From Lentzea tibetensis (GTDB lineage: Bacteria > Actinomycetota > Actinomycetes > Mycobacteriales > Pseudonocardiaceae), in NCBI RefSeq assembly GCF_007845675.1, contig NZ_VOBR01000028.1, positions 62,001-126,000 on the forward strand: a DNA stretch of 64,000 bases. The letters are read 5' to 3'. This document shows, piece after piece, positions 1 to 64,000 of this stretch. The stretch's first letter is position 1, and the number at the start of each line of letters is the position of its first letter. The translations under genes were made by a program, and so were the position numbers. The notes below the pieces were generated by a model that saw nothing but the letters and a program-made list of their open reading frames with translations, searched no databases and was not told the DNA's origin.

Positions 1-179
1 AGGGCCAGATCCTCTACCCCGGCTACGAGCCGGGGCACTACCGCAACCACTTCCTCCACCAGTTCGACTTCCGGGACGGGCTGATCGTCCGGCAGCGCGA
101 GTTCATGAACCCGTTCAACCAGCTCCGCGCGCTCGGCATCGACGTGCCGACCATCAACAGGGGCGGCATCCCCACCTGA
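1..179 (+). CDS. PhzA/PhzB-like (SnoaL/NTF2 fold) protein, 3' end only
   Basis: Open reading frame running in from the left edge (frame of position 3) to a TGA at 177-179; 58 residues visible. The tail, with NPFNQLRALGIDVP followed by a short Ile-Pro-Thr ending, is characteristic of the phenazine-biosynthesis PhzA/PhzB family, small NTF2-like alpha+beta barrel proteins. Many actinobacterial members lie outside phenazine clusters and have no known substrate. No other phenazine gene is visible, so a phenazine role is not implied. The start lies outside the window. Confidence 0.7.
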   Translation, partial: GQILYPGYEPGHYRNHFLHQFDFRDGLIVRQREFMNPFNQLRALGIDVPTINRGGIPT

Positions 180-189
180 CGGTAACCAA

Positions 190-205
190 CCAAGCGTCCG
201 CTTGG
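190..205. promoter_or_regulatory. 16-bp palindromic operator upstream of the Liv-type operon
   Basis: CCAAGCGTCCGCTTGG is a perfect inverted repeat (7-bp arms, 2-bp centre) lying 58 bp before the binding-protein start. The form is typical of TetR-family operators in actinobacterial lipid or steroid catabolism genes. The cognate regulator is not adjacent. Confidence 0.5.
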
Positions 206-263
206 GTGAAAGACGCGAGAAGTTCTCGCCTCTGGACCGATCAGGTGCGTAACCTTCGCCCAC

Positions 264-1658
264 ATGCGTTGCAGGACTGCCCTTGTCGCGCTAGTCGCCG
301 CTGTGCTGATCGCAGGCTGCGGAAGCAGGCTGACGGACGAACAGCGCGCGGCACTCGCCGCACCACGAGGAGCAGGAGCCGAGGCACAACCGGGCACCCC
401 CGTCGAGGACGGCGCGGCGCCCGGCCTCGACGGGGTCCCCGGCTCGACGGGTGCCGCCAACCCCACCGGTCCCGCCGGCCAGGCACCGCCGGGCAGCATC
501 GCGTCCGGGTGCACCGGAACCGGTGGTGCCACGGACAAAGGCGTCACGGCCGGCGACATCACGATCGCCAACATCTCCGACGTCAGCGGGCCGGTTCCCG
601 GCCTCTTCCAGTCCGCGCAGCAGGCGACCAAGGCGTTCGTCGAGTACTTCAACGCCACCCAGGGCGCGATCTGCGGCCGCAAGCTCAAGCTCGTCTCGTA
701 CGACTCGCGCACGGACAGCGGCGGCGACCAGCAGGCCACCGCACAGGCGTGCGAGCAGGCGTTCGCACTCGTCGGTTCGATGTCCGCGTTCGACCAGGGC
801 GGCGGTCCGGCCGCGGCCGGGTGCGGCATCCCCGACCTGAGGGCGTCTTCCGTCACCGCGCAACGGCAACGCACCGCGGTGAGCTTCGGCGTCGCGTCCA
901 ACCAGGTCAATCTGGTGTCGTCGGCGGGGCCGGACCTGGTGAAAGCGAGTTATCCCGACACAGTCGGCAAAGCGGCGTTCCTGTACCTCAACGCGGACGC
1001 CAGCGCGCAGAACGCGCGCAGCATGCAGAAGGCCGCCGAACAGCGCGGGTTCACGTTCGTCTACACGCAGGCCATCGACATCGCGGACGTGAACTACGCG
1101 CCGTACGTCGCGCAGCTCAAGGAGAAGGGCGCGCGGGTCGTGTACTGGATCGGCTCGGCGCAGTACGCGGTGCGGTTGCAGCAGGCGATGCGGCAGCAGG
1201 GTTACACGCCGGACGCCTTCGTCACCGATCCCACGGCGTACGACCCGCAGTACGTGCGGCAGGGCGGCGCGGCCGTCGACGGCACGGTGGTGTTCACGAA
1301 CGCCACGCTGTTCGAGGAGGCCAACGCGCAGCAGAAGCTGTACCGGGACTGGCTCGCGCGCGTCGCACCCGGCGCGGCACCCAGCTACTTCGGCATGTTC
1401 GCCTGGGCCGCCGCGGCGCTGTTCGTGAAGACGGCCGTCAAGGTCGGCCCCCAGTTGACGCGCAAGGCGATGCTCGACGCGCTCCGCGGCGTGCACGACT
1501 ACACGGCAGACGGGCTGGTCGCCCCGCAGGACGTCGGCGGGAAGCGCACCTCGGCGTGCATGGCGCTGGTCCGGCTGAAGGGCGGGACGTGGAGCAGGCT
1601 GGGCCCGGCGTCCGGGTTCTCCTGCGGCTCGCTGATCGACACGGGCGTGGGCGGATGA
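264..1658 (+). CDS. ABC transporter substrate-binding lipoprotein (Leu/Ile/Val-type)
   Basis: 464 aa. The N-terminus is a lipoprotein signal with lipobox LIAGC, predicted lipidated Cys19, followed by a long Pro/Gly/Ala-rich linker (about 25-85) that tethers the receptor outside the membrane. The rest is a type 1 periplasmic-binding-protein fold of the branched-chain amino acid receptor family, starting near residue 90 (GDITIANISDVSGPVPG). Its ATG of the stop overlaps the next gene (ATGA), giving a translationally coupled import operon. The ligand cannot be read from sequence. Actinobacterial Liv-type systems behind TetR-like operators often take up aromatic or steroid-derived acids rather than amino acids, so the ligand stays open. 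Confidence 0.88.
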   Translation: MRCRTALVALVAAVLIAGCGSRLTDEQRAALAAPRGAGAEAQPGTPVEDGAAPGLDGVPGSTGAANPTGPAGQAPPGSIASGCTGTGGATDKGVTAGDITIANISDVSGPVPGLFQSAQQATKAFVEYFNATQGAICGRKLKLVSYDSRTDSGGDQQATAQACEQAFALVGSMSAFDQGGGPAAAGCGIPDLRASSVTAQRQRTAVSFGVASNQVNLVSSAGPDLVKASYPDTVGKAAFLYLNADASAQNARSMQKAAEQRGFTFVYTQAIDIADVNYAPYVAQLKEKGARVVYWIGSAQYAVRLQQAMRQQGYTPDAFVTDPTAYDPQYVRQGGAAVDGTVVFTNATLFEEANAQQKLYRDWLARVAPGAAPSYFGMFAWAAAALFVKTAVKVGPQLTRKAMLDALRGVHDYTADGLVAPQDVGGKRTSACMALVRLKGGTWSRLGPASGFSCGSLIDTGVGG

Positions 1659-3472
1659 CGGCGCTCCTCGCGTACACGATCTTCGGCCTGGTGACCGGCG
1701 GCGCGTACGCCGTCGTCGCGAGCGGGCTCGTGCTGACCTACAGCACCTCCAAGGTGTTCAACGTCGGGCACGGTGCGATCGGCATGGTGATGGCGTTCCT
1801 GTACTGGGAGCTCGCCGAGAACCGCGGCCTGCCGCAGTGGCTCGCCCTGCTGGTCGTGGTCGGCGGGTGCGCGCCCGCGTTCGGGCTGTTGATCGAGCGG
1901 TTCGTCATGCGCAGGCTCGCCGGTGCGCCGGTCGGCGTCACGCTGGTCGCCGGCGTGGGTGTGCTGGTCGGGCTGATCGGCGCGGCACAGGTGATCTGGC
2001 CGCCGCAGGCCCGCCCGGTGCGACCGTTTCTCGACGCGTTCGGCGTCCACATCGGACAGTCGTTCGTCAGCGGGCACGACCTGGTGACGCTCGCCTGCGC
2101 GGTGCTGGTCGCGACCGGTCTGTACCTGCTGCTGAACCGCACCCGCACGGGTCTCGCGATGCGCGCGTGCGTGGACGACCCCGCACTGGCGGGCCTCTAC
2201 GGCATCAGGCCGACGCGGCTGTCCGCACTCAGCTGGGCCATCGGCTCGGCGCTCGCCGCGCTGGGCGGCATCCTGCTCACCCCGGTGGTGCAGCTGGACT
2301 ACGTGACGATGACGCTGCTCGTGATCACCGCGTACACGGCCGCGCTCGTCGGCCGGTTGCGCAGCCTGCCGTGGACGTTCGCCGGCGCGCTGGGACTCGG
2401 GCTCGTGCAGTCCTACGCGGTCGCCTACCTGCCGTCGTCGCAGTTCTGGATCGCCTTCCGGGCGGCGATTCCCGCGTTGCTGCTGTTCGTCGTGCTGCTC
2501 GCGCTGCCGCAGTCGCCGCTGCGGATCGGTGGCGTGAAGGGCTCCCGCGGGGTGGCGGTGCCCAACGCCCGGCTGACCGCGGTCACGGCCGCGGTGTTCC
2601 TGGCCGTGGTGCTGACGCTCGCGCTGGTCGTCGACGCACCGGTGGCCGGGCAGCTCGCGCTCGGCGTGGTGTTCGGCACGGTGCTGCTGTCGATGGTGCT
2701 GCTGACCGGGTACGGCGGTGTGGTGTCGCTCGGGCAGTTCACGTTCGTCGGGGTGGGCGCGGTGACCGTGGCGCGGCTCGGCACCTCGTCGCCGTGGGCG
2801 TTGCTGGCCGGTGCGGCGGTGGCCGGTGCCGTCGGCGCGCTGGTGGCACTGCCCGCGTTGCGCGTGCGCGGGCTGTACCTCGCGCTGGCCACGCTGGGCT
2901 TCGCGCAGCTGATGGACAAGCTCGTGCTGCAGTCGCCCATCGCGTTCGGCGTCCGCGGCAGCCTCCAGGTGCCGCGGCTCGCGGGCGTCGGCTCGGCGCA
3001 GGCACAGCTCGTTCTCGCCGGGATCGTCTTCGCACTGGTCGGCGCGGGTGTGCTGGCCGTGCGGCGCGGGCGGCTCGGCCGCAGGCTGATCGCGGTCAGG
3101 GACAGCCCGGCGGCGTGCGCGACGCTGGGCGTGAACGTGCGGTGGATCAGGGTGGGCGTGTTCGCGCTGTCCGCCGCGATCGCTGGGCTGGCGGGCGGGC
3201 TCTTCGCGCAACTGCGGGAAACCGTGGCGGCGAGCGACTTCCAGCTGTTCAACAACCTGCCGCTGCTGCTGTTCGCGGTGATCGCCGGGGTGACGTCGGT
3301 GACCGGCGCCGCCCTCGGCGGCCTGCTGCTCATGCTGCTTCCCCTGCTGCAGAGCGGGTTCCCCGCGCTGGCCGGGGTGCTGGTCGTCCTGCTCGGAGTC
3401 GCGGCCGCTGGACTGGCCCGCGACCCGAACGGACTGGTGAGCTGGATCTTCCGCGCCTGGCGGCCGTCGTGA
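1655..3472 (+). CDS. Fused LivH-LivM permease
   Basis: 605 aa beginning at the ATG that overlaps the previous stop. Residues 1-285 are a LivH-type inner-membrane permease (TGGAYAVVASGLVLTYSTSKVFNVGHGA near the N-terminus is the LivH signature region), and about 300-605 are a LivM-type permease (for example LLTGYGGVVSLGQFTFVG and KGLYLALATLG-like segments). In most bacteria these are two separate genes; here one polypeptide supplies both halves of the channel. Multiple hydrophobic helices run through both halves. An in-frame reading that starts far upstream (206) is an out-of-frame artefact over the binding-protein gene and is not used. Confidence 0.88.
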   Translation: MTALLAYTIFGLVTGGAYAVVASGLVLTYSTSKVFNVGHGAIGMVMAFLYWELAENRGLPQWLALLVVVGGCAPAFGLLIERFVMRRLAGAPVGVTLVAGVGVLVGLIGAAQVIWPPQARPVRPFLDAFGVHIGQSFVSGHDLVTLACAVLVATGLYLLLNRTRTGLAMRACVDDPALAGLYGIRPTRLSALSWAIGSALAALGGILLTPVVQLDYVTMTLLVITAYTAALVGRLRSLPWTFAGALGLGLVQSYAVAYLPSSQFWIAFRAAIPALLLFVVLLALPQSPLRIGGVKGSRGVAVPNARLTAVTAAVFLAVVLTLALVVDAPVAGQLALGVVFGTVLLSMVLLTGYGGVVSLGQFTFVGVGAVTVARLGTSSPWALLAGAAVAGAVGALVALPALRVRGLYLALATLGFAQLMDKLVLQSPIAFGVRGSLQVPRLAGVGSAQAQLVLAGIVFALVGAGVLAVRRGRLGRRLIAVRDSPAACATLGVNVRWIRVGVFALSAAIAGLAGGLFAQLRETVAASDFQLFNNLPLLLFAVIAGVTSVTGAALGGLLLMLLPLLQSGFPALAGVLVVLLGVAAAGLARDPNGLVSWIFRAWRPS

Positions 3473-4158
3473 TGCGGGTGGACGGCGTCACCGTGCGCTT
3501 CGGTGACGTGGTCGCCGTGAACGACGTGACGCTGTCCGCCGATGCGGGCGCGGTGACCGGGCTGATCGGCCCCAACGGCGCGGGCAAGACGACGCTGTTC
3601 GACGTCATCACCGGGTTGCGCAGGCCGTCGGCCGGACGGGTGCTGCTCGACGGCGCGGACGTGACGGCCAAGGGGCCGCACCAGCGGTCACGGCTCGGTG
3701 TGGCGCGGACGTTCCAGCGGCTCGAGGTCTTCGGCTCGCTGACCGTGTGGGAGAACGTGGTGGTGGCGCTGGACAGCCGCCGCAGGCCGGCCAGGCTGGC
3801 CACCGAGTTGCTCGACCGGGTGGGGCTCGGTGAGTTCGCTTCGCGGCAAGCCGACACCGTGCCGACCGGCGCGGCGCGGCTGCTGGAGCTGGCTCGGGCG
3901 CTGGCCACCGACCCGCGGCTGCTGTTGCTCGACGAGCCGTCGTCGGGGCTGGACCGGCAGGAGACCGACGCGTTCGGGGCGTTGTTGCGCGAGCTCACGG
4001 CGGAGGGGCGCGCGGTCGTGCTGGTCGAGCACGACATGGACCTCGTGATGGGCTGCTGCGACCGCGTCCACGTGCTGAACCTCGGTCAGCTGCTCACGTC
4101 CGGCACACCGGACGAGGTCCGTTCGCACGACGGCGTGCGGGAGGCGTACCTCGGATGA
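3472..4158 (+). CDS. livG: ABC transporter ATP-binding protein, LivG-type, with degenerate signature motif
   Basis: 228 aa; start ATG shares its A with the previous stop (TGATG). Walker A GPNGAGKTT (about 32-40), Walker B LLLLDEP and the H-loop HD pair (VLVEHDMD) are intact. The ABC signature, normally LSGGQ or LSYGQQRRLE in LivG, reads VPTGAARLLELARAL, so only the glycine and the following helix are kept. The partner ATPase LivF has a normal SGGEQQ signature, so ATP hydrolysis may be asymmetric between the two sites. Role: one of the two cytoplasmic ATPases energising the fused permease. Confidence 0.87.
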   Translation: MRVDGVTVRFGDVVAVNDVTLSADAGAVTGLIGPNGAGKTTLFDVITGLRRPSAGRVLLDGADVTAKGPHQRSRLGVARTFQRLEVFGSLTVWENVVVALDSRRRPARLATELLDRVGLGEFASRQADTVPTGAARLLELARALATDPRLLLLDEPSSGLDRQETDAFGALLRELTAEGRAVVLVEHDMDLVMGCCDRVHVLNLGQLLTSGTPDEVRSHDGVREAYLG

Positions 4159-4808
4159 TCGAGCTCACCGACGTGCACGCGGGATACGGCCGGATCGAGG
4201 TGCTGCGCGGAGTCTCGTTGTCCGTGCCGCGCGGCACGGTGACCGCTCTGCTCGGCCCGAACGGCGCGGGCAAGTCGACGCTGGTGAAGGTCCTCAGTGG
4301 ACAGTTGAGGGCGACCAGCGGCCACGTGCACCTCGGCGGCGTGCACGTGAACGACGCCTCGCCGGACGACCTCGCGCGGGCGGGGCTGTGCACGATCCCG
4401 GAAGGCCGCGCGATCTTCCCCAACCTCACGGTCGCGGAGAACCTCCGGCTCATGCGGGGAGACCCGGAGATCGTCTACGACCGGTTCCCCAAGCTGGGAC
4501 AACGCCGCAGGCAGCTGGCGGGCTCGATGTCCGGTGGCGAGCAGCAGATGCTCGCGTTCTCCCGCGCGCTGGTCACCGATCCGGCGGTGCTCGTCATCGA
4601 CGAGCTGTCGATGGGCCTCGCGCCGATCATCGTCGCGGAGCTGTACGACGTCGTGCGCGAGCTGGCCGAGGACGGCGTCACGATGCTGATCGTCGAGCAG
4701 TTCGCCGAGACCGCAACAGCCGTCGCCGACCAGGTCGTCGTGATGGCGGACGCCGACGACCTGGCAGCCGAAGATCTCACGACCGTCTACTTCGGAGGGA
4801 CGCGATGA
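4155..4808 (+). CDS. livF: ABC transporter ATP-binding protein, LivF-type
   Basis: 217 aa, ATGA overlap with livG. Walker A GPNGAGKST, signature MSGGEQQML, Walker B VLVIDE and the LivF-typical SMGLAP following it are all present; IPEGRAIFPNLTVAENL is the Q-loop region common to LivF. Forms the ATPase pair with LivG. The C-terminus is slightly short compared with the usual 230-240 aa. Confidence 0.9.
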   Translation: MIELTDVHAGYGRIEVLRGVSLSVPRGTVTALLGPNGAGKSTLVKVLSGQLRATSGHVHLGGVHVNDASPDDLARAGLCTIPEGRAIFPNLTVAENLRLMRGDPEIVYDRFPKLGQRRRQLAGSMSGGEQQMLAFSRALVTDPAVLVIDELSMGLAPIIVAELYDVVRELAEDGVTMLIVEQFAETATAVADQVVVMADADDLAAEDLTTVYFGGTR

Positions 4809-6049
4809 GGTGCGTGCTCGCGCTGCTGCTGGTCCTGCTCTCCCCCGCGCCCGCGCACGCCGACGTGGGCGGGTTCACGCTGACCGCGCGGGCGACGCCG
4901 GTGTCCGTCCTGCTGCACACCGACCTGCTCCCGGTGCCCGCTGAGCCGCAGGGCGAGGTGCACCTGTCGTACACGCAGACCGAGCTCGGTTCCGGACCGA
5001 TCGGGCGATCGCTGGCGAGCTCGCTGTGGCCGGGCGCGGCCATCGGCACCGGGTTGCCGCAGATGCTGGGTTTCGCCTACCCGGTGCAGGTCAACGCGGC
5101 GCACCCCGGCGGCCCCGGCGACGAGACGAAGTCCGGGATGCGCGCCCGCGCCGACGCCACGAAGGTCGAGTCGACCGCCGGTGCGCCGCAGGAGGTTCCA
5201 CTCCTGCTCACTATGGACGGCCTCGCGTCGAGCAGCACCAGCGCGATCTCGGCTGCCGAGGCGCGGTCCACCGCCGTGACGTCCGCGCAGACGATCACCT
5301 TGCTGTCCGGTCTGATCCGGTTGTCCGGCGTGCGCTTCGAGTCCGTCGCGGTCAGCGACGGCGCGCGGGGCACGGGCACCAGCTCGTTCTCGATCGCCGC
5401 GATCACCGTGGCGGGCAAGGACTACCCGGTCAAGGCGCCGGGCCAGGTGCCGGACGGCCTGCTGAAGGCACTGGAGCCGCTGGGTGTCACGCTGACGTGG
5501 CCGAAGTCGGAGACGAAGATCGAGAGCACCTCCGCGACGTCCACCAGCCAGGGCCTGAGGCTCACCGTGGACGTGCTGGCGCTGCGCAAGAAGCTCGGCC
5601 TCGGCGGACTGCTCGACGGCGTCGTCGCCCCGTTGCTGCCGAAGGAGCTGGCGCCGCTGCTGAACCCGTTGCGCAAGATGGAGTTCATCATCGGCGACAC
5701 CACGGCCACCGCGAACGCCTCCCCCGCCGCGCCTGCCGTGAACGCCCCGCCCCCGGCCGCTCCGGAAGTCCCCGCGGCAGCGCCACCGGCCGTGGCACCC
5801 GGCTCGCCCGACATTCCTCCCGTCGCCGGGATCGCACCGCCTCGCACGACACCACCCGCACGGGCCGCGGCCAGGAAACCCCAGTCGCTGCTCGACTTCC
5901 CCGGCGTGCCCGCACTGATCGTGCTGGCCGGCCTCGGCGTCGCGGCGGCGGGCGCGCACGGCATGCGCTCGCTCGGCGGCTTCCTGCTCGGCGGCGCGCC
6001 CTGTCCCTCCGGACATCCCACCGGTGTCCCCGACCTGCGCAACGGGTGA
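4805..6049 (+). CDS. Secreted, C-terminally anchored protein of unknown function
   Basis: 414 aa, ATGA overlap with livF. N-terminal signal peptide (MRCVLALLLVLLSPAPAHA, cleavage about 20), then a Ser/Thr/Ala-rich extracellular domain (about 25-300), a Pro/Ala-rich stretch (about 305-365) and one hydrophobic helix near the C-terminus (LIVLAGLGVAAAGAHG) with a short tail. No catalytic motif recognised. Placement inside the importer operon suggests an envelope accessory, for example capturing a hydrophobic ligand before transport; this is inference from context only. Confidence 0.75.
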   Translation: MRCVLALLLVLLSPAPAHADVGGFTLTARATPVSVLLHTDLLPVPAEPQGEVHLSYTQTELGSGPIGRSLASSLWPGAAIGTGLPQMLGFAYPVQVNAAHPGGPGDETKSGMRARADATKVESTAGAPQEVPLLLTMDGLASSSTSAISAAEARSTAVTSAQTITLLSGLIRLSGVRFESVAVSDGARGTGTSSFSIAAITVAGKDYPVKAPGQVPDGLLKALEPLGVTLTWPKSETKIESTSATSTSQGLRLTVDVLALRKKLGLGGLLDGVVAPLLPKELAPLLNPLRKMEFIIGDTTATANASPAAPAVNAPPPAAPEVPAAAPPAVAPGSPDIPPVAGIAPPRTTPPARAAARKPQSLLDFPGVPALIVLAGLGVAAAGAHGMRSLGGFLLGGAPCPSGHPTGVPDLRNG

Positions 6050-6053
6050 ACCC

Positions 6054-6347
6054 ATGACCATGCACGACCGCGGGCGCGCACGCCTGCGCGCCGGACTCGG
6101 CGTCGTCGGCACGCTGTTGATGACGTGCGGGATCGCCGCGATCCTCTTCGCCTGGTGGGGCACCGCCCACACCGGGTACGTGTTCGAGCAGATCCCCTAC
6201 TTGGTCTCGGGCGGGCTGCTCGGCCTCGGCCTGATCGGCGTCGGCGGCTTCCTGTACTTCGGCTCCTGGCTGACGAAGCTCATGGAGGAGCAACGACAGA
6301 CCGCGCAGGCGTTGCGAACGCTGCTCGAGGAGCGTTCAGCCGACTGA
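6054..6347 (+). CDS. Small two-helix membrane protein
   Basis: 97 aa, 4 bp after the previous stop. Two transmembrane segments (about 12-32 and 48-68: LLMTCGIAAILFAWWG and LVSGGLLGLGLIGVGGFLYFG) followed by a charged, Gln/Glu-rich helix that may be cytoplasmic. Last gene of the Liv operon; its last 12 bp overlap the tail of the convergent methyltransferase gene. Function unknown, probably an assembly or stability factor for the importer. Confidence 0.72.
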   Translation: MTMHDRGRARLRAGLGVVGTLLMTCGIAAILFAWWGTAHTGYVFEQIPYLVSGGLLGLGLIGVGGFLYFGSWLTKLMEEQRQTAQALRTLLEERSAD

Positions 6348-6986
6348 TCCGGCGGTCCAGCAGCTGATCTCCATGCCGTCCTCGACGGGGAACGCGACGG
6401 TGACGTAACCGTTCGCCGGGTCGCGGACGTAGGCCAGGTAGTCGGCCATCGTGGGGAAGGTGATGTCGTCCGCCACCACCAGCGCGCCGGGCTCCAGCCT
6501 GGACTCCAGCTGTCGCAGCACCGGCAGGCAGAGGTTCTTCCACCCGTCCAGCAGCACGAGCCCGATCGGACCGGGCAGCTCCGTCAGCGTCTCCAGCGCG
6601 TCGCCCTCCAGGATCGTCACGTTCTCGCCGACACCGGCGCCGTCGAGGTTGGCGCGCGCGTGGGCGATCTTGGCCGCGTTCATCTCGGTGCCGTACACGT
6701 GGCCCGTGCCGTTGTCCGCGACCGCGGCGGCCAGGTACATCGTGGAGATGCCGAACGAGGTGCCGAACTCGACGATGGTGTCCGGCCGTGCAGCCCGGAC
6801 GAGTGAGTAGAGCAGGTTGCCTCCCTCCGGGGAGATCGGCAGGTAGAGGTCTTCCAGCAGATCCGCGCGCTCCTGCGCGGACGCGGACTCGGAGACGGGC
6901 TTGCGGATGCTCTCGTCGAGCTCGGCGGCGGCGAACATGCGCTCGAGCGCCTCGCGAACGCCAGGACTGTGCAAAGTGTTGGTCAC
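6336..6986 (-). CDS. Class I SAM-dependent O-methyltransferase
   Basis: 216 aa. SAM-binding motif I is VEFGTSFGIST (about 70-80), with an acidic residue near GTEMNAAKIAHAR closing the cofactor site and motif VVADDITFP following beta 5. The arrangement matches the catechol/caffeoyl-CoA O-methyltransferase type (methyltransf_3/24). Substrate unknown. Divergent from a TetR gene with an 18-bp palindrome between them, so likely the regulator's target. Confidence 0.85.
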   Translation of the reverse strand: MTNTLHSPGVREALERMFAAAELDESIRKPVSESASAQERADLLEDLYLPISPEGGNLLYSLVRAARPDTIVEFGTSFGISTMYLAAAVADNGTGHVYGTEMNAAKIAHARANLDGAGVGENVTILEGDALETLTELPGPIGLVLLDGWKNLCLPVLRQLESRLEPGALVVADDITFPTMADYLAYVRDPANGYVTVAFPVEDGMEISCWTAGSVG

Positions 6987-6998
6987 CTGAGCTAGAGT

Positions 6999-7016
6999 AG
7001 ACGCAACGTTGCGTCT
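6999..7016. promoter_or_regulatory. 18-bp perfect palindrome between methyltransferase and TetR genes
   Basis: AGACGCAACGTTGCGTCT is completely self-complementary and lies in the 48-bp divergent intergenic region, 18 bp before the TetR ATG. Typical TetR-dimer operator; probably gives autoregulation plus control of the methyltransferase. Confidence 0.7.
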
Positions 7017-7034
7017 TGCCTAGGGAGAACTCCG

Positions 7035-7607
7035 ATGCACCACGGAAACCGTCACGGGCGCAGCGAGCAGGCCCGGCAGGCCGTGCTCCAGGCAGTCGAC
7101 GGCCTGCTCGTCGAACGCGGGTTCGCCGGCGTGACCATGGAGGGCATCGCCGCACGCGCGGGCGTGGCCAAGCAGACCGTCTACCGCTGGTGGCCGTCCA
7201 AAGTGGACGTTCTGATGGACGCCTTCATCGACGACATGGAGCAGCACCTCACGCCACCCGACCACGGCGACCTCGGCCGCGACCTGCGTGCACACCTGGC
7301 CGACCTCGCCGAGTTCCTGACGACGTCCGACTCCGGCGCGGTGTTCCGCGCGCTCGCCGGGCAGGCGCAGCACGATCCCGCTGTCGCCGCCCGGCTGCGC
7401 ACCGACTACCTGGGGCAGCAGCGCGCCAGGGACGAGCTGCCGCTGCGGCGCGCCACCGAGCGCGGCGAACTGCCCGCCGACATCGACCTCGAGTTCGCCG
7501 TCGACCAGCTCGTCGGGCCCGTCTACTACCGCGTCCTGGTCACCGGCGGGTCCGTGTCGCGCGGGTTCACCGACGAGCTGGTGGCTCGCTTCCTCGCGCA
7601 GCACTGA
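7035..7607 (+). CDS. TetR/AcrR family regulator
   Basis: 190 aa. HTH at about 27-60 (VTMEGIAARAGVAKQTVYRWWPSKVDVLMDAF), the standard TetR_N motif, followed by a helical C-terminal ligand domain of the TetR_C_16/AcrR type. Divergent to the O-methyltransferase over a perfect 18-bp palindrome. A GGGAGAAC Shine-Dalgarno-like stretch precedes the ATG. Effector unknown. Confidence 0.88.
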   Translation: MHHGNRHGRSEQARQAVLQAVDGLLVERGFAGVTMEGIAARAGVAKQTVYRWWPSKVDVLMDAFIDDMEQHLTPPDHGDLGRDLRAHLADLAEFLTTSDSGAVFRALAGQAQHDPAVAARLRTDYLGQQRARDELPLRRATERGELPADIDLEFAVDQLVGPVYYRVLVTGGSVSRGFTDELVARFLAQH

Positions 7608-7663
7608 TCCCGCAGACGCGAGGCCTCCTAGGCGCCTGACTGACATGTCGCGATTGCGCCTGG

Positions 7664-8284
7664 CTACGACTGCACGATGCCGCGCTCGATCGCCGCGGTG
7701 GCGAACTCGATCAGATGAGCAGGCCGGACGCGGTTGGTCCGCGATCCCTGGAGCAGCAGGTCGTCGGCGACGCCGATCAGCGAGTCCCACACCCAGTGCG
7801 GCAGGGCGGGATCGTCGATCAGGGTCTGACCGCAGGCTTGTGCGGTCTCAGTCAGCGTCCGCGCCAGTGCGTTGATCGTCTTGCGGTACACCTTCGCCGA
7901 ACCTGCCGCGTCCTTGCCGCGGCGGCCGCCCGCGAGCACCTTGGCTTCCCACTGCGCGGCGGACCGGCCGAAACGCCGCCACAGCTCGGTGACCTGAGGC
8001 TCGATCTCGCGGAGCACACCGGCGATGCCGAGGCCGCGGTCCACGTCCGCGAGCGTGCGCTGGAGGTCGTCCAGCCGCCGGGTCATGAGCGCCGCGAACA
8101 CGTCCTCCTTGCCGTCGAAGTACTGGTAGACGGTCCCCGAGCTGACGCCCGCGCCCACGGCGATCGCGCGCATGGTCAGCCCCGCGTACCCGGCCTGCTC
8201 GAGGATCAGCTCGGCGGACGCCAGGATGTCGCGCCGCCTGCCCTCCGCGTCGCCCCACGCCGTCGCCTGCTGCTCGGTGCTCAC
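7664..8284 (-). CDS. TetR family regulator, probable controller of the PAPS and sulfotransferase operons
   Basis: 206 aa from a GTG. TetR_N HTH about 36-70 (LTMRAIAVGAGVSSGTVYQYFDGKEDVFAALM), then an all-helical C-terminal domain with a conserved Trp-rich tail (LPHWVWDSLIGVADDLLLQG). Divergent from cysQ; the 72-bp gap contains two 12-bp inverted arms around a 9-bp spacer. One arm extended, TTGAACGTTGTTCGG, recurs with a single mismatch before the DUF1214 gene at 11810-11824. This supports control of both operons by one TetR protein (inference). Confidence 0.87.
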   Translation of the reverse strand: MSTEQQATAWGDAEGRRRDILASAELILEQAGYAGLTMRAIAVGAGVSSGTVYQYFDGKEDVFAALMTRRLDDLQRTLADVDRGLGIAGVLREIEPQVTELWRRFGRSAAQWEAKVLAGGRRGKDAAGSAKVYRKTINALARTLTETAQACGQTLIDDPALPHWVWDSLIGVADDLLLQGSRTNRVRPAHLIEFATAAIERGIVQS

Positions 8285-8300
8285 CGGCGCAGCTTACATT

Positions 8301-8333
8301 GAACAACGTTCAGAACCATATTGAACGTTGTTC
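8301..8333. promoter_or_regulatory. Inverted-repeat operator between tetR and cysQ
   Basis: GAACAACGTTCA (8301-8312) and its exact reverse complement TGAACGTTGTTC (8322-8333), separated by 9 bp. Each arm is itself near-palindromic (GAAC-AAC-GTTC), so two dimers could bind. Placed where it would cover both divergent promoters. Confidence 0.7.
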
Positions 8334-8356
8334 GGTTTGGGCGCTACGGTGGCGGC

Positions 8357-9079
8357 ATGACGGAGACCGATGGTGCTCTGGCGACTCGACTGGCCACCGA
8401 AGCGGGCCGGTTGCTGATGAAGGTTCGCGGATCGGGTGACGGCCCGGCGGGTGACCAGGCGGCGCAGGTTTTCCTGGCGGCGCAACTGAATGCTCACCGT
8501 GCCGACGACGCGGTGCTGTCCGAGGAGGCGCCCGACGACCCGCGCAGGCTGGCGGCCGAGCGGGTGTGGATCATCGATCCGCTCGACGGCACCAGGGAGT
8601 TCGCCGAACGCGGTCGCGTCGACTGGGCGGTGCACGTGGCGCTGTGGCAGCGCGGAGTGCTCACCGCCGGAGCTGTGGCGTTGCCCGCGCTGGGCCGCAC
8701 CTTCGACGCCGAGGCACCGGAACAGGTGTCACCGCGGGGCAAGGTCAGACTCGTGGTCAGCCGCACCCGGCCACCGGCGTTCGCCGAGCGGCTCGCCGCC
8801 GCGGTGCACGGTGAGCTGGTGCCGATGGGCAGTGCCGGGGCCAAGGCGATGGCGGTGGTCCGCGGCACGGCGGACGCCTACGTGCACGCGGGCGGGATGT
8901 ACGAGTGGGACTCGGCGGCGCCGGTGGCCGTGGCGCGAGCGGCCGGGTTGCACACCTCCCGGATCGACGGGAGCCCGCTGGTCTACAACCGGCCCGATCC
9001 GTGGTTGCCCGACCTGCTGATCTGCCGGCCGGAGCTCGCCAGGGTGCTGCTCGCCGAGCTCGAGGGGGTGGCCGCGTGA
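8357..9079 (+). CDS. cysQ: 3'(2'),5'-bisphosphate nucleotidase CysQ (inositol-phosphatase family)
   Basis: 240 aa. Motif [12 protein letters not shown] (about 75-86) and [16 protein letters not shown] near 190-205 are the two metal-binding signatures of the lithium-sensitive phosphatase family; CysQ members hydrolyse PAP, the by-product of sulfotransferases, to AMP. The ATG at 8357 is preferred over a TTG at 8321, which falls in the operator. First gene of an operon with cysD (GTGA overlap), consistent with PAP clean-up beside PAPS synthesis. Confidence 0.88.
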
Positions 9080-9975
9080 GCCTCGACCACCTCGACCGGC
9101 TCGAGGCGGACAGCATCGACATCTTCCGCGAGGCGGTCGCGGAGAGCGAGCGACCGGTGCTGCTGTACTCGATCGGCAAGGACAGCTCGGTGCTGCTCCA
9201 CCTGGCGCGCAAGGCGTTCTACCCGTCGCGGCCGCCATTTCCGCTGCTGCACGTGGACACCACGTGGAAGTTCCGGGAGATGATCGCGTTCCGGGACGAG
9301 ACGGTAGCGCGGCTCGGGCTGGAGCTGATCGTGCACCGCAACCCCGAGTGCGTGGCGCTGGGCATCAACCCGTTCGAGCACGGGTCCGCGCGGCACACCG
9401 ACCTGTGGAAGACCCAGGGACTGCGCCAGGCGCTGGACAAGCACCGGTTCGACCTGGCCTTCGGCGGCGCGCGGCGCGACGAGGAGGCCTCCCGCGCCAA
9501 GGAACGGGTGTTCTCGTTCCGCACCGCGCAGCACCGCTGGGACCCGAAGAACCAGCGCCCTGAGCTGTGGCGGCTCTACAACACGAGGGTCGCGCCCGGC
9601 GAGAGCATCCGGGTGTTCCCGCTGTCGAACTGGACCGAGCTGGACGTCTGGCGCTACGTCGAGCGCGAGCGGATTCCCGTGGTGCCGCTGTACTTCGCCG
9701 CACCACGCCCGGTGGTCGACCGCGACGGCACGCTGATCATGGTCGACGACGAGCGCATGCCGTTGCGCGACGGCGAAAGGCCGACGAACGAGCTGGTCCG
9801 GTTCCGCACGCTGGGGTGCTACCCGCTGACGGGCGCGGTGCGCAGCGCCGCCGCCACGGTCCCCGACATCGTCGAGGAGATGGTCGTCGCGACCACCTCC
9901 GAGCGGCAGGGCCGGGTGATCGACCACGACCAGAGCGGGTCGATGGAGCGCAAGAAGCAGGAGGGGTACTTCTGA
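9076..9975 (+). CDS. cysD: Sulfate adenylyltransferase subunit 2 (CysD)
   Basis: 299 aa from a GTG overlapping the cysQ stop. ATP-pyrophosphatase fold with [17 protein letters not shown] (the SGGKDS-type P-loop) near residue 32, [15 protein letters not shown] about 135, and the C-terminal QEGYF tail typical of CysD. With CysN it makes APS from ATP and sulfate, driven by GTP hydrolysis. Downstream cysNC overlaps by 1 bp. Confidence 0.95.
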
Positions 9976-11813
9976 TGGCCGAACTGCTTCGCTTCATCAC
10001 CTGCGGCAGCGTGGACGACGGCAAGAGCACGCTGATCGGCAGGCTGCTCTACGAGTCGAAGCTGCTCTACGCCGACCACCTCGCCGCGCTGGCCGCCGAC
10101 TCGAAACGCGTCGGCACCCGCGGTGACGACCTGGACTTCGCGCTGCTGGTGGACGGCCTGGCCGCGGAACGCGAGCAGGGCATCACCATCGATGTCGCTT
10201 ACCGGTTCTTCGCCACCGAGGCACGCCGGTTCATCGTCGCGGACACCCCTGGGCACGAGCAGTACACCCGCAACATGGTCACCGGCGCGTCAACGGCGGA
10301 CGCCGCGGTGATCCTGCTCGACGCGCGCCGCGGCATGCTCAGCCAGACCCGCAGGCACGCGCACCTGGTGTCGTTGCTGGGAATCCGGCACGTCGCGCTC
10401 GCCGTGAACAAGCTCGACCTGGTCGACTACTCGCCCGAGGTGTTCGCGTCGATCTGCGCCGAGTTCCGCGCCTTCGCCGCCGAGCTGGACTTCGACGAGG
10501 TGACCTGCGTGCCGATGTCCGCGGTCGACGGCGCCAACGTGGTCGCCCACAGCGAGCTGACCCCGTGGTACGACGGGAAGACGCTGCTGCAGTGGCTGGA
10601 GTCGGTCGAGGTCGGCGATAATGCGACCGACGGTCCGTGCCGGTTCCTGGTGCAGTGGGTCAACCGGCCGGACGCAGATTTCCGGGGCTTCTCCGGACGG
10701 GTGCTGCGCGGCACGCTGCGCCAGGGCGACAAGATCCGCGTGCTCCCAGGCGACCGGATGTCCACTGTGGACCGCATCGTCACCATGGATGGCGACCGCA
10801 CCGACGCGCCGACCGGGTCGTCGGTGACCGTGGTGCTCGCCGACGAGGTGGACGTGAGCCGCGGCGACGTGCTGGCGATGGCGGACGACCCGCCCGGCGC
10901 GGCGGACGCGTTCCAGGCGCACCTGGTCTGGCTGAACGAGGCCGACCTGCTCCCCGGCAGGCCCTACCTGGCCAAGATCGGTGCCCGCACGGTCGGTTTC
11001 ACCGCCGACCTGCCGAAGTACCGCATCGAGATCGACTCACGACGGCGCGCACCCGCGAAGGTGCTGCGGCTCAACGAGATCGGCGTCGCCAACGTGCACT
11101 TCGACGCGCCCGTGCCGTACGAGAGCTACCGCGACAGCAGGGACCTCGGCTCGTTCGTGGTGCTCGACCGGCTGACCAACGCCACCGTCGGGGCCGGCAT
11201 GATCGACTTCGCGTTGCGCCGCTCGGCGAACGTGCGCTGGCAACAGGTGACCGTGGACAAACATGCGCGCGCCGAGCGCAACGGGCACCGGCCGTGCGTC
11301 GTCTGGCTCACCGGACTGTCCGGCGCGGGCAAGTCCACCATCGCCGACCTGGTGGAGAAGGCGCTGCACGCCGACGGCAGGCACACCTTCCTGCTGGACG
11401 GCGACAACGTGCGCCACGGCCTGAACAAGGACCTCGGGTTCACCGACGCGGACCGGGTGGAGAACATCCGCCGCATCGCCGAGGTCGCCGCGTTGATGGC
11501 CGACGCCGGACTGATCGTGCTGGTCTCCTTCATCTCGCCGTTCCGGGCCGAGCGGGCACTGGCCAGGGACCTCGTCGCCGACGGCGAGTTCTGCGAGGTG
11601 TACGTCGACACCCCTCTTTCCGTCGCTGAGCAGCGCGACCCGAAAGGCCTGTACGCCAAGGCGAGGCGCGGCGAGCTGGCCAACTTCACCGGCATCGACT
11701 CCCCCTACGAGCCACCCGAGAACCCCGAGCTGCGGGTGGACACCACGACGCTGAGCCCGGAGCGTGCGGCGGGCGCCGTGGTCACCAAACTTCGCGAGCT
11801 CGGCGTCTATTGA
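9975..11813 (+). CDS. cysNC: Bifunctional sulfate adenylyltransferase subunit 1 / APS kinase (CysN-CysC fusion)
   Basis: 612 aa. N-terminal GTPase Cys[17 protein letters not shown] (G1), [12 protein letters not shown] (G3) and NKLD (G4). C-terminal APS kinase from about residue 440: [19 protein letters not shown]-loop, [10 protein letters not shown], and [19 protein letters not shown]. The fused NodQ-type layout makes PAPS in one complex with CysD. No sulfate reductase or sulfite reductase gene is beside it, so the operon looks dedicated to activated sulfate for sulfotransfer rather than assimilation (inference). Confidence 0.95.
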
Positions 11814-11824
11814 ACGTTGTCCGG
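11810..11824. promoter_or_regulatory. Second copy of the TetR operator arm, at the end of cysNC
   Basis: TTGAACGTTGTCCGG differs by one base from the arm extended at 8321-8335 (TTGAACGTTGTTCGG). It overlaps the cysNC stop and lies just before the promoter region of the DUF1214 operon, linking the two operons to one regulator. Confidence 0.55.
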
Positions 11825-11841
11825 AATCCGGTATGTTCAAC

Positions 11842-11855
11842 TAGAACACGTTCTA
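11842..11855. promoter_or_regulatory. KstR-like palindrome TAGAACACGTTCTA
   Basis: A 14-bp palindrome with 6-bp perfect arms that fits the TNNAACNNGTTNNA motif described for KstR, the cholesterol-catabolism repressor of mycobacteria and rhodococci. It sits 15 bp before the DUF1214 GTG, in a position to repress that operon. No kstR gene is in the window. Confidence 0.5.
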
Positions 11856-11869
11856 ACTTGGAGGTCGGC

Positions 11870-12928
11870 GTGCCGGATCAGGCGTGGTCGCGGTTCTGCC
11901 AGGCGCTGGAACAGGCCGGCCAGGTGATCCTGTCCGAGAAGGCACCGGACACTCCACTGGATCGCGCGGAGGGCTTCCGCTACCTCTCCCGGCTGACCCG
12001 CGAGATGCTCTACTCCTGCGTGGACAACGCCGATCCGGACTTCCCCCGGTTCCACGAGCTCGACCTGGTCAAGATCGGCGCGGACAACCCGGACAACGTC
12101 TACCTGTCGGCGAACATCCGCGGCGACCGCACGTATCGGATCACCGGAACCCGCGGCAGCATCGCGTACTTCAGCATCGGCTCCAAGGCCAACCGCTACG
12201 CCAAGGACGGCACGATGGCGTCCACCGGCGAGCTGTCCGACACCGACCTGGTCGTCGCGCCGGACGGCACGGTGGAGATCATCGCGAGCGCGGAGGAGCA
12301 GAGCGGCAACTGGCTGCCGCTCGCCCCGGACTCGACCGGTCTGGTGGTGCGCCAGACGTTCCTGGACCGCGAGACGGAGACTCCCGGTGAGTGGCACATC
12401 GAGCAGATCGGCGGTCCCGCCGAGCCCGCGCCGGTCACCCCTGAGTTCCTGGCCAAGGCGCTGCAACGGGCGGCGCTGTCGGTGCACGGCACCGCGGCCA
12501 CCTTCGCGCACTGGACCGGAACGTTCATGACGAGGCCGAACGAGCTGCCGGACTTCGGGCAGGACATGTTCCAGCGCGCGGGCGGCGACCCGGAGATCTT
12601 CTACCTGCACGGGTACTGGTCGCTGGCACCGGGCGAGGCGTGGGTGATCGAGACCGACGTGCCGGACTGCCCGTACTGGAACTTCCAGCTGGACAACTGG
12701 TGGATGGAGTCGCTCGACCACCGCCGGAAGATCACCGTCAACAAGCACACCGCGGCACTCGACGCGGACGGCAGGCTGACCATCGTGGTCGCCGAGCGCG
12801 ACCCCGGCGTCGGCAACTGGATCGACACCTGCGGGCACAGCTCCGGCACGGCGTTGTTGCGCTGGCTCGGCGCGGCGACCCATCCGATCCCGAAGTGCCG
12901 CGTCGTGGGGCTGGAGGACATCCGATGA
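11870..12928 (+). CDS. DUF1214 domain protein
   Basis: 352 aa. GTG start chosen for the GGAGGT Shine-Dalgarno at 11860-11865. The C-terminal half (PYWNFQLDNWWMESLDHRR, then the GVGNWIDTCGH region) is the DUF1214 signature; the N-terminal half (about 60-160) is the beta-rich domain that usually accompanies it. Function is not established; DUF1214 proteins often neighbour sterol or lipid genes in actinobacteria. First of four genes coupled by 1-4 bp overlaps with a sulfotransferase, SDR and SRPBCC protein. Confidence 0.82.
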   Translation: MPDQAWSRFCQALEQAGQVILSEKAPDTPLDRAEGFRYLSRLTREMLYSCVDNADPDFPRFHELDLVKIGADNPDNVYLSANIRGDRTYRITGTRGSIAYFSIGSKANRYAKDGTMASTGELSDTDLVVAPDGTVEIIASAEEQSGNWLPLAPDSTGLVVRQTFLDRETETPGEWHIEQIGGPAEPAPVTPEFLAKALQRAALSVHGTAATFAHWTGTFMTRPNELPDFGQDMFQRAGGDPEIFYLHGYWSLAPGEAWVIETDVPDCPYWNFQLDNWWMESLDHRRKITVNKHTAALDADGRLTIVVAERDPGVGNWIDTCGHSSGTALLRWLGAATHPIPKCRVVGLEDIR

Positions 12929-14064
12929 CGCTCGACGTCGACGACCTGCTCGGGAAGGCCGCGGCCAAGACCGGGCTCACCGAGTTCGGCGACGACTGGT
13001 TCCGCGAGCCGCTGGAGGTGCTCGTCGCGAGCCTGAACACCGAAGCGGACCTGTCGGCGTTCGGCCTGGAACTGACGAGGCGCAGGCTGATCGCGCTGCT
13101 GGAGAACCGGCTGCGGCTGCGTGCGCTGCAACGCGAGCACCCGGAGATGCTCGACCTCGACGTGCGGGTCGCGGCCGAGATCTGCGGCCTGCCCCGCACC
13201 GGCTCGACTCTGCTGCACCGGCTGCTGGCCAGCTCGCCCCAGGTCACCTCCACGCTGTCGTGGGAGGTCGCGTACCCGATCCCCTTCCCCGGCGAGGGCC
13301 AGGACGCAGCCGAGCGCAAGCGCCGCGCCCAGGAGCGGATGCGGATGCTGTCCGGGCTCCCTGCCGATTTCGGCGACATCCACACGGTGGTGTGGGACGG
13401 TCCGGAAGAGGACGTGATCCTGCTGGACCGGACGTTCGTGTCGATGAGCTTCGACACCTTCTACTGGGTGCCCGGCTACGGCGACTGGCTGCGCGCGGCC
13501 GACCAGAGCAAGGCTTACAACGAGCTGCGCCAGTGGCTGCAGGTGTTGCAGTGGCAGGACCCGTCGCGCGCGAACCGCCCGTGGGTGCTGAAGTCGCCGC
13601 ACCACCTGACCGCGGCGGACACCGTGCTGGACACCTTCGGCGACTGCAAGATCGTCATGACGCACCGCTCGCCGGTGAACGCGGTCCCCTCGTTCGCCTC
13701 GATGGTGCGAGCGATGTCCTCGCAGTACAGCGAAAGCATCGATCCAGTCCAGATCGGACAGTACTGGTCCCGCCGATTCGCCGCGACGCTGCGCGGATTC
13801 GGGGCGGCGCGCGCGGCACGCCCGGAGCGGTTCGTCGACGTGCAGTTCGCGGACACGGTCAGCTCGCCGATCGCGGTCGCCCGCCGGGTGCTCGGCGAGC
13901 TCGGCCTGCACCCGGACGCGGCCGACGACGCGGCGTTCGAGGCCTACCTGGAACGCAACCGCGCGGAACGGCACGGTTCGCATTCCTACGCACCGCAAGA
14001 CTTCGGGCTGTCCGAAGAACAACTGACCCGTGACTTCGCGTTCTACACGGAGGCGTACCTGTGA
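12925..14064 (+). CDS. PAPS-dependent sulfotransferase
   Basis: 379 aa, ATGA overlap. The PAPS 5'-phosphosulfate loop is GLPRTGSTLLHRLL (about 88-101), and the 3'-phosphate-binding segment is MTHRSPVNAVPSFASM (about 245-260); both are hallmarks of the Sulfotransfer_3/Stf family. Likely transfers sulfate from PAPS to a hydroxyl of a lipid or sterol-like acceptor; the acceptor is unknown. It directly follows a PAPS-synthesising operon under apparently shared operators, which is strong contextual support. Confidence 0.88.
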   Translation: MTLDVDDLLGKAAAKTGLTEFGDDWFREPLEVLVASLNTEADLSAFGLELTRRRLIALLENRLRLRALQREHPEMLDLDVRVAAEICGLPRTGSTLLHRLLASSPQVTSTLSWEVAYPIPFPGEGQDAAERKRRAQERMRMLSGLPADFGDIHTVVWDGPEEDVILLDRTFVSMSFDTFYWVPGYGDWLRAADQSKAYNELRQWLQVLQWQDPSRANRPWVLKSPHHLTAADTVLDTFGDCKIVMTHRSPVNAVPSFASMVRAMSSQYSESIDPVQIGQYWSRRFAATLRGFGAARAARPERFVDVQFADTVSSPIAVARRVLGELGLHPDAADDAAFEAYLERNRAERHGSHSYAPQDFGLSEEQLTRDFAFYTEAYL

Positions 14065-14843
14065 TGCTCACCGACGAGGTCGTGGTGATCACCGGAGTCG
14101 GCCCCGGCCTGGGCTCGAAGCTGGCCGTCCGCGCGGCCGCCGAGGGCGCGAAGGTCGTCATGGCCGCGCGATCCACCGACGTGATGACCCAGGTGGAGAA
14201 GGACGTCGCGGCAGCGGGCGGCGAGGCTGTCGGCGTCTCCTGCGACGTGCGCAGACCCGAGGACGTCGCCCGGCTCGTGCAGACCGCCGTCGACCGGTTC
14301 GGCACCATCACCGGCCTGGTCAACTCGGCGTTCGGACACCCCGGTTTCGCCGACCTGCTGGACACCCCGGAGAAGGCCATCCGCAGGTCGATGGACATCA
14401 TCCTGCACGGCGCGCTGGGCGTCACCCGCGAAGTCGTGCCGCACATGAAGGCGGCGGGCCGAGGCTCGATCGTCAACGTCGGCACGATGGCCGTCCGCAA
14501 ACCGCACCGCGGCGAGGGCGGGTACGCGGTGGCGAAGGCGGCCATGGCGGCCGCAACCCAGTACCTCGCACTGGAGCTCGGCGAGCACGGCATCCGCGCG
14601 AACCAGGCGGTCATGGGCTGGCTGGACGGACCGGGCGTGCGCTTCTACCTCCAGCTGACCGCCGACGCGCGCGGCGTCACCGAGCAGGACGTCTACGACG
14701 AGATCGCCGCGCACAACCCGCTCGGCCGGATCCCGACCGACGACGCGTGCGCGGGCGCGGTGCTGTTCCTGTTGTCCCGCAACGCCTCCGAGATCACCGG
14801 CGCGACGCTGGACGTCAACGGCGGGGAGTACATGCCGGGATGA
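14064..14843 (+). CDS. Short-chain dehydrogenase/reductase
   Basis: 259 aa from the ATG in TGATG (an in-frame GTG at 14061 is the alternative). Rossmann motif VVITGVGPGLGSKLA at about 7-20, catalytic Ser in the VNVGTMA segment, and YxxxK as GGYAVAKAAMAAA. The usual NNAG is replaced by VNSAFG. Classical SDR, about normal length. In an operon with a sulfotransferase and an SRPBCC protein, so probably oxidises or reduces the same substrate. Confidence 0.87.
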   Translation: MLTDEVVVITGVGPGLGSKLAVRAAAEGAKVVMAARSTDVMTQVEKDVAAAGGEAVGVSCDVRRPEDVARLVQTAVDRFGTITGLVNSAFGHPGFADLLDTPEKAIRRSMDIILHGALGVTREVVPHMKAAGRGSIVNVGTMAVRKPHRGEGGYAVAKAAMAAATQYLALELGEHGIRANQAVMGWLDGPGVRFYLQLTADARGVTEQDVYDEIAAHNPLGRIPTDDACAGAVLFLLSRNASEITGATLDVNGGEYMPG

Positions 14844-15331
14844 GCCACGTCATCGAGTCCGTGATCGTCGAGATTCCCGTGCCCGCCCCGTTCGTCTGGG
14901 ACGTGCTGATCGACTACGCCGGCTACCCGCACTGGAACCCCTACACGCTCAAGGTGGACACCACCCTGGCCGTCGGCGACCCCATCGACCTCACCTTGCC
15001 GCGGCCGGACGGCAGCGACGGCACCTTCATCAGCCGCGAGTACATCCGCGTCGTCGACCCGCCCCGGCTGCTGCGCTACGACACCGGTGACACGTTTCCC
15101 GGTCTGTCCGGCGTGCGCGACCAGTGGATCACCGCGCTCGGGGCGGACCGGTGCAGCTACCACACGTGCGAGACGTTCACCGGCAAGTACGCCGGCGCCG
15201 TCATGGCCGCGCAGGGGGCCTGGGTCAAGGCCGGATTCGACGCTGTCGCGCACGCACTGCGCGATCGCGCCACCGCGTTGTTCGCCGGCCGCCAGGCCAC
15301 GATGTTGAGCTCACCAGAAGAAGGCCGGTGA
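14840..15331 (+). CDS. SRPBCC (polyketide cyclase/START-like) protein
   Basis: 163 aa, overlapping the SDR stop. IPVPAPFVWDVLIDYAGYPHWNP is the N-terminal signature of the polyketide_cyc2/SRPBCC superfamily (quoted here as positions about 12-34), and the C-terminal long helix GAWVKAGFDAVAHALRDRA closes the hydrophobic cavity. Such proteins bind or cyclise hydrophobic ligands. Last gene of the sulfotransferase operon. Confidence 0.8.
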   Translation: MSHVIESVIVEIPVPAPFVWDVLIDYAGYPHWNPYTLKVDTTLAVGDPIDLTLPRPDGSDGTFISREYIRVVDPPRLLRYDTGDTFPGLSGVRDQWITALGADRCSYHTCETFTGKYAGAVMAAQGAWVKAGFDAVAHALRDRATALFAGRQATMLSSPEEGR

Positions 15332-15433
15332 GACGACGCTGGCACGGCGCCGTCCGGCACTGTTGAAGAGCCACCACCGGTCGACCACGACGGACACGCT
15401 GACCTCGACCGCGCCAACCCTCGCAAAACGGGC

Positions 15434-15458
15434 AAAACCGTTGCCATGCAACGGTTTT
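15434..15458. promoter_or_regulatory. 25-bp palindrome upstream of the polygalacturonase gene
   Basis: AAAACCGTTGC (15434-15444) and GCAACGGTTTT (15448-15458) around CAT. It lies 6 bp before a -35-like TTGACG and is therefore better read as an operator (LacI/GntR type) than as a terminator of the upstream operon, although a dual role is possible. Confidence 0.55.
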
Positions 15459-15463
15459 CATCC

Positions 15464-15493
15464 TTGACGACAGCATTCGAACGCTCCTAGCCT
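15464..15493 (+). promoter_or_regulatory. Putative sigma-70-type promoter of the pectinase genes
   Basis: TTGACG (15464-15469) and TAGCCT (15488-15493) with 18-bp spacing, about 65 bp before the GTG start at 15562 and directly beside the 25-bp palindrome. Confidence 0.4.
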
Positions 15494-15561
15494 GACCGAA
15501 CGGCCGCCGCCGCGAAAAGGTTTTCAGCCCCCGCTGGAGCCTCGCGAAGGGAGAACAGGCC

Positions 15562-17040
15562 GTGTTTCGCTCAACCTCAGTGGCCGCACTCGCCAGCCTC
15601 GCGGTAGTACTCGGCGGAGGCACAGCTGTTGCCGCGCCACCGGGAATCTTCCACGTCAGCAGCTTCGGCGCGGTCGCGGACGGCGTGACCAACGCGGCGC
15701 CGGCGATCAACGACGCCGTCACGGCCGCGCACGCGGCGGGCGGTGGCGTCGTCACGTTCGACGCCGGCAACTACCTGCTGGCAGGCACGGTCAAGCTGAA
15801 GAGCGACGTGACGATCGAACTCAAGGCCGGGTCGACGATCACCGGCTCCGCGGGCGGCTACGACCCGCCGGAGTCCAACCCGTACGACAAGTACCAGGAC
15901 TACGGCCACAGCCACTTCCGCAACGCCATGTTCTTCGGCGACAAGGTCGACAACGTCAAGTTCATCGGCGCGGGCACGATCGACGGCGGCGGCCACCTGA
16001 TCACCGGCAACCCGAAGAGCGGGCAGGCCGACAAGATCATCTCGATCACGCGGTGCACGAACTTCACGCTGAGCGGCATCAAACTGCGCCGCGGCGGGCA
16101 CTTCGCGGCGCTGATCAACGGGTGCACCGGCGTGACGTCCGAGAGCCTGGTGATCGACACCGCCAGCGACCGCGACGGGTGGAACATCATCAGCACCCGC
16201 AACGTGAAGATCAACAACATCAAGGCGGCCGCGAACGACGACGCGCTCGCGTTCAAGAGCGACTACGCGCTCGGGCAGAAGCTGCCCAACGGCAACGTGA
16301 CGGTCACCAACGCCCAGCTGTCAGCGGGGTGTTGCAACGCGTTGATGTTCGGCTCCGAGACGTGCGGTGACTTCACCGGGTACGACTTCTCGAACATCAC
16401 GATCACCGGTGCGGGCAAGTCGGGGCTCGGCCTGGTGTCGATGGACGGAGCCGTCATCTCCGACGTGCACTACCGCGACATCAAGATGTCCGGCACCAAG
16501 TCGCCGATCATGATCAAGGTGGGCACGCGCAAGCGCTGCGGCAACAACCCCGGCGTCGGCAAGGTCCACCACATCACCTACGACAACATCACCGGCACCA
16601 GCGCGGGTTCGTTCAGCCCGACGATGTGGGGCGAGCCGGGCAGCATCTCGGACATCACGATGAACAACGTCAACCTGAACCTGCCCGGCGGCAGCGGCAC
16701 GATGTCGACCAACCCGCCGTCGAACGACCCCAAGAACTACAACCCCAACAGCATCGGCACGCGTCCGGCGTTCGGCTGGTACCTGCACAACGTGACCAAC
16801 CTGAAGTTCACCAACTCGTCGGTGAAGTTCGGCAAGGACGACGGCCGTCCCGCGGTGATCGTGAACAACGGCAGCAAGGTGACGTTCGACCACTTCACCG
16901 CGCAGCGCGGCGGCAAGAGCCCGTCGGACGTGCTGGTCCAGAACGTGTCCGGCTACTGCGTGCGCGACAGCGCCAACACCTCGGGTGGTGCGCTGCGGAT
17001 CGGCAACAGCGGCTCCGCGGAAGGATGCGCGTCGAACTGA
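15562..17040 (+). CDS. Secreted polygalacturonase, glycoside hydrolase family 28
   Basis: 492 aa; GTG start with AGGGAGA about 8 bp upstream. Signal peptide 1-24 (ends TAVAA). FHVSSFGAVADGVTNAAPAI is the pectate-lyase-superfamily N-terminus. The right-handed beta-helix carries SDRDGWNI and NDDALAFKSD (the catalytic Asp cluster, about 208-236) and GSETCGD. Secreted pectin-backbone hydrolase; followed by a GH105 enzyme that would act on the unsaturated or short products. Several Cys (SAGCCNAL, RKRCGNN) could form extracellular disulfides. Confidence 0.88.
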   Translation: MFRSTSVAALASLAVVLGGGTAVAAPPGIFHVSSFGAVADGVTNAAPAINDAVTAAHAAGGGVVTFDAGNYLLAGTVKLKSDVTIELKAGSTITGSAGGYDPPESNPYDKYQDYGHSHFRNAMFFGDKVDNVKFIGAGTIDGGGHLITGNPKSGQADKIISITRCTNFTLSGIKLRRGGHFAALINGCTGVTSESLVIDTASDRDGWNIISTRNVKINNIKAAANDDALAFKSDYALGQKLPNGNVTVTNAQLSAGCCNALMFGSETCGDFTGYDFSNITITGAGKSGLGLVSMDGAVISDVHYRDIKMSGTKSPIMIKVGTRKRCGNNPGVGKVHHITYDNITGTSAGSFSPTMWGEPGSISDITMNNVNLNLPGGSGTMSTNPPSNDPKNYNPNSIGTRPAFGWYLHNVTNLKFTNSSVKFGKDDGRPAVIVNNGSKVTFDHFTAQRGGKSPSDVLVQNVSGYCVRDSANTSGGALRIGNSGSAEGCASN

Positions 17041-17114
17041 TCCAAGGGTCGCCGTCGGATGGCCGGACCGGAACTCCGCCGAATGCTGGTCATCCGGCGT
17101 CTCTCCCTGTCCAA

Positions 17115-17139
17115 TTGGCGGCGTCCTGGACGCCGCCAA
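17115..17139. promoter_or_regulatory. 25-bp palindrome between GH28 and GH105 genes
   Basis: TTGGCGGCGTCC (17115-17126), T, then GGACGCCGCCAA (17128-17139). No T-tract follows, so it is more like an operator or mRNA-processing stem than an intrinsic terminator. It lies 21 bp before the GH105 ATG and 8 bp before its AGGAG. Confidence 0.45.
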
Positions 17140-17160
17140 CGTCGACAGGTAGGAGACCTG

Positions 17161-18165
17161 ATGGTGAGGCGGCGCACGTTCCTGCTCGGGGCTTCGGCCC
17201 TTCCACTGCTCGGGGCCGCCGCGGCGACCCCGCTCGACGTCGGCCGAGCCGCCGCGGACCACTGGATCCGCACGGCGAGTCTCGGCGACAACAACTGGCA
17301 GAACGCGACGCTGCACAGCGGTGTGATGGCGCTCTACGAGGCGACCAGCGCCACCAAGTACCGCGACTACACGCTCAGCTGGGCGAACAAGCACGACTTC
17401 AAGCTGAGGACGTCGTCGAGCAACCCGCACTTCGCGGACTACCAGGCGGCCGGGCAGGCGTACCTCGACCTGTACGAGGACAAGCGCGAGCCGCAGCGGA
17501 TCGCCGCGCTGGTCAAGGAGATCGACGCGACGGTCGCGTCCGGGCGCGTCGACTACTGGTGGTGGGTGGACGCGCTGCACATGGCGATGCCGATCTTCGC
17601 CCGGCTCGGCAAGGCCGACTACGGCGACAAGCTGTACCGCTGGACGCGCACCCGGTTGTGGGACAACGGACTGTGGTGGCGGGACAAGAAGTACGTGGGC
17701 CGCAACGTCTACTGGTCGCGCGGCAACGGCTGGGCCATCGCGGCGCTCGCGAAGACGCTCGACGCGCTGCCCGCATCCTCGCCGTTCCGCGCCGGATACG
17801 TCGCCGACTTCCGGGCGATGGCGGCGTCGCTGGCTCGGGTGCAGCGCTCCGACGGGTTCTGGAACGTCAACCTGGGTGACCCGAAGGACCACCCAGGACC
17901 GGAGACGAGCGGCACCGCGTTCTTCACCTACGGACTGGCCTGGGGCGTCCGCGCCGGTGTGCTGGACGCGAGCGTCTACCGGCCGATCGCACTGCGCGGG
18001 TGGGACGGCATGGTGTCCGCGGCACTGCACTCGACCGGCAAGGTCGGGTACGTGCAGGGACAGGGCCAGCAGCCGTCCGACCACCAGCCGGTCAAACGGG
18101 ACGACACCGCCAACTTCGGCGTGGGCGCGTTCCTGCTGGCCTCCACCCAGGTGGCGCGGCTCTAA
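17161..18165 (+). CDS. Tat-exported unsaturated rhamnogalacturonyl hydrolase, family GH105
   Basis: 334 aa; ATG with GGTAGGAG upstream. Twin-arginine signal (VRRRTFLLGASALPLLGAAAA). The (alpha/alpha)6-barrel signatures of GH105/GH88 are visible: WWWVDALHMAMP (about 138-149, containing the catalytic Asp), YWSRGNGWAIAAL and ETSGTAFFTYGLAWG. Removes unsaturated galacturonyl residues from pectin oligosaccharides produced by lyases or hydrolases. Neighbour of the GH28 enzyme; together a small pectin-use locus. Confidence 0.88.
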   Translation: MVRRRTFLLGASALPLLGAAAATPLDVGRAAADHWIRTASLGDNNWQNATLHSGVMALYEATSATKYRDYTLSWANKHDFKLRTSSSNPHFADYQAAGQAYLDLYEDKREPQRIAALVKEIDATVASGRVDYWWWVDALHMAMPIFARLGKADYGDKLYRWTRTRLWDNGLWWRDKKYVGRNVYWSRGNGWAIAALAKTLDALPASSPFRAGYVADFRAMAASLARVQRSDGFWNVNLGDPKDHPGPETSGTAFFTYGLAWGVRAGVLDASVYRPIALRGWDGMVSAALHSTGKVGYVQGQGQQPSDHQPVKRDDTANFGVGAFLLASTQVARL

Positions 18166-19019
18166 CTCTGAGCGCGTTCCTCCTGACGCGCGCGCAGCGC
18201 GGCGCCAAGACGGGACATCACCGCGAAGTAGTGGGTCGGGGTGATCCGGGCGAGTGCGTCGAACACGTACGCGTCCGGTCCCACGAGTATCCGCGACTTC
18301 CCCCGCTCGACGCCGCGGTGGATGATCTCGGCCGCTTTGTCCGGTGTGGTCAGGGTGATGGCGTCGAAGTCCGCCGCCATGTCCTCGTGCGTCCGCCCGC
18401 GGCCCTCCGGGTCGTGGCGGATGCGCGCGTTGCGGATGATGTTCGTCCGGATGCCGCCCGGATGCACGGTCACCGCGCGCACGCCGGTGCCGAGCAGCTC
18501 CTGGCGCAGCGAGTCGGTGAAGCCGCGGATGGCGAACTTCGAGGCGCAGTAAGCACTCTGGTGCGGCATGCCGACCAGGCCGTACACGCTCGAGGTGTTC
18601 ACGATCACGCCGTCGTCCTGCGCGGTGAGGATCGGCAGGAACGCGCGGGTCCCGTTGACCACGCCCCAGAAGTTGATCTCGAACAGCCAGGCGTCGTCCT
18701 CGGGCACGGCGTCCTGGACGGCCGAGGCCGTCGCGACGCCCGCGTTGTTGAACACCGCCGCCAGCGGTGCGGGCAGCCATTCGCGAACCTCGTCGGCGAA
18801 CCGGTGCTGGTCGGCCGCGTCACGGACGTCCAGCACCCTGGTGAGCACCGGACCGCGCAACGACGCGGCGGTCTCGCTCAGGCCCGCCTCGTCCACGTCG
18901 GCCATGGCCACCGGGGATCCCAGGCCGGACAACCGTTGCGCCAGCGCGCGGCCGATGCCCGACGCGGCGCCGGTGATCATCACCGGGCGGCCTGCGATCC
19001 TGCGAGGTGGTCGGGGCAT
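18162..19019 (-). CDS. Short-chain dehydrogenase/reductase
   Basis: 285 aa; its ATG overlaps the P450 stop (TGATG). PVMITGAASGIGRALAQRL, FNNAG, NTSS and YCASKFAIRGFT (Tyr-x3-Lys) give a complete classical SDR. The C-terminal extension with KSRILVGPDAYVFD and the ITPTHYF motif is typical of the mycobacterial SDR group that pairs with P450s. Probably oxidises or reduces the product of the upstream P450. Its last bases overlap the tail of the GH105 gene by 4 bp. Confidence 0.87.
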   Translation of the reverse strand: MPRPPRRIAGRPVMITGAASGIGRALAQRLSGLGSPVAMADVDEAGLSETAASLRGPVLTRVLDVRDAADQHRFADEVREWLPAPLAAVFNNAGVATASAVQDAVPEDDAWLFEINFWGVVNGTRAFLPILTAQDDGVIVNTSSVYGLVGMPHQSAYCASKFAIRGFTDSLRQELLGTGVRAVTVHPGGIRTNIIRNARIRHDPEGRGRTHEDMAADFDAITLTTPDKAAEIIHRGVERGKSRILVGPDAYVFDALARITPTHYFAVMSRLGAALRARQEERAQS

Positions 19020-20311
19020 CAGTGCTCCTTGCCGTTGGGGGACTTCCGGTCGTGCACGATCGCCCGGCCACCGTGCGCCGGGGCGTTGGCGACGCCGCGC
19101 GAACGCCAGCGCTCGCCGGGTTCGCTCGTGGGCACCAGCGTGAGGTCGCGCAGCACGGTGCGGAGCACGACGTTCATCTCCATGGTCGCGAACGCGGCGC
19201 CGAGGCAGCGGCGCGTGCCACCGCCGAACGGGATCCACTGGTACAGGTCCGGTCGCGCGCCGAGGAACCGGGACGGATCGAACGCCCGCGCGTTCGGGAA
19301 CACCGACTCGTCCTCGTGGATCAGGGAGATGCTGACCAGCACGATGTAGCCCTTCGGCACGGTCCACCGCCCGAGCTGGAAGCCGTCGGTCTTCACCTGC
19401 CGTCCCACGAGGTCGATGACCGGACGGGTGCGCTGCACCTCGAGGATCGTCGCGTCGCGCAACGCGCTGCCGCCCGCGTCGACCTCGTGCGCGAGCGCCG
19501 CCAGCACATCGGGGTGGCGGCGCAGCCGTTCGACGGCCCAGGCCAGCGTCGTCGCCGTGGTCTCGTGCCCGGCCGCGAGCAGCGTGAGCAACTGGTCCGC
19601 GATGTCGCCGGTGCTCATCGCCGACCCGTCGTCGTAACGGCTCTGCAGCATCAGCGTGAGCACGTCGTCGCCGCCCTCCGCCTTGCTGATCAACCGGGCG
19701 ACGATCGCGTCGTACTCACGCCGCAGCGCGGCGAACCGGCCCCACGGCCCGCGCTCGCTCCTGGCCAGCGGCAGCACGGCCAGCCACGAGCCGAGCGAGA
19801 TGAGCCGGGGCAGCAGGTCCCGCAGCTGCGCGAACTCCGCGCCCTCCGCGCCGAACACCGCGCGCAGGATGATGTTCAGCGTGATCCGGGTCATCGACGG
19901 CAGCGTGGCGAAGACCTGGCCGCGCGGCCACGTCGCGAGCTCGCGCTCCGTCTCGTCCTCGACGATCCGCTCGTACGCCGCCAGCCTGCGGCCGTGGAAC
20001 GGCGGGGTGAGCAGCTTGCGCTGCCTGCGGTGCTCCTCCCCCACGAGCGAGAACAGCGAGCCGGGACCGAGCACGCGCCCGAGGTTCCGGTCGATCTTGT
20101 CCGTCGCGTCCGAGCCGGACAGGAACAGCTGCTTGATCTCGCCCGGATCGCTGATGACCAGTGCGCGGCCGAACGTCGGCAGGTTGACGGTGAACGCGTC
20201 CCCGTAGCGGTCGCGCATCCTCGGCATCCCGCGCCGCGGCACCGTCAGCGCGTAGGCGGCCTGCAGCAACCGCGGAGTGGCCGGGCCAGGAGGAAGCATC
20301 GCTGTCTTCAT
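19019..20311 (-). CDS. Cytochrome P450 (mycobacterial CYP135/138-like)
   Basis: 430 aa. I-helix AAGHETTAT, ExxR as EVQRTRP, and the haem Cys loop FGGGTRRCLGAAFA near residue 370. N-terminal LPPGPATPRLLQAA is the Pro-rich start seen in the mycobacterial CYP135/136/138 group. Monooxygenase with unknown substrate, needing external ferredoxin and reductase; no ferredoxin gene is adjacent. Translationally coupled to the SDR. Confidence 0.88.
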   Translation of the reverse strand: MKTAMLPPGPATPRLLQAAYALTVPRRGMPRMRDRYGDAFTVNLPTFGRALVISDPGEIKQLFLSGSDATDKIDRNLGRVLGPGSLFSLVGEEHRRQRKLLTPPFHGRRLAAYERIVEDETERELATWPRGQVFATLPSMTRITLNIILRAVFGAEGAEFAQLRDLLPRLISLGSWLAVLPLARSERGPWGRFAALRREYDAIVARLISKAEGGDDVLTLMLQSRYDDGSAMSTGDIADQLLTLLAAGHETTATTLAWAVERLRRHPDVLAALAHEVDAGGSALRDATILEVQRTRPVIDLVGRQVKTDGFQLGRWTVPKGYIVLVSISLIHEDESVFPNARAFDPSRFLGARPDLYQWIPFGGGTRRCLGAAFATMEMNVVLRTVLRDLTLVPTSEPGERWRSRGVANAPAHGGRAIVHDRKSPNGKEH

Positions 20312-20451
20312 CGGGCCCCACCTTTCCGCGTCACCAGCACCGTGCCAAGACCGCGACTGGCCCCACCCTCACCCGGCACGGTTCGCCGAGACGGCCTCCC
20401 CCGTGCAGACTTGCCCCGTGACTGATCACACTGCCGTGAAGGCCCGCTGAC

Positions 20452-21327
20452 ATGCACGCGGTCGGCCTCGTGCTGCACCCCCGGCGCAACTCCGAAGCCG
20501 CGGTGACGGCCGTGCTCGACTGGGCGTCGAACCGCGGCACCGAGATCCTCGGCATCGGCAACGAGATCGAACGGCTCAACTGCGCCGCGACCGCGGTGAC
20601 CGCCGCGGAGCTGGCCCGGCGGTCCGATCTGGTGGTCAGCCTCGGCGGCGACGGCACCATGCTGCGCGCGATGCGGCTGGCCGACGGGCAGGACGCCCCG
20701 GTGCTCGGCGTGAACCTGGGCAAGCTGGGCTTCCTGGCCGAGATCGACGTACCGGACCTCCCCGGCGCGCTCTCCGCCATCGACGGCCACGAGTTCCGCA
20801 TCGAGCCCCGGCTCGCGGTGGACGCCGTGCTCGCCGGCCGCACGGTCACCGCGTTCAACGACGTGGCGGTGGTGCGGGTACCGGGCGACGGCACGGCGGC
20901 GGTCGCGGTGTGCGTCTCCGGGCAGCCGTTCGTCAGCTACGCGGCCGACGCGGTCATCGTCGCCACCCCGACCGGGTCGACGGCCTACAGCTTCTCCGCT
21001 GGCGGGCCGATCACCAGCCCGGCCGTCGAGGCGCTGCTCGTCACGCCCGCCGCGCCGCACTCCGCGTACAGCCGCGGCGTGGTCCTGTCCGTGCACGACG
21101 AGCTGACGCTGGACATCCTGCCGTCCAGCGGACGACTCGCCGTCGAGGTGGACGGGGAGGTCGCCGGCTACGTCGAGCCGGGCGACCGGATCGAGCTGCG
21201 GGCACGCCCCGGTGCCGCGCGCGTGATCCGGCTCGGGATGACGACGTTCTACCAGCGCGCCCGGCGCAAGCTCCGGCTCACCGACTCGGCGGAGCTGCCG
21301 CCGAGCTGGCCCGACCCCAGCTCCTGA
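20452..21327 (+). CDS. nadK: NAD kinase
   Basis: 291 aa. GGDGTML (about 65-71) is the NAD-kinase diphosphate-binding motif, FNDVAVVR the conserved N-D pair, and TPTGSTAYSFSAGGPI the substrate loop. Phosphorylates NAD to NADP. It is probably a second copy, because the housekeeping nadK of actinobacteria normally sits beside recN. Its 3' end overlaps the convergent condensation gene by 79 bp, more than usual. Confidence 0.88.
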   Translation: MHAVGLVLHPRRNSEAAVTAVLDWASNRGTEILGIGNEIERLNCAATAVTAAELARRSDLVVSLGGDGTMLRAMRLADGQDAPVLGVNLGKLGFLAEIDVPDLPGALSAIDGHEFRIEPRLAVDAVLAGRTVTAFNDVAVVRVPGDGTAAVAVCVSGQPFVSYAADAVIVATPTGSTAYSFSAGGPITSPAVEALLVTPAAPHSAYSRGVVLSVHDELTLDILPSSGRLAVEVDGEVAGYVEPGDRIELRARPGAARVIRLGMTTFYQRARRKLRLTDSAELPPSWPDPSS

Positions 21328-22505
21328 ACCCGCCCCGGCAGAGCGTCCAGGACGTCGTCCACCACGTGCCTCGCCCACCCGTTCCCGTTGCCGCTCATGT
21401 GCGTCACCAGCGCACCGTCGACCGCGCTGCGGAACCGCAGGCCGAGGTTCTCGGTGCGCACGCTGTCCGGTGGTCCAGCGGCGTCCACCACGGTCGCGGA
21501 CACCGGTCCAAAAGAGACGGTGCCGGGCCGCAACTGGGGAACGAGCTCGACGAACGGCGGGAACCCGCCCGGCTGCGCGTAGTGGGGGTTCATCCGCATC
21601 GTCTCCCACCACGGGAACCGGGAGTACCGCTGCGCGCCGATGACGTGCTCGTTGACCAGCCGCAGGTCCGCGCACGCGTCGAGTGGCACGGCGAGGTTCA
21701 CCGGTACCAGGCACGGCCCGATCATCGTGCGCCAGCGCGGGTGGTCGCGGCGCAGGAACACGGTGGCGAACGGCAGGTGGTCCCCCGCCGACACGTGGCC
21801 GGCCATCGCATCGGTCAGCAACGCCAGCAGCAAGGCGAACGGGCTGCTCCGCTGGGCACGGGCGCGCGACTCCAGCAGGGTCGCGTCCGGCAGCACCACG
21901 CGCCTCGAAGCGAACGGTTCGCTCGACTGCGCGGGTGAGGCGAACCGCACGTCACCCAGCGCCCGGCACCACCACGCCTGGGCTTCCGCGTAACCGGAGC
22001 GCATGAGATCCGCTTCGTACACGGCGAACTCGCCGTACTGGCCGGTCGGGGCGGCGGGTGCCGCGGCTCCGCACCGCGCCGAGTAGAGCGCCGCCAGGTC
22101 GTCCAGGACGCGCCACAACGTCGACGCGTCGCTCAGCAGGTGGTGCACGTGCAGCGAGAGAAGCCGCTCTCGCGGGGAGAACCGGAGCTTCAGCGGGGTG
22201 TGCGCCGATGACGAGACCGGGGTGTGCAGCCACTCGGCCGGGCCGAGGACGTCGTCGACCACCGAGAAGTCGGGTTCGACGACGTCCTCCACCACCTGCA
22301 CCGGCCCGTCCAGGCGCGTGCGCAACAGCTCGTGCCTGGCCAGCAGATCCTCAGCCGCGGCGCGCAGCAGCTGGAGGTCTAGAGCACCGTCGAACCGCAC
22401 CACCGCGTTCATCGTGAACCACGGGCCGGTGAGGAGCCCCGGCCTGCTCCGGTCCAGCCAGAGGACGGAACGCTGCAACAGCGATGCGGGCCACGTCCTG
22501 CCCAT
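21249..22505 (-). CDS. Stand-alone condensation-domain protein (NRPS C-domain superfamily)
   Basis: 418 aa; ATG overlaps the glycosyltransferase stop. N-terminal half (LLQRSVLWLDRSRPGLL, LLARHELLRTRLDG) and active site HHLLSDAST at 121-129 match the condensation/CAT acyltransferase fold. The canonical HHxxxDG has its Gly replaced by Ala (HHLLSDA). No adenylation or carrier domain is attached, so it must act in trans, most likely taking an acyl group from the ACP encoded at 26592-26858. Last gene of the eight-gene operon; its 3' end overlaps nadK. Confidence 0.8.
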   Translation of the reverse strand: MGRTWPASLLQRSVLWLDRSRPGLLTGPWFTMNAVVRFDGALDLQLLRAAAEDLLARHELLRTRLDGPVQVVEDVVEPDFSVVDDVLGPAEWLHTPVSSSAHTPLKLRFSPRERLLSLHVHHLLSDASTLWRVLDDLAALYSARCGAAAPAAPTGQYGEFAVYEADLMRSGYAEAQAWWCRALGDVRFASPAQSSEPFASRRVVLPDATLLESRARAQRSSPFALLLALLTDAMAGHVSAGDHLPFATVFLRRDHPRWRTMIGPCLVPVNLAVPLDACADLRLVNEHVIGAQRYSRFPWWETMRMNPHYAQPGGFPPFVELVPQLRPGTVSFGPVSATVVDAAGPPDSVRTENLGLRFRSAVDGALVTHMSGNGNGWARHVVDDVLDALPGRVQELGSGQLGGSSAESVSRSLRRARW

Positions 22506-23554
22506 CAGGACTCCCCCGAGGTCAAGATCGAGCTGAGGTCGGGCACCGTCCGCGCGACGCCGAGCAACGCCTCGTGCAGCGACGCGAGCACGTCGGACGA
22601 ACATCCCTGCGCGCGCCATGCGTCGAGCGTGATCCCGAAGCCGAGTCGTTGCCACAGCTCGGAGTTGCGCTGCTCGTGCGCGCCGAACGGTTCGAGGAAC
22701 GCCAGCGGCGTCGCGGACCACAGCGAGTCCAGCAGCGTGCCACCGCCCGGTTTGCTCACCGCGGCCATCGACACCCGCATGAGGTCGAACGAGCTGTGGT
22801 GGCCGGTCCCGCGTGCGAAGGACGTGCGTGAACCGTGGCGCAGCCTGCCGAACGGCGGGTAGCCGTCGTCGATCCACGGGTGCCACGACGGGTCGATCAG
22901 GTGGTAGCGGACGCCGGGGTCGTCCAGCACGGCGTCGGACTCCTCGTGCGCGACGACGTCGAGTTCGAAGCCGGCGGTCAGCAGCTCGCTCGCGTGCGAG
23001 AGGTACGTGCCCATCCCCCAGCCACCACCGTGCAGCAGCAACGCGTGCGAGCGTTCTGACCACGGCACCGGTGGCTCGTGCGACACCGGGATCGTCAGCG
23101 GCAGCGTGCCCTGATCCGCGTCGGCCAGCCACACGCTCCCCGGTGGGCTCACGCCGCGGAAGGACGGCGATGCGGTCGAGTCCACGTGGCACACGTGCAC
23201 CTGCACGTCATCGCGCGAGGACGCATAACGCTCCACAATGGACAACCAGTACCCGGAGAACACGACGAACCGCCGCGCGCCGCGCGCGGCCCACTCCGCG
23301 AACAACGAGTCCACCCGCGAGTCCGAAACCGCGTCACCGGGGTTCGAAGCGACCCGCTGGCCGACGAGCGCCGCCCGGAAGTCGCGGTGGAACGCGGCCT
23401 TCATCGCCCGTGTCGTGGCCAGCTTCTCCTCCGGCAGCAACCGTTCCAGCACGGTCACCCGCGCCGGAACCCCTCGCTCGCGGAGGCGGTCGGCGAGCAG
23501 CAGGCCGGGCACGTGCACGCCGAGCGCCACCCCCGAGGTGAGGATCTCGATCAC
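22505..23554 (-). CDS. GT-B glycosyltransferase-like protein
   Basis: 349 aa from a GTG overlapping the kinase stop. Two Rossmann-like halves; the N-terminus (ILTSGVALGVHVPGLLLADR) resembles UDP-glycosyltransferases. LLHGGGWGMGTYL (about 170-182) and SKPGGGTLLDSLWSATPL (about 270-287) resemble the MurG/UGT donor-binding loop. A glycosyl-transfer role within the cluster is likely but the donor and acceptor are unknown. Members of this group are poorly characterised, so a non-glycosyl role is possible. Confidence 0.65.
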   Translation of the reverse strand: MIEILTSGVALGVHVPGLLLADRLRERGVPARVTVLERLLPEEKLATTRAMKAAFHRDFRAALVGQRVASNPGDAVSDSRVDSLFAEWAARGARRFVVFSGYWLSIVERYASSRDDVQVHVCHVDSTASPSFRGVSPPGSVWLADADQGTLPLTIPVSHEPPVPWSERSHALLLHGGGWGMGTYLSHASELLTAGFELDVVAHEESDAVLDDPGVRYHLIDPSWHPWIDDGYPPFGRLRHGSRTSFARGTGHHSSFDLMRVSMAAVSKPGGGTLLDSLWSATPLAFLEPFGAHEQRNSELWQRLGFGITLDAWRAQGCSSDVLASLHEALLGVARTVPDLSSILTSGES

Positions 23555-24468
23555 CGTTCCAGCCGTTCGACGGCGTCCCGCAGGTGGGCGTGCACCAGCT
23601 GGTTCAGCGGCCCGCCCGTGGTGCCGCGCGGCGTCGCCTCGACGGTCATGATCAGGTACAGGTACGCGCGGTACAGGTCCAGCCGGATCCGCGCCGACGA
23701 GGTGAGATCCAGGTGGTAGCCGGCGAGGAAGTCCGCGTCGTCCTCGATCAACCCGAAGAGCCCCAGCGACGGCATGTCCGCCAGCGGATCGCCCCAGAAC
23801 GACCGCTCGCCGTCGACGATCCCGGTGATGCGGTCACCGTCGACGAGCACGTTGCCCGGCCACAGGTCGAAGTGGACCAGCACCGGTTCCCGCACCTCGG
23901 CCAGCGTCTCGCGCGCCGCGGTCAGCACACCCCGCACGCGGTCGGCGGACACCGGCAGGTCGACGCCGTAGAAGGCCGCGTCGTCGAGCACCGCGGTCAT
24001 CATGGACGTGAACGCCGTCGGCCAGTCCGGTGCCCGTTCTCCCTGCGGGTAGCCGAAAGCGGTACCGGTCACCCGGTGCAGCCGGGCCACGGTCGCACCG
24101 AGCTGCGAGCGAAGCGCGCCGCGGTGCGGTGCGAGCTGTTCCGCGTGCTCGAACCAGTTCACGCCGGGGCACTCGGTCATCAGCAACCAGTCCGACGGCA
24201 CGATCTCCTTGGCGGTGTCCAGGTGCACCACCTCAGGCACCGGCAGGACGCCGGCCGCGGCGCGGTAGAACGCGGCCTCGGTCGACAACAGGTCGTGCTC
24301 GTACGACAGGCCTCCGGCCTTCGGCGCGACCTTGAGCACCCACCGGCGGTCGCCCGCCGCGACCCGGTAGGTGGAGTTGAAGGTGCCGCCGCCGATCTCG
24401 TGCACCTCGACGGGGCCGGGAACGCCAGCGGCGCGCAGCAGTTCGATCAGCTTCCAGGCGTCGGTCAC
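23551..24468 (-). CDS. APH-fold phosphotransferase (aminoglycoside/choline kinase-like)
   Basis: 305 aa; GTG overlaps the oxidoreductase stop by 4 bp. Lys-containing VLKVAPK (about 45), catalytic loop VHFDLWPGNVL (about 205-215, HxDxxxxN) and IVDGERSFWGDPLADM (metal-binding Asp) are intact. ATP-dependent phosphorylation of a small hydroxylated molecule, perhaps a sugar or amino alcohol of the pathway, or self-resistance by phosphorylating the product. The choice between the two cannot be made from sequence. Confidence 0.8.
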   Translation of the reverse strand: MTDAWKLIELLRAAGVPGPVEVHEIGGGTFNSTYRVAAGDRRWVLKVAPKAGGLSYEHDLLSTEAAFYRAAAGVLPVPEVVHLDTAKEIVPSDWLLMTECPGVNWFEHAEQLAPHRGALRSQLGATVARLHRVTGTAFGYPQGERAPDWPTAFTSMMTAVLDDAAFYGVDLPVSADRVRGVLTAARETLAEVREPVLVHFDLWPGNVLVDGDRITGIVDGERSFWGDPLADMPSLGLFGLIEDDADFLAGYHLDLTSSARIRLDLYRAYLYLIMTVEATPRGTTGGPLNQLVHAHLRDAVERLER

Positions 24469-25415
24469 CGGGCCTCCTCGGCGTTCTCGTGGATCTCGGC
24501 CATCAGCGCGATGCGCTCGGCGGCGTCGCCGAGGTCGGGACGTGCCCCACCGGACACGAGCGCGTGGAACCGGCGCAGCTGCTCGGTGTAGTAGGCCATC
24601 GCGGGGAAGGACTCGATCTCGGTGCGGCCGTCGGCCCACCGGACGGCCAGGTTGAGCGGCAGCGCTCCCGCGGTCGGGCGGAGGAAGTTCCGGACGCGGA
24701 CGCTCGCGTGCTCGAACCAGTACTCGTGCTCCGCGACGTGCGTGGCGTCCCACGAGCATTCGAGCACCGCGGACACCTCGCCCGGCAGGTCCAGGCTCGC
24801 GGTGAACGCCACGTCGACGCCGCCGATGCTGGACTTCCTGCCGTTGCCGCGCGCACCACCCAGTCCGACGGTGGCCTGCACGGCCTGGAGCCAGTAGCAG
24901 GCGGCGTCGAGGAAGATGCCGCCGCCGAGCTCGGGACGCAGCCGGTAACCGCCTGCGGGAAGGCCGAACCGGATCCGCGTCCGCATCGCGCGCAACCGGC
25001 CCCACCGCGAGCCGGCCCGCACGGCCTCCTGCCACGGATGTCCCGCGGTGGGCAGGGCCTCCACCACGTGCACACCCGAGGCGGCCTCCGCCAGCGAAGC
25101 CACCTCGTCCGCGTTGAGACACAAGGGTTTCTCGACCAGCACGTGCTTGCCAGCCGACGCGGCGGCGACCGCCCAGCGGTGGTGGGCCGAGTTGTGCAGC
25201 GACACGTAGACGGTGTTCACCGCCGGGTCCTCGACCAGTGCTGCGTAGTCCTGGTGCACGTGCGGCACACCGTGCTTCTCCGCGAACACCCGCGCGCGAT
25301 CGGGGTCGCTCGCCGCCACCGCGACCACACCGACGTCCGGGTTGTCGCGGCTCGGTGCGACGACGGCGCGTTCCGCGATGCCCGTCGCACCGATGAGCCC
25401 GACCTCAAGCCGCAT
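24465..25415 (-). CDS. Gfo/Idh/MocA family oxidoreductase
   Basis: 316 aa. NAD(P)-binding LEVGLIGATGIAERAVV at 3-19, and VLVEKPLC near 95-102 carries the conserved EKP Lys. The C-terminal beta-sheet substrate domain contains GGGIFLDAACYWLQA. Typically oxidises or reduces a sugar, inositol or cyclitol hydroxyl. It overlaps the ATP-grasp gene by 11 bp. Suggests that a sugar-like or cyclitol building block is made in this operon. Confidence 0.85.
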   Translation of the reverse strand: MRLEVGLIGATGIAERAVVAPSRDNPDVGVVAVAASDPDRARVFAEKHGVPHVHQDYAALVEDPAVNTVYVSLHNSAHHRWAVAAASAGKHVLVEKPLCLNADEVASLAEAASGVHVVEALPTAGHPWQEAVRAGSRWGRLRAMRTRIRFGLPAGGYRLRPELGGGIFLDAACYWLQAVQATVGLGGARGNGRKSSIGGVDVAFTASLDLPGEVSAVLECSWDATHVAEHEYWFEHASVRVRNFLRPTAGALPLNLAVRWADGRTEIESFPAMAYYTEQLRRFHALVSGGARPDLGDAAERIALMAEIHENAEEAR

Positions 25416-26595
25416 GGATCGTTCCTCGCGGCAGCACGCCCGCACCCGCGAACGACGAGAGCACGAGGTCGCGCAGTCCCAGCACGTCGCGCGGCCGGCA
25501 GCGGAGCGCGCAGTGGACCCGTCCGGACGGCGATGCGACGACACCACCCCCGAGCACGACGCACCCCGCACCGGGTCCGCCCCGGTAGAGCAGGCCGTCG
25601 GAAGCGAGCGCCCGCACGAGGTCGGCCACGCCGGTTCCGGGTGGCACGCCGAGCTCGACCTGCCACAGGTGCGACCGCAGGTCACCGTCACCGAAGCGCC
25701 GGTCGAGCTCGAGCGACAGCCGGCCGAGCGAGTACCGCGCGTTGATCTCCAGCACGGGTACCAGCGTGTCGTCCGCGAGCAGCATCGCGTCGATCGACAG
25801 CGGTCCGAAGTAGCCGGCCTCCGCCACGCACTCGGCCACCGCGAGCACCGCCTGCCGCCAGCCCTGCTCCTCGGCCACCGCCATGAGCCCGTCGCTCAGC
25901 GGTCCCGAGCCCGCGTACCGGAAGCCGCGGTTGCGCACCACCTGCGCGCCGAGCCACCGCCAGGCACCGTCCTGGGTCACCTCACCGTGCGCCGACAGGT
26001 CGTGCCGCTTGGCGAACAGCGGCTGGACGACCAGCTCCACCCGCTTGCTCTGGCGGGCGAGAACCCGAGTGACCGCCCGCAGCACGCCCGGTGAGGAGAC
26101 CTCGACCGACCCGCGCCCGGACACCCCGTACGGATCCTTGACCACCGCCGGACCGTCCAGGTCGGACACGAGCTGCTCCACCGCGGCCGCGGAGCGGGCG
26201 ACGACCCCGGCACCCGGCAGCCCCAGTTCGACGACCAGCTCGTTCGACCACGTCTTGGAGTTGACCCGCGCGACGGCGTCCACCGCGGGCAACCGCGTCG
26301 TCGACAGCGCGGCGACCTCAGTGGTGACCGCGTACGGCACGATCTCCTTGTCGAGCAAGAACCCCACGTGAGAACCGGAGTGGTGGCGGAACCGCAGCCC
26401 CGCCTCGTCCCACGACTCCAGCAGCACCGGATCCAGCGGGTTGCGCGTGACCAGCGTGTCGTCCGGCGAGCAGAACCCGGCCAGCAGCTCGTCCATCGCG
26501 GAGACGTCGCCGGAGCCGGGTACGGCGGGCAGGTTCGCGAGATCAGCCGGCCGCCACGCGCGCTCGGCGTCGAACGATCCCAGCCAGTACCTCAT
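25405..26595 (-). CDS. ATP-grasp ligase, candidate aminoacyl-ACP ligase
   Basis: 396 aa. ATP-grasp core: NSKTWSNELVVELGLP, AVVKDPYGVSGRGS (the Lys and glycine-rich lid) and LEINARYSLGRLSLEL (metal ligands EIN). The start overlaps the stop of the ACP gene. In butirosin biosynthesis the ATP-grasp enzyme BtrJ charges the ACP BtrI with glutamate; the gene pairing here suggests a similar loading of an amino or hydroxy acid onto the neighbouring ACP (inference). Confidence 0.75.
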   Translation of the reverse strand: MRYWLGSFDAERAWRPADLANLPAVPGSGDVSAMDELLAGFCSPDDTLVTRNPLDPVLLESWDEAGLRFRHHSGSHVGFLLDKEIVPYAVTTEVAALSTTRLPAVDAVARVNSKTWSNELVVELGLPGAGVVARSAAAVEQLVSDLDGPAVVKDPYGVSGRGSVEVSSPGVLRAVTRVLARQSKRVELVVQPLFAKRHDLSAHGEVTQDGAWRWLGAQVVRNRGFRYAGSGPLSDGLMAVAEEQGWRQAVLAVAECVAEAGYFGPLSIDAMLLADDTLVPVLEINARYSLGRLSLELDRRFGDGDLRSHLWQVELGVPPGTGVADLVRALASDGLLYRGGPGAGCVVLGGGVVASPSGRVHCALRCRPRDVLGLRDLVLSSFAGAGVLPRGTIHAA

Positions 26596-26858
26596 CGGGC
26601 CACCGCGGCGCCGAGGCCGGAGAGCCAGGTGGCGAAGTGGCGGACCGACCGCACGTGGCTCAGGTCCAGCGACTCGTAGTCCAGATCGACGTCGAACACG
26701 TCCTCGACCCCGAGCAGGAACGAGATCATCTGCAACGAGTCGAGTCCGTACTCCTCGACGAGGTCGGCGTCGTCGCCGATCTCGTCGGCGGTGGTGCCGT
26801 TCGCCAGCACCCCGGCGAGCACGGTCCTGATCTTCCGATGGACGGCGTCCACGCTCAC
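26592..26858 (-). CDS. Acyl carrier protein
   Basis: 88 aa from a GTG that overlaps the radical SAM stop. Four-helix ACP with the phosphopantetheine site YGLDSLQMISFLLG, Ser41. An upstream ATG would give 33 poorly conserved residues and is not used. No phosphopantetheinyl transferase is nearby, so it would be activated in trans. Central carrier for the operon: flanked by the radical SAM enzyme and the ATP-grasp ligase. Confidence 0.88.
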   Translation of the reverse strand: MSVDAVHRKIRTVLAGVLANGTTADEIGDDADLVEEYGLDSLQMISFLLGVEDVFDVDLDYESLDLSHVRSVRHFATWLSGLGAAVAR

Positions 26859-28030
26859 ACTCCGTTCAGGTAGAGGAGGATGCACTTCGAGCAGACCGGC
26901 ATCATGCCGCTCGCGGACAGGATCTCCCGCACGGAGCGGAACGCACTGCTCTGCCACAGTTCATCCACAGCGGACTCGTACAGGTTGCCGACGACGAACT
27001 CCGGGAAGAACTTGCACGAGCTGACGTTGCCGTCGGCGTGCACCTCGAGCCGGTTGGACACCGCGAGGCACTTGTTGCGGTGCTGGGCGGGCCGTGACGT
27101 GCCGAGGATGAAGTCCTCCACCTCGTCGGCCTCGAGCTGCGGCTGGTAGCGCACCCGCACGTGCCACGGCCTGCTCGCCAGCCTGGCCATCGACTCCCGC
27201 AGCACGGGCAGCTGCTCCGGCGGGAGCTGGTAGGTGTAGGAGTGCCACGTCGGCTTGCGCGTGCCGGTGTCGTTGTCGAGCCAGGCGAACGAGCGCTCGT
27301 ACAGCTCGTCCATCGCGCCCGCGACCTCAGGGCTGATGTACCACGGGAACTGGAAGTACACCGTGTTGACGCCCAGTTCCTCTGCCCACTCCATGAACTC
27401 GTACATCTTGCCGACGGTGACGTGGGAGACCATGCAGGACAACGAGACTTCGCCACCGAACGAACCGTCGCGCTTGAGGTCGAGCATCCGCTGGATGTTC
27501 TCGGTCGTCCTGCGGAAGGTCCCCTTGCCGCGCAACGCCTCGTGGTCGTCACCGAGCCCGTCGAGGCTGACCAGCAGATTGAGGTTCTCCCCGATCCGCA
27601 GCAAGTCGTCGAGCTTCCGCTTGAACAGCAACCCGTTCGTGCACATGTTGACCGTGCGCGGGTAGCGCTCCAGCAGGTCGACGACCTCGTTGAACCTGGT
27701 GTGCATGAGGGGTTCACCACCCCAGAGGAACAGCTTCGACCGGCGCGGGGCGGTCGCCCGCAGCACGTCCTCGACGACCTCCATCGCCAGCTCGGTGCGC
27801 TGCTTGACGGGGCTGAAGTCGCGGAAGAAGCCCTGTTCGTTCCACTGGTAGCAGTGCGTGCAGCGCAGGTTGCAGCGGTAGGTGAGCTGCAGGCTCACCT
27901 CCTGCGGCAGCGGCGCGGCGTAGCCGGGGTCGGCGAGCAGGTTCTTGCGGGCCGAGGAGCGGATGGACACCGTGTGCTTGATGTCCGCGAACTCCTTGAC
28001 GTTCAGCGTCCGAGTGGTCCTCGGGTGCAT
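26855..28030 (-). CDS. Radical SAM enzyme with SPASM-like C-terminal cluster domain
   Basis: 391 aa. The CxxxCxxC motif is CNLRCTHC (Cys53, 57, 60), binding the SAM [4Fe-4S] cluster; GGEP follows (LFLWGGEPL). The C-terminus has Cys321, 339, 380 and 383 (KCLAV, SSCKFFPEF, CSKC), giving one auxiliary cluster as in twitch/SPASM enzymes. Such enzymes modify peptides (RiPPs) or oxidise alcohols of aminocyclitols (BtrN). No precursor peptide is visible nearby, and an ACP is next door, so a carrier-bound or free small-molecule substrate is favoured. Confidence 0.85.
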   Translation of the reverse strand: MHPRTTRTLNVKEFADIKHTVSIRSSARKNLLADPGYAAPLPQEVSLQLTYRCNLRCTHCYQWNEQGFFRDFSPVKQRTELAMEVVEDVLRATAPRRSKLFLWGGEPLMHTRFNEVVDLLERYPRTVNMCTNGLLFKRKLDDLLRIGENLNLLVSLDGLGDDHEALRGKGTFRRTTENIQRMLDLKRDGSFGGEVSLSCMVSHVTVGKMYEFMEWAEELGVNTVYFQFPWYISPEVAGAMDELYERSFAWLDNDTGTRKPTWHSYTYQLPPEQLPVLRESMARLASRPWHVRVRYQPQLEADEVEDFILGTSRPAQHRNKCLAVSNRLEVHADGNVSSCKFFPEFVVGNLYESAVDELWQSSAFRSVREILSASGMMPVCSKCILLYLNGV

Positions 28031-29298
28031 CAGTCCTCCTCAGCGTCGTTCGGAATCCCCTGCGGGAGCAGCAGAACAGCGACGGCGATGCACACCCCGC
28101 CCACCGCGATCACCGAGACCAGCGTGCGCGAGCCACCGACCACGTCCCGGAGGACGTCGGTGACGATTCCGGCGGTCAACGCCCCCAGCGGGACGGCCGA
28201 CGAGGCCAGCACCCGCGCGGTGGCGAGGACCGTGCTCTGCCGGTCAGCAGGCGCCAGCCGCTGCCGGACGCTCAGGTTGATCACGGCCCACGCCGGGATC
28301 CACACGGCCGACAACGCCCTGATCGTGAACAGCACCGCGACCGGCGCCGGGACGACCAGGCACAACGGAACCGCGCACCACACCAGGCCTTCCAGCGCCG
28401 TGCAACGAAGCGCGCCGCGCAGTCCCAGTGCACGAACCGCGGGCCCGACGAACACCACGCCCGCCAACGCGCACGCCGCGCCCACCGCGAGCAGCAGGCC
28501 GGTCGCGGTGCTGCTCATGCGGAGCTCGCGGTAGGCGTACAACAGCAACGCCGTGTCCACCACACCGGTGCCGAACATCCGCACGGCCGAGCTGAGCGCC
28601 AACCGGCCGAGCACGGGATGCTCACTGGTGTAACGGAATCCCTCGCGCACCCGCTGGAACACCGGCTCACGGGAGCGAACCGGTTCCGGGTCGGCGGAGA
28701 TCCGGCTGCGCCCGAAGGCCGACACCAGGAACGGCAGTGCTCCCAGCGCCAGCGCCACGACCGGACCGAAGGCGCCGATGACCGCGCCCGCCGCCGCGGG
28801 TCCGGCGAGCTTCGACGCGCTGTCCGTGCTCTGCAGCCGGGAGTTGGCCCCCAGCAACCGTTCCGGTCCGACGAGTGCGGGCAGGTACATCTGGCCGGAG
28901 ATGTCGGTGAACACCGTGGCGACCCCGGCGACGGCCACCGCGGCCACGAGCACGCCCGCCGAGTGGACCCACCCGGCGGCCACCGCCAGCGCGACCCCCG
29001 CGAACACGCAGAACCGCACCAGCTCCGTGCCCACCATCACCCGCCGCACCCGCGCGTGCGCGAGCAACGCCCCCGCGAACAGGCCGAACAGCGGATAGGC
29101 CAGCCATCCCGCGGCGGCCACCGCGCCCACCTGCGCGTCCGAGGCGTCCAGCAGCAGGATGGCGGTCGTCGGCATGATGAAGCCGGTGAGCCGGTCGCCG
29201 ACGGCACCCGCCGTCTGGCTCGACCAGAACAGCGGGAAGTCCCGGTCGGACCCCGCTGTTCGGTCTCGTCGGCCCATCTCGGCTTCGACAGCCAACAC
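28030..29298 (-). CDS. MFS transporter, probable product exporter
   Basis: 422 aa; GTG start with GAGAGGG a few bp upstream. About 12 hydrophobic helices, with the MFS_3/enterobactin-exporter-like N-terminus FWSSQTAGAVGDRLTGF. First gene of the eight-gene minus-strand operon and overlapping the radical SAM gene by 1 bp, which fits an exporter or self-resistance pump for the cluster product. Confidence 0.85.
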   Translation of the reverse strand: MLAVEAEMGRRDRTAGSDRDFPLFWSSQTAGAVGDRLTGFIMPTTAILLLDASDAQVGAVAAAGWLAYPLFGLFAGALLAHARVRRVMVGTELVRFCVFAGVALAVAAGWVHSAGVLVAAVAVAGVATVFTDISGQMYLPALVGPERLLGANSRLQSTDSASKLAGPAAAGAVIGAFGPVVALALGALPFLVSAFGRSRISADPEPVRSREPVFQRVREGFRYTSEHPVLGRLALSSAVRMFGTGVVDTALLLYAYRELRMSSTATGLLLAVGAACALAGVVFVGPAVRALGLRGALRCTALEGLVWCAVPLCLVVPAPVAVLFTIRALSAVWIPAWAVINLSVRQRLAPADRQSTVLATARVLASSAVPLGALTAGIVTDVLRDVVGGSRTLVSVIAVGGVCIAVAVLLLPQGIPNDAEED

Positions 29299-29373
29299 AA
29301 TCCCTCTCGGAGAACGACGGCGAACAACGCGCGGCCCGCGAAAACGCTAAGCGCTCTCCAGCTAATAAATGCA

Positions 29374-30267
29374 CTAGAGCGACGCGGGCACGACGATCGT
29401 CGGCGACCAGGGGGTGCAGGTGGAGCGACCGAGGAACCGCTTGGCGCAGGCCTCGATCGTGAACCCGTACATGCGCGCGGGATCGGCGCCCCGCAACGTG
29501 AAGCGGCGGGCCGCGACCTCGACGCCCTTGGTCGGAGGTGAGCGTTCCTCCCACCACTGGATGTTGAACGCGTCGGCGTCCGGAAAGCTCCACACGACCG
29601 TGACGGTGTCCGCTGTGCGTTCGACGGACACGACGCACGGCCGGTCCGCGGTCGGGCAGTCGCCGACCCGGCTGACGGGTGCGTAGCGTTCGCCGAGGAC
29701 GATCCGCCGCAGGTGGACACCGGTCGACGTGATGGGCCCGCCGACGAGGTGACCGCCCTGGAAGTTCAGGAACCGGAGCTCTCCGTCGGGGCGCACGTAG
29801 TCGACCGGTGGCTCCAGCGCCGCGAGGTCGGCGTGCCACGCCAGCGCGAGCTCGTGCGGGATGATCACCAAGCCCAGTCCCGGAATCCGGTACGAGTCCT
29901 CCCAGATGACGCCCCTGTCACCAACGGGCGTGTGCGAGTAGCCGGTCACGTCGGTCGCCGTGTCCCCCAGGGGACAGTGGCCGTGCGTCGTGGCCAGCTC
30001 GCGCACCTCGGGGTCGACCGCGAACGCGGGACACCGCAACCGGGACCGCGCGTCGACCACCGCCGACTCCGCGACCATCCCGCTCACCGCGCCGAGCGCC
30101 ACGACCAGCGCGATCGCCTGCGCCGCCGGCCACGCCCTCGACCGCCGCGGCAGGTGGCCAGCGCCTTCCGCCTGCTGGGCAGGCCCGGTTTCGACGTGTG
30201 CGGCGCCGCCGACGCGTCCGCCGCGCTCGGGGCGTGCGTCATGGAGGTCGAGGCCGCGCTGGACCAC
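29374..30267 (-). CDS. Secreted or membrane-anchored protein of unknown function
   Basis: Up to 297 aa. A hydrophobic segment AWPAAQAIALVVALGAVSG (about 45-63) looks like a signal anchor. The rest is a Cys-containing extracellular region (RLRCPAFAVDP, HGHCPLGD, GDCPTADRPC, IEACAKRF, RSTCTPWSP) ending in a fibronectin-III-like segment (VTVVWSFPDADAFNIQWWEE). The start is uncertain: the GTG at 30267 is the only one that keeps the whole helix, but the first 40 residues look non-coding and overlap an antisense reading frame. GTG 30102 is the fallback. Upstream of the MFS operon on the same strand, 75 bp away. Confidence 0.55.
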   Translation of the reverse strand: MVQRGLDLHDARPERGGRVGGAAHVETGPAQQAEGAGHLPRRSRAWPAAQAIALVVALGAVSGMVAESAVVDARSRLRCPAFAVDPEVRELATTHGHCPLGDTATDVTGYSHTPVGDRGVIWEDSYRIPGLGLVIIPHELALAWHADLAALEPPVDYVRPDGELRFLNFQGGHLVGGPITSTGVHLRRIVLGERYAPVSRVGDCPTADRPCVVSVERTADTVTVVWSFPDADAFNIQWWEERSPPTKGVEVAARRFTLRGADPARMYGFTIEACAKRFLGRSTCTPWSPTIVVPASL

Positions 30268-30381
30268 TTGGTCGGCCTCGGTCTCGCCGAATGGGCCGAG
30301 TGCGACACCTACCGGCTGCCGCCGCTGATGCGCCTGTTCGCCGCGGAGCTCACACCGCGCGCCCCAGCACTGTCCCGGTGA
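30154..30381 (+). pseudogene. Remnant of an AfsR/SARP-type NB-ARC regulator
   Basis: A 75-codon stretch from a GTG with strong GC3, encoding FRLLGRPGFDVCGAADASAA, then ALDHLVGLGLAEWAECDTYR and LPPLMRLFAAE. This is the winged-helix segment after the NB-ARC domain in AfsR-like regulators (family pattern: RLLGLLPGPDF..., LVDAHLLE...YRFHDLLRLYA). The BTAD, P-loop and TPR parts are absent. It overlaps the XRE gene tail by 32 bp and lies antisense to the doubtful 5' end of the preceding gene. Confidence 0.5.
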
Positions 30382-30625
30382 TCTCGGGCCGCCACGCCGC
30401 GGCCAGGTCGTCCAGCCGGATGCACAGCGCGTCGCTGAGGGCGACGATCGTGGCGAACGCGGGGGTGGGCAGCCGGCCGGTCTCGATCTTGCGGAGCGTC
30501 TCGGGCGAGATGCCCGCCGCCACGGCCACGTCGCAGAGGCCGCGCCCGCCGCGCGCCCGTCTCAGCGCGGCACCGAGGCGCCTGCCTGCGTCGATCTGCG
30601 CGGAGGTGAGTGGACGGCGAACCAT
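30350..30625 (-). CDS. XRE-family HTH regulator
   Basis: 91 aa. HTH at about 30-60: LCDVAVAAGISPETLRKIET, a Cro/C1-type motif. Small stand-alone DNA-binding protein divergent from a methionine aminopeptidase gene; the 58-bp gap contains a GTATAC-rich palindrome that is its probable operator. This XRE/Map pairing recurs in actinobacteria. Confidence 0.85.
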   Translation of the reverse strand: MVRRPLTSAQIDAGRRLGAALRRARGGRGLCDVAVAAGISPETLRKIETGRLPTPAFATIVALSDALCIRLDDLAAAWRPEITGTVLGRAV

Positions 30626-30645
30626 GGGTTCAGGCTACGGTAGAC

Positions 30646-30659
30646 GGTATAGTTATACC
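30646..30659. promoter_or_regulatory. 14-bp palindrome in the xre/map divergent promoter
   Basis: GGTATAGTTATACC: perfect 6-bp arms around GT. It lies 20 bp before the XRE ATG and 24 bp before the map TTG, and AT-rich compared with its surroundings; a likely XRE operator overlapping a -10 region. Confidence 0.6.
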
Positions 30660-30683
30660 ACCCACCGCCGCACGGAGGACCTC

Positions 30684-31490
30684 TTGATCGAGCTCAAGTC
30701 ACCCGAGGAGATCGGGCGCATGCACACCACCGGCCAGTTCGTCGGCGAGGTGCTCGACGAGCTCACCACCGTCGCCGCCGTCGGCGTCAACCTGCTCGAC
30801 CTCGAACGCCACGCCCGCCGCCTGATCGAGGAGCGCGGGGCCGAGTCCTGCTACTGGGACTACGCGCCGTCGTTCGGCCGCGGCCCGTTCCGCAACGTCA
30901 TCTGCCTGTCGGTCAACGACGCGGTCCTGCACGGACTCCCCCACGACTACGTCCTGCGCGACGGCGACCTGCTGACCATGGACATGGCGGTGAGCATCGA
31001 CGGCTGGGTCGCGGACTCGGCGTGCTCGATCATCGTCGGCACCCCCGCGGAGGAAGATCTCCACCTGATCCACGCCACCGAGGTGGCGCTGGAGGCCGCG
31101 ATCGAGGCAGCCCAGCCGGGCAACCGCCTCGGTGACGTCTCGGCGTCGATCGGCGAGGTCGCCACGGAGTTCGGCTACGCGGTCAACCTCGAGTTCGGCG
31201 GACACGGCATCGGCCGCACCATGCACGAGTCCCCGCACGTGCCCAACGACGGCCGCCGCGGCCGCGGGCTGACGCTGCACCCCGGCCTGACCATCGCGAT
31301 CGAGCCCTGGCTGGCCCGCACCACCAACGAGATCGCGTTCGATCCGGACGGCTGGACCATCCGCTCCGCCGACGGGTCGCGCACCGCCCACTCCGAGCAC
31401 ACCGTCGCGATCACCGAGGACGGTCCGCTGGTCCTCACGCGCCGTCCCAGGCAAGGCGAGCAACACGGGGAGTCCGCGGCCACCGGGTGA
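30684..31490 (+). CDS. map: Methionine aminopeptidase, type I
   Basis: 268 aa; TTG start chosen for GGAGG at 30674-30678, 5 bp away. All five metal ligands are recognisable: Asp in MDMAVSIDGW and VADSACS, His in GGHGIGRTMHE, Glu in AIEPW and SEHTV. Removes initiator Met from new proteins. Probably a paralogue, because the essential map lies in the ribosomal/secY operon; its XRE partner suggests conditional expression. Confidence 0.88.
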   Translation: MIELKSPEEIGRMHTTGQFVGEVLDELTTVAAVGVNLLDLERHARRLIEERGAESCYWDYAPSFGRGPFRNVICLSVNDAVLHGLPHDYVLRDGDLLTMDMAVSIDGWVADSACSIIVGTPAEEDLHLIHATEVALEAAIEAAQPGNRLGDVSASIGEVATEFGYAVNLEFGGHGIGRTMHESPHVPNDGRRGRGLTLHPGLTIAIEPWLARTTNEIAFDPDGWTIRSADGSRTAHSEHTVAITEDGPLVLTRRPRQGEQHGESAATG

Positions 31491-31596
31491 TGCCGGCGAA
31501 CGGCGCAGTCGCACCGAACTCACCGCCGCGCACGAGGTGATCAGATAGGTTCTCGGCGCAATGCGAGGCTTGCTCGCGGTTGCGGAGGGAGCGGGG

Positions 31597-32565
31597 ATGT
31601 CGGAGCTGCTGGCCGGTTTGCTGCGAGGTCCGGCAGCCGAGCTCTACCAGCGGTTGCTGTCCACGGGCCCGTTGCGCATCGCCGAGCACCCCGAGCTGGC
31701 CGACTCACCCGAGGTCGAGGAGCTCGTCGACGCCGGGTTCGCACGCAGGAGGTTCGTCGGCGAGCCGGTGATCGTGCCCGTCGAGCCGTCGCGGGCGGTC
31801 GACCAGGCGCTGATCAGCATGCAGCGCAAGCTGTTGGACCAGCACCGGACGATCGTGCGCGTCCGCGAGCAGATGGACGTGCTGCAACGGTCTTACGTCG
31901 CGAACGCGGACGAGCACGACACCGCGATCCGGGTGTACACCGATCCGGCCGAGATCGGGGCGCTGTCGGTGGAGCTGTGCCTGTCCGCCGAACGCGAGTT
32001 CTCGAACCTCGAGACCGAGCACTACCGCAACCCGCCCGACGGGCGGTCGGCCAAGGTGCCGCCCGCCGAGGTGCTCGAACGCGGGGTGCGGTTCCGCAAC
32101 ATCTACGCGCGGCCCGTGCTGGACATGCCGTTCGCCGGCGAGATGATCCGGCGGTGCGCGGAAGGCGGCTGGCAGCTGCGGGTGCTGCCTTCACTGCCGA
32201 TGAAGATGGTGCTGGTCGACGACCGCGCGGCGTTGCTCCCCGTCGACCGGACCGGCATGGAGGGTGCCGTGCTGGTCCGCGCGCCGGTGATCGTGTCCGC
32301 GCTGCGCATGTACTTCGAGCTGTTGTGGGGCCGGGCGCTGCCGTTGAACGACACGGGTGTGGAGAGCAAGTTCTCCGCGCACCAGCGCGGCGTGCTGCGG
32401 CTCATGATCAGCGGCATGACGGACGCGGCGATCGCGCGGCACCTCGACGTGAGCGAACGGACCGTGCGCAGGCACATCTCCGCCGCGCTCGAGTTCGTCG
32501 GCGTGGACAACCGGATCACCGCGACCGCCATCATCGTGCGCGACGGCTGGCTCGACTATCACTGA
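31597..32565 (+). CDS. LuxR-family transcriptional regulator
   Basis: 322 aa from the ATG at 31597, which has GGAGGGAG 5 bp upstream (an ATG at 31561 would add 12 residues). C-terminal LuxR HTH: FSAHQRGVLRLMISGMTDAA followed by IARHLDVSERTVRRHISAAL. The N-terminal 250 residues have a TrmB-like arrangement (winged-helix-like start, a coiled segment about 75-105, then a PLD-like sensor half with LPMKMVLVDDRAALLPVD). Effector unknown. Its stop overlaps the convergent secreted-lectin gene by 7 bp. Confidence 0.82.
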   Translation: MSELLAGLLRGPAAELYQRLLSTGPLRIAEHPELADSPEVEELVDAGFARRRFVGEPVIVPVEPSRAVDQALISMQRKLLDQHRTIVRVREQMDVLQRSYVANADEHDTAIRVYTDPAEIGALSVELCLSAEREFSNLETEHYRNPPDGRSAKVPPAEVLERGVRFRNIYARPVLDMPFAGEMIRRCAEGGWQLRVLPSLPMKMVLVDDRAALLPVDRTGMEGAVLVRAPVIVSALRMYFELLWGRALPLNDTGVESKFSAHQRGVLRLMISGMTDAAIARHLDVSERTVRRHISAALEFVGVDNRITATAIIVRDGWLDYH

Positions 32566-33452
32566 GGTCCGGGGCCAGGTGCGACGCACTGCCACTCGAC
32601 CGGGCCCTGGCCGTTCGCGACGTAGCCACCGGTGAAGACCTTGCGGTAGCCGGAACCCTTCTCCTCGTCGACCCGCCAGACGCGGTTGTTGCTCTCGCAG
32701 CTGGTGGGCATCAGCACGGCCAGCCTGCCCGTGGTGGTGATCGCGAAGGCCGACGTCGGGTACTTCGGGCTGAGGTCGAACGCGACGATCTGCTCCGGCG
32801 CAACGATGTCCGGCACGGTGATCCGCAGCTTGGTCCTGCCGACGACGCGACCCGTCGCCGTCCACGCCGTCACCGTCCCGTCGCCGGTGAGGCCGATGAT
32901 CCCCTCGCGGGTGTCGCCGATCAGCCTGCTCGCGCCGGACAGCGCGACGATCCTCTCGCCGTCCCACGTGTCCGCGCCGTCCTGCCAGCCCGAGTGGACC
33001 CAGCGGTGCACCGCGCCGGCCTTGTCCGTGCCGTAGATGACACCGGGCTCCGTGGAGATCAGCGACGTGAACCCGCGCCAGTCGGACGCGCCAACCTGTT
33101 GCCACGACAAGAGATCAGCTGACCAGTACAGCCCGCCGGTCGTGGCCGAGACCCGGTAGTACACGCCGGTGCCGTGCCGCACCCCCGACCAGAACACCGC
33201 GGCGACGTCCGCCCAGCCCTCTCTCGCGACGACCTGTTCGCCAGCCCAGCGCGACGCGTCCCGGTTCGTCTCGAGGCAGAACCTGTGCTCGACGAGACCG
33301 CCCGCCGTCGTGATCGCGTAGACCTGGCGCTCCCACAGCGCGCACGGATCCGGCGGCGGATCAGCAAGCGCGGGCGTGACCACCGTCGCGCTCATCGCGA
33401 TGACAGCGACGGAAATGCAGCGGTGGAGCCAGAAACGCAACGATCTCATCAT
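32559..33452 (-). CDS. Secreted tachylectin-like beta-propeller protein
   Basis: 297 aa. Signal peptide 1-31 (VVTPALA). The body has repeated short beta segments of the type VYAITTAGGLVEHRF, GLYWSADLLSWQQV, VHRWVHSGWQDG, resembling the tachylectin-2 five-bladed propeller, which binds N-acetylated sugars. Few Cys (three). Function inferred from fold only. Confidence 0.68.
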   Translation of the reverse strand: MMRSLRFWLHRCISVAVIAMSATVVTPALADPPPDPCALWERQVYAITTAGGLVEHRFCLETNRDASRWAGEQVVAREGWADVAAVFWSGVRHGTGVYYRVSATTGGLYWSADLLSWQQVGASDWRGFTSLISTEPGVIYGTDKAGAVHRWVHSGWQDGADTWDGERIVALSGASRLIGDTREGIIGLTGDGTVTAWTATGRVVGRTKLRITVPDIVAPEQIVAFDLSPKYPTSAFAITTTGRLAVLMPTSCESNNRVWRVDEEKGSGYRKVFTGGYVANGQGPVEWQCVAPGPGPQ

Positions 33453-33543
33453 CTTCCTTCGAACCAGGCGAACACCTACCGGCGGCCGAGACTACGCACC
33501 GCACGCCGTTGGAGAACCCGTGATCGACGACCGGATCTGGACA

Positions 33544-33561
33544 GTGACCGAATCCGGTCAC
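33544..33561. promoter_or_regulatory. Inverted repeat upstream of the RICIN-domain gene
   Basis: GTGACCG (33544-33550) and CGGTCAC (33555-33561) around AATC, in the 225-bp gap between divergent secreted-protein genes. Possible operator; no other clear signal was found in this gap apart from the AGAGGGAGA ribosome site at 33662. Confidence 0.35.
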
Positions 33562-33677
33562 GCGCGCTTGGCCGGTACTGGCCATTGGCCGCTCGTGCCC
33601 TTACCCGGACCCGAATCGGCTGCCTAGCTTTGCGTCGCCCCGCACACAGCTGGGTATACGCAGAGGGAGACCGAACC

Positions 33678-34238
33678 ATGAGCAAGAGACTCGTTGTCCG
33701 CGGACTCGCCGTAGCCGCCGGGCTGGCGATCGCGGCGGCGCTGGGAGCCGCCGCACCCGCCACCGCGGCCACGGGCGCCGCCGCCGTCATCAAGCCCGCG
33801 AGCCTCCCCGGCGCGTTCTACGCCGAAGCGATCAACCGCAACAGCGGCAAGTGCATCAACGTCGCGGGCGGCTCCGGCTCCAACGGCGCGTGGATCCAGC
33901 AGTACCGCTGCGACAACACGCCCGCGGCGAAGTTCCTGTTCCTGCAGAACACCGACGGCTACTACGAGGTCCAGAACCAGAGCAGCCGCAAGTGCGTCGA
34001 CATCGAGTACGGCGGCAGCTGGCTCGGCGCGCGCACCCAGCAGTTCAACTGCAACGGCAGCCAGACCCAGCAGTTCCGGCTGACCGAGCTCGGCAACGGG
34101 TACGTCAAGTTCGTCAACCGGTTCAGCGGCCGCTGCATCGACGTGCCGAACTACAGCCACGACGACCGCGTGGTCCTGCAGCTGTGGAACTGCGTGGCTG
34201 GTGCGGAGAACCAGGAGTTCCGGCTGAACATCGGCTGA
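33678..34238 (+). CDS. Secreted RICIN (beta-trefoil) lectin-domain protein
   Basis: 186 aa; ATG with AGAGGGAGA upstream. Signal peptide about 1-31 (ATAATG). Three trefoil repeats: INRNSGKCINVAGGS, VQNQSSRKCVDIEYGG and VNRFSGRCIDVPNY, each with a Cys pair (CINV/YRCD, CVDI/FNCN, CIDV/WNCV) and QQF/QEF motifs. Binds sugars outside the cell; no catalytic domain is attached. Followed by a long non-coding repeat region. Confidence 0.86.
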   Translation: MSKRLVVRGLAVAAGLAIAAALGAAAPATAATGAAAVIKPASLPGAFYAEAINRNSGKCINVAGGSGSNGAWIQQYRCDNTPAAKFLFLQNTDGYYEVQNQSSRKCVDIEYGGSWLGARTQQFNCNGSQTQQFRLTELGNGYVKFVNRFSGRCIDVPNYSHDDRVVLQLWNCVAGAENQEFRLNIG

Positions 34239-34288
34239 CAGCCGCGATGTCGGTCCGCCGGGGGTGCACGCCGTCCCCCGGTGGACCG

Positions 34289-34470
34289 TCAGCGGTGGAG
34301 TGTCAGCGGTGGAGTGTCAGCGGTCGAGTGTCAGCGGTCGAGTGTCAGCGGTCGAGTGTCAGCGGTCGAGTGTCAGCGGTCGAGTGTCAGCGGTCGAGTG
34401 TCAGCGGTCGAGTGTCAGCGGTCGAGTGTCAGCGGTCGAGTGTCAGCGGTGGAGTGTCAGCGGTGGAGTG
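34289..34470. repeat. 14-bp tandem repeat, 13 copies in a 2-9-2 pattern
   Basis: Unit TCAGCGGTCGAGTG. Copies 1-2 and 12-13 read TCAGCGGTGGAGTG, copies 3-11 read TCAGCGGTCGAGTG, all exact otherwise; a partial copy (TCAG) follows. The array begins 50 bp after the lectin stop. Because 14 is not a multiple of 3 it opens several spurious reading frames; none has a normal start context. Confidence 0.95.
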
Positions 34471-34571
34471 TCAGCTCCAGCCGGATCCGCGGTGACGGCA
34501 CGGTGGCGGTCCAGTGCTCGGCGAGCGCGGCCTCGACCTCCGCGAGCTTCGTTACGGCTTCTTTGCGGTGT

Positions 34572-34701
34572 GGGTGGGGAGGGGCTCGCGGATCACCAGA
34601 GGTGGCCATATTTTCAGGTGGGGGTCAAGACAAAAAGACGTCTTGACCCCCACCTGAAAATATGGCAAGGCTGCGCCTGATCCGCGAGCCCCTCCCCACC
34701 C
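34572..34701 (-). repeat. Cloverleaf palindrome of element A
   Basis: Outer stem 34572-34595 with 34678-34701 (24 bp, perfect). Inside it are two small hairpins, ACC-AGA-GGT (34595-34603) and AGGC-TGC-GCCT (34668-34678), and a 27-bp central stem (34605-34631 with 34640-34666) capped by an 8-nt loop. Read on the minus strand the central stem begins CCATAT and ends GTCAAGAC. Strong enough to act as a terminator for the lectin gene, but its multi-branch form goes beyond a simple terminator. Confidence 0.85.
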
Positions 34702-34813
34702 CGGCCCTTCGGATGCTTGGGATTGTTCGGCTGTCGGTTTGTGCTCGGGGGCCGCGCCCGGTTGGCAGTGCGGGGGTTGGGAGTGCGGCGGGCGCTCTTT
34801 TCTCTTGGTATCT

Positions 34814-34901
34814 GCCGGTTTCGGCGGTGCTCGCTTGGTGCCTGCCGGTTTTGCTGGGCTCTCTTGGTACCCGCCGGTTCGCCCGTGCTCGCTGTGCGAC
34901 C
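34814..34901 (-). repeat. 29-30-bp repeat array in element A, 3 copies
   Basis: Minus-strand unit begins ACCGGC, followed by RGGTACCAAG-type sequence and GAGC. GCCGGT anchors on the plus strand lie at 34814, 34844 and 34873. Confidence 0.75.
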
Positions 34902-35106
34902 GCTGGTTTCGTTGTGTCCGCTCTGCGCGTGCCTGTGTCGTCGTGGTCGCTGGGGTGTGCTGGCTTCGCTTCGCTCGCGGGGTCTGCGCCACACCGCTCT
35001 AGTTGCGTGTTCGCGCGCCCCTGATTCGTGCGGCTGCGTGGCCGGGGATTGTCGGTGCTGGCTGAGAGCATCGATTCGGGGGGTTCTCACACACGGGGGA
35101 CGCCTG

Positions 35107-35144
35107 CGTGAGCGTGGCGGCAACCGATGCCCGCCACGCTCACG
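35107..35144. terminator. Hairpin after the VOC gene at the edge of element A
   Basis: CGTGAGCGTGGCGG (35107-35120) pairs exactly with CCGCCACGCTCACG (35131-35144), loop 10 nt. It lies 16 bp past the stop of the minus-strand VOC gene and partly inside the distal end of element A. Probable terminator; no T-tract. Confidence 0.5.
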
Positions 35145-35159
35145 TGGTTGCGCTGCCGG

Positions 35160-35789
35160 TCACAACGGCAGTTCGGTCCCCGCCTGCTCAGCCACCATGT
35201 ACTCCGCGTACCAGTCGGGCCAGTTCACATCGGCCTCACCGGTGCGCTTCTCGTGCTCGCCGTGCGCGGCCGCCGCGCGGCGCATCGCGTTCGCCAGATC
35301 GCTCGAGGAGCCGTATGTGGTCTCGGCCTCCACGCGTCCGGGGAGGCGCGTCGTGACCTCCTGCAGCAACCACTCGTTGCCGTCGGGGTCGTTGAACACG
35401 GCGCGCGAGCGGTAGGTGCGGCGTTCGGGATCCAGGCCGGGGGCCGGGCCGTCCGGTCCGCTGTGGAAGATCTCGCCCACCTCGACGCCCGCGGCGACGA
35501 TCGCGTCCCTGGCGGCCACGATGTCGGAGACGATCAGGTAGCCCTTGCCGGAACCGGGTGTGGCCGTCGTGAGCGTCGTTCCGAACTGGACTGACGACGC
35601 TGAACCGTGGGGCGTCAACTGGACGACGCCGGGCGGTGTGACGTCCACCCGCCAGCCCAGGCGGCCGTAGAACTCCTTCGCCCGGTCGACGTCCGACACG
35701 GGAATGACCACTACCTCGAGCTTCATGTCGATGTTCTTGACGTCCGCGCCCTCGGCGAGGTCGTTGCTCCGGACTTCCGTGGTGCTCAT
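35160..35789 (-). CDS. VOC-family (glyoxalase/bleomycin-resistance fold) protein with C-terminal extension
   Basis: 209 aa. VOC domain from about 22 to 150: MKLEVVVIPVSDVDRAKEFY, LGWRVDV, VFNDPDGNEWLLQEVTTRLP. A C-terminal tail of about 55 aa (SSSDLANAMRRAAAAHGEHE, then VNWPDWYAEYMVAEQAG) is extra and resembles tails seen on VOC proteins fused to small helical domains. Paralogue of the VOC gene at 38001-38444. Last gene of the segment between the two inverted elements. Confidence 0.82.
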   Translation of the reverse strand: MSTTEVRSNDLAEGADVKNIDMKLEVVVIPVSDVDRAKEFYGRLGWRVDVTPPGVVQLTPHGSASSVQFGTTLTTATPGSGKGYLIVSDIVAARDAIVAAGVEVGEIFHSGPDGPAPGLDPERRTYRSRAVFNDPDGNEWLLQEVTTRLPGRVEAETTYGSSSDLANAMRRAAAAHGEHEKRTGEADVNWPDWYAEYMVAEQAGTELPL

Positions 35790-35808
35790 CTCAGCCTCTC
35801 ATCTGTGT

Positions 35809-36540
35809 TCAGCCGGCGGCGAGCTGTTGCCCGCCGTCGATGTCGTAGGTCGCGCCGGTGAGTGCCGTGTTCGCCATGAGGTGCACGGCGAGTGCGGCGA
35901 CGTCGCTCGCTTCGACGACGCGTCGAATCGGGAGCGTGGCGCGGAGTTGGTCGCGGCGGTGGTCGAGCTGGTCGCCCAGCAGTGCCGCGGACAGCGGGGT
36001 GTCGACGAAACCGGCGGCGATCAGGTTCACCCGGATCGGCGCCAGTTCTAGTGCGAGGTTGGCGGTCATCGCGGGCAGTGCCGCGGTGAGCGCCGACATG
36101 ACCGCCAGGCCCGCCTGCGGACGGCGGGCGTTGGTGCCGCCCACGAACAGCAGCGTGCCCGACGGCCGGACCTTGCCGACCGCGTTGCGCGCGATGTGCA
36201 GCGGTAGCAACAGGTGTTGGTCGACGATGTGCTGCGCCTGCTTGAAGTCGATGTCGGCCAGCGGTGCGTAGTACGGGCCTCCGGCGGTGACCAGCACGTG
36301 GTCGACGGGTGTCGGCAGGTCCGCGAAGAACTCGTCGAGGCGGGCGAAGTCGGTGGCGTCGAAAGCCTTGTGGCTCAACGCGTCCAACTCGCGCGCGGCT
36401 CGCTCGAGGCGGTCGGGATCGCGGCCGGTCAGGATGACGTCGGCTCCTTCCGCGCGAGCCAGCCTGGCCGTGGCGAGGCCGATGCCCGCGCTGCCGCCGA
36501 TCAGGACCACCCTCTGTCCGAGCAGTTGAGGTTCACGCAT
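35809..36540 (-). CDS. SDR-fold protein lacking the YxxxK catalytic pair
   Basis: 243 aa. Cofactor site VVLIGGSAGIGLATARLA and TGRDPDRL indicate NADP-type binding, and the C-terminal GATYDIDGGQQL is a normal SDR ending. The active-site strand reads FVGGTNARRPQAGLAVMSAL: the usual Tyr-x3-Lys is absent (AVMSA instead). Either a binding protein or a divergent reductase. The start overlaps a small upstream reading frame by 8 bp. Confidence 0.8.
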   Translation of the reverse strand: MREPQLLGQRVVLIGGSAGIGLATARLARAEGADVILTGRDPDRLERAARELDALSHKAFDATDFARLDEFFADLPTPVDHVLVTAGGPYYAPLADIDFKQAQHIVDQHLLLPLHIARNAVGKVRPSGTLLFVGGTNARRPQAGLAVMSALTAALPAMTANLALELAPIRVNLIAAGFVDTPLSAALLGDQLDHRRDQLRATLPIRRVVEASDVAALAVHLMANTALTGATYDIDGGQQLAAG

Positions 36541-36634
36541 CGGTTTCTCCTGATGTCTTGCGGGTCAACGCCCGCAGCAGCGACCGGAGCTCACGCCAGG
36601 CGTTCGGCGTCGGGACTTGATCTGGGTAGAACAT
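36533..36634 (-). CDS. 33-aa peptide coupled to the SDR gene
   Basis: ATG at 36634 preceded by GAGAGGAG at a good distance; sequence starts MFYPDQVPTPNAWRELRSLL and is rich in Arg/Leu. It ends within the first codons of the SDR gene, and starts 11 bp after the oxidoreductase stop, so it fills the intercistronic gap exactly. Could be a leader that couples translation, or a functional small protein. Confidence 0.45.
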   Translation of the reverse strand: MFYPDQVPTPNAWRELRSLLRALTRKTSGETDA

Positions 36635-36645
36635 CGCCTCTCCTC

Positions 36646-38004
36646 TCAGGAGGCGGCCCGCACCTGGGTGTCGAGGTCGCGCAGGCCGTGCATGAAGGCC
36701 TCGGAGAACGTCGGGAACGGCTGAATCACGTCGAGCAGCACGGACAGCGGCACCTGGGCGCGGATCGCGACCGTTGCCTGCTGGAGCCATTCGCCAGCCT
36801 CGGGCCCGACGGCGTGCGCGCCGGTGAGCCGTTCGCCGTCGGAGACCAGGGTGAGGAAGCCGGGCCGCTTGTCGTAGTCACGGGTGTAGGTCGCCGTGCG
36901 AGCGACGCCGGACAGCTGAACGGTCGCGGTGAAGCGTCCGTCGGCGGCACCGACGGCGGCCGCCTGCGGTTCGGTGAACACCACGCGCGGGACGGCGTCG
37001 TAGTTGATGGTTCGCTGCTGGCCCAGGATGTTCGCGGCCACCACCCGGCCGTGGTACTCGCCGACGTGGGTCAGGTTCCACTGCCCGGTGACGTCGCCGA
37101 CGGCCCACAACCCCTCGCCCGCGGCCATGCGGTCGTCGACGTGGATGCCGCGCGAGTCGGCCTCGATGCCGACGGTCTCGAGCCCGATCCCGGCAACCCG
37201 CGGACGCCTGCCGGTGGCGACGAGGAGCTTGTCGCCGCGCAGCCGCGTGCCGTCCGGGAAGTCGAGCACGTACTCACCGGCGTCCAGTCCGGCCGAACTG
37301 GCGTGCTGTCCCAGCCGAAGCTCGATCCCGTCCGCACTCAACGCTTCGCCCAGCGCCTCGCCGACCGCGCGGGGTTCGCGGGGCAGCACGTGCTCGGCAC
37401 CGTCCACGAGCGTGACGGTGGCACCGAGACGCGTGAACGCCTGTGCCATCTCAACGCCGGTGGGCCCGGCCCCGAGAACGAGCAGCCGCCGCGGAATCTC
37501 CTCGACACCGGTAGCTTCCCGGTTGGTCCACACCCCAGGCAGGTCACGCAACCCGGGAACCGGCGGAACAACCGGGTCCGACCCGGTGGCGATCACGACG
37601 TGCTCGGCCGAGTAACTCCGCTCGCCCACCGCGACGGTGCGCGGCCCCGCGAGACGACCTTCGCCGCGCAACACCTCGATCCCCGCGTCGCGCGCCCACG
37701 TCTCCTGGCCAGCGTCGGAGTACTTCGAGACCATGAAGTCACGCCAGGCCAGCACAGCGGACGCGTCGACGGGCCCGGTGACCGCTTCACTCGCGCCAGG
37801 CACGGTGCGAGCAGCGGCGACCGCCTCACCAGGACGCAGCAGCGTCTTAGACGGGATGCACGCCCAGTACGAGCACTCGCCCCCGAGCAGCTCCCGTTCC
37901 ACGATCGCGACCCGGAGGCCGCCGGCGGCGATGGCGGCCGCGGTGTGCTCACCGGGCGCGCCACCACCGATGACGATGACGTCGAAGTCAGCCACGATCT
38001 TCAC
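36646..38004 (-). CDS. Pyridine nucleotide-disulfide oxidoreductase (class I, FAD)
   Basis: 452 aa; GTG overlapping the VOC stop. FAD site DVIVIGGGAPGEHTA, redox-active pair GGECSYWACIPSKTLL (Cys-x4-Cys), NAD(P) site VLGAGPTGVEMAQAF, and second FAD motif GLWAVGDVTG. The C-terminal dimer-interface His of lipoamide dehydrogenase/mercuric reductase (HxHPT) is replaced by QPFPT, so a typical thiol-disulfide acid-base pair is missing. Substrate unknown; mercuric or quinone-type reductases are nearest by motif. Confidence 0.83.
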   Translation of the reverse strand: MKIVADFDVIVIGGGAPGEHTAAAIAAGGLRVAIVERELLGGECSYWACIPSKTLLRPGEAVAAARTVPGASEAVTGPVDASAVLAWRDFMVSKYSDAGQETWARDAGIEVLRGEGRLAGPRTVAVGERSYSAEHVVIATGSDPVVPPVPGLRDLPGVWTNREATGVEEIPRRLLVLGAGPTGVEMAQAFTRLGATVTLVDGAEHVLPREPRAVGEALGEALSADGIELRLGQHASSAGLDAGEYVLDFPDGTRLRGDKLLVATGRRPRVAGIGLETVGIEADSRGIHVDDRMAAGEGLWAVGDVTGQWNLTHVGEYHGRVVAANILGQQRTINYDAVPRVVFTEPQAAAVGAADGRFTATVQLSGVARTATYTRDYDKRPGFLTLVSDGERLTGAHAVGPEAGEWLQQATVAIRAQVPLSVLLDVIQPFPTFSEAFMHGLRDLDTQVRAAS

Positions 38005-38444
38005 CGCCCAGGCAGACGCGTGGTGATCTCCTGCAGCACCCAGCCGTTGCCGTCCGGGTCGCTGAAAGAGGCGTACGACGAGTAGCTGCGGCGCTCAGGG
38101 TCCGGCCCCGCGACCCGGCCTTCGGTGCCGGCGCGGTGGAAGATGCCGTTCGCGTCGTGGAAGACCTCGCTGACTTGCACGCCGTGCCCGACGAGCTCGG
38201 CCCTGGCAGCCTCGACGTCGGTGACGACGAGGTGCAGGCCCTGCACGGATCCGGGCACGGCCGAGGTGACCCGGTTGCCGAAGATGATCGACGCCTGCGA
38301 GCCGGGCGGGGTCAACTGCACGACGCGGAAGCCGTCGTCACCAACGAAATCAGCGTCCAGCCGCCATCCCAGCGTCTTGTAGAAGTGCTCGGCCCGGTCG
38401 ACGTCGGAGACGGGCAGGACCGCGACCTCGAACTTCATGTCCAT
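38001..38444 (-). CDS. VOC-family (glyoxalase-like) protein
   Basis: 147 aa from the ATG at 38444, with GAAGGAG 8 bp upstream; longer in-frame starts run through non-coding sequence. MKFEVAVLPVSDVDRAEHFY, LGWRLDADF, DPDGNGWVLQEITTRLP. About the usual VOC length and clearly a paralogue of 35160-35789, sharing the TTRLPGR end. First gene of the four-enzyme minus-strand operon. Metal-dependent epimerase, dioxygenase or drug-binding roles are all possible. Confidence 0.85.
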   Translation of the reverse strand: MDMKFEVAVLPVSDVDRAEHFYKTLGWRLDADFVGDDGFRVVQLTPPGSQASIIFGNRVTSAVPGSVQGLHLVVTDVEAARAELVGHGVQVSEVFHDANGIFHRAGTEGRVAGPDPERRSYSSYASFSDPDGNGWVLQEITTRLPGR

Positions 38445-38648
38445 GATCGGAACTCCTTCGCTGCTGTCCTTGTGGCTTGTTCGAGCGCCACATGGCAACA
38501 GTGGTCCTCCGGCCGGTCCCATCGCCCCTGGGAAACACCCTGGCCTCGCACCACCAGGGTGCTGGCACGGGTGCGGGTGTCCCCGGTCGATGCCGGGCGG
38601 GGGGCCACGGAACCCCACCAGGCAACCGCCTGTTGCGCGTGGGATGCA
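38445..38648. promoter_or_regulatory. Promoter region of the VOC operon, with a hairpin
   Basis: 204 bp without a gene. CACCCTGG (38536-38543) and CCAGGGTG (38554-38561) form an 8-bp stem with a 10-nt loop. No convincing -10/-35 pair was identified. Element B begins at its right edge. Confidence 0.35.
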
Positions 38649-38896
38649 GCCACGCTCACGCAGGCGTCCCCGCACGTGAGAACCCCCCGAATCGATGCTC
38701 TCAGCCAGCACCGACAATCCCCGGCCACGCAGCCGCACTCACCCACGAATCAAGGGTGCGGGAACACGCAACTGGTGCGGCGTGGCGCAGACCCCCGCGA
38801 GCGAAGCGAAGCCAGCACACCCCAACGACCACGACGACACAGGCACGCGCAGAGCGGACACAACGAAACCAGCGGTCGCACAGCGAGCACGGGCGC

Positions 38897-39103
38897 ACCG
38901 GCGGGTACCAAGGGAGCTTCGCGAAAACCGGCACGAACCAAGAGAGCCCAGCCAAACCGGCGCGAGCCAAACGAGCACCTACCCAACCGGCAGGTACCAG
39001 GGAGCACCACTCAAACCGGCGGGTACCAAAGGAGCACCACGAAACCGGCGGGAACCAAGCGAGCACCGCCCTAACCGGCAGATACCAAAAGAAAGAGCGC
39101 CCG
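38897..39103 (+). repeat. 29-30-bp repeat array in element B, 7 copies
   Basis: Units begin with ACCGGC at 38897, 38927, 38956, 38986, 39015, 39044 and 39074 (spacings 30, 29, 30, 29, 29, 30). Consensus ACCGGCGGGTACCAAGNGAG plus about ten variable bases ending AA. Spacing that alternates 29/30 breaks any single reading frame. Confidence 0.8.
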
Positions 39104-39191
39104 CCGCACTCCCAACCCCCGCACTGCCCAACGGGCGCGGCCCCACAACAAAACCGGCAGCCGAATAATCCCAAGCATCCGAACGGGCCAG

Positions 39192-39322
39192 GGGTGGGGA
39201 GGTCCTCGCTGATCAGGCAAAGCCTTGCCACATCGACAATGCCCTGTCAAGGCAGCTTTTCCGCCTTGACAGGGCATTGTCGATGTGGCGACCTCTGGTG
39301 ATCAGCGAGACCCTCCCCACCC
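39192..39322 (+). repeat. Cloverleaf palindrome of element B
   Basis: Outer stem 39192-39215 with 39299-39322 (24 bp, 2 mismatches); small hairpins AGGC-AAA-GCCT (39215-39225) and ACC-TCT-GGT (39291-39299); 27-bp perfect central stem (39227-39253 with 39263-39289) and 9-nt loop. The central stem begins CCACAT and ends GTCAAGGC as in element A, but the 12 bp between these differ entirely. Confidence 0.85.
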
Positions 39323-39384
39323 CCCCCCCGCGCTACTGTTCCAAAGCCCCCACAACCGCCCGCACCGCGAAGCAGGACGGTCCG

Positions 39385-42138
39385 ATGCCGAGTCCAGGTC
39401 ACCCCCACCCGCTACTAGGTCGCAAGATCGAGTGCGAAACCCTGGACGCCCTACTGACAGCCGCACGAGCAGGCCACGGCCAGTCGCTAGTACTGCGCGG
39501 CGAGCCAGGAATAGGCAAGACCGCACTACTGGACTACGTGCGAGACCAGGCTTCGGACTACCAGCTGGCACGCGCAACGGGCGTCGAGTCGGAACGCGAA
39601 CTCCCCTACGCAGGACTCCACCAGCTGTGCGCACCGTTCCTCACCCGCCTCCCCCACCTCCCCGCCCCGCAGCGCGACGCACTGGGCACGGCGTTCGGCC
39701 TGTCCGCAGGCGACCCACCGGACCGCTTCCTGGTGGGCCTGGCGGTGTTGACCCTGCTGGCCGAGGTGGCCGACAAGAATCCACTGCTGTGCCTCGTAGA
39801 CGACGCCCAATGGCTGGACAGGGTGTCCGCACAAGCACTCGCGTTCGTCGCACGCCGCCTGCTGGCGGAACGGATCGCACTGGTGCTGGCAGTACGCGAC
39901 GCCAGCGGCGAGCGAGAGCTGACGGGCCTGCCAGAGCTCATTGTCCGCGGCCTCAGCGACCCGGAGGCGCAGGCGCTGCTCGACTCACGACTCAAGGTTC
40001 CGCTGGACGGCCGGGTCCGCGACCGGATGGTCGCCGAGGCGCGCGGCAACCCGCTGGCGCTGCTGGAGCTGCCGTCGACGCGGGTGGACGGGTTCACCCA
40101 GCCCGGTGCGCTGCCGCTGGCCGGACGCATCGAGCAGAGCTTCATCCGCCAGCTGGAACCGCTCCCCGCGGACACCCGGCAACTGCTGCTGACAGCCGCC
40201 GCCGAGCCGCTCGGTGACGCCACCCTGCTGTGGCGCGCGGCCGGGCTGCTCGGGCTCGGCGCCGACCCGGCGGCCGCGGCCGAGGCGACCGGGCTGATCG
40301 AGTTCGGGGCGCGGATCCGGTTCCGGCACCCGCTGGTGCGCTCGGCGGTCTACCGGTCCGCCTCCGCGCGGGAACGGCAGCAGGTGCACCGGACGCTGGC
40401 GGAGGTGACGGATCCGGCTGTCGACCCCGACCGCCGGGCGTGGCACCGCGCGCAGGCCACCACGGTCCCCGACGAGGACGTCGCGGCCGACCTCGAACGC
40501 TCGGCGAGCCGGGCGCAGGCGCGCGGCGGGCTGGTCGCCGCCGCCGAGTTCCTCGAGCAAGCGGCCGTGCACACCCCCGACCCCGCGTGCCGGGCGCAAC
40601 GCGAGCTCGCGGCGGCCAGAGCGAAGCGCGACGCGGGGGCGCTCGACGCGGCACTGCGCCTGCTCGCCGCCGCCGAGGCGGGACCACCCGACCCGATGCG
40701 CACAGCCGAGGTGGAGCACCTGCGCGGCCACATCGCGTTCGACCAGCGGCGCGTCCGCGAGGCGGCTCCGTTGCTGCTCAGCGCGGCACGGCGGCTCTGT
40801 CCACTCGACGCAGACCAGGCGCGCCAGACGCACCTGGAGGCGCTTTCGGCCGCGATCTGGGCGGCCCGTGATGCCGGGCCGGAGATCACGGACGCGGCGC
40901 AGGCCGCACGGGCCGCTCCCCCGGCACGCACCACGCCGCGCGCGGTCGACCTGGTGCTGGACGCGCTCGCCACCAGGCTCACCGAAGGCCACGCGGCCGC
41001 GGCGCCGGTCATGACCCGAGCGCTCGACGCGGTGCGCGCACTCGACGTCGGCGCCGAGGACATCGGCAGGCTGCCGTGGCTGCTCGGCAACCGGGCCGCG
41101 GGCATGATCGCCACCGAGCTGTGGGACTTCGACACCAGGCGCGCGCTCGCCGCGCGGCAGGTCGAGCTCGCCCGTGCCACGGGTGCGCTCGTGCAGCTGC
41201 AGTTCGCGCTGAACTTCCTCGCCGACACCGAACTGCTCGCGGGCGAACTGGTCGCGGCCGAGGCACTGATCGAAGAAGACCGCCTGATCGCCGAGGTGAC
41301 CGGCACCCCGCCGGTCGGGTACGCGGCGCCCCTGCTCGCCGCACTCCGCGGCCGGGAGGCGCAGGCCGTCGAGCTGATCACGACCAGCGCACGCGAGGCG
41401 ACGGCGCGCGGCCAGGGCCGTGTCCTCGTGTTCGCGGACTACGCGAGCGCGATCCTCCACAACGGACTCGGCCGCCACGACGCCGCGCGTGACGCCGCGA
41501 ACAGGGTGTTCTCCCAGGACATCCTGGTGTACCGCGGACTCGTCACCGCCGAACTGGCCGAAGCGGCGTCGCGCACCGGCGACGACGAGCTGCTGGCGGC
41601 CGCGGTCGCGCGGATGTCCTCGTACGCCGAAGCGGCCCCGACCGACTGGGCCCTGGGTCTCGAAGCCCGGCTACGAGCCTTGCAGAGCGACGGCGACGAA
41701 GCGGACGGTCTCCACCGCCAGTCGATCGAACGGCTGGGCCGCACCGGTGTGCGGGTCGAGCTCGCTCGCGGTCACCTGCTGTTCGGCGAGTGGCTGCGCC
41801 GCGAAGGTCACCGCGTCGACGGCCGCGACCACCTCCGCACCGCCCACGAAGCGTTCGAGGCGATGGGGCTGGAGGCGTTCGCCGAACGCGCGCGCCGCGA
41901 GCTGCTCGCCACCGGTGAGACCGCGCGCAAGCGGACGATCGAGGCCGCCGAAGAGCTGACCGCGCAGGAGTTCCAGATCGCCCGGCTCGCCCGTGACGGG
42001 CTCTCGAACCCGGAGATCGGCACCCGGCTGTTCATCAGCCCGCGCACCGTCGAATGGCACCTGCGCAAGATCTTCACCAAGCTCGGCATCAGCTCGCGCA
42101 GGCAGCTGCGCGACACCGCGCTCACCACCGCGTCCTGA
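39385..42138 (+). CDS. Large ATP-binding LuxR regulator (LAL family)
   Basis: 917 aa from the ATG at 39385. AAA ATPase domain near the N-terminus with Walker A GEPGIGKTALLD and Walker B LLCLVDDAQWLD; a long TPR-like helical middle (about 350-840); C-terminal LuxR HTH LTAQEFQIARLARDGLSNPE continuing into IGTRLFISPRTVEWHLRKIF. Typical length for MalT/LAL activators. Element B's palindrome is just upstream and could affect its expression. Target genes unknown. Confidence 0.88.
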   Translation: MPSPGHPHPLLGRKIECETLDALLTAARAGHGQSLVLRGEPGIGKTALLDYVRDQASDYQLARATGVESERELPYAGLHQLCAPFLTRLPHLPAPQRDALGTAFGLSAGDPPDRFLVGLAVLTLLAEVADKNPLLCLVDDAQWLDRVSAQALAFVARRLLAERIALVLAVRDASGERELTGLPELIVRGLSDPEAQALLDSRLKVPLDGRVRDRMVAEARGNPLALLELPSTRVDGFTQPGALPLAGRIEQSFIRQLEPLPADTRQLLLTAAAEPLGDATLLWRAAGLLGLGADPAAAAEATGLIEFGARIRFRHPLVRSAVYRSASARERQQVHRTLAEVTDPAVDPDRRAWHRAQATTVPDEDVAADLERSASRAQARGGLVAAAEFLEQAAVHTPDPACRAQRELAAARAKRDAGALDAALRLLAAAEAGPPDPMRTAEVEHLRGHIAFDQRRVREAAPLLLSAARRLCPLDADQARQTHLEALSAAIWAARDAGPEITDAAQAARAAPPARTTPRAVDLVLDALATRLTEGHAAAAPVMTRALDAVRALDVGAEDIGRLPWLLGNRAAGMIATELWDFDTRRALAARQVELARATGALVQLQFALNFLADTELLAGELVAAEALIEEDRLIAEVTGTPPVGYAAPLLAALRGREAQAVELITTSAREATARGQGRVLVFADYASAILHNGLGRHDAARDAANRVFSQDILVYRGLVTAELAEAASRTGDDELLAAAVARMSSYAEAAPTDWALGLEARLRALQSDGDEADGLHRQSIERLGRTGVRVELARGHLLFGEWLRREGHRVDGRDHLRTAHEAFEAMGLEAFAERARRELLATGETARKRTIEAAEELTAQEFQIARLARDGLSNPEIGTRLFISPRTVEWHLRKIFTKLGISSRRQLRDTALTTAS

Positions 42139-42230
42139 TCGGCGAACATCTCGTCTGAGGGATCACACGACCGGGCGGACCTGCGGCGATTCGTCGTTTC
42201 GCGCCTCGGCGACGCACTAGCGTCCGTCCC

Positions 42231-43238
42231 GTGTCCCTGGCGACCGATGTCCTCAACGCCCCCCGTTCGGCGCACGACGTGCTGGAGTGGAGCAGGCAGA
42301 CCGTCACCCCGCGGCTCCAGTCGGCCGTCGCCACGCTGCCGACGACCACGCGCCGCATCGCCGGCTACCAGTTCGGCTGGTCGGACGCGCGCGAACGCAC
42401 CTCGGCACTCCGCTCGGCACTGACGATGCTGTCCGCGTCGGCCGTCGGCGGCACGCCGGAGCAGGCACTCGCCGCCGCGGCCGCGGTCGAACTGGCGCAC
42501 CAGCATTGTCAGCTGCACGACGACGTGACCGACGGCGTCCGCACCCGGCGCGACCGGGCGACGGCGTGGACCGTGTTCGGCGCCGAGCCGGCGCTCGAGG
42601 CGGCGGACGCGTTGCTGGCACAGGCTTTCACCGTCCTCGCGGGCAGCGGCCACCCGAGCGCCGTGCTGGGCGTGCGGATGCTCAACACCGCCATGCTGGC
42701 GGTGGTCGACGGCCAGATCGAGGACCTCGCACTCGACGCACCCCGCCCGCCGGACCTGGCCACGTCCGTGCGGAACGCCGCGTCCACGGCGGGCGCACTG
42801 ATGGGGTGCGCGTGCGCGATGGGTGCGGTGTTCGGCGGCGGGAGCCAGGCGCAGATCGAGCACCTGCGGGTGTTCGGCGCGCACGTGGGCCTGGTGTTCC
42901 AGCACGTCGAGGACCTGATCGGCATCTGGGGCTCGCCGCTGCACGCCGACCTGCACCGGCGCCGGATGTCGCTGCCCGTGGTGGCGGCCATGACGTCGGG
43001 CACCGCCGAAGGCCGCGAGCTCGCCGAGCTGTACTCCGGTGACGAACCGCTGTCGGACGCCGAGGCCCATCGCGCGGCCGAGTTGGTCGACCTCGCAGGC
43101 GGGCGCACGTGGAGCCTGCGCGAGGTCGACTCCCTGCTGGTGCAGGCCCTGCGCCGGTTGCGGTCCGCGCAGCCGGGGGCCACCGCGGCCGACGAGCTGT
43201 TCGCGCTCGCCCAGCAGGCGGCGCGGCACGATCACTGA
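42231..43238 (+). CDS. Polyprenyl diphosphate synthase family protein, altered second Asp motif
   Basis: 335 aa from a GTG. First Asp-rich motif HDDVTDGVRTRRDR (Asp97, 98, 101) is canonical and sits beside ELAHQHCQLH. The second motif, normally FQxxDDxxD, reads FQHVEDLIGIWG, retaining only one Asp position. The fold is that of trans-isoprenyl diphosphate synthases; the changed motif may alter product length or make this a terpene-synthase-like enzyme. No other isoprenoid gene is adjacent. Confidence 0.82.
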   Translation: MSLATDVLNAPRSAHDVLEWSRQTVTPRLQSAVATLPTTTRRIAGYQFGWSDARERTSALRSALTMLSASAVGGTPEQALAAAAAVELAHQHCQLHDDVTDGVRTRRDRATAWTVFGAEPALEAADALLAQAFTVLAGSGHPSAVLGVRMLNTAMLAVVDGQIEDLALDAPRPPDLATSVRNAASTAGALMGCACAMGAVFGGGSQAQIEHLRVFGAHVGLVFQHVEDLIGIWGSPLHADLHRRRMSLPVVAAMTSGTAEGRELAELYSGDEPLSDAEAHRAAELVDLAGGRTWSLREVDSLLVQALRRLRSAQPGATAADELFALAQQAARHDH

Positions 43239-43337
43239 GGTGGCGGCTGCTCTTTCGAAAAGCGTGTGCTGAGCGTGTGGTGGCGATCGGCAGGATGCCG
43301 TCGACAACTCAGTCATTCGTTCCAGAAGAGGTTAGCT

Positions 43338-43907
43338 GTGCGTGTTGCATACGCCTGTGCCGTCGTGCTCGGGCTCGCTCTGACCACCACCGCCTGCTCG
43401 GGCTCCGAGAGCGGCAGCCCGGTCGCCGGTTCCACATCGACGTCGACCAGCAGCAGTGCGGCCAAGAAGGACGCCAAGGCCGACGACGGCGGCGGTGACA
43501 AGAAGGCCGCCGCTGGCAAGTCGGTCACGTTGTCCGACGAGACCATGGGCTACTCCGCCGAGGTCACCCTCAACTCGGTCACCACGGCCACCAAGGGCGG
43601 CCCGCCGATCGACATCAAGCCCGAGAGCGGCACGTTCGTGATCCTCGAGATCACCTACGTCGGCAAGAAGGGCAAGTACCCGGTCAACCCGATGTACTGG
43701 CACCTCATCACGCCCGACGGCAAGGACATCGACCAGATCAAGGGCAACGCGATGCTCGCGTCACCCGCGGACGACCTGGAGGCGGGCGACGTCGAGGCCG
43801 GCAAGACGCTCAAGGGCCGGGTCGCTCTCGACGCGAAGCTCGACCCCGGCACCAAGATCGTGGTCACCGACGTGCTGGACAAGCCCATCGGCGAGTGGGT
43901 GCTGTGA
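43338..43907 (+). CDS. Secreted lipoprotein, DUF4352-like
   Basis: 189 aa from a GTG with AGAAGAGG upstream. Lipoprotein signal ending LTTTAC, predicted lipid Cys20; Ser/Thr/Lys-rich linker (about 21-55); an immunoglobulin-like beta domain (VTLSDETMGYSAEVTLNSV to the C-terminus) of the DUF4352/telokin type, which includes GTFVILEITYVGKKG and GKTLKGRVALD. Surface protein of unknown role. Confidence 0.78.
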   Translation: MRVAYACAVVLGLALTTTACSGSESGSPVAGSTSTSTSSSAAKKDAKADDGGGDKKAAAGKSVTLSDETMGYSAEVTLNSVTTATKGGPPIDIKPESGTFVILEITYVGKKGKYPVNPMYWHLITPDGKDIDQIKGNAMLASPADDLEAGDVEAGKTLKGRVALDAKLDPGTKIVVTDVLDKPIGEWVL

Positions 43908-43983
43908 CGGACGTGGCCGGCCAGCACCTGGCCGGCCACCTTCCGGAAGCCGAACGTCCGCAACCGGGTCTACCGTGCCGGCC

Positions 43984-44541
43984 ATGACCGATTCCCCGTG
44001 GGAGCCACCACTCGCCGGCACCGAGGTCGAGCACCTCGTCGGTGCACTCGACCGGCTGCGCGCGACGTTCCGCTGGAAGGCCGACGACCTCGACGCGGCC
44101 GGGCTGGCGACGCGCGTCGGCGCCTCGACGCTGACGCTCGGCGGGCTGCTCAAGCACCTCGCCGCCTGCGAGGACTTCATGTTCACCACGAAGCTGCGCG
44201 GGGAACCGGTCGGTGCCCCGTGGGACGCGCTCGGGTGGGACGGCATGGGCAGCTGGGAGTTCACGTTCGACGCCACCGAGCCGCCCGAGCAGCTGTACGC
44301 GCTGTGGGACGGCGCGGTCGAACGGTCCCGTGCCCGGCTCGACGCGGCGCTCGCGGACGGCGGGCTCGACCAGCTCGCCCACCTCGCCTGGTCCGACGGG
44401 CGCCGGGTCAGCCTGCGGCGGTGCGTCTGCGACCTGATCGAGGAGTACGGACGGCACACCGGGCACGCAGATCTGCTCCGCGAAGCCGTCGACGGGCGAG
44501 TCGGTGAGGACCCGCCCGCCGGATGGCAGCCCAGGAGCTGA
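43984..44541 (+). CDS. DinB/DUF664-family protein (mycothiol-linked metalloprotein fold)
   Basis: 185 aa from ATG 43984 (ATG 43975 would add three residues). Four-helix DinB bundle: LGGLLKHLAACEDFMF gives the first metal His, and IEEYGRHTGHADLLREAVDG the C-terminal His pair. Actinobacterial members are thiol transferases using mycothiol in place of glutathione or bacillithiol. Substrate unknown; 7 bp before the convergent argG end. Confidence 0.82.
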   Translation: MTDSPWEPPLAGTEVEHLVGALDRLRATFRWKADDLDAAGLATRVGASTLTLGGLLKHLAACEDFMFTTKLRGEPVGAPWDALGWDGMGSWEFTFDATEPPEQLYALWDGAVERSRARLDAALADGGLDQLAHLAWSDGRRVSLRRCVCDLIEEYGRHTGHADLLREAVDGRVGEDPPAGWQPRS

Positions 44542-44547
44542 CTCTCG

Positions 44548-47467
<2,920 letters not shown>

Positions 47468-47503
47468 CCGGCTCGGCGTCCATGCCGTCCCTACGATGAC
47501 GGC

Positions 47504-47854
47504 ATGGACGTCGATCTGTTCGCGGGCATCCCGGTCAGCAACTACGTCGCGGCGCTCACCTGGTACGAGCGCCTGCTCGGACGGCCACCGGCGTTCTTCC
47601 CCAACGACGTCGAGGCCGTGTGGGAGCTCGGCGAGCACCGGTACGTCTACATCGAACTCCGGCCCCAGCACGCGGGCCACGCCAAGCACACGCTCTTCTT
47701 CAGCGACTTCGACACCGTCATCGACCAGATCACCGCGCGCGGGCTGGAACCGAAGCTCCGCGAGGTCTACGACAACGGCGTGCGCAAGACGACCTACCTC
47801 GACCCCGACGGCAACGAGATCGGCTTCGGCGGCGCCCCGGTCGAACCGAGCTAG
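47504..47854 (+). CDS. VOC-family protein
   Basis: 116 aa. Single VOC unit: AGIPVSNYVAALTWYERLLG, FFPNDVEAVWEL, and YLDPDGNEIGFGG. Small glyoxalase-fold protein without identified ligand; complete metal-binding pattern cannot be confirmed by eye. Confidence 0.82.
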   Translation: MDVDLFAGIPVSNYVAALTWYERLLGRPPAFFPNDVEAVWELGEHRYVYIELRPQHAGHAKHTLFFSDFDTVIDQITARGLEPKLREVYDNGVRKTTYLDPDGNEIGFGGAPVEPS

Positions 47855-47987
47855 CGCGCTCACAGTCCGGGAGCCGCCCGCACCAGGCCGCGCACGTCGC
47901 CCGCTTTCAGGTCGATCGACAGCAGGACGTCGCCACCCCGGCTGGGTGAGGCGCACCCCTCACGCCGGGCCGCTACCGTGCTTGCCC

Positions 47988-48506
47988 GTGACGACACCAC
48001 GTGGCACCAAGGAGAAAAGGCGCGCCGCGCTGTCGCTGCTGCGGACGGCCGCGCTGGCGTTCGCGGTCGTGTTCGTCTACTACGTCGCGCCGCTCGACCG
48101 GGCGCTCGACGCCGGCTCGTGGCTCAGGTTCGCGCTCGGCCTCGTGCTGCTGGGTGCCGTGATCCCGTGGCAGGTGCGCGCCATTCTCGGCTCCGAGGCA
48201 CCGTGGCTGCGGGCGGTGACCACGGTCGGCGTCGGCCTGCCGATGCTGCTGGTGCTCTTCGCCACGGCCTACACCGTCATCGCCGACAACGTGCCGGGCG
48301 CGTTCACCGAGCCGCTCAACCGGACCGACGCCCTGTACTTCACCCTGACCGTCTTCAGCACGGTCGGGTTCGGCGACATCGCCCCCAGGGCCGAGGTCGC
48401 GCGGATCGTCGTGATGGTCCAGATGGTCGTGGGACTGGTCGCCGTCGGCTTGATCGCGAAGGTGCTGTTCGGCGCCGCGCGGATGGCCGCCGAGCACCGC
48501 GACTGA
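47988..48506 (+). CDS. Two-pore-helix potassium channel-like protein
   Basis: 172 aa from a GTG; a longer in-frame reading from 47496 is an out-of-frame shadow of the VOC gene. About four hydrophobic helices, and the selectivity filter STVGFGDIAP between the last two (Ion_trans_2 type). N-terminal basic segment RGTKEKRRA is cytoplasmic. No RCK/TrkA regulatory domain is attached. Confidence 0.85.
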   Translation: MTTPRGTKEKRRAALSLLRTAALAFAVVFVYYVAPLDRALDAGSWLRFALGLVLLGAVIPWQVRAILGSEAPWLRAVTTVGVGLPMLLVLFATAYTVIADNVPGAFTEPLNRTDALYFTLTVFSTVGFGDIAPRAEVARIVVMVQMVVGLVAVGLIAKVLFGAARMAAEHRD

Positions 48507-48589
48507 CCTTCTCACCCGCTCCGGAGGAGGCGGGCGCCACGCCCCGGCGTGGACGGTGTGGTCGGAGTTCCGATCCCGAGGAGGCCTGG

Positions 48590-49075
48590 ATGGCAACCCT
48601 GACCGTGTGGCGATTCGACGACCCGGCCGGCGCCGAGGACGCGGCCGAGACCTTGCGAGCACTCGCCAAGGAGGAACTGATCACCGTGCACGACGCCGCG
48701 ACCGTCTCCTGGCCGGGCAACGCGAAGAAGCCGAAGACGCGGCAGATGCACAACCTCGCGGGCGCGGGCGCGCTGGGCGGAGCGTTCTGGGGCACGTTGT
48801 TCGGCCTGATCTTCCTGATGCCCCTGCTCGGCCTGGCACTCGGCGCCGCCACCGGCGCGGTGGCCGGATCGATGGGCGACGTCGGCATCGACGACGACTT
48901 CATCAAGCGGGTGCGCGACGAGGTCACCCCGGGAACCTCGGCCCTGTTCGCACTCACGTCGAACGCGGTCGTCGACAAGGTGCACGAGGCCTTCGAGCAC
49001 AGCACCGGCGAGCTCCTGTTCACCAACCTGAGCAGTGAACAGGAGAACGCGCTGCGCGAGGTCTTCGCCGACTGA
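48590..49075 (+). CDS. DUF1269-family membrane protein
   Basis: 161 aa; GAGGAG 5 bp before the ATG. TLTVWRFDDPAGAEDAAETL start, a glycine-rich membrane hairpin (LAGAGALGGAFWGTLFGLIF then LMPLLGLALGAATGAVAG) and the conserved IDDDFIKRVRDEVTPGTSAL match DUF1269, proteins of unknown role. Follows a potassium channel gene by 83 bp, probably transcribed with it. Confidence 0.82.
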   Translation: MATLTVWRFDDPAGAEDAAETLRALAKEELITVHDAATVSWPGNAKKPKTRQMHNLAGAGALGGAFWGTLFGLIFLMPLLGLALGAATGAVAGSMGDVGIDDDFIKRVRDEVTPGTSALFALTSNAVVDKVHEAFEHSTGELLFTNLSSEQENALREVFAD

Positions 49076-49084
49076 GCCTCCGGG

Positions 49085-50149
49085 TCACGCGCGGCGGACG
49101 AGGTCACCGGACGGGTCCGCGCTCGGCACCGTCCTCGTCGGGCGCGTGCCCGTCACCTGGTCGGGCCAGCCGCGCTGGTCGCGGCGGAACACCGGCACGA
49201 CGAACGAACCCACCACCACGAACGCGACCACGACGACGTCCAGCCCCACCCGCCACGACACGTCGAACAACGGCGACAGCCCGACCGCCCAGATGAGCGC
49301 ACCGGTGGCACCCAGCAGCTCACGCGACAGCAACATCAACGGATGCGGAGCCCGAATGCGGTAGCGCAGCAACCAGTTCCCGATCGTGTGACCGTCCACA
49401 ACGGACGGCAGCACCACGCGGATCACCACGGCCAGCGCGATCGCCCACCACGGTCCGGCGACCTGGGCGAGCAGCAGCACCGGCAGGAAGTCCACCACCG
49501 CCGCGCACAGCCTGCGCGGCACGCTCGCCGCGTCGGGCAACGCCACCACCCGGTCCCGCGACAGGACCTCCGGCACGACCACGGCGACCGGCGCGAGCAT
49601 CCAGCCGAGCACCGCGCCGAGTGAGTTGGAGATCAGGTCGTCGACGTCGGCGATCCGGTACGGGCACGGGTAGTAGCCGAAGTTCCCGCTCTGCTGCACG
49701 ATCTCGACGGCCAGCGAGATGCCGAGCCCGATGGCGAGCACGGAGATCGGGCCGCGGCCGTAAGCCTTGCGCAGCACCATGCCCAGCGGCACGAACAGCG
49801 CGACGTTGAACGCCTGCTGGAGGAACGCCGACGACCGGAGCACCGCGCCGATTCCGGAACGGCCGTAGAACGCCATGTTGTGCCGCATGTCCGTGACCCA
49901 CTGGAACGGCGTCGTCTGCACCATCAGCTCGCCCCGGCACACCGTCGCGGGGTCCGGGAACGGCAGGAAGATCAGCGCCAGCGCCACGATCCCGTACGCC
50001 AGCAACGCGTAGAGCACGTACGCCCGCCGCGGCTCGACGCGGCCGAAGCGGAGGTAGTGGATCACCACCAGCGGTGCCACCACGAGCGCGCCGACCCCGA
50101 CGAAAACAGCAAACCCGGCCCTCATGGACTCCAGGTACGACGCCACCAT
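49085..50149 (-). CDS. VanZ-family/RDD membrane protein
   Basis: 354 aa, around eight membrane helices. The N-terminal half is VanZ-like (NVALFVPLGMVLRKAYGRGP, EIVQQSGNFGYYPCPYRIAD with DVDDLISNSLGAVLGW). The C-terminal part is RDD-like (PRRLCAAVVDFLPVLLLAQV, DGHTIGNWLLRYRI). VanZ proteins affect glycopeptide sensitivity; RDD domains occur in transporters and phospholipid-related proteins. Convergent with DUF1269, 9 bp apart. Confidence 0.83.
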   Translation of the reverse strand: MVASYLESMRAGFAVFVGVGALVVAPLVVIHYLRFGRVEPRRAYVLYALLAYGIVALALIFLPFPDPATVCRGELMVQTTPFQWVTDMRHNMAFYGRSGIGAVLRSSAFLQQAFNVALFVPLGMVLRKAYGRGPISVLAIGLGISLAVEIVQQSGNFGYYPCPYRIADVDDLISNSLGAVLGWMLAPVAVVVPEVLSRDRVVALPDAASVPRRLCAAVVDFLPVLLLAQVAGPWWAIALAVVIRVVLPSVVDGHTIGNWLLRYRIRAPHPLMLLSRELLGATGALIWAVGLSPLFDVSWRVGLDVVVVAFVVVGSFVVPVFRRDQRGWPDQVTGTRPTRTVPSADPSGDLVRRA

Positions 50150-50340
50150 GGGGCCTCAATATCCCCGCTCTGACCTCGCCAAACCCGAATCGCCGAAGTG
50201 CGGCGGAACGGACGTGGCGGCCGGGGCCGAACGCCACGCCGGCAAGCAAGAACATCCCAACGGCACATTGTGTCGGAAGCTCACCTGTGCGTACCTTCGC
50301 CTCCTGGGGCTTTACCGGGGGTGTCTAGCAAGGGGGACGC

Positions 50341-53025
50341 ATGACGTTGAGTCGTGCACGTTTTTGGGCTGCCCGCGTCACGGGCATTTCACTGGTGGCG
50401 CTGGCCGCCATCTCATCCGCGAGCGGTCCGGCCGCCGCGGATCCGCCGAGACCGTCAGCCAGCAGCACCGTCGCCTGGGGAGCCAGAGCCGAGGGCGCAC
50501 TGGGCAACCGGACGACGCTCAGGCGGACGACGCCGGTGACCGTGTGCGCGGTCGGCACCACCGACTGCGAGGCGACCAGCCTCAGCAAGGTCGTCTCGGT
50601 GTCCGCGGGTGCGCACCACAACCTGGCGCTGCTGTCGAACGGGACGGTCGTGTCCTGGGGCGAGAACGACCACGGGCAGCTCGGCGACGGCACCAGGACG
50701 AACCGGCCGGGGCCGGTTCCGGTGTGCGCCGTCGTGTCCACGAACTGCGCCACCGGCCGCCTCCAGGGGGTTGTCGCGATCGCGGCCGGTGATTCCCACA
50801 ACCTGGCGCTGCTCAACGACGGCACGGTCGTGGCGTGGGGGAACAGCAACTCCGGACGGCTCGGCATCGGGTACGCGAACGAGGACCGCACCACGCCCAC
50901 GCCGGTGTGCGACGTGGACTGCGCGGCGGGCCCGCTGACCGGAGTCACCTCGATCGCCGCCGGCGGTGGGCACAGCCTCGCGCTGCGCACCGGTGGTGCC
51001 GTCGTGAGCTGGGGCTGGAACGGCTCGGGCCAGCTGGGCAACCCCGTGCCGAACAACAGCGACCGGCCGGTGGTCACCTGCGCCGTCGGCGCGACCGACT
51101 GCACGGCGAACCCGCTGACCGGCGTGACCGCGATCGCCGCGGGAGGCCAGCACAGTCTCGGTGTGCTCACGGACGGCGGCGCCATCGCGTGGGGCGACAA
51201 CCAGCTGGGGCAGCTCGGCGACGACAGCACGTCGTCGCGCACCACCCCGGCGCGGGTGTGCGCGGTCGGCGCGACCGACTGCGCGGCCCAGCCGCTGACC
51301 GACATCGCGACGGTCGACGCCGGCGGCTACGTGAGCTTGGCCTTGCGCACCAACGGAACCGCCGTGGGCTGGGGACTCAACGTCCGCGGCCAGCTCGGTG
51401 ACGGCACCACGAACAACCGGCGCACTCCCGCACCCGTGTGCGCGGCGGGCGCGACCGACTGCGCCGCCCAGCCGCTGAGCGGGATCGCCTCGATCTCCAC
51501 GAGCGGTGGGCACGGCCTGGCCGTGTCCACGACCGGTGCCGCTTTCGCCTGGGGCCTCGGCGTGAACGGCCAGCTCGGCGATCGCTCGACCGCGGACCGG
51601 ACCACCCCGGTGCCGGTGTGCGCGGTGAAGGCGGACGACTGCGCCACCAGCCCGCTGACGGGTGCGCGGGCCGCGAGCGCGGGCAGCGGTCACAGCGCGA
51701 CCGTGCTGGCGGACGGCACCGTGCGGACGTGGGGCGACCACCAGTACGGGCAGATCGGTGACGGCGCGATCAGCGGCGTGCTCCGGCCGGACGTCGTCTG
51801 CGCGCCGGGGAGCACCGACTGCGCGACCGACCGGCTGACCGGCGTGACCGCGGTGTCGGCCAACGGCGCGTACTACGGCGGTGGCGGCCACAGCCTGGCG
51901 CTGCAGCCGGACGGCGTCGTGCTTTCCTGGGGTGGCAACGGTTTGGGCCAGCTCGGCGACGGCACGTACAACAGCAGGGACCTCCCCGGCCGGGTGTGCG
52001 CCGTGGAGGCGAAGGACTGCGCGACCGAACCGCTGACCGGTGCCACGGCCATCGCGACCGGCGTGAACCACTCATTGGCGCTGATGTCCGACGGCACGGT
52101 CGTGGCGTGGGGCCGCAACGGCGTCGGCAACCTCGGCAACGGCACCTGGCAGGACAGCGCCACCCCGACGCACGTGTGCGCGGGGGGAGAGCAGAACTGC
52201 AAGGCACCGTTGACGGGTGTCGTCGCCATCGCCGCGGGCGGCGACCACAGCCTGGCGCTGCTGAACGACGGCACGGTCGTGGGCTGGGGCTCGAACTACT
52301 TCGGCCAGCTCGGCGACGGAACCGGCGGTCCGGCCGTGCAGGCGCAGAACATGCCGGTGCGCGTCTGCGCCGTGGGTGCGACGGACTGCGCGGCCAACCC
52401 GCTCCGCGGCGTCGTCGCCATCGAGGCGGGCGGCGGGCCTTCGGGCTTCGGCGGGCACAGCATGGCCCTGCTCTCCAGCGGTGCCGTCGTCTCGTGGGGC
52501 AACAACGCCTCCGGTCAGCTGGGTGACGGGACGACCACCACGCGGATCAGGCCGGTGCGGGTGTGTGCCGTCGGTGCGACGGACTGCGCGGCCAGCCCGC
52601 TGACCGGGGTCACCGCGATCGAAGCCGCCGGACACCACAGCGCCGCCGTGCAGACCGGCGGAACCGTTGCGGCGTGGGGAGAGAACACCAGCGGGCAGCT
52701 GGGCGACGCGACGACGACGCACCGCAGCACGCCCGTCCGCGTGTGCGCGGTCGGAGCGACGAACTGCGCGGAGAACCCGCTGACGGGTGTCACCGTCCTC
52801 GCGCTCGGCTACAGCCACGCGGTCGCGGTCGGCGCCAACGGTGCGGTCCTCAGCTGGGGTAGCAACTGGACCGGCCAGCTCGGTGACGGCACGACGACCG
52901 ACCGCAGCGCACCGGGCTGGGTGTGCGCGCCGCAGGCGGCGAACTGCGCGGCGAGCCCGCTGACCGGGGTCACCGCGATCGCCAGCGGCTACAACCACAC
53001 CCTGGCGGTCATCGCACCGGCCTAG
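50341..53025 (+). CDS. Secreted RCC1-repeat protein (14 blades)
   Basis: 894 aa. Signal peptide about 1-34. Fourteen RCC1-type repeats, each centred on WGxNxxGQLGDG (for example SWGENDHGQLGDG, AWGDNQLGQLGDD), at about 60-residue spacing; 14 equals two seven-bladed propellers. Unlike nuclear RCC1, most repeats carry an extra Cys pair, VCAVGATDCAA, which would clamp each blade by a disulfide outside the cell. Adhesion or interaction role is likely; not an enzyme. GGGGGA upstream of the ATG. Confidence 0.9.
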   Translation: MTLSRARFWAARVTGISLVALAAISSASGPAAADPPRPSASSTVAWGARAEGALGNRTTLRRTTPVTVCAVGTTDCEATSLSKVVSVSAGAHHNLALLSNGTVVSWGENDHGQLGDGTRTNRPGPVPVCAVVSTNCATGRLQGVVAIAAGDSHNLALLNDGTVVAWGNSNSGRLGIGYANEDRTTPTPVCDVDCAAGPLTGVTSIAAGGGHSLALRTGGAVVSWGWNGSGQLGNPVPNNSDRPVVTCAVGATDCTANPLTGVTAIAAGGQHSLGVLTDGGAIAWGDNQLGQLGDDSTSSRTTPARVCAVGATDCAAQPLTDIATVDAGGYVSLALRTNGTAVGWGLNVRGQLGDGTTNNRRTPAPVCAAGATDCAAQPLSGIASISTSGGHGLAVSTTGAAFAWGLGVNGQLGDRSTADRTTPVPVCAVKADDCATSPLTGARAASAGSGHSATVLADGTVRTWGDHQYGQIGDGAISGVLRPDVVCAPGSTDCATDRLTGVTAVSANGAYYGGGGHSLALQPDGVVLSWGGNGLGQLGDGTYNSRDLPGRVCAVEAKDCATEPLTGATAIATGVNHSLALMSDGTVVAWGRNGVGNLGNGTWQDSATPTHVCAGGEQNCKAPLTGVVAIAAGGDHSLALLNDGTVVGWGSNYFGQLGDGTGGPAVQAQNMPVRVCAVGATDCAANPLRGVVAIEAGGGPSGFGGHSMALLSSGAVVSWGNNASGQLGDGTTTTRIRPVRVCAVGATDCAASPLTGVTAIEAAGHHSAAVQTGGTVAAWGENTSGQLGDATTTHRSTPVRVCAVGATNCAENPLTGVTVLALGYSHAVAVGANGAVLSWGSNWTGQLGDGTTTDRSAPGWVCAPQAANCAASPLTGVTAIASGYNHTLAVIAPA

Positions 53026-53028
53026 CCT

Positions 53029-53070
53029 CGTGAGTGATTGGGAGGCCTATAGCGCTCCCAATCACTCACG
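53029..53070. terminator. Bidirectional terminator
   Basis: CGTGAGTGATTGGGAG (53029-53044) and CTCCCAATCACTCACG (53055-53070): perfect 16-bp stem, 10-nt loop, between the RCC1 gene and the convergent padR gene. Confidence 0.85.
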
Positions 53071-53091
53071 ACCAGCCTGACGAGGTCCCTG

Positions 53092-53667
53092 CTACCGCGC
53101 GTCGGTGGCAGGGACCTGCGTGCGCCTGCCCAGCACCGCGAGAGTGCCCTCGCACCAGCGGATCGTCGCCTCTTCGAGCGACCGGCCGCCCATGAGCGTG
53201 AGCCAGGGCCCGATCCGGTCGGAGCTCGCCAGGAGCTCCTCCTCGGTCCGGCCGTCGAGCAGCCGCGCGCGAAGTCTGTCGTAACGCGCGAGTTTGGCCC
53301 GCGACCACTCCAGCCGCTCCCGCACGGCGGCGAGCACGGCCTGCACGTCACCCGCGTCGACGGCCTGGAGTTTGATCGCCAGGTCGTCCCTGATCGCGGC
53401 GGGCTTGGCGGGCTCAGCGGTGAACGCGTGCAGCCCCCGCTTCCCGGCCTCGGTGAGGCTGAACAGCCGTTTGTTGGGGCGCCGCTCCTGCTGGACGACG
53501 CGCGCCGCGATCAGGCCGTCGATCTCCATCCGCTCGAGCTCGCGGTAGAGCTGTTGCGGCGTGGTGGTCCAGAAGTTGGCCACGGACGCGTCGAAGCGCT
53601 TCGCCATGTCGTAGCCCGACGCCTCGCCTTCTAGTAATGCGGCCAGTACCGCGTAGCGCAACGTCAT
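53092..53667 (-). CDS. PadR-family regulator
   Basis: 191 aa. N-terminal winged helix: LRYAVLAALLEGEASGYDMAKRF, WTTTPQQLYRELERMEIDGL; C-terminal coiled helix pair (AVLAAVRERLEWSRAKLARYDR) for dimerisation. Divergent from a three-gene redox operon; phenolic acids or other small aromatics are usual PadR ligands. Confidence 0.87.
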   Translation of the reverse strand: MTLRYAVLAALLEGEASGYDMAKRFDASVANFWTTTPQQLYRELERMEIDGLIAARVVQQERRPNKRLFSLTEAGKRGLHAFTAEPAKPAAIRDDLAIKLQAVDAGDVQAVLAAVRERLEWSRAKLARYDRLRARLLDGRTEEELLASSDRIGPWLTLMGGRSLEEATIRWCEGTLAVLGRRTQVPATDAR

Positions 53668-53712
53668 ATGGACAAGCCTACAGCGCCGTGACTAATCTCG
53701 TAAGGGATTACT

Positions 53713-53722
53713 CAACTAGTTG
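53713..53722. promoter_or_regulatory. Palindrome CAACTAGTTG in the padR divergent promoter
   Basis: 10-bp perfect palindrome within ACTCAACTAGTTGACT, plus TAATC/GATTA arms just to its left. AT-rich compared with flanks and between the two starts: probable PadR operator and promoter. Confidence 0.5.
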
Positions 53723-53738
53723 ACTATGGAGTCCGCCG

Positions 53739-54131
53739 ATGCACCCGTTCCGCAAGGCCGTCGAGGCAGGCGATCACACCGCCGTCGAGGCGCTGCTCGC
53801 CGAGGACGTCGTGTTCACCAGCCCGGTCGCGTTCAAGCCGTACCCCGGCAAGCCGATCACCGCGGCGATCCTGCGCGGGGTCTCGAGGGTCTTCGAGGAC
53901 TTCCGCTACGTCCGGGAGATCATCAGCGCGGACGGCCACGACCTCGCGCTGATCTTCACCGCGCGCGTCGGCGACAAGGAGCTCAACGGCTGCGACTTCC
54001 TGCACCTGAACGACGAGGGCCTGATCGACGACTTCCTGGTCATGGTGCGCCCGCTCACCGCGGCGACCGCGCTGTCCGAGGCCATGGCCGCCCAGTTCGA
54101 GCGGATCGCGAGCGAGGCGATGGGCTCATGA
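53739..54131 (+). CDS. NTF2/SnoaL-like protein
   Basis: 130 aa. MHPFRKAVEAGDHTAVEALLAED then FKPYPGKPITAAIL and the beta-rich core ALIFTARVGDKELNGCDFLHL; typical SnoaL-like cavity protein. Couples by ATGA overlap to the flavoprotein. Probably binds or isomerises the operon's substrate. Confidence 0.8.
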   Translation: MHPFRKAVEAGDHTAVEALLAEDVVFTSPVAFKPYPGKPITAAILRGVSRVFEDFRYVREIISADGHDLALIFTARVGDKELNGCDFLHLNDEGLIDDFLVMVRPLTAATALSEAMAAQFERIASEAMGS

Positions 54132-55615
54132 GCGACTTCGACGCGATCGTCATCGGCGCGGGCAACGCGGGGTTGACGGCCGCCGCCACGCTCCAGCGCG
54201 GCGGCAAGCGCACCCTGCTGGTCGAGCGGCACAACGTGCCGGGCGGCTGCGCGACGTCGTTCCGGCGCGGCCGGTTCGAGTTCGAGGTCGCGCTGCACCA
54301 GCTGTCCGGGATCGGCACCGAGGAGCAGAAGCGGATCACGCTGCGCGGGCTCTTCGGCAAGCTCGGCATCACCGACAAGCTGGAGTTCGTCGAGGAGCAC
54401 GACCTGTACCGCTCGGTCGTGCCCGGCGTGCTCGACGTGACGCTGCCCGCCGACTGGGACGGCGCCGTGGACGCGCTCGAGGCGGCGTTCCCCGGCAACC
54501 GGGTGCGCGTCCAGAAGTTCTTCGACCTGGTCAAGCAGACCACCTACTGGCAGATGGCCGCCATGCGCGGCACGCCGGCGGAGCAGGTCGACGCGGTGGT
54601 GTTCCGGCAGGGGCTGCGGCCGACGCAGGACGTGCTCGACGAGCACTTCGACGACCAGCGGATCAAGCTGGTGCTCGGCAGCTACTGGAGCTACCTCGGC
54701 CAGCCGCCGTCCGTGCTGCGGTTCCAGGACATGGCGATGCTCCTGTTCGCCTACCTCGAGTTCAAGCCGTGGCACCTGCGCGGCGGCAGCCAGGCCATGT
54801 CGACCGCGATCCTCGACTCGTTCCTCGAGGCGGGCGGCCAGGTCCGCTTCAACACCGCGGTGACCCGCATCCTCACCCGCAACGGCGCCGTCTGCGGCGT
54901 GCGGCTCGACGACGGCGAGGAGGTGTCCGCGGGCGCGGTGGTGTCCAACGCCTCCACTCCCCTGACCTACGGGATGCTCGACCCGGACGTCGTCCCGCAT
55001 TCCGTCCGCAGGGACATCGGCTCCCGCCGGATCGGGATCTCCGCGTTCGTGCTCCACATGGGACTCGACGCCACGCCCGCCGAGCTGGGATTCAACGCCA
55101 GCACCAGCTTCGTGTTCGCCGACATGGACGACGACCGCACGTTCCAGGCGATGCGCACGCTGGACCCGGTGCGCGGGATCTGCGTCTCCTCCTACGACAT
55201 CGAGCCCATCGGGTTCGCGCCCACCGGCGCGTCGCACGTCAGCCTCATGACGCTGCAGTACGCCGACGCGTGGGACAAGGTCGCCCCCGAGGACTACGCC
55301 AGGACCAAGTTCGCCTACGCGGAGACCCTCATCGACCTGCTGGAGAAGATGACGCCGGGCGTCCGCGACGCGATCGAGGAGGTCGACGTCGCCACCCCGC
55401 TCACGATGATGCGCTACCTCGGCCACCCCGGCGGCGCGATCTACGGCTTCGACCAGGACGCCACCGAGAGCTGGCAGTTCCGCAACAGCGAGCGCGAGCC
55501 CGGCGTCACCGGCCTGTACCTCGCAGGCTCGTGGGCCGGTTACGGCGGTTTCCAGCCCACACTCGAAGCAGGCGCACGCGTCGCCCGCCGAATCCTGCGG
55601 TTCACCGCCGCCTGA
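54128..55615 (+). CDS. FAD-dependent phytoene desaturase/retinol saturase-like oxidoreductase
   Basis: 495 aa. FAD-binding DAIVIGAGNAGLTAAATLQR at 4-23, GGCATSFRRGRFEFE (CrtI-type substrate strand) and C-terminal GVTGLYLAGSWAGYGGFQPT. The family includes carotenoid desaturases, isomerases and all-trans-retinol 13,14-reductases. Followed 22 bp later by a ferredoxin-type reductase, which might supply electrons so that it works as a reductase of C=C bonds (inference). Confidence 0.84.
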   Translation: MSDFDAIVIGAGNAGLTAAATLQRGGKRTLLVERHNVPGGCATSFRRGRFEFEVALHQLSGIGTEEQKRITLRGLFGKLGITDKLEFVEEHDLYRSVVPGVLDVTLPADWDGAVDALEAAFPGNRVRVQKFFDLVKQTTYWQMAAMRGTPAEQVDAVVFRQGLRPTQDVLDEHFDDQRIKLVLGSYWSYLGQPPSVLRFQDMAMLLFAYLEFKPWHLRGGSQAMSTAILDSFLEAGGQVRFNTAVTRILTRNGAVCGVRLDDGEEVSAGAVVSNASTPLTYGMLDPDVVPHSVRRDIGSRRIGISAFVLHMGLDATPAELGFNASTSFVFADMDDDRTFQAMRTLDPVRGICVSSYDIEPIGFAPTGASHVSLMTLQYADAWDKVAPEDYARTKFAYAETLIDLLEKMTPGVRDAIEEVDVATPLTMMRYLGHPGGAIYGFDQDATESWQFRNSEREPGVTGLYLAGSWAGYGGFQPTLEAGARVARRILRFTAA

Positions 55616-55637
55616 GCCCAGGAAGGCACCCACCACC

Positions 55638-56765
55638 ATGCACCCCATCGCGGAATTCTTCGACGGCGCCGCAGAGATCCAGGCCGAGATCGCCCAGCGC
55701 GACCTCGACACCACGGACCACACCGCGGAGACGGCGCGCGTCATCGCCCGCCACCACCCCAACCGGCTGACGCTCACCGTCAGCGAGGTCGTCGTCGAGA
55801 CGGCCACCACGAAGACCTTCCGGGTCGGCAACGGCGACCCGCTCCCGCCGTTCCTCGCCGGCCAGTACGTCAACGTCTTCACCGACGGCACGAGCAGGCC
55901 GTTCGCGATCTCGTCCAGCCCGGCCCGGCTCGACCACTACGACCTCACGGTCCGGCGGGTCCGCGGCGGGCGGATCAGCAACCAGCTCATCGACGCGCTG
56001 GCTGCCGGTGACACGATCACCACCACCGGCCCGATGGGCACGTTCCACCACAACCCGCTGTTCCACGGCGAGGACGTGGTGTTCCTGGCGGGTGGCTCCG
56101 GTGTCGCACCGGCCATGAGCATGATCCGCGACATCGTCGACAACGACCTGGAGCGGCGCTTCCACCTGATCTACGGCTCGCGCGACGAACAGGACGTCAT
56201 CTTCGGCTCGGAACTGGACGCGCTCGCCGCGGAGCTGCCGAACCTGACCGTCGACCACGTGATCGCCGAACCGTCCGCAACCTGGTCCGGCCGCACCGGC
56301 TTCCTCACGGCGGCGCTGATCGAGGAGCTCACCGGCCCGCTGAACGGCCGGATGGTCTACGTGTGCGGGCCGCAGGCGCTCTACCCGTACGCCTTGGAGC
56401 AGCTCACGGTGCTGGGCCACCCGCGCCGCCGCATCCGGTTCGAGGCCAACGGTGCGCCGGCCCGCCCGGAGGCGCAGCCGCACTGGCCGGCCGACGTCGA
56501 CCCGGCCGGTGAGGTCACGGTGACGGTGAAGGGCCGCAGCTTCCGCACCCCGCGCAACCGCCCGCTGCTCGACGCGCTCGAGGACCAGGGCGTCCAGCCC
56601 GAGGCCGCCTGCCGTTCCGGCGAGTGCAGTCTGTGCCGCGTCCGCGTCCTCCGTGGACAGGTGCACACCGCCGAGGAGGCCAAGCTGCGCATGTCCGACG
56701 CGAAGTTCGGCTACACGCACAGCTGCGTCGCCTACCCGCTCACCGACACCGAGGTCGACTTCTGA
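55638..56765 (+). CDS. Flavodoxin/ferredoxin-NADP reductase-type oxidoreductase with C-terminal 2Fe-2S domain
   Basis: 375 aa. FAD domain with RPFAISSSP, NAD(P) domain with FLAGGSGVAPAMSMI and VYVCGPQALY, then a plant-type [2Fe-2S] ferredoxin: EAACRSGECSLCRVRV and HSCVAYP (four Cys). The order FAD-NAD-Fe2S is that of phthalate dioxygenase reductase-like and hydroxylase reductase proteins. An N-terminal 35 aa helix-rich start precedes the FAD domain. Likely electron donor to the preceding flavoprotein. Confidence 0.87.
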   Translation: MHPIAEFFDGAAEIQAEIAQRDLDTTDHTAETARVIARHHPNRLTLTVSEVVVETATTKTFRVGNGDPLPPFLAGQYVNVFTDGTSRPFAISSSPARLDHYDLTVRRVRGGRISNQLIDALAAGDTITTTGPMGTFHHNPLFHGEDVVFLAGGSGVAPAMSMIRDIVDNDLERRFHLIYGSRDEQDVIFGSELDALAAELPNLTVDHVIAEPSATWSGRTGFLTAALIEELTGPLNGRMVYVCGPQALYPYALEQLTVLGHPRRRIRFEANGAPARPEAQPHWPADVDPAGEVTVTVKGRSFRTPRNRPLLDALEDQGVQPEAACRSGECSLCRVRVLRGQVHTAEEAKLRMSDAKFGYTHSCVAYPLTDTEVDF

Positions 56766-56801
56766 GCACTGGACGTCAGGCTGCCCGCGGGCAGCCTGAC
56801 G

Positions 56802-57095
56802 TCAGCCTCCGACGTGGTCGATGAAGCACCAGCGCCAGGTCTCCCCCGGCTCGAACGAGCGGATCACCGGGTGCCCGTCCGCGGCGGCGTGCTTGCTGGC
56901 GTGCTTTCCCGGCGACGAGTCGCAGCAGCCGACGTGGCCGCAGGCGAGGCACAGTCGCAGGTGGACCCAGCCCCTGCTGCCGTTGGCGATGCAGTCCTCA
57001 CACCCTTCTTCCGTGCTGGGGGCCGGTTCCTGGCTGATCGCGGCGATGTGCGAGCAGGCGCTGGAAGTCACGAACGCTCCTCGGGTGGGCGACAT
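56802..57095 (-). CDS. UBP-type zinc-finger protein
   Basis: 97 aa from the ATG at 57095. ZnF-UBP: CEDCIANG, HLRLCLACGHVGCCDS, KHASKHAAADGHP and the WRWCFID tail; conserved Cys and His ligands. In eukaryotes this fold binds ubiquitin C-termini; in actinobacteria it is a small stand-alone protein of unclear function that recurs next to the two genes transcribed divergently here. Confidence 0.85.
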   Translation of the reverse strand: MSPTRGAFVTSSACSHIAAISQEPAPSTEEGCEDCIANGSRGWVHLRLCLACGHVGCCDSSPGKHASKHAAADGHPVIRSFEPGETWRWCFIDHVGG

Positions 57096-57155
57096 CTGAA
57101 GGCGACCGTACGCGCATCGGTGACGGCGGCAAGTTCCGCTGCTTGACTGGCACCC

Positions 57156-58844
57156 ATGACGACTCCCGAGCCCGTCAGAGCGGCACGTCCGTCGATCCTC
57201 ACGGTGGACGACGATCCCGGTGTCTCCAGGGCGGTGGCGCGCGATCTGCGCAAGAAGTACGGCGAGCGCTACCGGATCGTGCGTGCCGAGTCCGGTGCGC
57301 AGGCGCTCGAGGCGCTGCGCGAGATCAAGCTGCGCGGCGAGGAGGTCGCGGCGCTGCTGGCGGACTACCGGATGCCGCAGATGAGCGGCATCGAGTTCCT
57401 CGAAGAGGCGATGGACCTGTTCCCGGTGGCGCGCCGGGTGCTGCTCACGGCGTACGCGGACACGGACGCCGCGATCCAGGCGATCAACGTCGTCGACCTC
57501 GACCACTACTTGCTCAAGCCGTGGGACCCGCCGGAGGAGAAGCTCTACCCGGTGCTCGACGAGCTGCTCGAGGCGTGGTCGGTGGCCGACCGGCAGCCGG
57601 TGCGGCAGGTCAGGGTGATCGGGCACCGGTGGTCGCCTCGGTCCTACGAGGTCCGCGACTTCCTCGCCCGCAACTCGGTCCCGTTCCGCTGGCACGCGCT
57701 CGACGAGGTGGATTGCGAGGCCGGGCGGCTGCTCACCGCGGCGGGCCAGGACGGCACCCGGCTGCCGGTCGTGGTCACGCCCGAAGGCGACGCCCTGGTC
57801 GACCCGTCGGACGCGGAGCTCGCCGCGCGGGTCGGCCTCAGCACGCAGCCCTCCGCGGACTTCTACGACCTGATCGTGATCGGCGGCGGCCCCGCGGGCC
57901 TGGGCGCCGCGGTGTACGGGGGCTCGGAAGGGCTGCGGACGGTGCTGGTCGAGCGGCTGGCGACCGGTGGCCAGGCGGGCACCAGCAGCCGGATCGAGAA
58001 CTACCTCGGCTTCCCGGACGGCGTCTCCGGTGAGCAGCTCACCGAACGGGCCCGCAGGCAGGCGCTGAAGTTCGAGGTCGAGGTGCTGACCACCCGCGAC
58101 GTGGTGGCGCTGGAACCGCGCGGCGCGGCCAGGGTCGTGCGGTTCGGCGACGGCACCGAGCTGGCCGCGCACACGGTGATCCTGGCGACCGGCGTGTCCT
58201 ACCGGATGCTCGACGCACCAGGGCTCGGCGAGCTGACGGGCCGCGGCGTGTACTACGGGGCCGCGACCACCGAGGGGCCGAGCTGCACCGGCCAGGACGT
58301 CTACCTGGTCGGCGGCGCCAACTCGGCGGGGCAGGCGGCGGTGTACTTCTCCGCGCACGCCAGCCGGGTGGTGCTGCTGGTGCGCGGCGACTCGCTCGAC
58401 ACGTCGATGTCGCGCTACCTGATCGACCAGCTCGCACGGATCGACAACGTCGAGGTGCGCACCTGCACCGAGGTCGTCGGCGGCACGGGTGAGGGCCACC
58501 TGGAGACGTTGACGCTGGCGCACACCAAGACCGGTGAGACGACCACGGTCCCCGCGCACTGGCTGTTCGCGTTCATCGGCGCCGCGCCGCGCACGGACTG
58601 GCTCGAGGGCACGCTGCTGCGCGACGACCGCGGTTTCGTGCTCGCCGGGCCCGACCTGGCCGCCGACGGCCGCACCCCGGACGGGTGGCACCTCGAGCGC
58701 GCGCCGTACCACCTGGAGACGAGCCTGCCCGGCGTGTTCGTCGCGGGTGACGTGCGCGCCGACTCGGTGAAACGGGTGGCTTCGGCCGTCGGTGAGGGCG
58801 CCATGGCGGTCACACTGGTCCACCGGTACCTGGAGAGGTCGTGA
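57156..58844 (+). CDS. Receiver-thioredoxin-FAD reductase fusion
   Basis: 562 aa. Residues 13-130 are a receiver domain (ILTVDDDP acidic pair, LLADYRMPQ with phosphoacceptor Asp, LLTAYAD, LKPW). Residues 140-225 resemble a thioredoxin/glutaredoxin-like domain without a CxxC. Residues 235-560 are a thioredoxin-reductase-like FAD domain (VIGGGPAGLGAAVY, GGQAGTSSRIENYLGFP, VFVAGDVR), where the expected CATC active site reads AATTEGPSC, so the redox disulfide is absent. Signal input through the receiver from the adjacent kinase is likely. Ends 1 bp before the kinase start. Confidence 0.87.
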   Translation: MTTPEPVRAARPSILTVDDDPGVSRAVARDLRKKYGERYRIVRAESGAQALEALREIKLRGEEVAALLADYRMPQMSGIEFLEEAMDLFPVARRVLLTAYADTDAAIQAINVVDLDHYLLKPWDPPEEKLYPVLDELLEAWSVADRQPVRQVRVIGHRWSPRSYEVRDFLARNSVPFRWHALDEVDCEAGRLLTAAGQDGTRLPVVVTPEGDALVDPSDAELAARVGLSTQPSADFYDLIVIGGGPAGLGAAVYGGSEGLRTVLVERLATGGQAGTSSRIENYLGFPDGVSGEQLTERARRQALKFEVEVLTTRDVVALEPRGAARVVRFGDGTELAAHTVILATGVSYRMLDAPGLGELTGRGVYYGAATTEGPSCTGQDVYLVGGANSAGQAAVYFSAHASRVVLLVRGDSLDTSMSRYLIDQLARIDNVEVRTCTEVVGGTGEGHLETLTLAHTKTGETTTVPAHWLFAFIGAAPRTDWLEGTLLRDDRGFVLAGPDLAADGRTPDGWHLERAPYHLETSLPGVFVAGDVRADSVKRVASAVGEGAMAVTLVHRYLERS

Positions 58845-58845
58845 C

Positions 58846-60276
58846 ATGAACGCCGACGAGCTGCGCGGGTTGTTCCTCTTCGAGCACCTCGACGACGGCC
58901 AGCTGGCGTGGCTGGTCGACCACGGCCAGGTCGAGAGCCGCCCGGCTGGCACGCCCGTCCTCACCGAGGGCGAACCGGCCACCTGCTTCTTCCTGCTGCT
59001 CGAAGGCACCGTGGCGTTGTGCCGCAACGTCGGCGGCCAGCGCGTCGAGGTGAGCCGCTCCGACCAGCGCGGGTCGTACTTCGGCGCCACCCAGGCGTAC
59101 CTCGAGGCCGACACGGCGGACACGCGGGTCTACCAGATGACCGTGGAGTCGATCACCGACACGGTGATGTACCAGCTGCCCGCCGACGAGTTCGGCCCGA
59201 TCATCCGCCAGTGGTTCCCGATGGCCATGCACCTGCTGGAAGGCCTGTTCTTCGGGATGCAGAACACCCAGCGCGCGGTCGGCCAGCGGGAACGGCTGCT
59301 GGCGCTGGGATCGCTGTCAGCGGGACTGACCCACGAGCTCAACAACCCGGCCGCCGCGGCGGTGCGCGCGACGGCCGCGCTGCGCGAGCGGGTCGCTGGG
59401 ATGCGGCACAAGCTGGCCATGCTGGCGAGCGGCGCGATCGACCCGGCGACGCTGCCCTCGCTGGTGAAGCTCCAGGAGAACGCCGTCGAGCAGGTCGCGA
59501 AGGCGCCCAAGCTGGGCCCGATGGAGGCCAGCGACCGCGAGGACGAGGTCAGCGACTGGCTCGACGAGCACGGCGTCACCAGCGGATGGGACCTGGCTCC
59601 GACGCTGGTCGCGGGCGGGCTCGACGTCGAGTGGCTGGACCGGGCGGCGGGGCTGTGCTCGTCGACGGCCACCGAGGCGGCCGTGCGCTGGCTCGGGTAC
59701 ACGGTCGAGACCGAGATGCTGATGAACGAGATCGAGGACGCGACCACCAGGGTGTCCACGCTGATCAACGCGGCCAAGCAGTACTCGCAGATGGACCGCG
59801 CGCCGTTCCAGGTGGTCGACGTGCACGACCTGCTCGACTCCACGCTCGTCATGTTCGGCAGCAAGCTCCGCGACGACGTGCGGGTGGTGAAGGACTACGA
59901 CCGGGCGCTGCCTCCGTTGCCCGCGTACGCGGGCGAGCTCAACCAGGTGTGGACGAACCTGATCGACAACGCGCTCAGCGCGATGGACGGCGCCGGAACG
60001 CTGACCGTGCGGACGTTCCGCGAGGACAGCTCCGCGGTCGTCGAGATCGGCGACACGGGCACCGGCATCCCGCCGGAGGTGATGCGCCGCATCTTCGAGC
60101 CGTTCTTCACCACCAAGGCGGTCGGCGAGGGCACCGGGCTCGGCCTGGACATCTCGTGGCGGATCGTGGTCAACAAGCACCACGGCGACATCCGCGTCGA
60201 GTCCGCACCCGGCGACACGCGGTTCCAGGTGGTGCTCCCGCTCAACGCCCCGGTGCCGGCGGACACCGGCCAGTAG
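58846..60276 (+). CDS. Histidine kinase with cyclic-nucleotide-binding domain
   Basis: 476 aa. N-terminal cNMP-binding domain about 10-130 (FLLLEGTVALCRNVGGQR, VEVSRSDQRGSYFG). H-box LTHELNNPAAA, then N-box NLIDNALSAMD, G1 DTGTGIPPE and G2 GLGLDI of a HATPase_c domain. No transmembrane helix: a cytoplasmic sensor. It would phosphorylate the receiver on the preceding fusion protein. Follows it by 1 bp; UBP zinc finger diverges on the other side. Confidence 0.87.
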   Translation: MNADELRGLFLFEHLDDGQLAWLVDHGQVESRPAGTPVLTEGEPATCFFLLLEGTVALCRNVGGQRVEVSRSDQRGSYFGATQAYLEADTADTRVYQMTVESITDTVMYQLPADEFGPIIRQWFPMAMHLLEGLFFGMQNTQRAVGQRERLLALGSLSAGLTHELNNPAAAAVRATAALRERVAGMRHKLAMLASGAIDPATLPSLVKLQENAVEQVAKAPKLGPMEASDREDEVSDWLDEHGVTSGWDLAPTLVAGGLDVEWLDRAAGLCSSTATEAAVRWLGYTVETEMLMNEIEDATTRVSTLINAAKQYSQMDRAPFQVVDVHDLLDSTLVMFGSKLRDDVRVVKDYDRALPPLPAYAGELNQVWTNLIDNALSAMDGAGTLTVRTFREDSSAVVEIGDTGTGIPPEVMRRIFEPFFTTKAVGEGTGLGLDISWRIVVNKHHGDIRVESAPGDTRFQVVLPLNAPVPADTGQ

Positions 60277-60300
60277 CTCGGGTGTCCGCCGGCTCGCGGG

Positions 60301-60867
60301 TCAGGCCGACGCGACGAAGGCCCGGAAGAACCGCTGGCTCGTCTGGGCGACGTCGTTCTGGATGGCGACCGCCCCCGGTGCCGTTGGCTTGTTGTTGTCG
60401 ATGTCGATCTTCATGAGGCTCAGCTTGTTCTCGAGGTTCACCGTGCCGGTGCTCGAGTTCGTGTTGACGTCGAGCCACTTCTGCGAGTTCGAGCCGTCGC
60501 ACGGCCGCACGACGATGACCTCGCCCGCCAGCTGCTGCGGGCGGTCCACGTCCCTCGGCAGGTCGAGGCAGCCGTCGACGAGCGCGCCGTTCTTGGCGGT
60601 GATCTTCTGCCGCATCACGTAGGTCAGCGCCGCGGTACCGGTGTTGGTCTTGATGCTCCACTGCTGCCGGAGGTTGAACTGGTTGGCGGCGGCCTGCACC
60701 ACGCGGGTACCTTCGTTCGCCGACTCGGCGGTGAGCGCCAGCCTGCTGTTGAAGTTGTTGATGCGAAAGAAGTTCGTCGCGGCGTGCGCCGGGCTCGCCA
60801 GAACCACGGTGGTCCCGGCGATCGCGGTCACGAGACCGATTCGACGGATGATGGTGCGAATGGACAT
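60301..60867 (-). CDS. Secreted RICIN-like beta-trefoil protein
   Basis: 188 aa. Signal peptide 1-29 (LASPAHA). INNFNSRLALTAESANEG, RQQWSIK, CLDLPRD and CDGSNSQKWLDV are trefoil repeat elements with QxW-type motifs. Only two Cys, so less disulfide-stabilised than 33678-34238. Probable extracellular carbohydrate-binding protein. Confidence 0.78.
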   Translation of the reverse strand: MSIRTIIRRIGLVTAIAGTTVVLASPAHAATNFFRINNFNSRLALTAESANEGTRVVQAAANQFNLRQQWSIKTNTGTAALTYVMRQKITAKNGALVDGCLDLPRDVDRPQQLAGEVIVVRPCDGSNSQKWLDVNTNSSTGTVNLENKLSLMKIDIDNNKPTAPGAVAIQNDVAQTSQRFFRAFVASA

Positions 60868-60981
60868 GTGTGTTTCCTCCCCTGTTGTCCACGTGGCCGC
60901 TGGATGCGGCGCACAGCAGCAGAGTCTGCGGACTTCATGACGCGGCGTCTTCGGTGACGACTGCCCATTCGCATCGCCGGT

Positions 60982-60991
60982 TACCTAGGTA
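60982..60991. promoter_or_regulatory. Palindrome TACCTAGGTA upstream of the minimal LAL gene
   Basis: Ten-bp perfect palindrome, 61 bp before the ATG; possible operator in an otherwise featureless 185-bp gap. Confidence 0.3.
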
Positions 60992-61052
60992 GGTGGCTGA
61001 ACCGCGGGGTGATCGTTGACGTTCCCCCGGTGAGCTCGAGGGGAGAACGGGT

Positions 61053-62177
61053 ATGGGGGGACTGCTGGAACGCGCGGCGGAGCTGGAGGTGCTGCGCTCG
61101 GCCGTGCGCGGGGCGCGGGAGTGCCGCGGATCGGTCGTGGTGATCGCCGGTGAGATGGGCATCGGCAAGTCCGGTGTGGTGCGGGCGTTCGTCCGCGAGA
61201 CCGAGGCGCGGGTGCTGGTCGGGCACTGCGACGACCTGGTCACGCCGCGCGCGTTCGGGGCGTTGCGCGACGCGGTGAAGGGCACCGGCGGGCCGTTGGA
61301 GAGTGCGCTGGACACCGCGGACGTGTTCGGCGCCGTGCTCGCCGAGCTGGCCACGCCGACCGTGCTCGTGATCGAGGACCTGCAGTGGGCGGACGACGCG
61401 ACGCTGGACGTGCTCGGATATCTGGCGCGCCGGATCTCCGAGCTTCCCGCCGTGCTGGTGCTGACGATCGGGGACGGGCCCAGCACCGAGCGCCTGCACC
61501 GGTCGTGCGGTGCGGCGGCCGCGGCACCGACCACCCAGCTGCAACTGGCGCCGTTGTCCGTCAACGCCGTCAGCACGCTGGCCGCGGGAACGTCCTGGGA
61601 CGGCGCGGAACTGCACGCGCTGACCGGCGGCATCCCGTTCTACGTCACCGAGACGCTGGCCGCCCGCGATGAGGTGGTGGCGCGCGTCGTCCTGTCCCGG
61701 ACGATGCGGCTGTCCGACCGGGCGAGGAACGCGCTGGAACGCCTGTCGGTCGTGCCGGGCCCGATCGGGCTCGCACTGGCGGAGCGGTTGCTGGGCGAGG
61801 ACTTCCCGGCGTTGCACGAGGCCGAGGAGCACGGGATTCTCGAGGTGCGCCACGACGGCCTGGCGTTCCGCCACGAGGTGGTCCGCCGGGCGGTGGAGAG
61901 CCTCGTACCCCGGCTGCGCCACCGGTTCCTGCACCGCGACGCGCACGCGTTGCTGTCCACATCGGACAGTGCGCCGAGCGGGCTCACCAGCAGGCAGAAC
62001 GACGTGCTGGCGCTGCTCGCCGAAGGCCTCACCAACGCCGAGATCGCGGACCGGCTCGTGCTGTCCGTGCGCACCGTCGACCACCACGTGTCGGCCGTGC
62101 TCACCAAGCTCGGCGTCACGTCCCGCCGCCAGGCCGCCGCGATCGCGCGGAACCGCGTGCCGAGCCACGCCTGCTGA
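61053..62177 (+). CDS. Minimal LuxR regulator with AAA ATPase domain (truncated LAL)
   Basis: 374 aa against about 900 for the family. ATPase: GEMGIGKSGVVRAF (Walker A) and VLVIEDLQWADD (Walker B). A winged-helix part (FRHEVVRRAVESLVPRLRHR) leads directly to the LuxR HTH LTSRQNDVLALLAEGLTNAE and IADRLVLSVRTVDHHVSAVL, with the TPR middle missing. The reading frame is intact, so this is an architectural reduction rather than a pseudogene. Confidence 0.82.
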   Translation: MGGLLERAAELEVLRSAVRGARECRGSVVVIAGEMGIGKSGVVRAFVRETEARVLVGHCDDLVTPRAFGALRDAVKGTGGPLESALDTADVFGAVLAELATPTVLVIEDLQWADDATLDVLGYLARRISELPAVLVLTIGDGPSTERLHRSCGAAAAAPTTQLQLAPLSVNAVSTLAAGTSWDGAELHALTGGIPFYVTETLAARDEVVARVVLSRTMRLSDRARNALERLSVVPGPIGLALAERLLGEDFPALHEAEEHGILEVRHDGLAFRHEVVRRAVESLVPRLRHRFLHRDAHALLSTSDSAPSGLTSRQNDVLALLAEGLTNAEIADRLVLSVRTVDHHVSAVLTKLGVTSRRQAAAIARNRVPSHAC

Positions 62178-62223
62178 GCGGGTTGAGCCGCGCGGGCACC
62201 GCGGGCTGGTTGAATCAGCCGGT

Positions 62224-62568
62224 ATGGACGGCGACTTCGGCGGTGTGCCGGTGAACGGCGCGATGTCCGCGCTGCAGGAAGCACTCGCGGGCCCGGCAGC
62301 CGCGGCGCGGGACCGCTTCGCGGGTCGCCTCAACGGCTACCTCGACGGCTCCGACGTGGTGCACGCCGTGCGCATGCAGGCGTGGCTCGGTCTCGACGTG
62401 CCGGGACCCGGCTGCCACGTGGGCACGGGCAGCTGGGACTTCACCCGGTTCAAGGCCACCACGTCACCGGTGTCCTGCGGCCGTTGCCGATCGGCCGGAC
62501 TGCTCACCAGCTCGTTCACCGGCGGCCCGCATCAGGAGACGCTCGACCTCGAGGGCATCACCTGGTGA
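62224..62568 (+). CDS. Small protein of unknown function
   Basis: 114 aa from an ATG without a strong ribosome site. Good GC3 coding bias. PGPGCHVGTGSWDFTRFKAT and VSCGRCRSAG (Cys pair) are recognisable but match nothing I can name. Lies 46 bp after the LAL gene. Confidence 0.5.
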   Translation: MDGDFGGVPVNGAMSALQEALAGPAAAARDRFAGRLNGYLDGSDVVHAVRMQAWLGLDVPGPGCHVGTGSWDFTRFKATTSPVSCGRCRSAGLLTSSFTGGPHQETLDLEGITW

Positions 62569-62918
62569 CCGGTCGCGCCGTTTCCACCTCCACACCCGGA
62601 TGGCCGCCGACGATCGGGTCGGCCGCGCGGCGGAGCCGGGCACACAGGGCCGACGCCACTGTTCGTCCCGGCACGTCTGCCGATGCCCATGCGCAAGCAC
62701 CACCAGCGGACGCCTGCCGGCCGTCCGCGCCGGGCGGTGCACCACCGCGGTGAGCTCGACGTCGGCGAGCCGCTCGCCAGAGCCGTCGTGAAACCCGGCG
62801 GCCTGGAAAGCGGCATCACCAAGTACTCGCTCCTCACCACGTCCGCGCCCGCCGTCTCGGCGGGCGCCACCACCACCAGCGCCAGCGCTAACGCCAGCGC
62901 AGCGCTCCCGTGTGCCAT
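62560..62918 (-). pseudogene. Frameshifted, truncated secreted alpha/beta-hydrolase
   Basis: The first frame starts ATG 62918 with a signal peptide (SAALALALALVVVAPAETAG) then VVRSEYL. One base shift later another frame reads LGDAAFQAAGFHDG, then ADVELTAVVHRPARTAGRRP and LVVLAHGHRQTCRDEQWR, matching the N-terminal part of secreted actinobacterial hydrolases (RxPLVVLLHGRHxxC). The shift lies near 62823. The catalytic Ser and His parts are absent. Confidence 0.55.
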
Positions 62919-62982
62919 GCGGTGATCACAGCGGGCGGATGTGCGCCTCTTGTGCGCGTCGTGTCACAAGTTCGTCACAGGC

Positions 62983-63543
62983 CTACGCGACCGAGCTCGG
63001 TGGCACGGCCGCGCCGCGGAACACGCGCTCGACGAGCGCCTGGTCCACGAGCTCGTCGGTGAGCGCCCACGGCACGCCGTCGACGACGAGCAACGCCGAC
63101 AGCCGGACGACCAGCCGCGGCCCACGGTCCGCGTCGTGGACCGTCGAGCACCTCGGCAGCGCGGGCACGCGGCGCATGCCGTGCGGCTGCAGCGCGATGC
63201 CGAGCGGCACGCGGCGGATCTGCTCGACCACCTCGAGCGGCATCCGTTGCGGCACCACCCACGCGTTGGCCGTCGCTATGGGCACCGCGACGCCGTCCGG
63301 TGACGCCCACAGCTCCCCTCTCCGCCGGAGCAGTGGCGTGCTCGCCGGAAGATCCAGTTTTTCGGCCTCGCGACGGGGAATCCTCCTGGTCGACGCGTCG
63401 ACGAGCCGGTGGGTGACCTCGTTCCGTTCCACGCCGTACATGGCGAGCCACGCGCTGAGCGCCAGGATCAGGCTGTTGCTGTTGTGCACCAGCGCGATCA
63501 GGCATCGCATTCCCGCCTGGATGTCCGCGGTGTTCTGCCCCAT
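62983..63543 (-). CDS. Chorismate-lyase/UTRA-like fold protein
   Basis: 186 aa; GGAGG 6 bp before the ATG. RRIPRREAEKLDLPASTPLL, VPIATANAWVVPQRMP and PLGIALQPHGMRRV follow the pattern of the chorismate lyase/UTRA superfamily (small-molecule-binding domain of GntR regulators and UbiC). No HTH is present, so a lyase or ligand-binding role is preferred; a chorismate substrate is not proven. Confidence 0.65.
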   Translation of the reverse strand: MGQNTADIQAGMRCLIALVHNSNSLILALSAWLAMYGVERNEVTHRLVDASTRRIPRREAEKLDLPASTPLLRRRGELWASPDGVAVPIATANAWVVPQRMPLEVVEQIRRVPLGIALQPHGMRRVPALPRCSTVHDADRGPRLVVRLSALLVVDGVPWALTDELVDQALVERVFRGAAVPPSSVA

Positions 63544-63675
63544 GGGGGTCCTCCCGTGGTCGACGGTGAATCCCGTTCACAGGGTGAGGTCGGCGACAGC
63601 CGCGGGTCGAGATGGCGCGAGCCACGAGTGGGACACGATCCCGCCAACATCCCGCACTCAGCTGGAATTACATCG

Positions 63676-63691
63676 CTGCAAAACTTTGCAG
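63676..63691. promoter_or_regulatory. LacI-type operator CTGCAAAACTTTGCAG
   Basis: Perfect 7-bp arms around AC, 74 bp before the GH13 gene. The TTTGCAG/CTGCAAA type is characteristic of LacI/GalR sugar regulators in actinobacteria, such as MalR. Confidence 0.6.
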
Positions 63692-63726
63692 AATTTTCCC
63701 CGTCAGTGGTCCTCACATCGATGTGA

Positions 63727-63747
63727 CTTGCGGAAAATCCTTGCAAG
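63727..63747. promoter_or_regulatory. Second LacI-type site (CTTGC...GCAAG)
   Basis: CTTGC (63727-63731) and GCAAG (63743-63747) flank an AT-rich centre; the core GGAAAATCC resembles a -10. Placed 18 bp before the GH13 ATG, so a bound repressor would block initiation. Confidence 0.5.
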
Positions 63748-63764
63748 CTCTTTCATGTGGTCTC

Positions 63765-64000
63765 ATGACCCAGGACTGGTGGCGCCACGCCGTGATCTAC
63801 CAGGTGTACGTCCGCAGCTTCGCCGACGCGAACGGCGACGGCATCGGGGACCTGCCCGGCATCCGTTCGCGGCTGCCGCACCTGGCGGAGCTCGGCGTCG
63901 ACGCGCTGTGGATCACGCCGTTCTACGCCTCCCCCATGGCCGACGGCGGGTACGACGTCGCCGACTACCGCGCCGTCGACCCGATGTTCGGGGATCTGGA
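63765..64000 (+). CDS. GH13 alpha-glucosidase family protein, 5' part
   Basis: Runs off the right edge; 78 residues visible. WWRHAVIYQVYVRSFADANG, GDGIGDLPGI and VDALWITPFYASPMADGGYD are strongly diagnostic of GH13 subfamily alpha-glucosidases/oligo-1,6-glucosidases. Controlled by two LacI-type operators upstream, which agrees with a maltose/maltodextrin or trehalose role. Confidence 0.9.
   Translation, partial: MTQDWWRHAVIYQVYVRSFADANGDGIGDLPGIRSRLPHLAELGVDALWITPFYASPMADGGYDVADYRAVDPMFGDL

Follow-up and report, generated by a model that had tools for sequence, protein, structure and literature searches.

The 64,000-nt stretch of DNA analysed here, from the soil actinomycete Lentzea tibetensis (the window; GCF_007845675.1, NZ_VOBR01000028.1 positions 62,001 to 126,000) carries eight packed genes on the minus strand at 21249–29298 that form an accessory biosynthetic unit. 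We propose, with moderate confidence, that this unit is a secondary-metabolite operon in which an acyl building block is made on a dedicated acyl carrier protein (ACP) and then handed to an acceptor. The original prediction of a biosynthetic operon, in which an ACP and an ATP-grasp protein stand with redox enzymes and a stand-alone condensation enzyme, agrees with protein families, shared genomes and clustering.

Gene content and distribution of the operon

From its first gene onwards, the operon comprises:

28030..29298, minus strand: MFS exporter-like transporter, first gene, GTG start (PF07690, 3e-15)
26855..28030, minus strand: radical SAM protein, 391 aa (PF04055, 4e-18; PF13186 [SPASM], 2e-11)
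26592..26858, minus strand: stand-alone acyl/aminoacyl carrier protein, 88 aa, GTG start (PF00550, 2e-8)
25405..26595, minus strand: ATP-grasp ligase of the PGM1/BesA type (no Pfam match; profile searches and AlphaFold2 model)
24465..25415, minus strand: Gfo/Idh/MocA NAD(P)-dependent oxidoreductase (PF01408, 3e-20)
23551..24468, minus strand: APH-fold small-molecule kinase, GTG start (PF01636, 4e-30)
22505..23554, minus strand: GT-B fold glycosyltransferase (GT; no Pfam match; profile searches and AlphaFold2 model)
21249..22505, minus strand: stand-alone condensation-domain protein with HHxxxD (PF00668, 6e-15)

All eight one-strand genes, said beforehand to overlap by 1–11 bp, are present, with successive overlaps of 1, 4, 4, 11, 4, 4 and 1 bp that leave no intergenic room for an extra gene. 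GC at third codon positions is 0.90–0.95 in each of them, and coding statistics, together with synteny in relatives, rule out chance or misannotation. The Pfam search took the longest open frames of the window proteins as queries; the start sites adopted were GTG 26858 (ACP), ATG 25415 (Gfo/Idh), GTG 24468 (APH), GTG 23554 (GT), and ATG 22505 (condensation). In this search, the expectation that no NRPS, PKS or RiPP precursor would be found is true of the eight operon proteins. A promoter and terminator scan, uninformative at such GC, found none.

Other genes were considered as further members. The NAD kinase was rejected, being found in 25/25 Lentzea genomes. A P450 and an SDR gene (18162–20311) are unlikely members, showing 83% DNA identity in a relative (G193) that is without the operon.

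Among 298 family genomes, the 24 with a strong match to the radical SAM protein are exactly those with a strong match to the ATP-grasp and to the GT protein. Separate occurrence of the genes in relatives, which would have spoken against the original prediction, was thus not seen for these three in the family. Radical SAM, ACP, ATP-grasp, and GT genes are clustered in all 24 family loci retrieved. In 13 of these relatives, every one of the eight genes has a homologue (with identical gene order in seven), and an MFS homologue is likewise found in 13 of the 24. A housekeeping operon was rejected, given strong radical SAM matches in just 2/25 Lentzea genomes and in 24 of the 298 family genomes, and no DNA match of more than 150 bp to 21.3–29.3 kb in the DNA retrieved around the conserved NAD kinase gene of four Lentzea genomes.

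Clusters with the same core extend to several actinomycete families and Paenibacillus. We compared 80 named loci (80 of 106 relatives), chosen by the radical SAM protein, whose own presence in 80/80 is therefore by construction. Counting as a match any protein with E ≤ 1e-3 to a profile built from the 24 family loci (which admits weak, perhaps non-orthologous proteins) and as absence a lack of matches in the retrieved stretch (some stretches ending at a contig end), the ACP was present in 80/80 loci, the GT in 75, and the ATP-grasp protein in 72, eight of the latter matches being under 80 bits. At this wider scale, co-occurrence thus held throughout for the ACP, but the ATP-grasp gene is absent from eight stretches and the GT gene from five. 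The Gfo/Idh, APH, and condensation genes are each absent from half or more of the loci. Beside some clusters, we observed further genes: diterpene genes adjoin the cluster in three genomes, Kutzneria sp. CA-103260 carries two radical SAM/ACP loci separated by 217 kb, of which one has diterpene genes, and a luciferase-type monooxygenase gene does so in Lentzea fradiae (L095). For a Nonomuraea A domain (L100), alignment yielded no usable amino-acid code.

The radical SAM enzyme and the carrier protein

The cysteines of the CX3CX2C motif (C53, C57, C60) and a C-terminal set of four (C321, C339, C380, C383) are kept in 81/81 aligned rows of the radical SAM protein, in which eight residues remain after C383. 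Judged from its sequence, the auxiliary domain is a one-cluster twitch as in BtrN, rather than a full SPASM set, with the four cysteines as putative cluster ligands. The likeness to BtrN drawn earlier holds in part: the match to BtrN is confined to residues 314–383 (E 3e-4), and the enzyme, at 391 aa, is longer than solved BtrN chains (~270 aa). Among the best 25 of 76 matched NCBIfam families, the top match is a twitch-domain family (100.6 bits vs a cut-off of 170) and none exceeds its cut-off, and a RiPP-type radical SAM enzyme was rejected on this basis. Phylogenetic analysis of this protein separates Actinomycetota from Bacillota with full support.

The radical SAM and ACP genes lie on the same strand in 80/80 loci and at most 150 bp apart in 53, and Ser41 of the ACP (in GLDSLQ) is kept in 81/81 aligned rows. 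The host genome contains 113 PP-binding matches, the operon ACP included, and a PP-binding domain lies within 3 kb of one of its 16 radical SAM matches, namely the operon's own. This genetic tie bears on a split, butirosin-like logic, in which the radical SAM enzyme, GT, Gfo/Idh, and kinase would build a free sugar or cyclitol core, the ATP-grasp protein and ACP would prepare an acyl side chain, and the condensation protein would join both, the radical SAM enzyme never touching the ACP. We regard such a division of labour as possible, if doubtful: sugar and aminoglycoside enzymes are among the Gfo/Idh and APH relatives, and the twitch-domain relative BtrN is described in PMC9012708 as oxidising the free cyclitol 2-deoxy-scyllo-inosamine. 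However, the ACP is the sole gene found beside the radical SAM gene in every locus—including one from Kutzneria (L066) whose retrieved stretch lacks any match to the ATP-grasp, GT, Gfo, and APH proteins—and Pfam finds no cyclitol or sugar-nucleotide synthesis gene in the operon.

Conservation differs markedly between the proteins. Across 19 loci with all seven genes plus the window (the condensation gene being interrupted in L091), median pairwise identity is 82.9% for the radical SAM protein, 62.7% for the GT, 57.5% for the ACP, 55.6% for Gfo/Idh, 52.1% for the ATP-grasp protein, 49.8% for the APH kinase, and 38.8% for the condensation protein. Such a gradient, with the radical SAM protein at its top and the condensation protein at its bottom, is what an unchanging building block and differing acceptors would produce.

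Candidate loading, tailoring, and release enzymes

The AlphaFold2 model of the ATP-grasp protein (mean pLDDT 94.1) matches ATP-grasp ligases, and residues K114, K153, E283, N285, and R287, which we take to be catalytic, are invariant in 34 sequences. The presence of an ATP-grasp enzyme next to the ACP (4 bp overlap) is thereby confirmed, but the original comparison with a carrier-loading pair needs amending: by sequence profile and structure, the nearest relatives over its whole length are the amino-acid/peptide ligases PGM1, BesA, and 8YND (17–20% identity in structural alignments). PGM1 and BesA form amide bonds between amino acids and are not known to load carriers. Peptide ligation is therefore an alternative to ACP loading. 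For scleric acid biosynthesis, PMC6335953 proposes that an ATP-grasp enzyme catalyses a condensation and not the loading of an ACP.

On this alternative, which we consider unlikely, the ATP-grasp protein would make a small dipeptide, or else a gamma-glutamyl-type protecting group. The ACP would be loaded in trans by an enzyme encoded outside the operon, and the GT and the APH kinase would modify the product and so shield the producer from it. GH3-family genes near 11 loci (protein cluster f17; Pfam on one member) could fit self-protection by glycosylation and deglycosylation, and the best solved relative of the APH kinase is hygromycin-B 4-O-kinase (4e-8). Yet by Pfam the operon lacks any other carboxylate-activating enzyme, the GT is better conserved than the ATP-grasp protein, and the APH kinase scores far under the NCBIfam cut-offs for known resistance kinases (best, APH(3'), 45.3 vs 205 bits). 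A role of the GT or the kinase in self-resistance is conceivable and counts against our main proposal. The kinase keeps its HxDxxxxN...D motif in 36/36 rows, and the Gfo/Idh protein keeps its EKP motif in 38/38; dihydrodiol dehydrogenase (4e-22) and sugar 3-ketoreductase (3e-16) are among the solved structures related to the latter.

The GT model (mean pLDDT 91.6) has the two-Rossmann GT-B fold and matches GT-B glycosyltransferases. Among the solved relatives of the condensation protein are Txo2 (6e-45), 4ZNM ('C-domain type II', presumably SgcC5; 3e-33), and phthiocerol dimycocerosyl transferase (7e-14). In the 26 rows aligned (the window and the 25 named loci that score over 300 bits, with 12 weaker loci excluded), the first H of HHxxxD is kept in 24 and the second H and the D in all. 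Two profile matches—that of the GT to processive diacylglycerol glucosyltransferase and that of the condensation protein to the dimycocerosyl transferase—would suit a glycolipid or cell-envelope pathway with no secreted metabolite, in which the GT acts on a lipid and the condensation protein is a PapA-type acyltransferase. This is highly improbable: the matches to NRPS condensation domains are far stronger, the operon has a transporter gene and no fatty-acid activating gene, and its occurrence in the family is sporadic.

Sorted by candidate release enzyme, the 80 loci fall into non-overlapping groups with a condensation protein (37, of which 12 are under 300 bits), with f10 or f32 proteins (30), with a KASIII-like protein (8), or with none of these (5). 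Because release-enzyme types mostly track phylum, the lack of overlap between them does not count as independent evidence. The labels f10, f13, f17, f32, and f33 denote blastp protein clusters, of which a few members each were run against Pfam. Likeness to BtrH was seen in 2/19 f10 members (best E 1.4e-4, under Pfam's cut-off), and some Paenibacillus relatives of the cluster encode a protein weakly matching BtrH_N. The f32 proteins gave no match in this type of comparison, profile comparison detected no relation between f10 and f32, and PDB searches with either returned nothing convincing. AMP-binding genes occur in 3/8 loci without and 5/72 loci with the ATP-grasp gene (Fisher p 0.03), a weak contrast as two of the three loci that have an AMP-binding gene but no ATP-grasp gene belong to sister species.

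Proposed pathway and known systems

Returning to assembly on the carrier, we envisage the following sequence. The ATP-grasp enzyme, consistent with its fold, would activate an amino (or hydroxy) acid at its carboxylate and load it onto the ACP, and the GT-B enzyme would then put a sugar on the unit. The twitch radical SAM enzyme, its cofactor ligands assigned by conservation, may next oxidise the unit on the ACP by two electrons, the likeliest site being a sugar carbinol or a side-chain C-H. Where present, Gfo/Idh might reduce the resulting ketone to give an epimerised unit, and the kinase may phosphorylate the product or a precursor for self-protection or processing. Finally, as its family suggests, the condensation protein would transfer the finished acyl unit, carried until then by the ACP, onto an acceptor amine or alcohol, with the MFS protein probably exporting the product.

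Parts of this scheme resemble butirosin biosynthesis, in which a stand-alone ACP (BtrI) works with an ATP-grasp protein (BtrJ), and a PLP decarboxylase and a flavin monooxygenase act on the ACP-bound residue. Shared are the ACP/ATP-grasp pair (likened to BtrI/BtrJ by role), a twitch radical SAM enzyme, and acyl transfer to another molecule. By Pfam on its eight proteins, however, the Lentzea operon has a condensation protein instead of a BtrH-type acyltransferase, lacks the PLP decarboxylase and the luciferase-type/flavin monooxygenase (PMC2922099 names BtrK and BtrO in the butirosin pathway), and adds a GT, Gfo/Idh, and kinase; its radical SAM gene, unlike that of BtrN, is tied to an ACP. In contrast to PGM1, BesA, and 8YND, the ATP-grasp protein is encoded beside an ACP and a radical SAM gene. 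With free-standing 4ZNM, the condensation protein shares a single domain and HHxxxD, but Lentzea-type proteins diverge strongly among clusters (39% median). Compared by annotation, the Pbo cluster of Pseudomonas syringae (PMC8473136) shares radical SAM, ATP-grasp, carrier, condensation, and MFS proteins. Its radical SAM protein is, however, annotated as lysine 2,3-aminomutase-like, adenylation-domain and ketosynthase proteins are present, and the gene rows examined include no GT, Gfo/Idh, or kinase.

Our search of the open-licence PMC literature, which is no proof of absence, found no description of this gene set. A bolder reading, which we consider rather unlikely, is an undescribed class of carrier-dependent twitch radical SAM enzymes that would oxidise a glycosylated aminoacyl-ACP, the unit being passed by interchangeable transferases (condensation, BtrH-like, or KASIII-like) to unrelated scaffolds, diterpenes included, in Actinomycetota, Bacillota, and Lysobacter. 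The combination of radical SAM, ACP, ATP-grasp, and GT genes offers a genetic handle for genome mining, and the compact 8-kb operon suits heterologous expression; its product is worth isolating. If our main reading is true, the operon would allow a direct test of radical SAM oxidation on carrier-bound glyco-acyl units, and would belong to a sizeable, product-orphan family of gene clusters marked by a highly conserved, ACP-tied radical SAM enzyme.

An accessory eight-gene unit in Pseudonocardiaceae

The eight genes form one unit, encoded on the minus strand of a 9.36-Mb actinomycete genome. The original prediction described them as overlapping by 1–11 bp on one strand, and the measured overlaps (1, 4, 4, 11, 4, 4, and 1 bp) agree with this; third-position GC is 0.90–0.95 in every one of the eight. 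A Pfam scan called families for six of the proteins and none for the ATP-grasp protein or the glycosyltransferase (GT), which were identified by profiles and models instead.

Genes of the operon (window coordinates, strand, product, basis)
28030–29298, minus, MFS protein, Pfam family call
26855–28030, minus, radical SAM protein, Pfam family call
26592–26858, minus, ACP, Pfam family call
25405–26595, minus, ATP-grasp protein, profiles and models
24465–25415, minus, Gfo/Idh protein, Pfam family call
23551–24468, minus, APH-fold kinase, Pfam family call
22505–23554, minus, GT, profiles and models
21249–22505, minus, condensation protein, Pfam family call

We searched 298 genomes of the family, a sample from a larger group. 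Strong matches to the ATP-grasp (best E per genome ≤ 6e-61), radical SAM (E ≤ 1e-40), and GT (E ≤ 1e-20) proteins fell in exactly the same 24 genomes, in each of which the radical SAM and GT match starts lay 3.4–6.9 kb apart; another 32 genomes held weaker ATP-grasp matches (best 7.6e-25). The family loci fetched (24, from 23 genomes) all contained the radical SAM, ACP, ATP-grasp, GT, and condensation genes, accompanied by APH in 23, Gfo in 21, and an MFS homologue in 13. Gene order was identical to the window in seven of them, and the condensation gene stood ahead of APH in six; five loci (L057, L059–L062) carried these two genes on the opposite strand, their condensation proteins showing 27–30% identity. 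In L052, which belongs to the genome that also gave L091 (Kibdelosporangium philippinense), the match to the condensation gene at ~11.5–13.9 kb came in two pieces ~1.2 kb apart, so that this copy looks interrupted.

Within Lentzea, strong radical SAM matches occurred in two of 25 genomes, whereas the NAD kinase adjoining the operon was present in all 25; the operon is therefore accessory. DNA fetched around that NAD kinase in four relatives gave no match to the operon. The kinase (20452–21327, plus strand) is a second paralogue that converges on the operon, overlapping the end of the condensation gene by 79 bp, and most of its Lentzea matches stop near query residue 283, short of the C-terminal tail of the window copy. 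Upstream of the operon lies a gene (29374–30267, minus strand) whose product matches an fn3 domain weakly (5e-5, short of the cut-off); 2/25 Lentzea genomes have this gene.

Related loci in a wider set of genomes

Scanning named genomes yielded 106 radical SAM relatives, of which 80 were kept: 40 from Actinomycetota (Pseudonocardiaceae, Streptomyces, Micromonospora, Kribbella, Nonomuraea, and others), 39 from Bacillota (38 Paenibacillus and one Thermoflavimicrobium), and one from Lysobacter. Counted as profile hits at E ≤ 1e-3, ACP was present in all 80 loci, GT in 75, ATP-grasp in 72, Gfo in 40, condensation protein in 37, APH in 36, and MFS in 26. The ACP and radical SAM genes always shared a strand, at most 150 bp apart in 53 loci and never more than 2.7 kb; as a rough control, of the 16 radical SAM matches across the operon's own genome, a single one had a PP-binding domain no more than 3 kb away, namely the operon's own. 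Paenibacillus-type relatives carry ABC-2 exporter genes, with both permease families in 28 loci (Pfam on one locus). One Paenibacillus subtype (L124, L126, L135, L115, L136, and related loci) has KASIII-like genes alongside Gfo-ACP-radical SAM, together with an additional radical SAM/SPASM gene (assigned by Pfam in L126). The radical SAM protein of L065 (NRRL B-16535, labelled Rhodococcus rhodnii) falls within Kibdelosporangium in the tree, and this record may be mislabelled.

In eight of the 80 fetched stretches no ATP-grasp hit was present. An AMP-binding gene lay near three of these eight versus five of the 72 with ATP-grasp (Fisher p 0.03). Carboxylate activation may therefore be the function that is exchanged between loci, but two of the three come from sister Nonomuraea species.

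Sorted by possible release enzyme, the loci divide without overlap into 37 with the condensation protein, 30 with proteins of two blastp clusters (f10 and f32), eight with a KASIII-like protein (Pfam on one member), and five with none. Interchangeable transfer enzymes are only suggestive here, since the types largely track phylum, f10 resembles the butirosin protein BtrH weakly (in two of the 19 members scanned, with a best E of 1.4e-4), f32 gave no relevant match, and comparing f10 with f32 revealed no resemblance.

Terpene synthase, squalene-hopene-type cyclase, and P450 genes adjoin the unit in Kutzneria sp. CA-103260 (L066), Lentzea fradiae (L095), and Umezawaea endophytica (L096), as judged by Pfam on the L095 proteins and two L066 proteins and by similarity for L096. 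A flippase-like LPG_synthase_TM protein also adjoins the radical SAM/ACP/condensation genes in all three. L066 is the second Kutzneria radical SAM locus, 217 kb from L069; the two are sister radical SAM/ACP copies in the tree, one with the full operon and the other, L066, lacking hits to ATP-grasp and GT within the stretch that was fetched. At a distance of 13 kb from the operon, the window itself encodes a polyprenyl synthase (42231–43238, plus strand; PF00348, 6e-32); it shares 44% identity with the prenyl-synthase portion of a prenyl/terpene synthase fusion at L066.

Relation to butirosin and proposed function

A literature search of open-licence papers returned no description of this gene set. 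Its parts are of known kinds, and their combination resembles butirosin logic. However, BtrH and the side-chain tailoring enzymes that are features of butirosin were not found in the operon, and on these grounds we do not class it as a member of that pathway.

Folds, motifs, and gene linkage are what the data show, and from them we infer every reaction: the operon most likely builds an ACP-borne acyl unit that would be tailored and then transferred. The ATP-grasp protein would load the acyl unit onto the ACP; in scleric acid biosynthesis, another ACP-using pathway, an ATP-grasp enzyme is proposed to condense two acids and not to load the ACP (PMC6335953). The GT would then glycosylate the ACP-borne unit, the radical SAM enzyme would oxidise it, Gfo/Idh would adjust it after oxidation, and the condensation protein would move the finished acyl unit. 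The GH3 genes close to 11 loci (Pfam on one) would also suit a role of glycosylation in self-protection.

Conservation is graded across the operon: median pairwise identity over 20 rows was 82.9% for the radical SAM protein, far above every other operon protein (GT 62.7, ACP 57.5, Gfo 55.6, ATP-grasp 52.1, APH 49.8, and condensation protein 38.8%). Such a gradient would be expected if the radical SAM reaction is constant and the acceptor used by the condensation protein varies.
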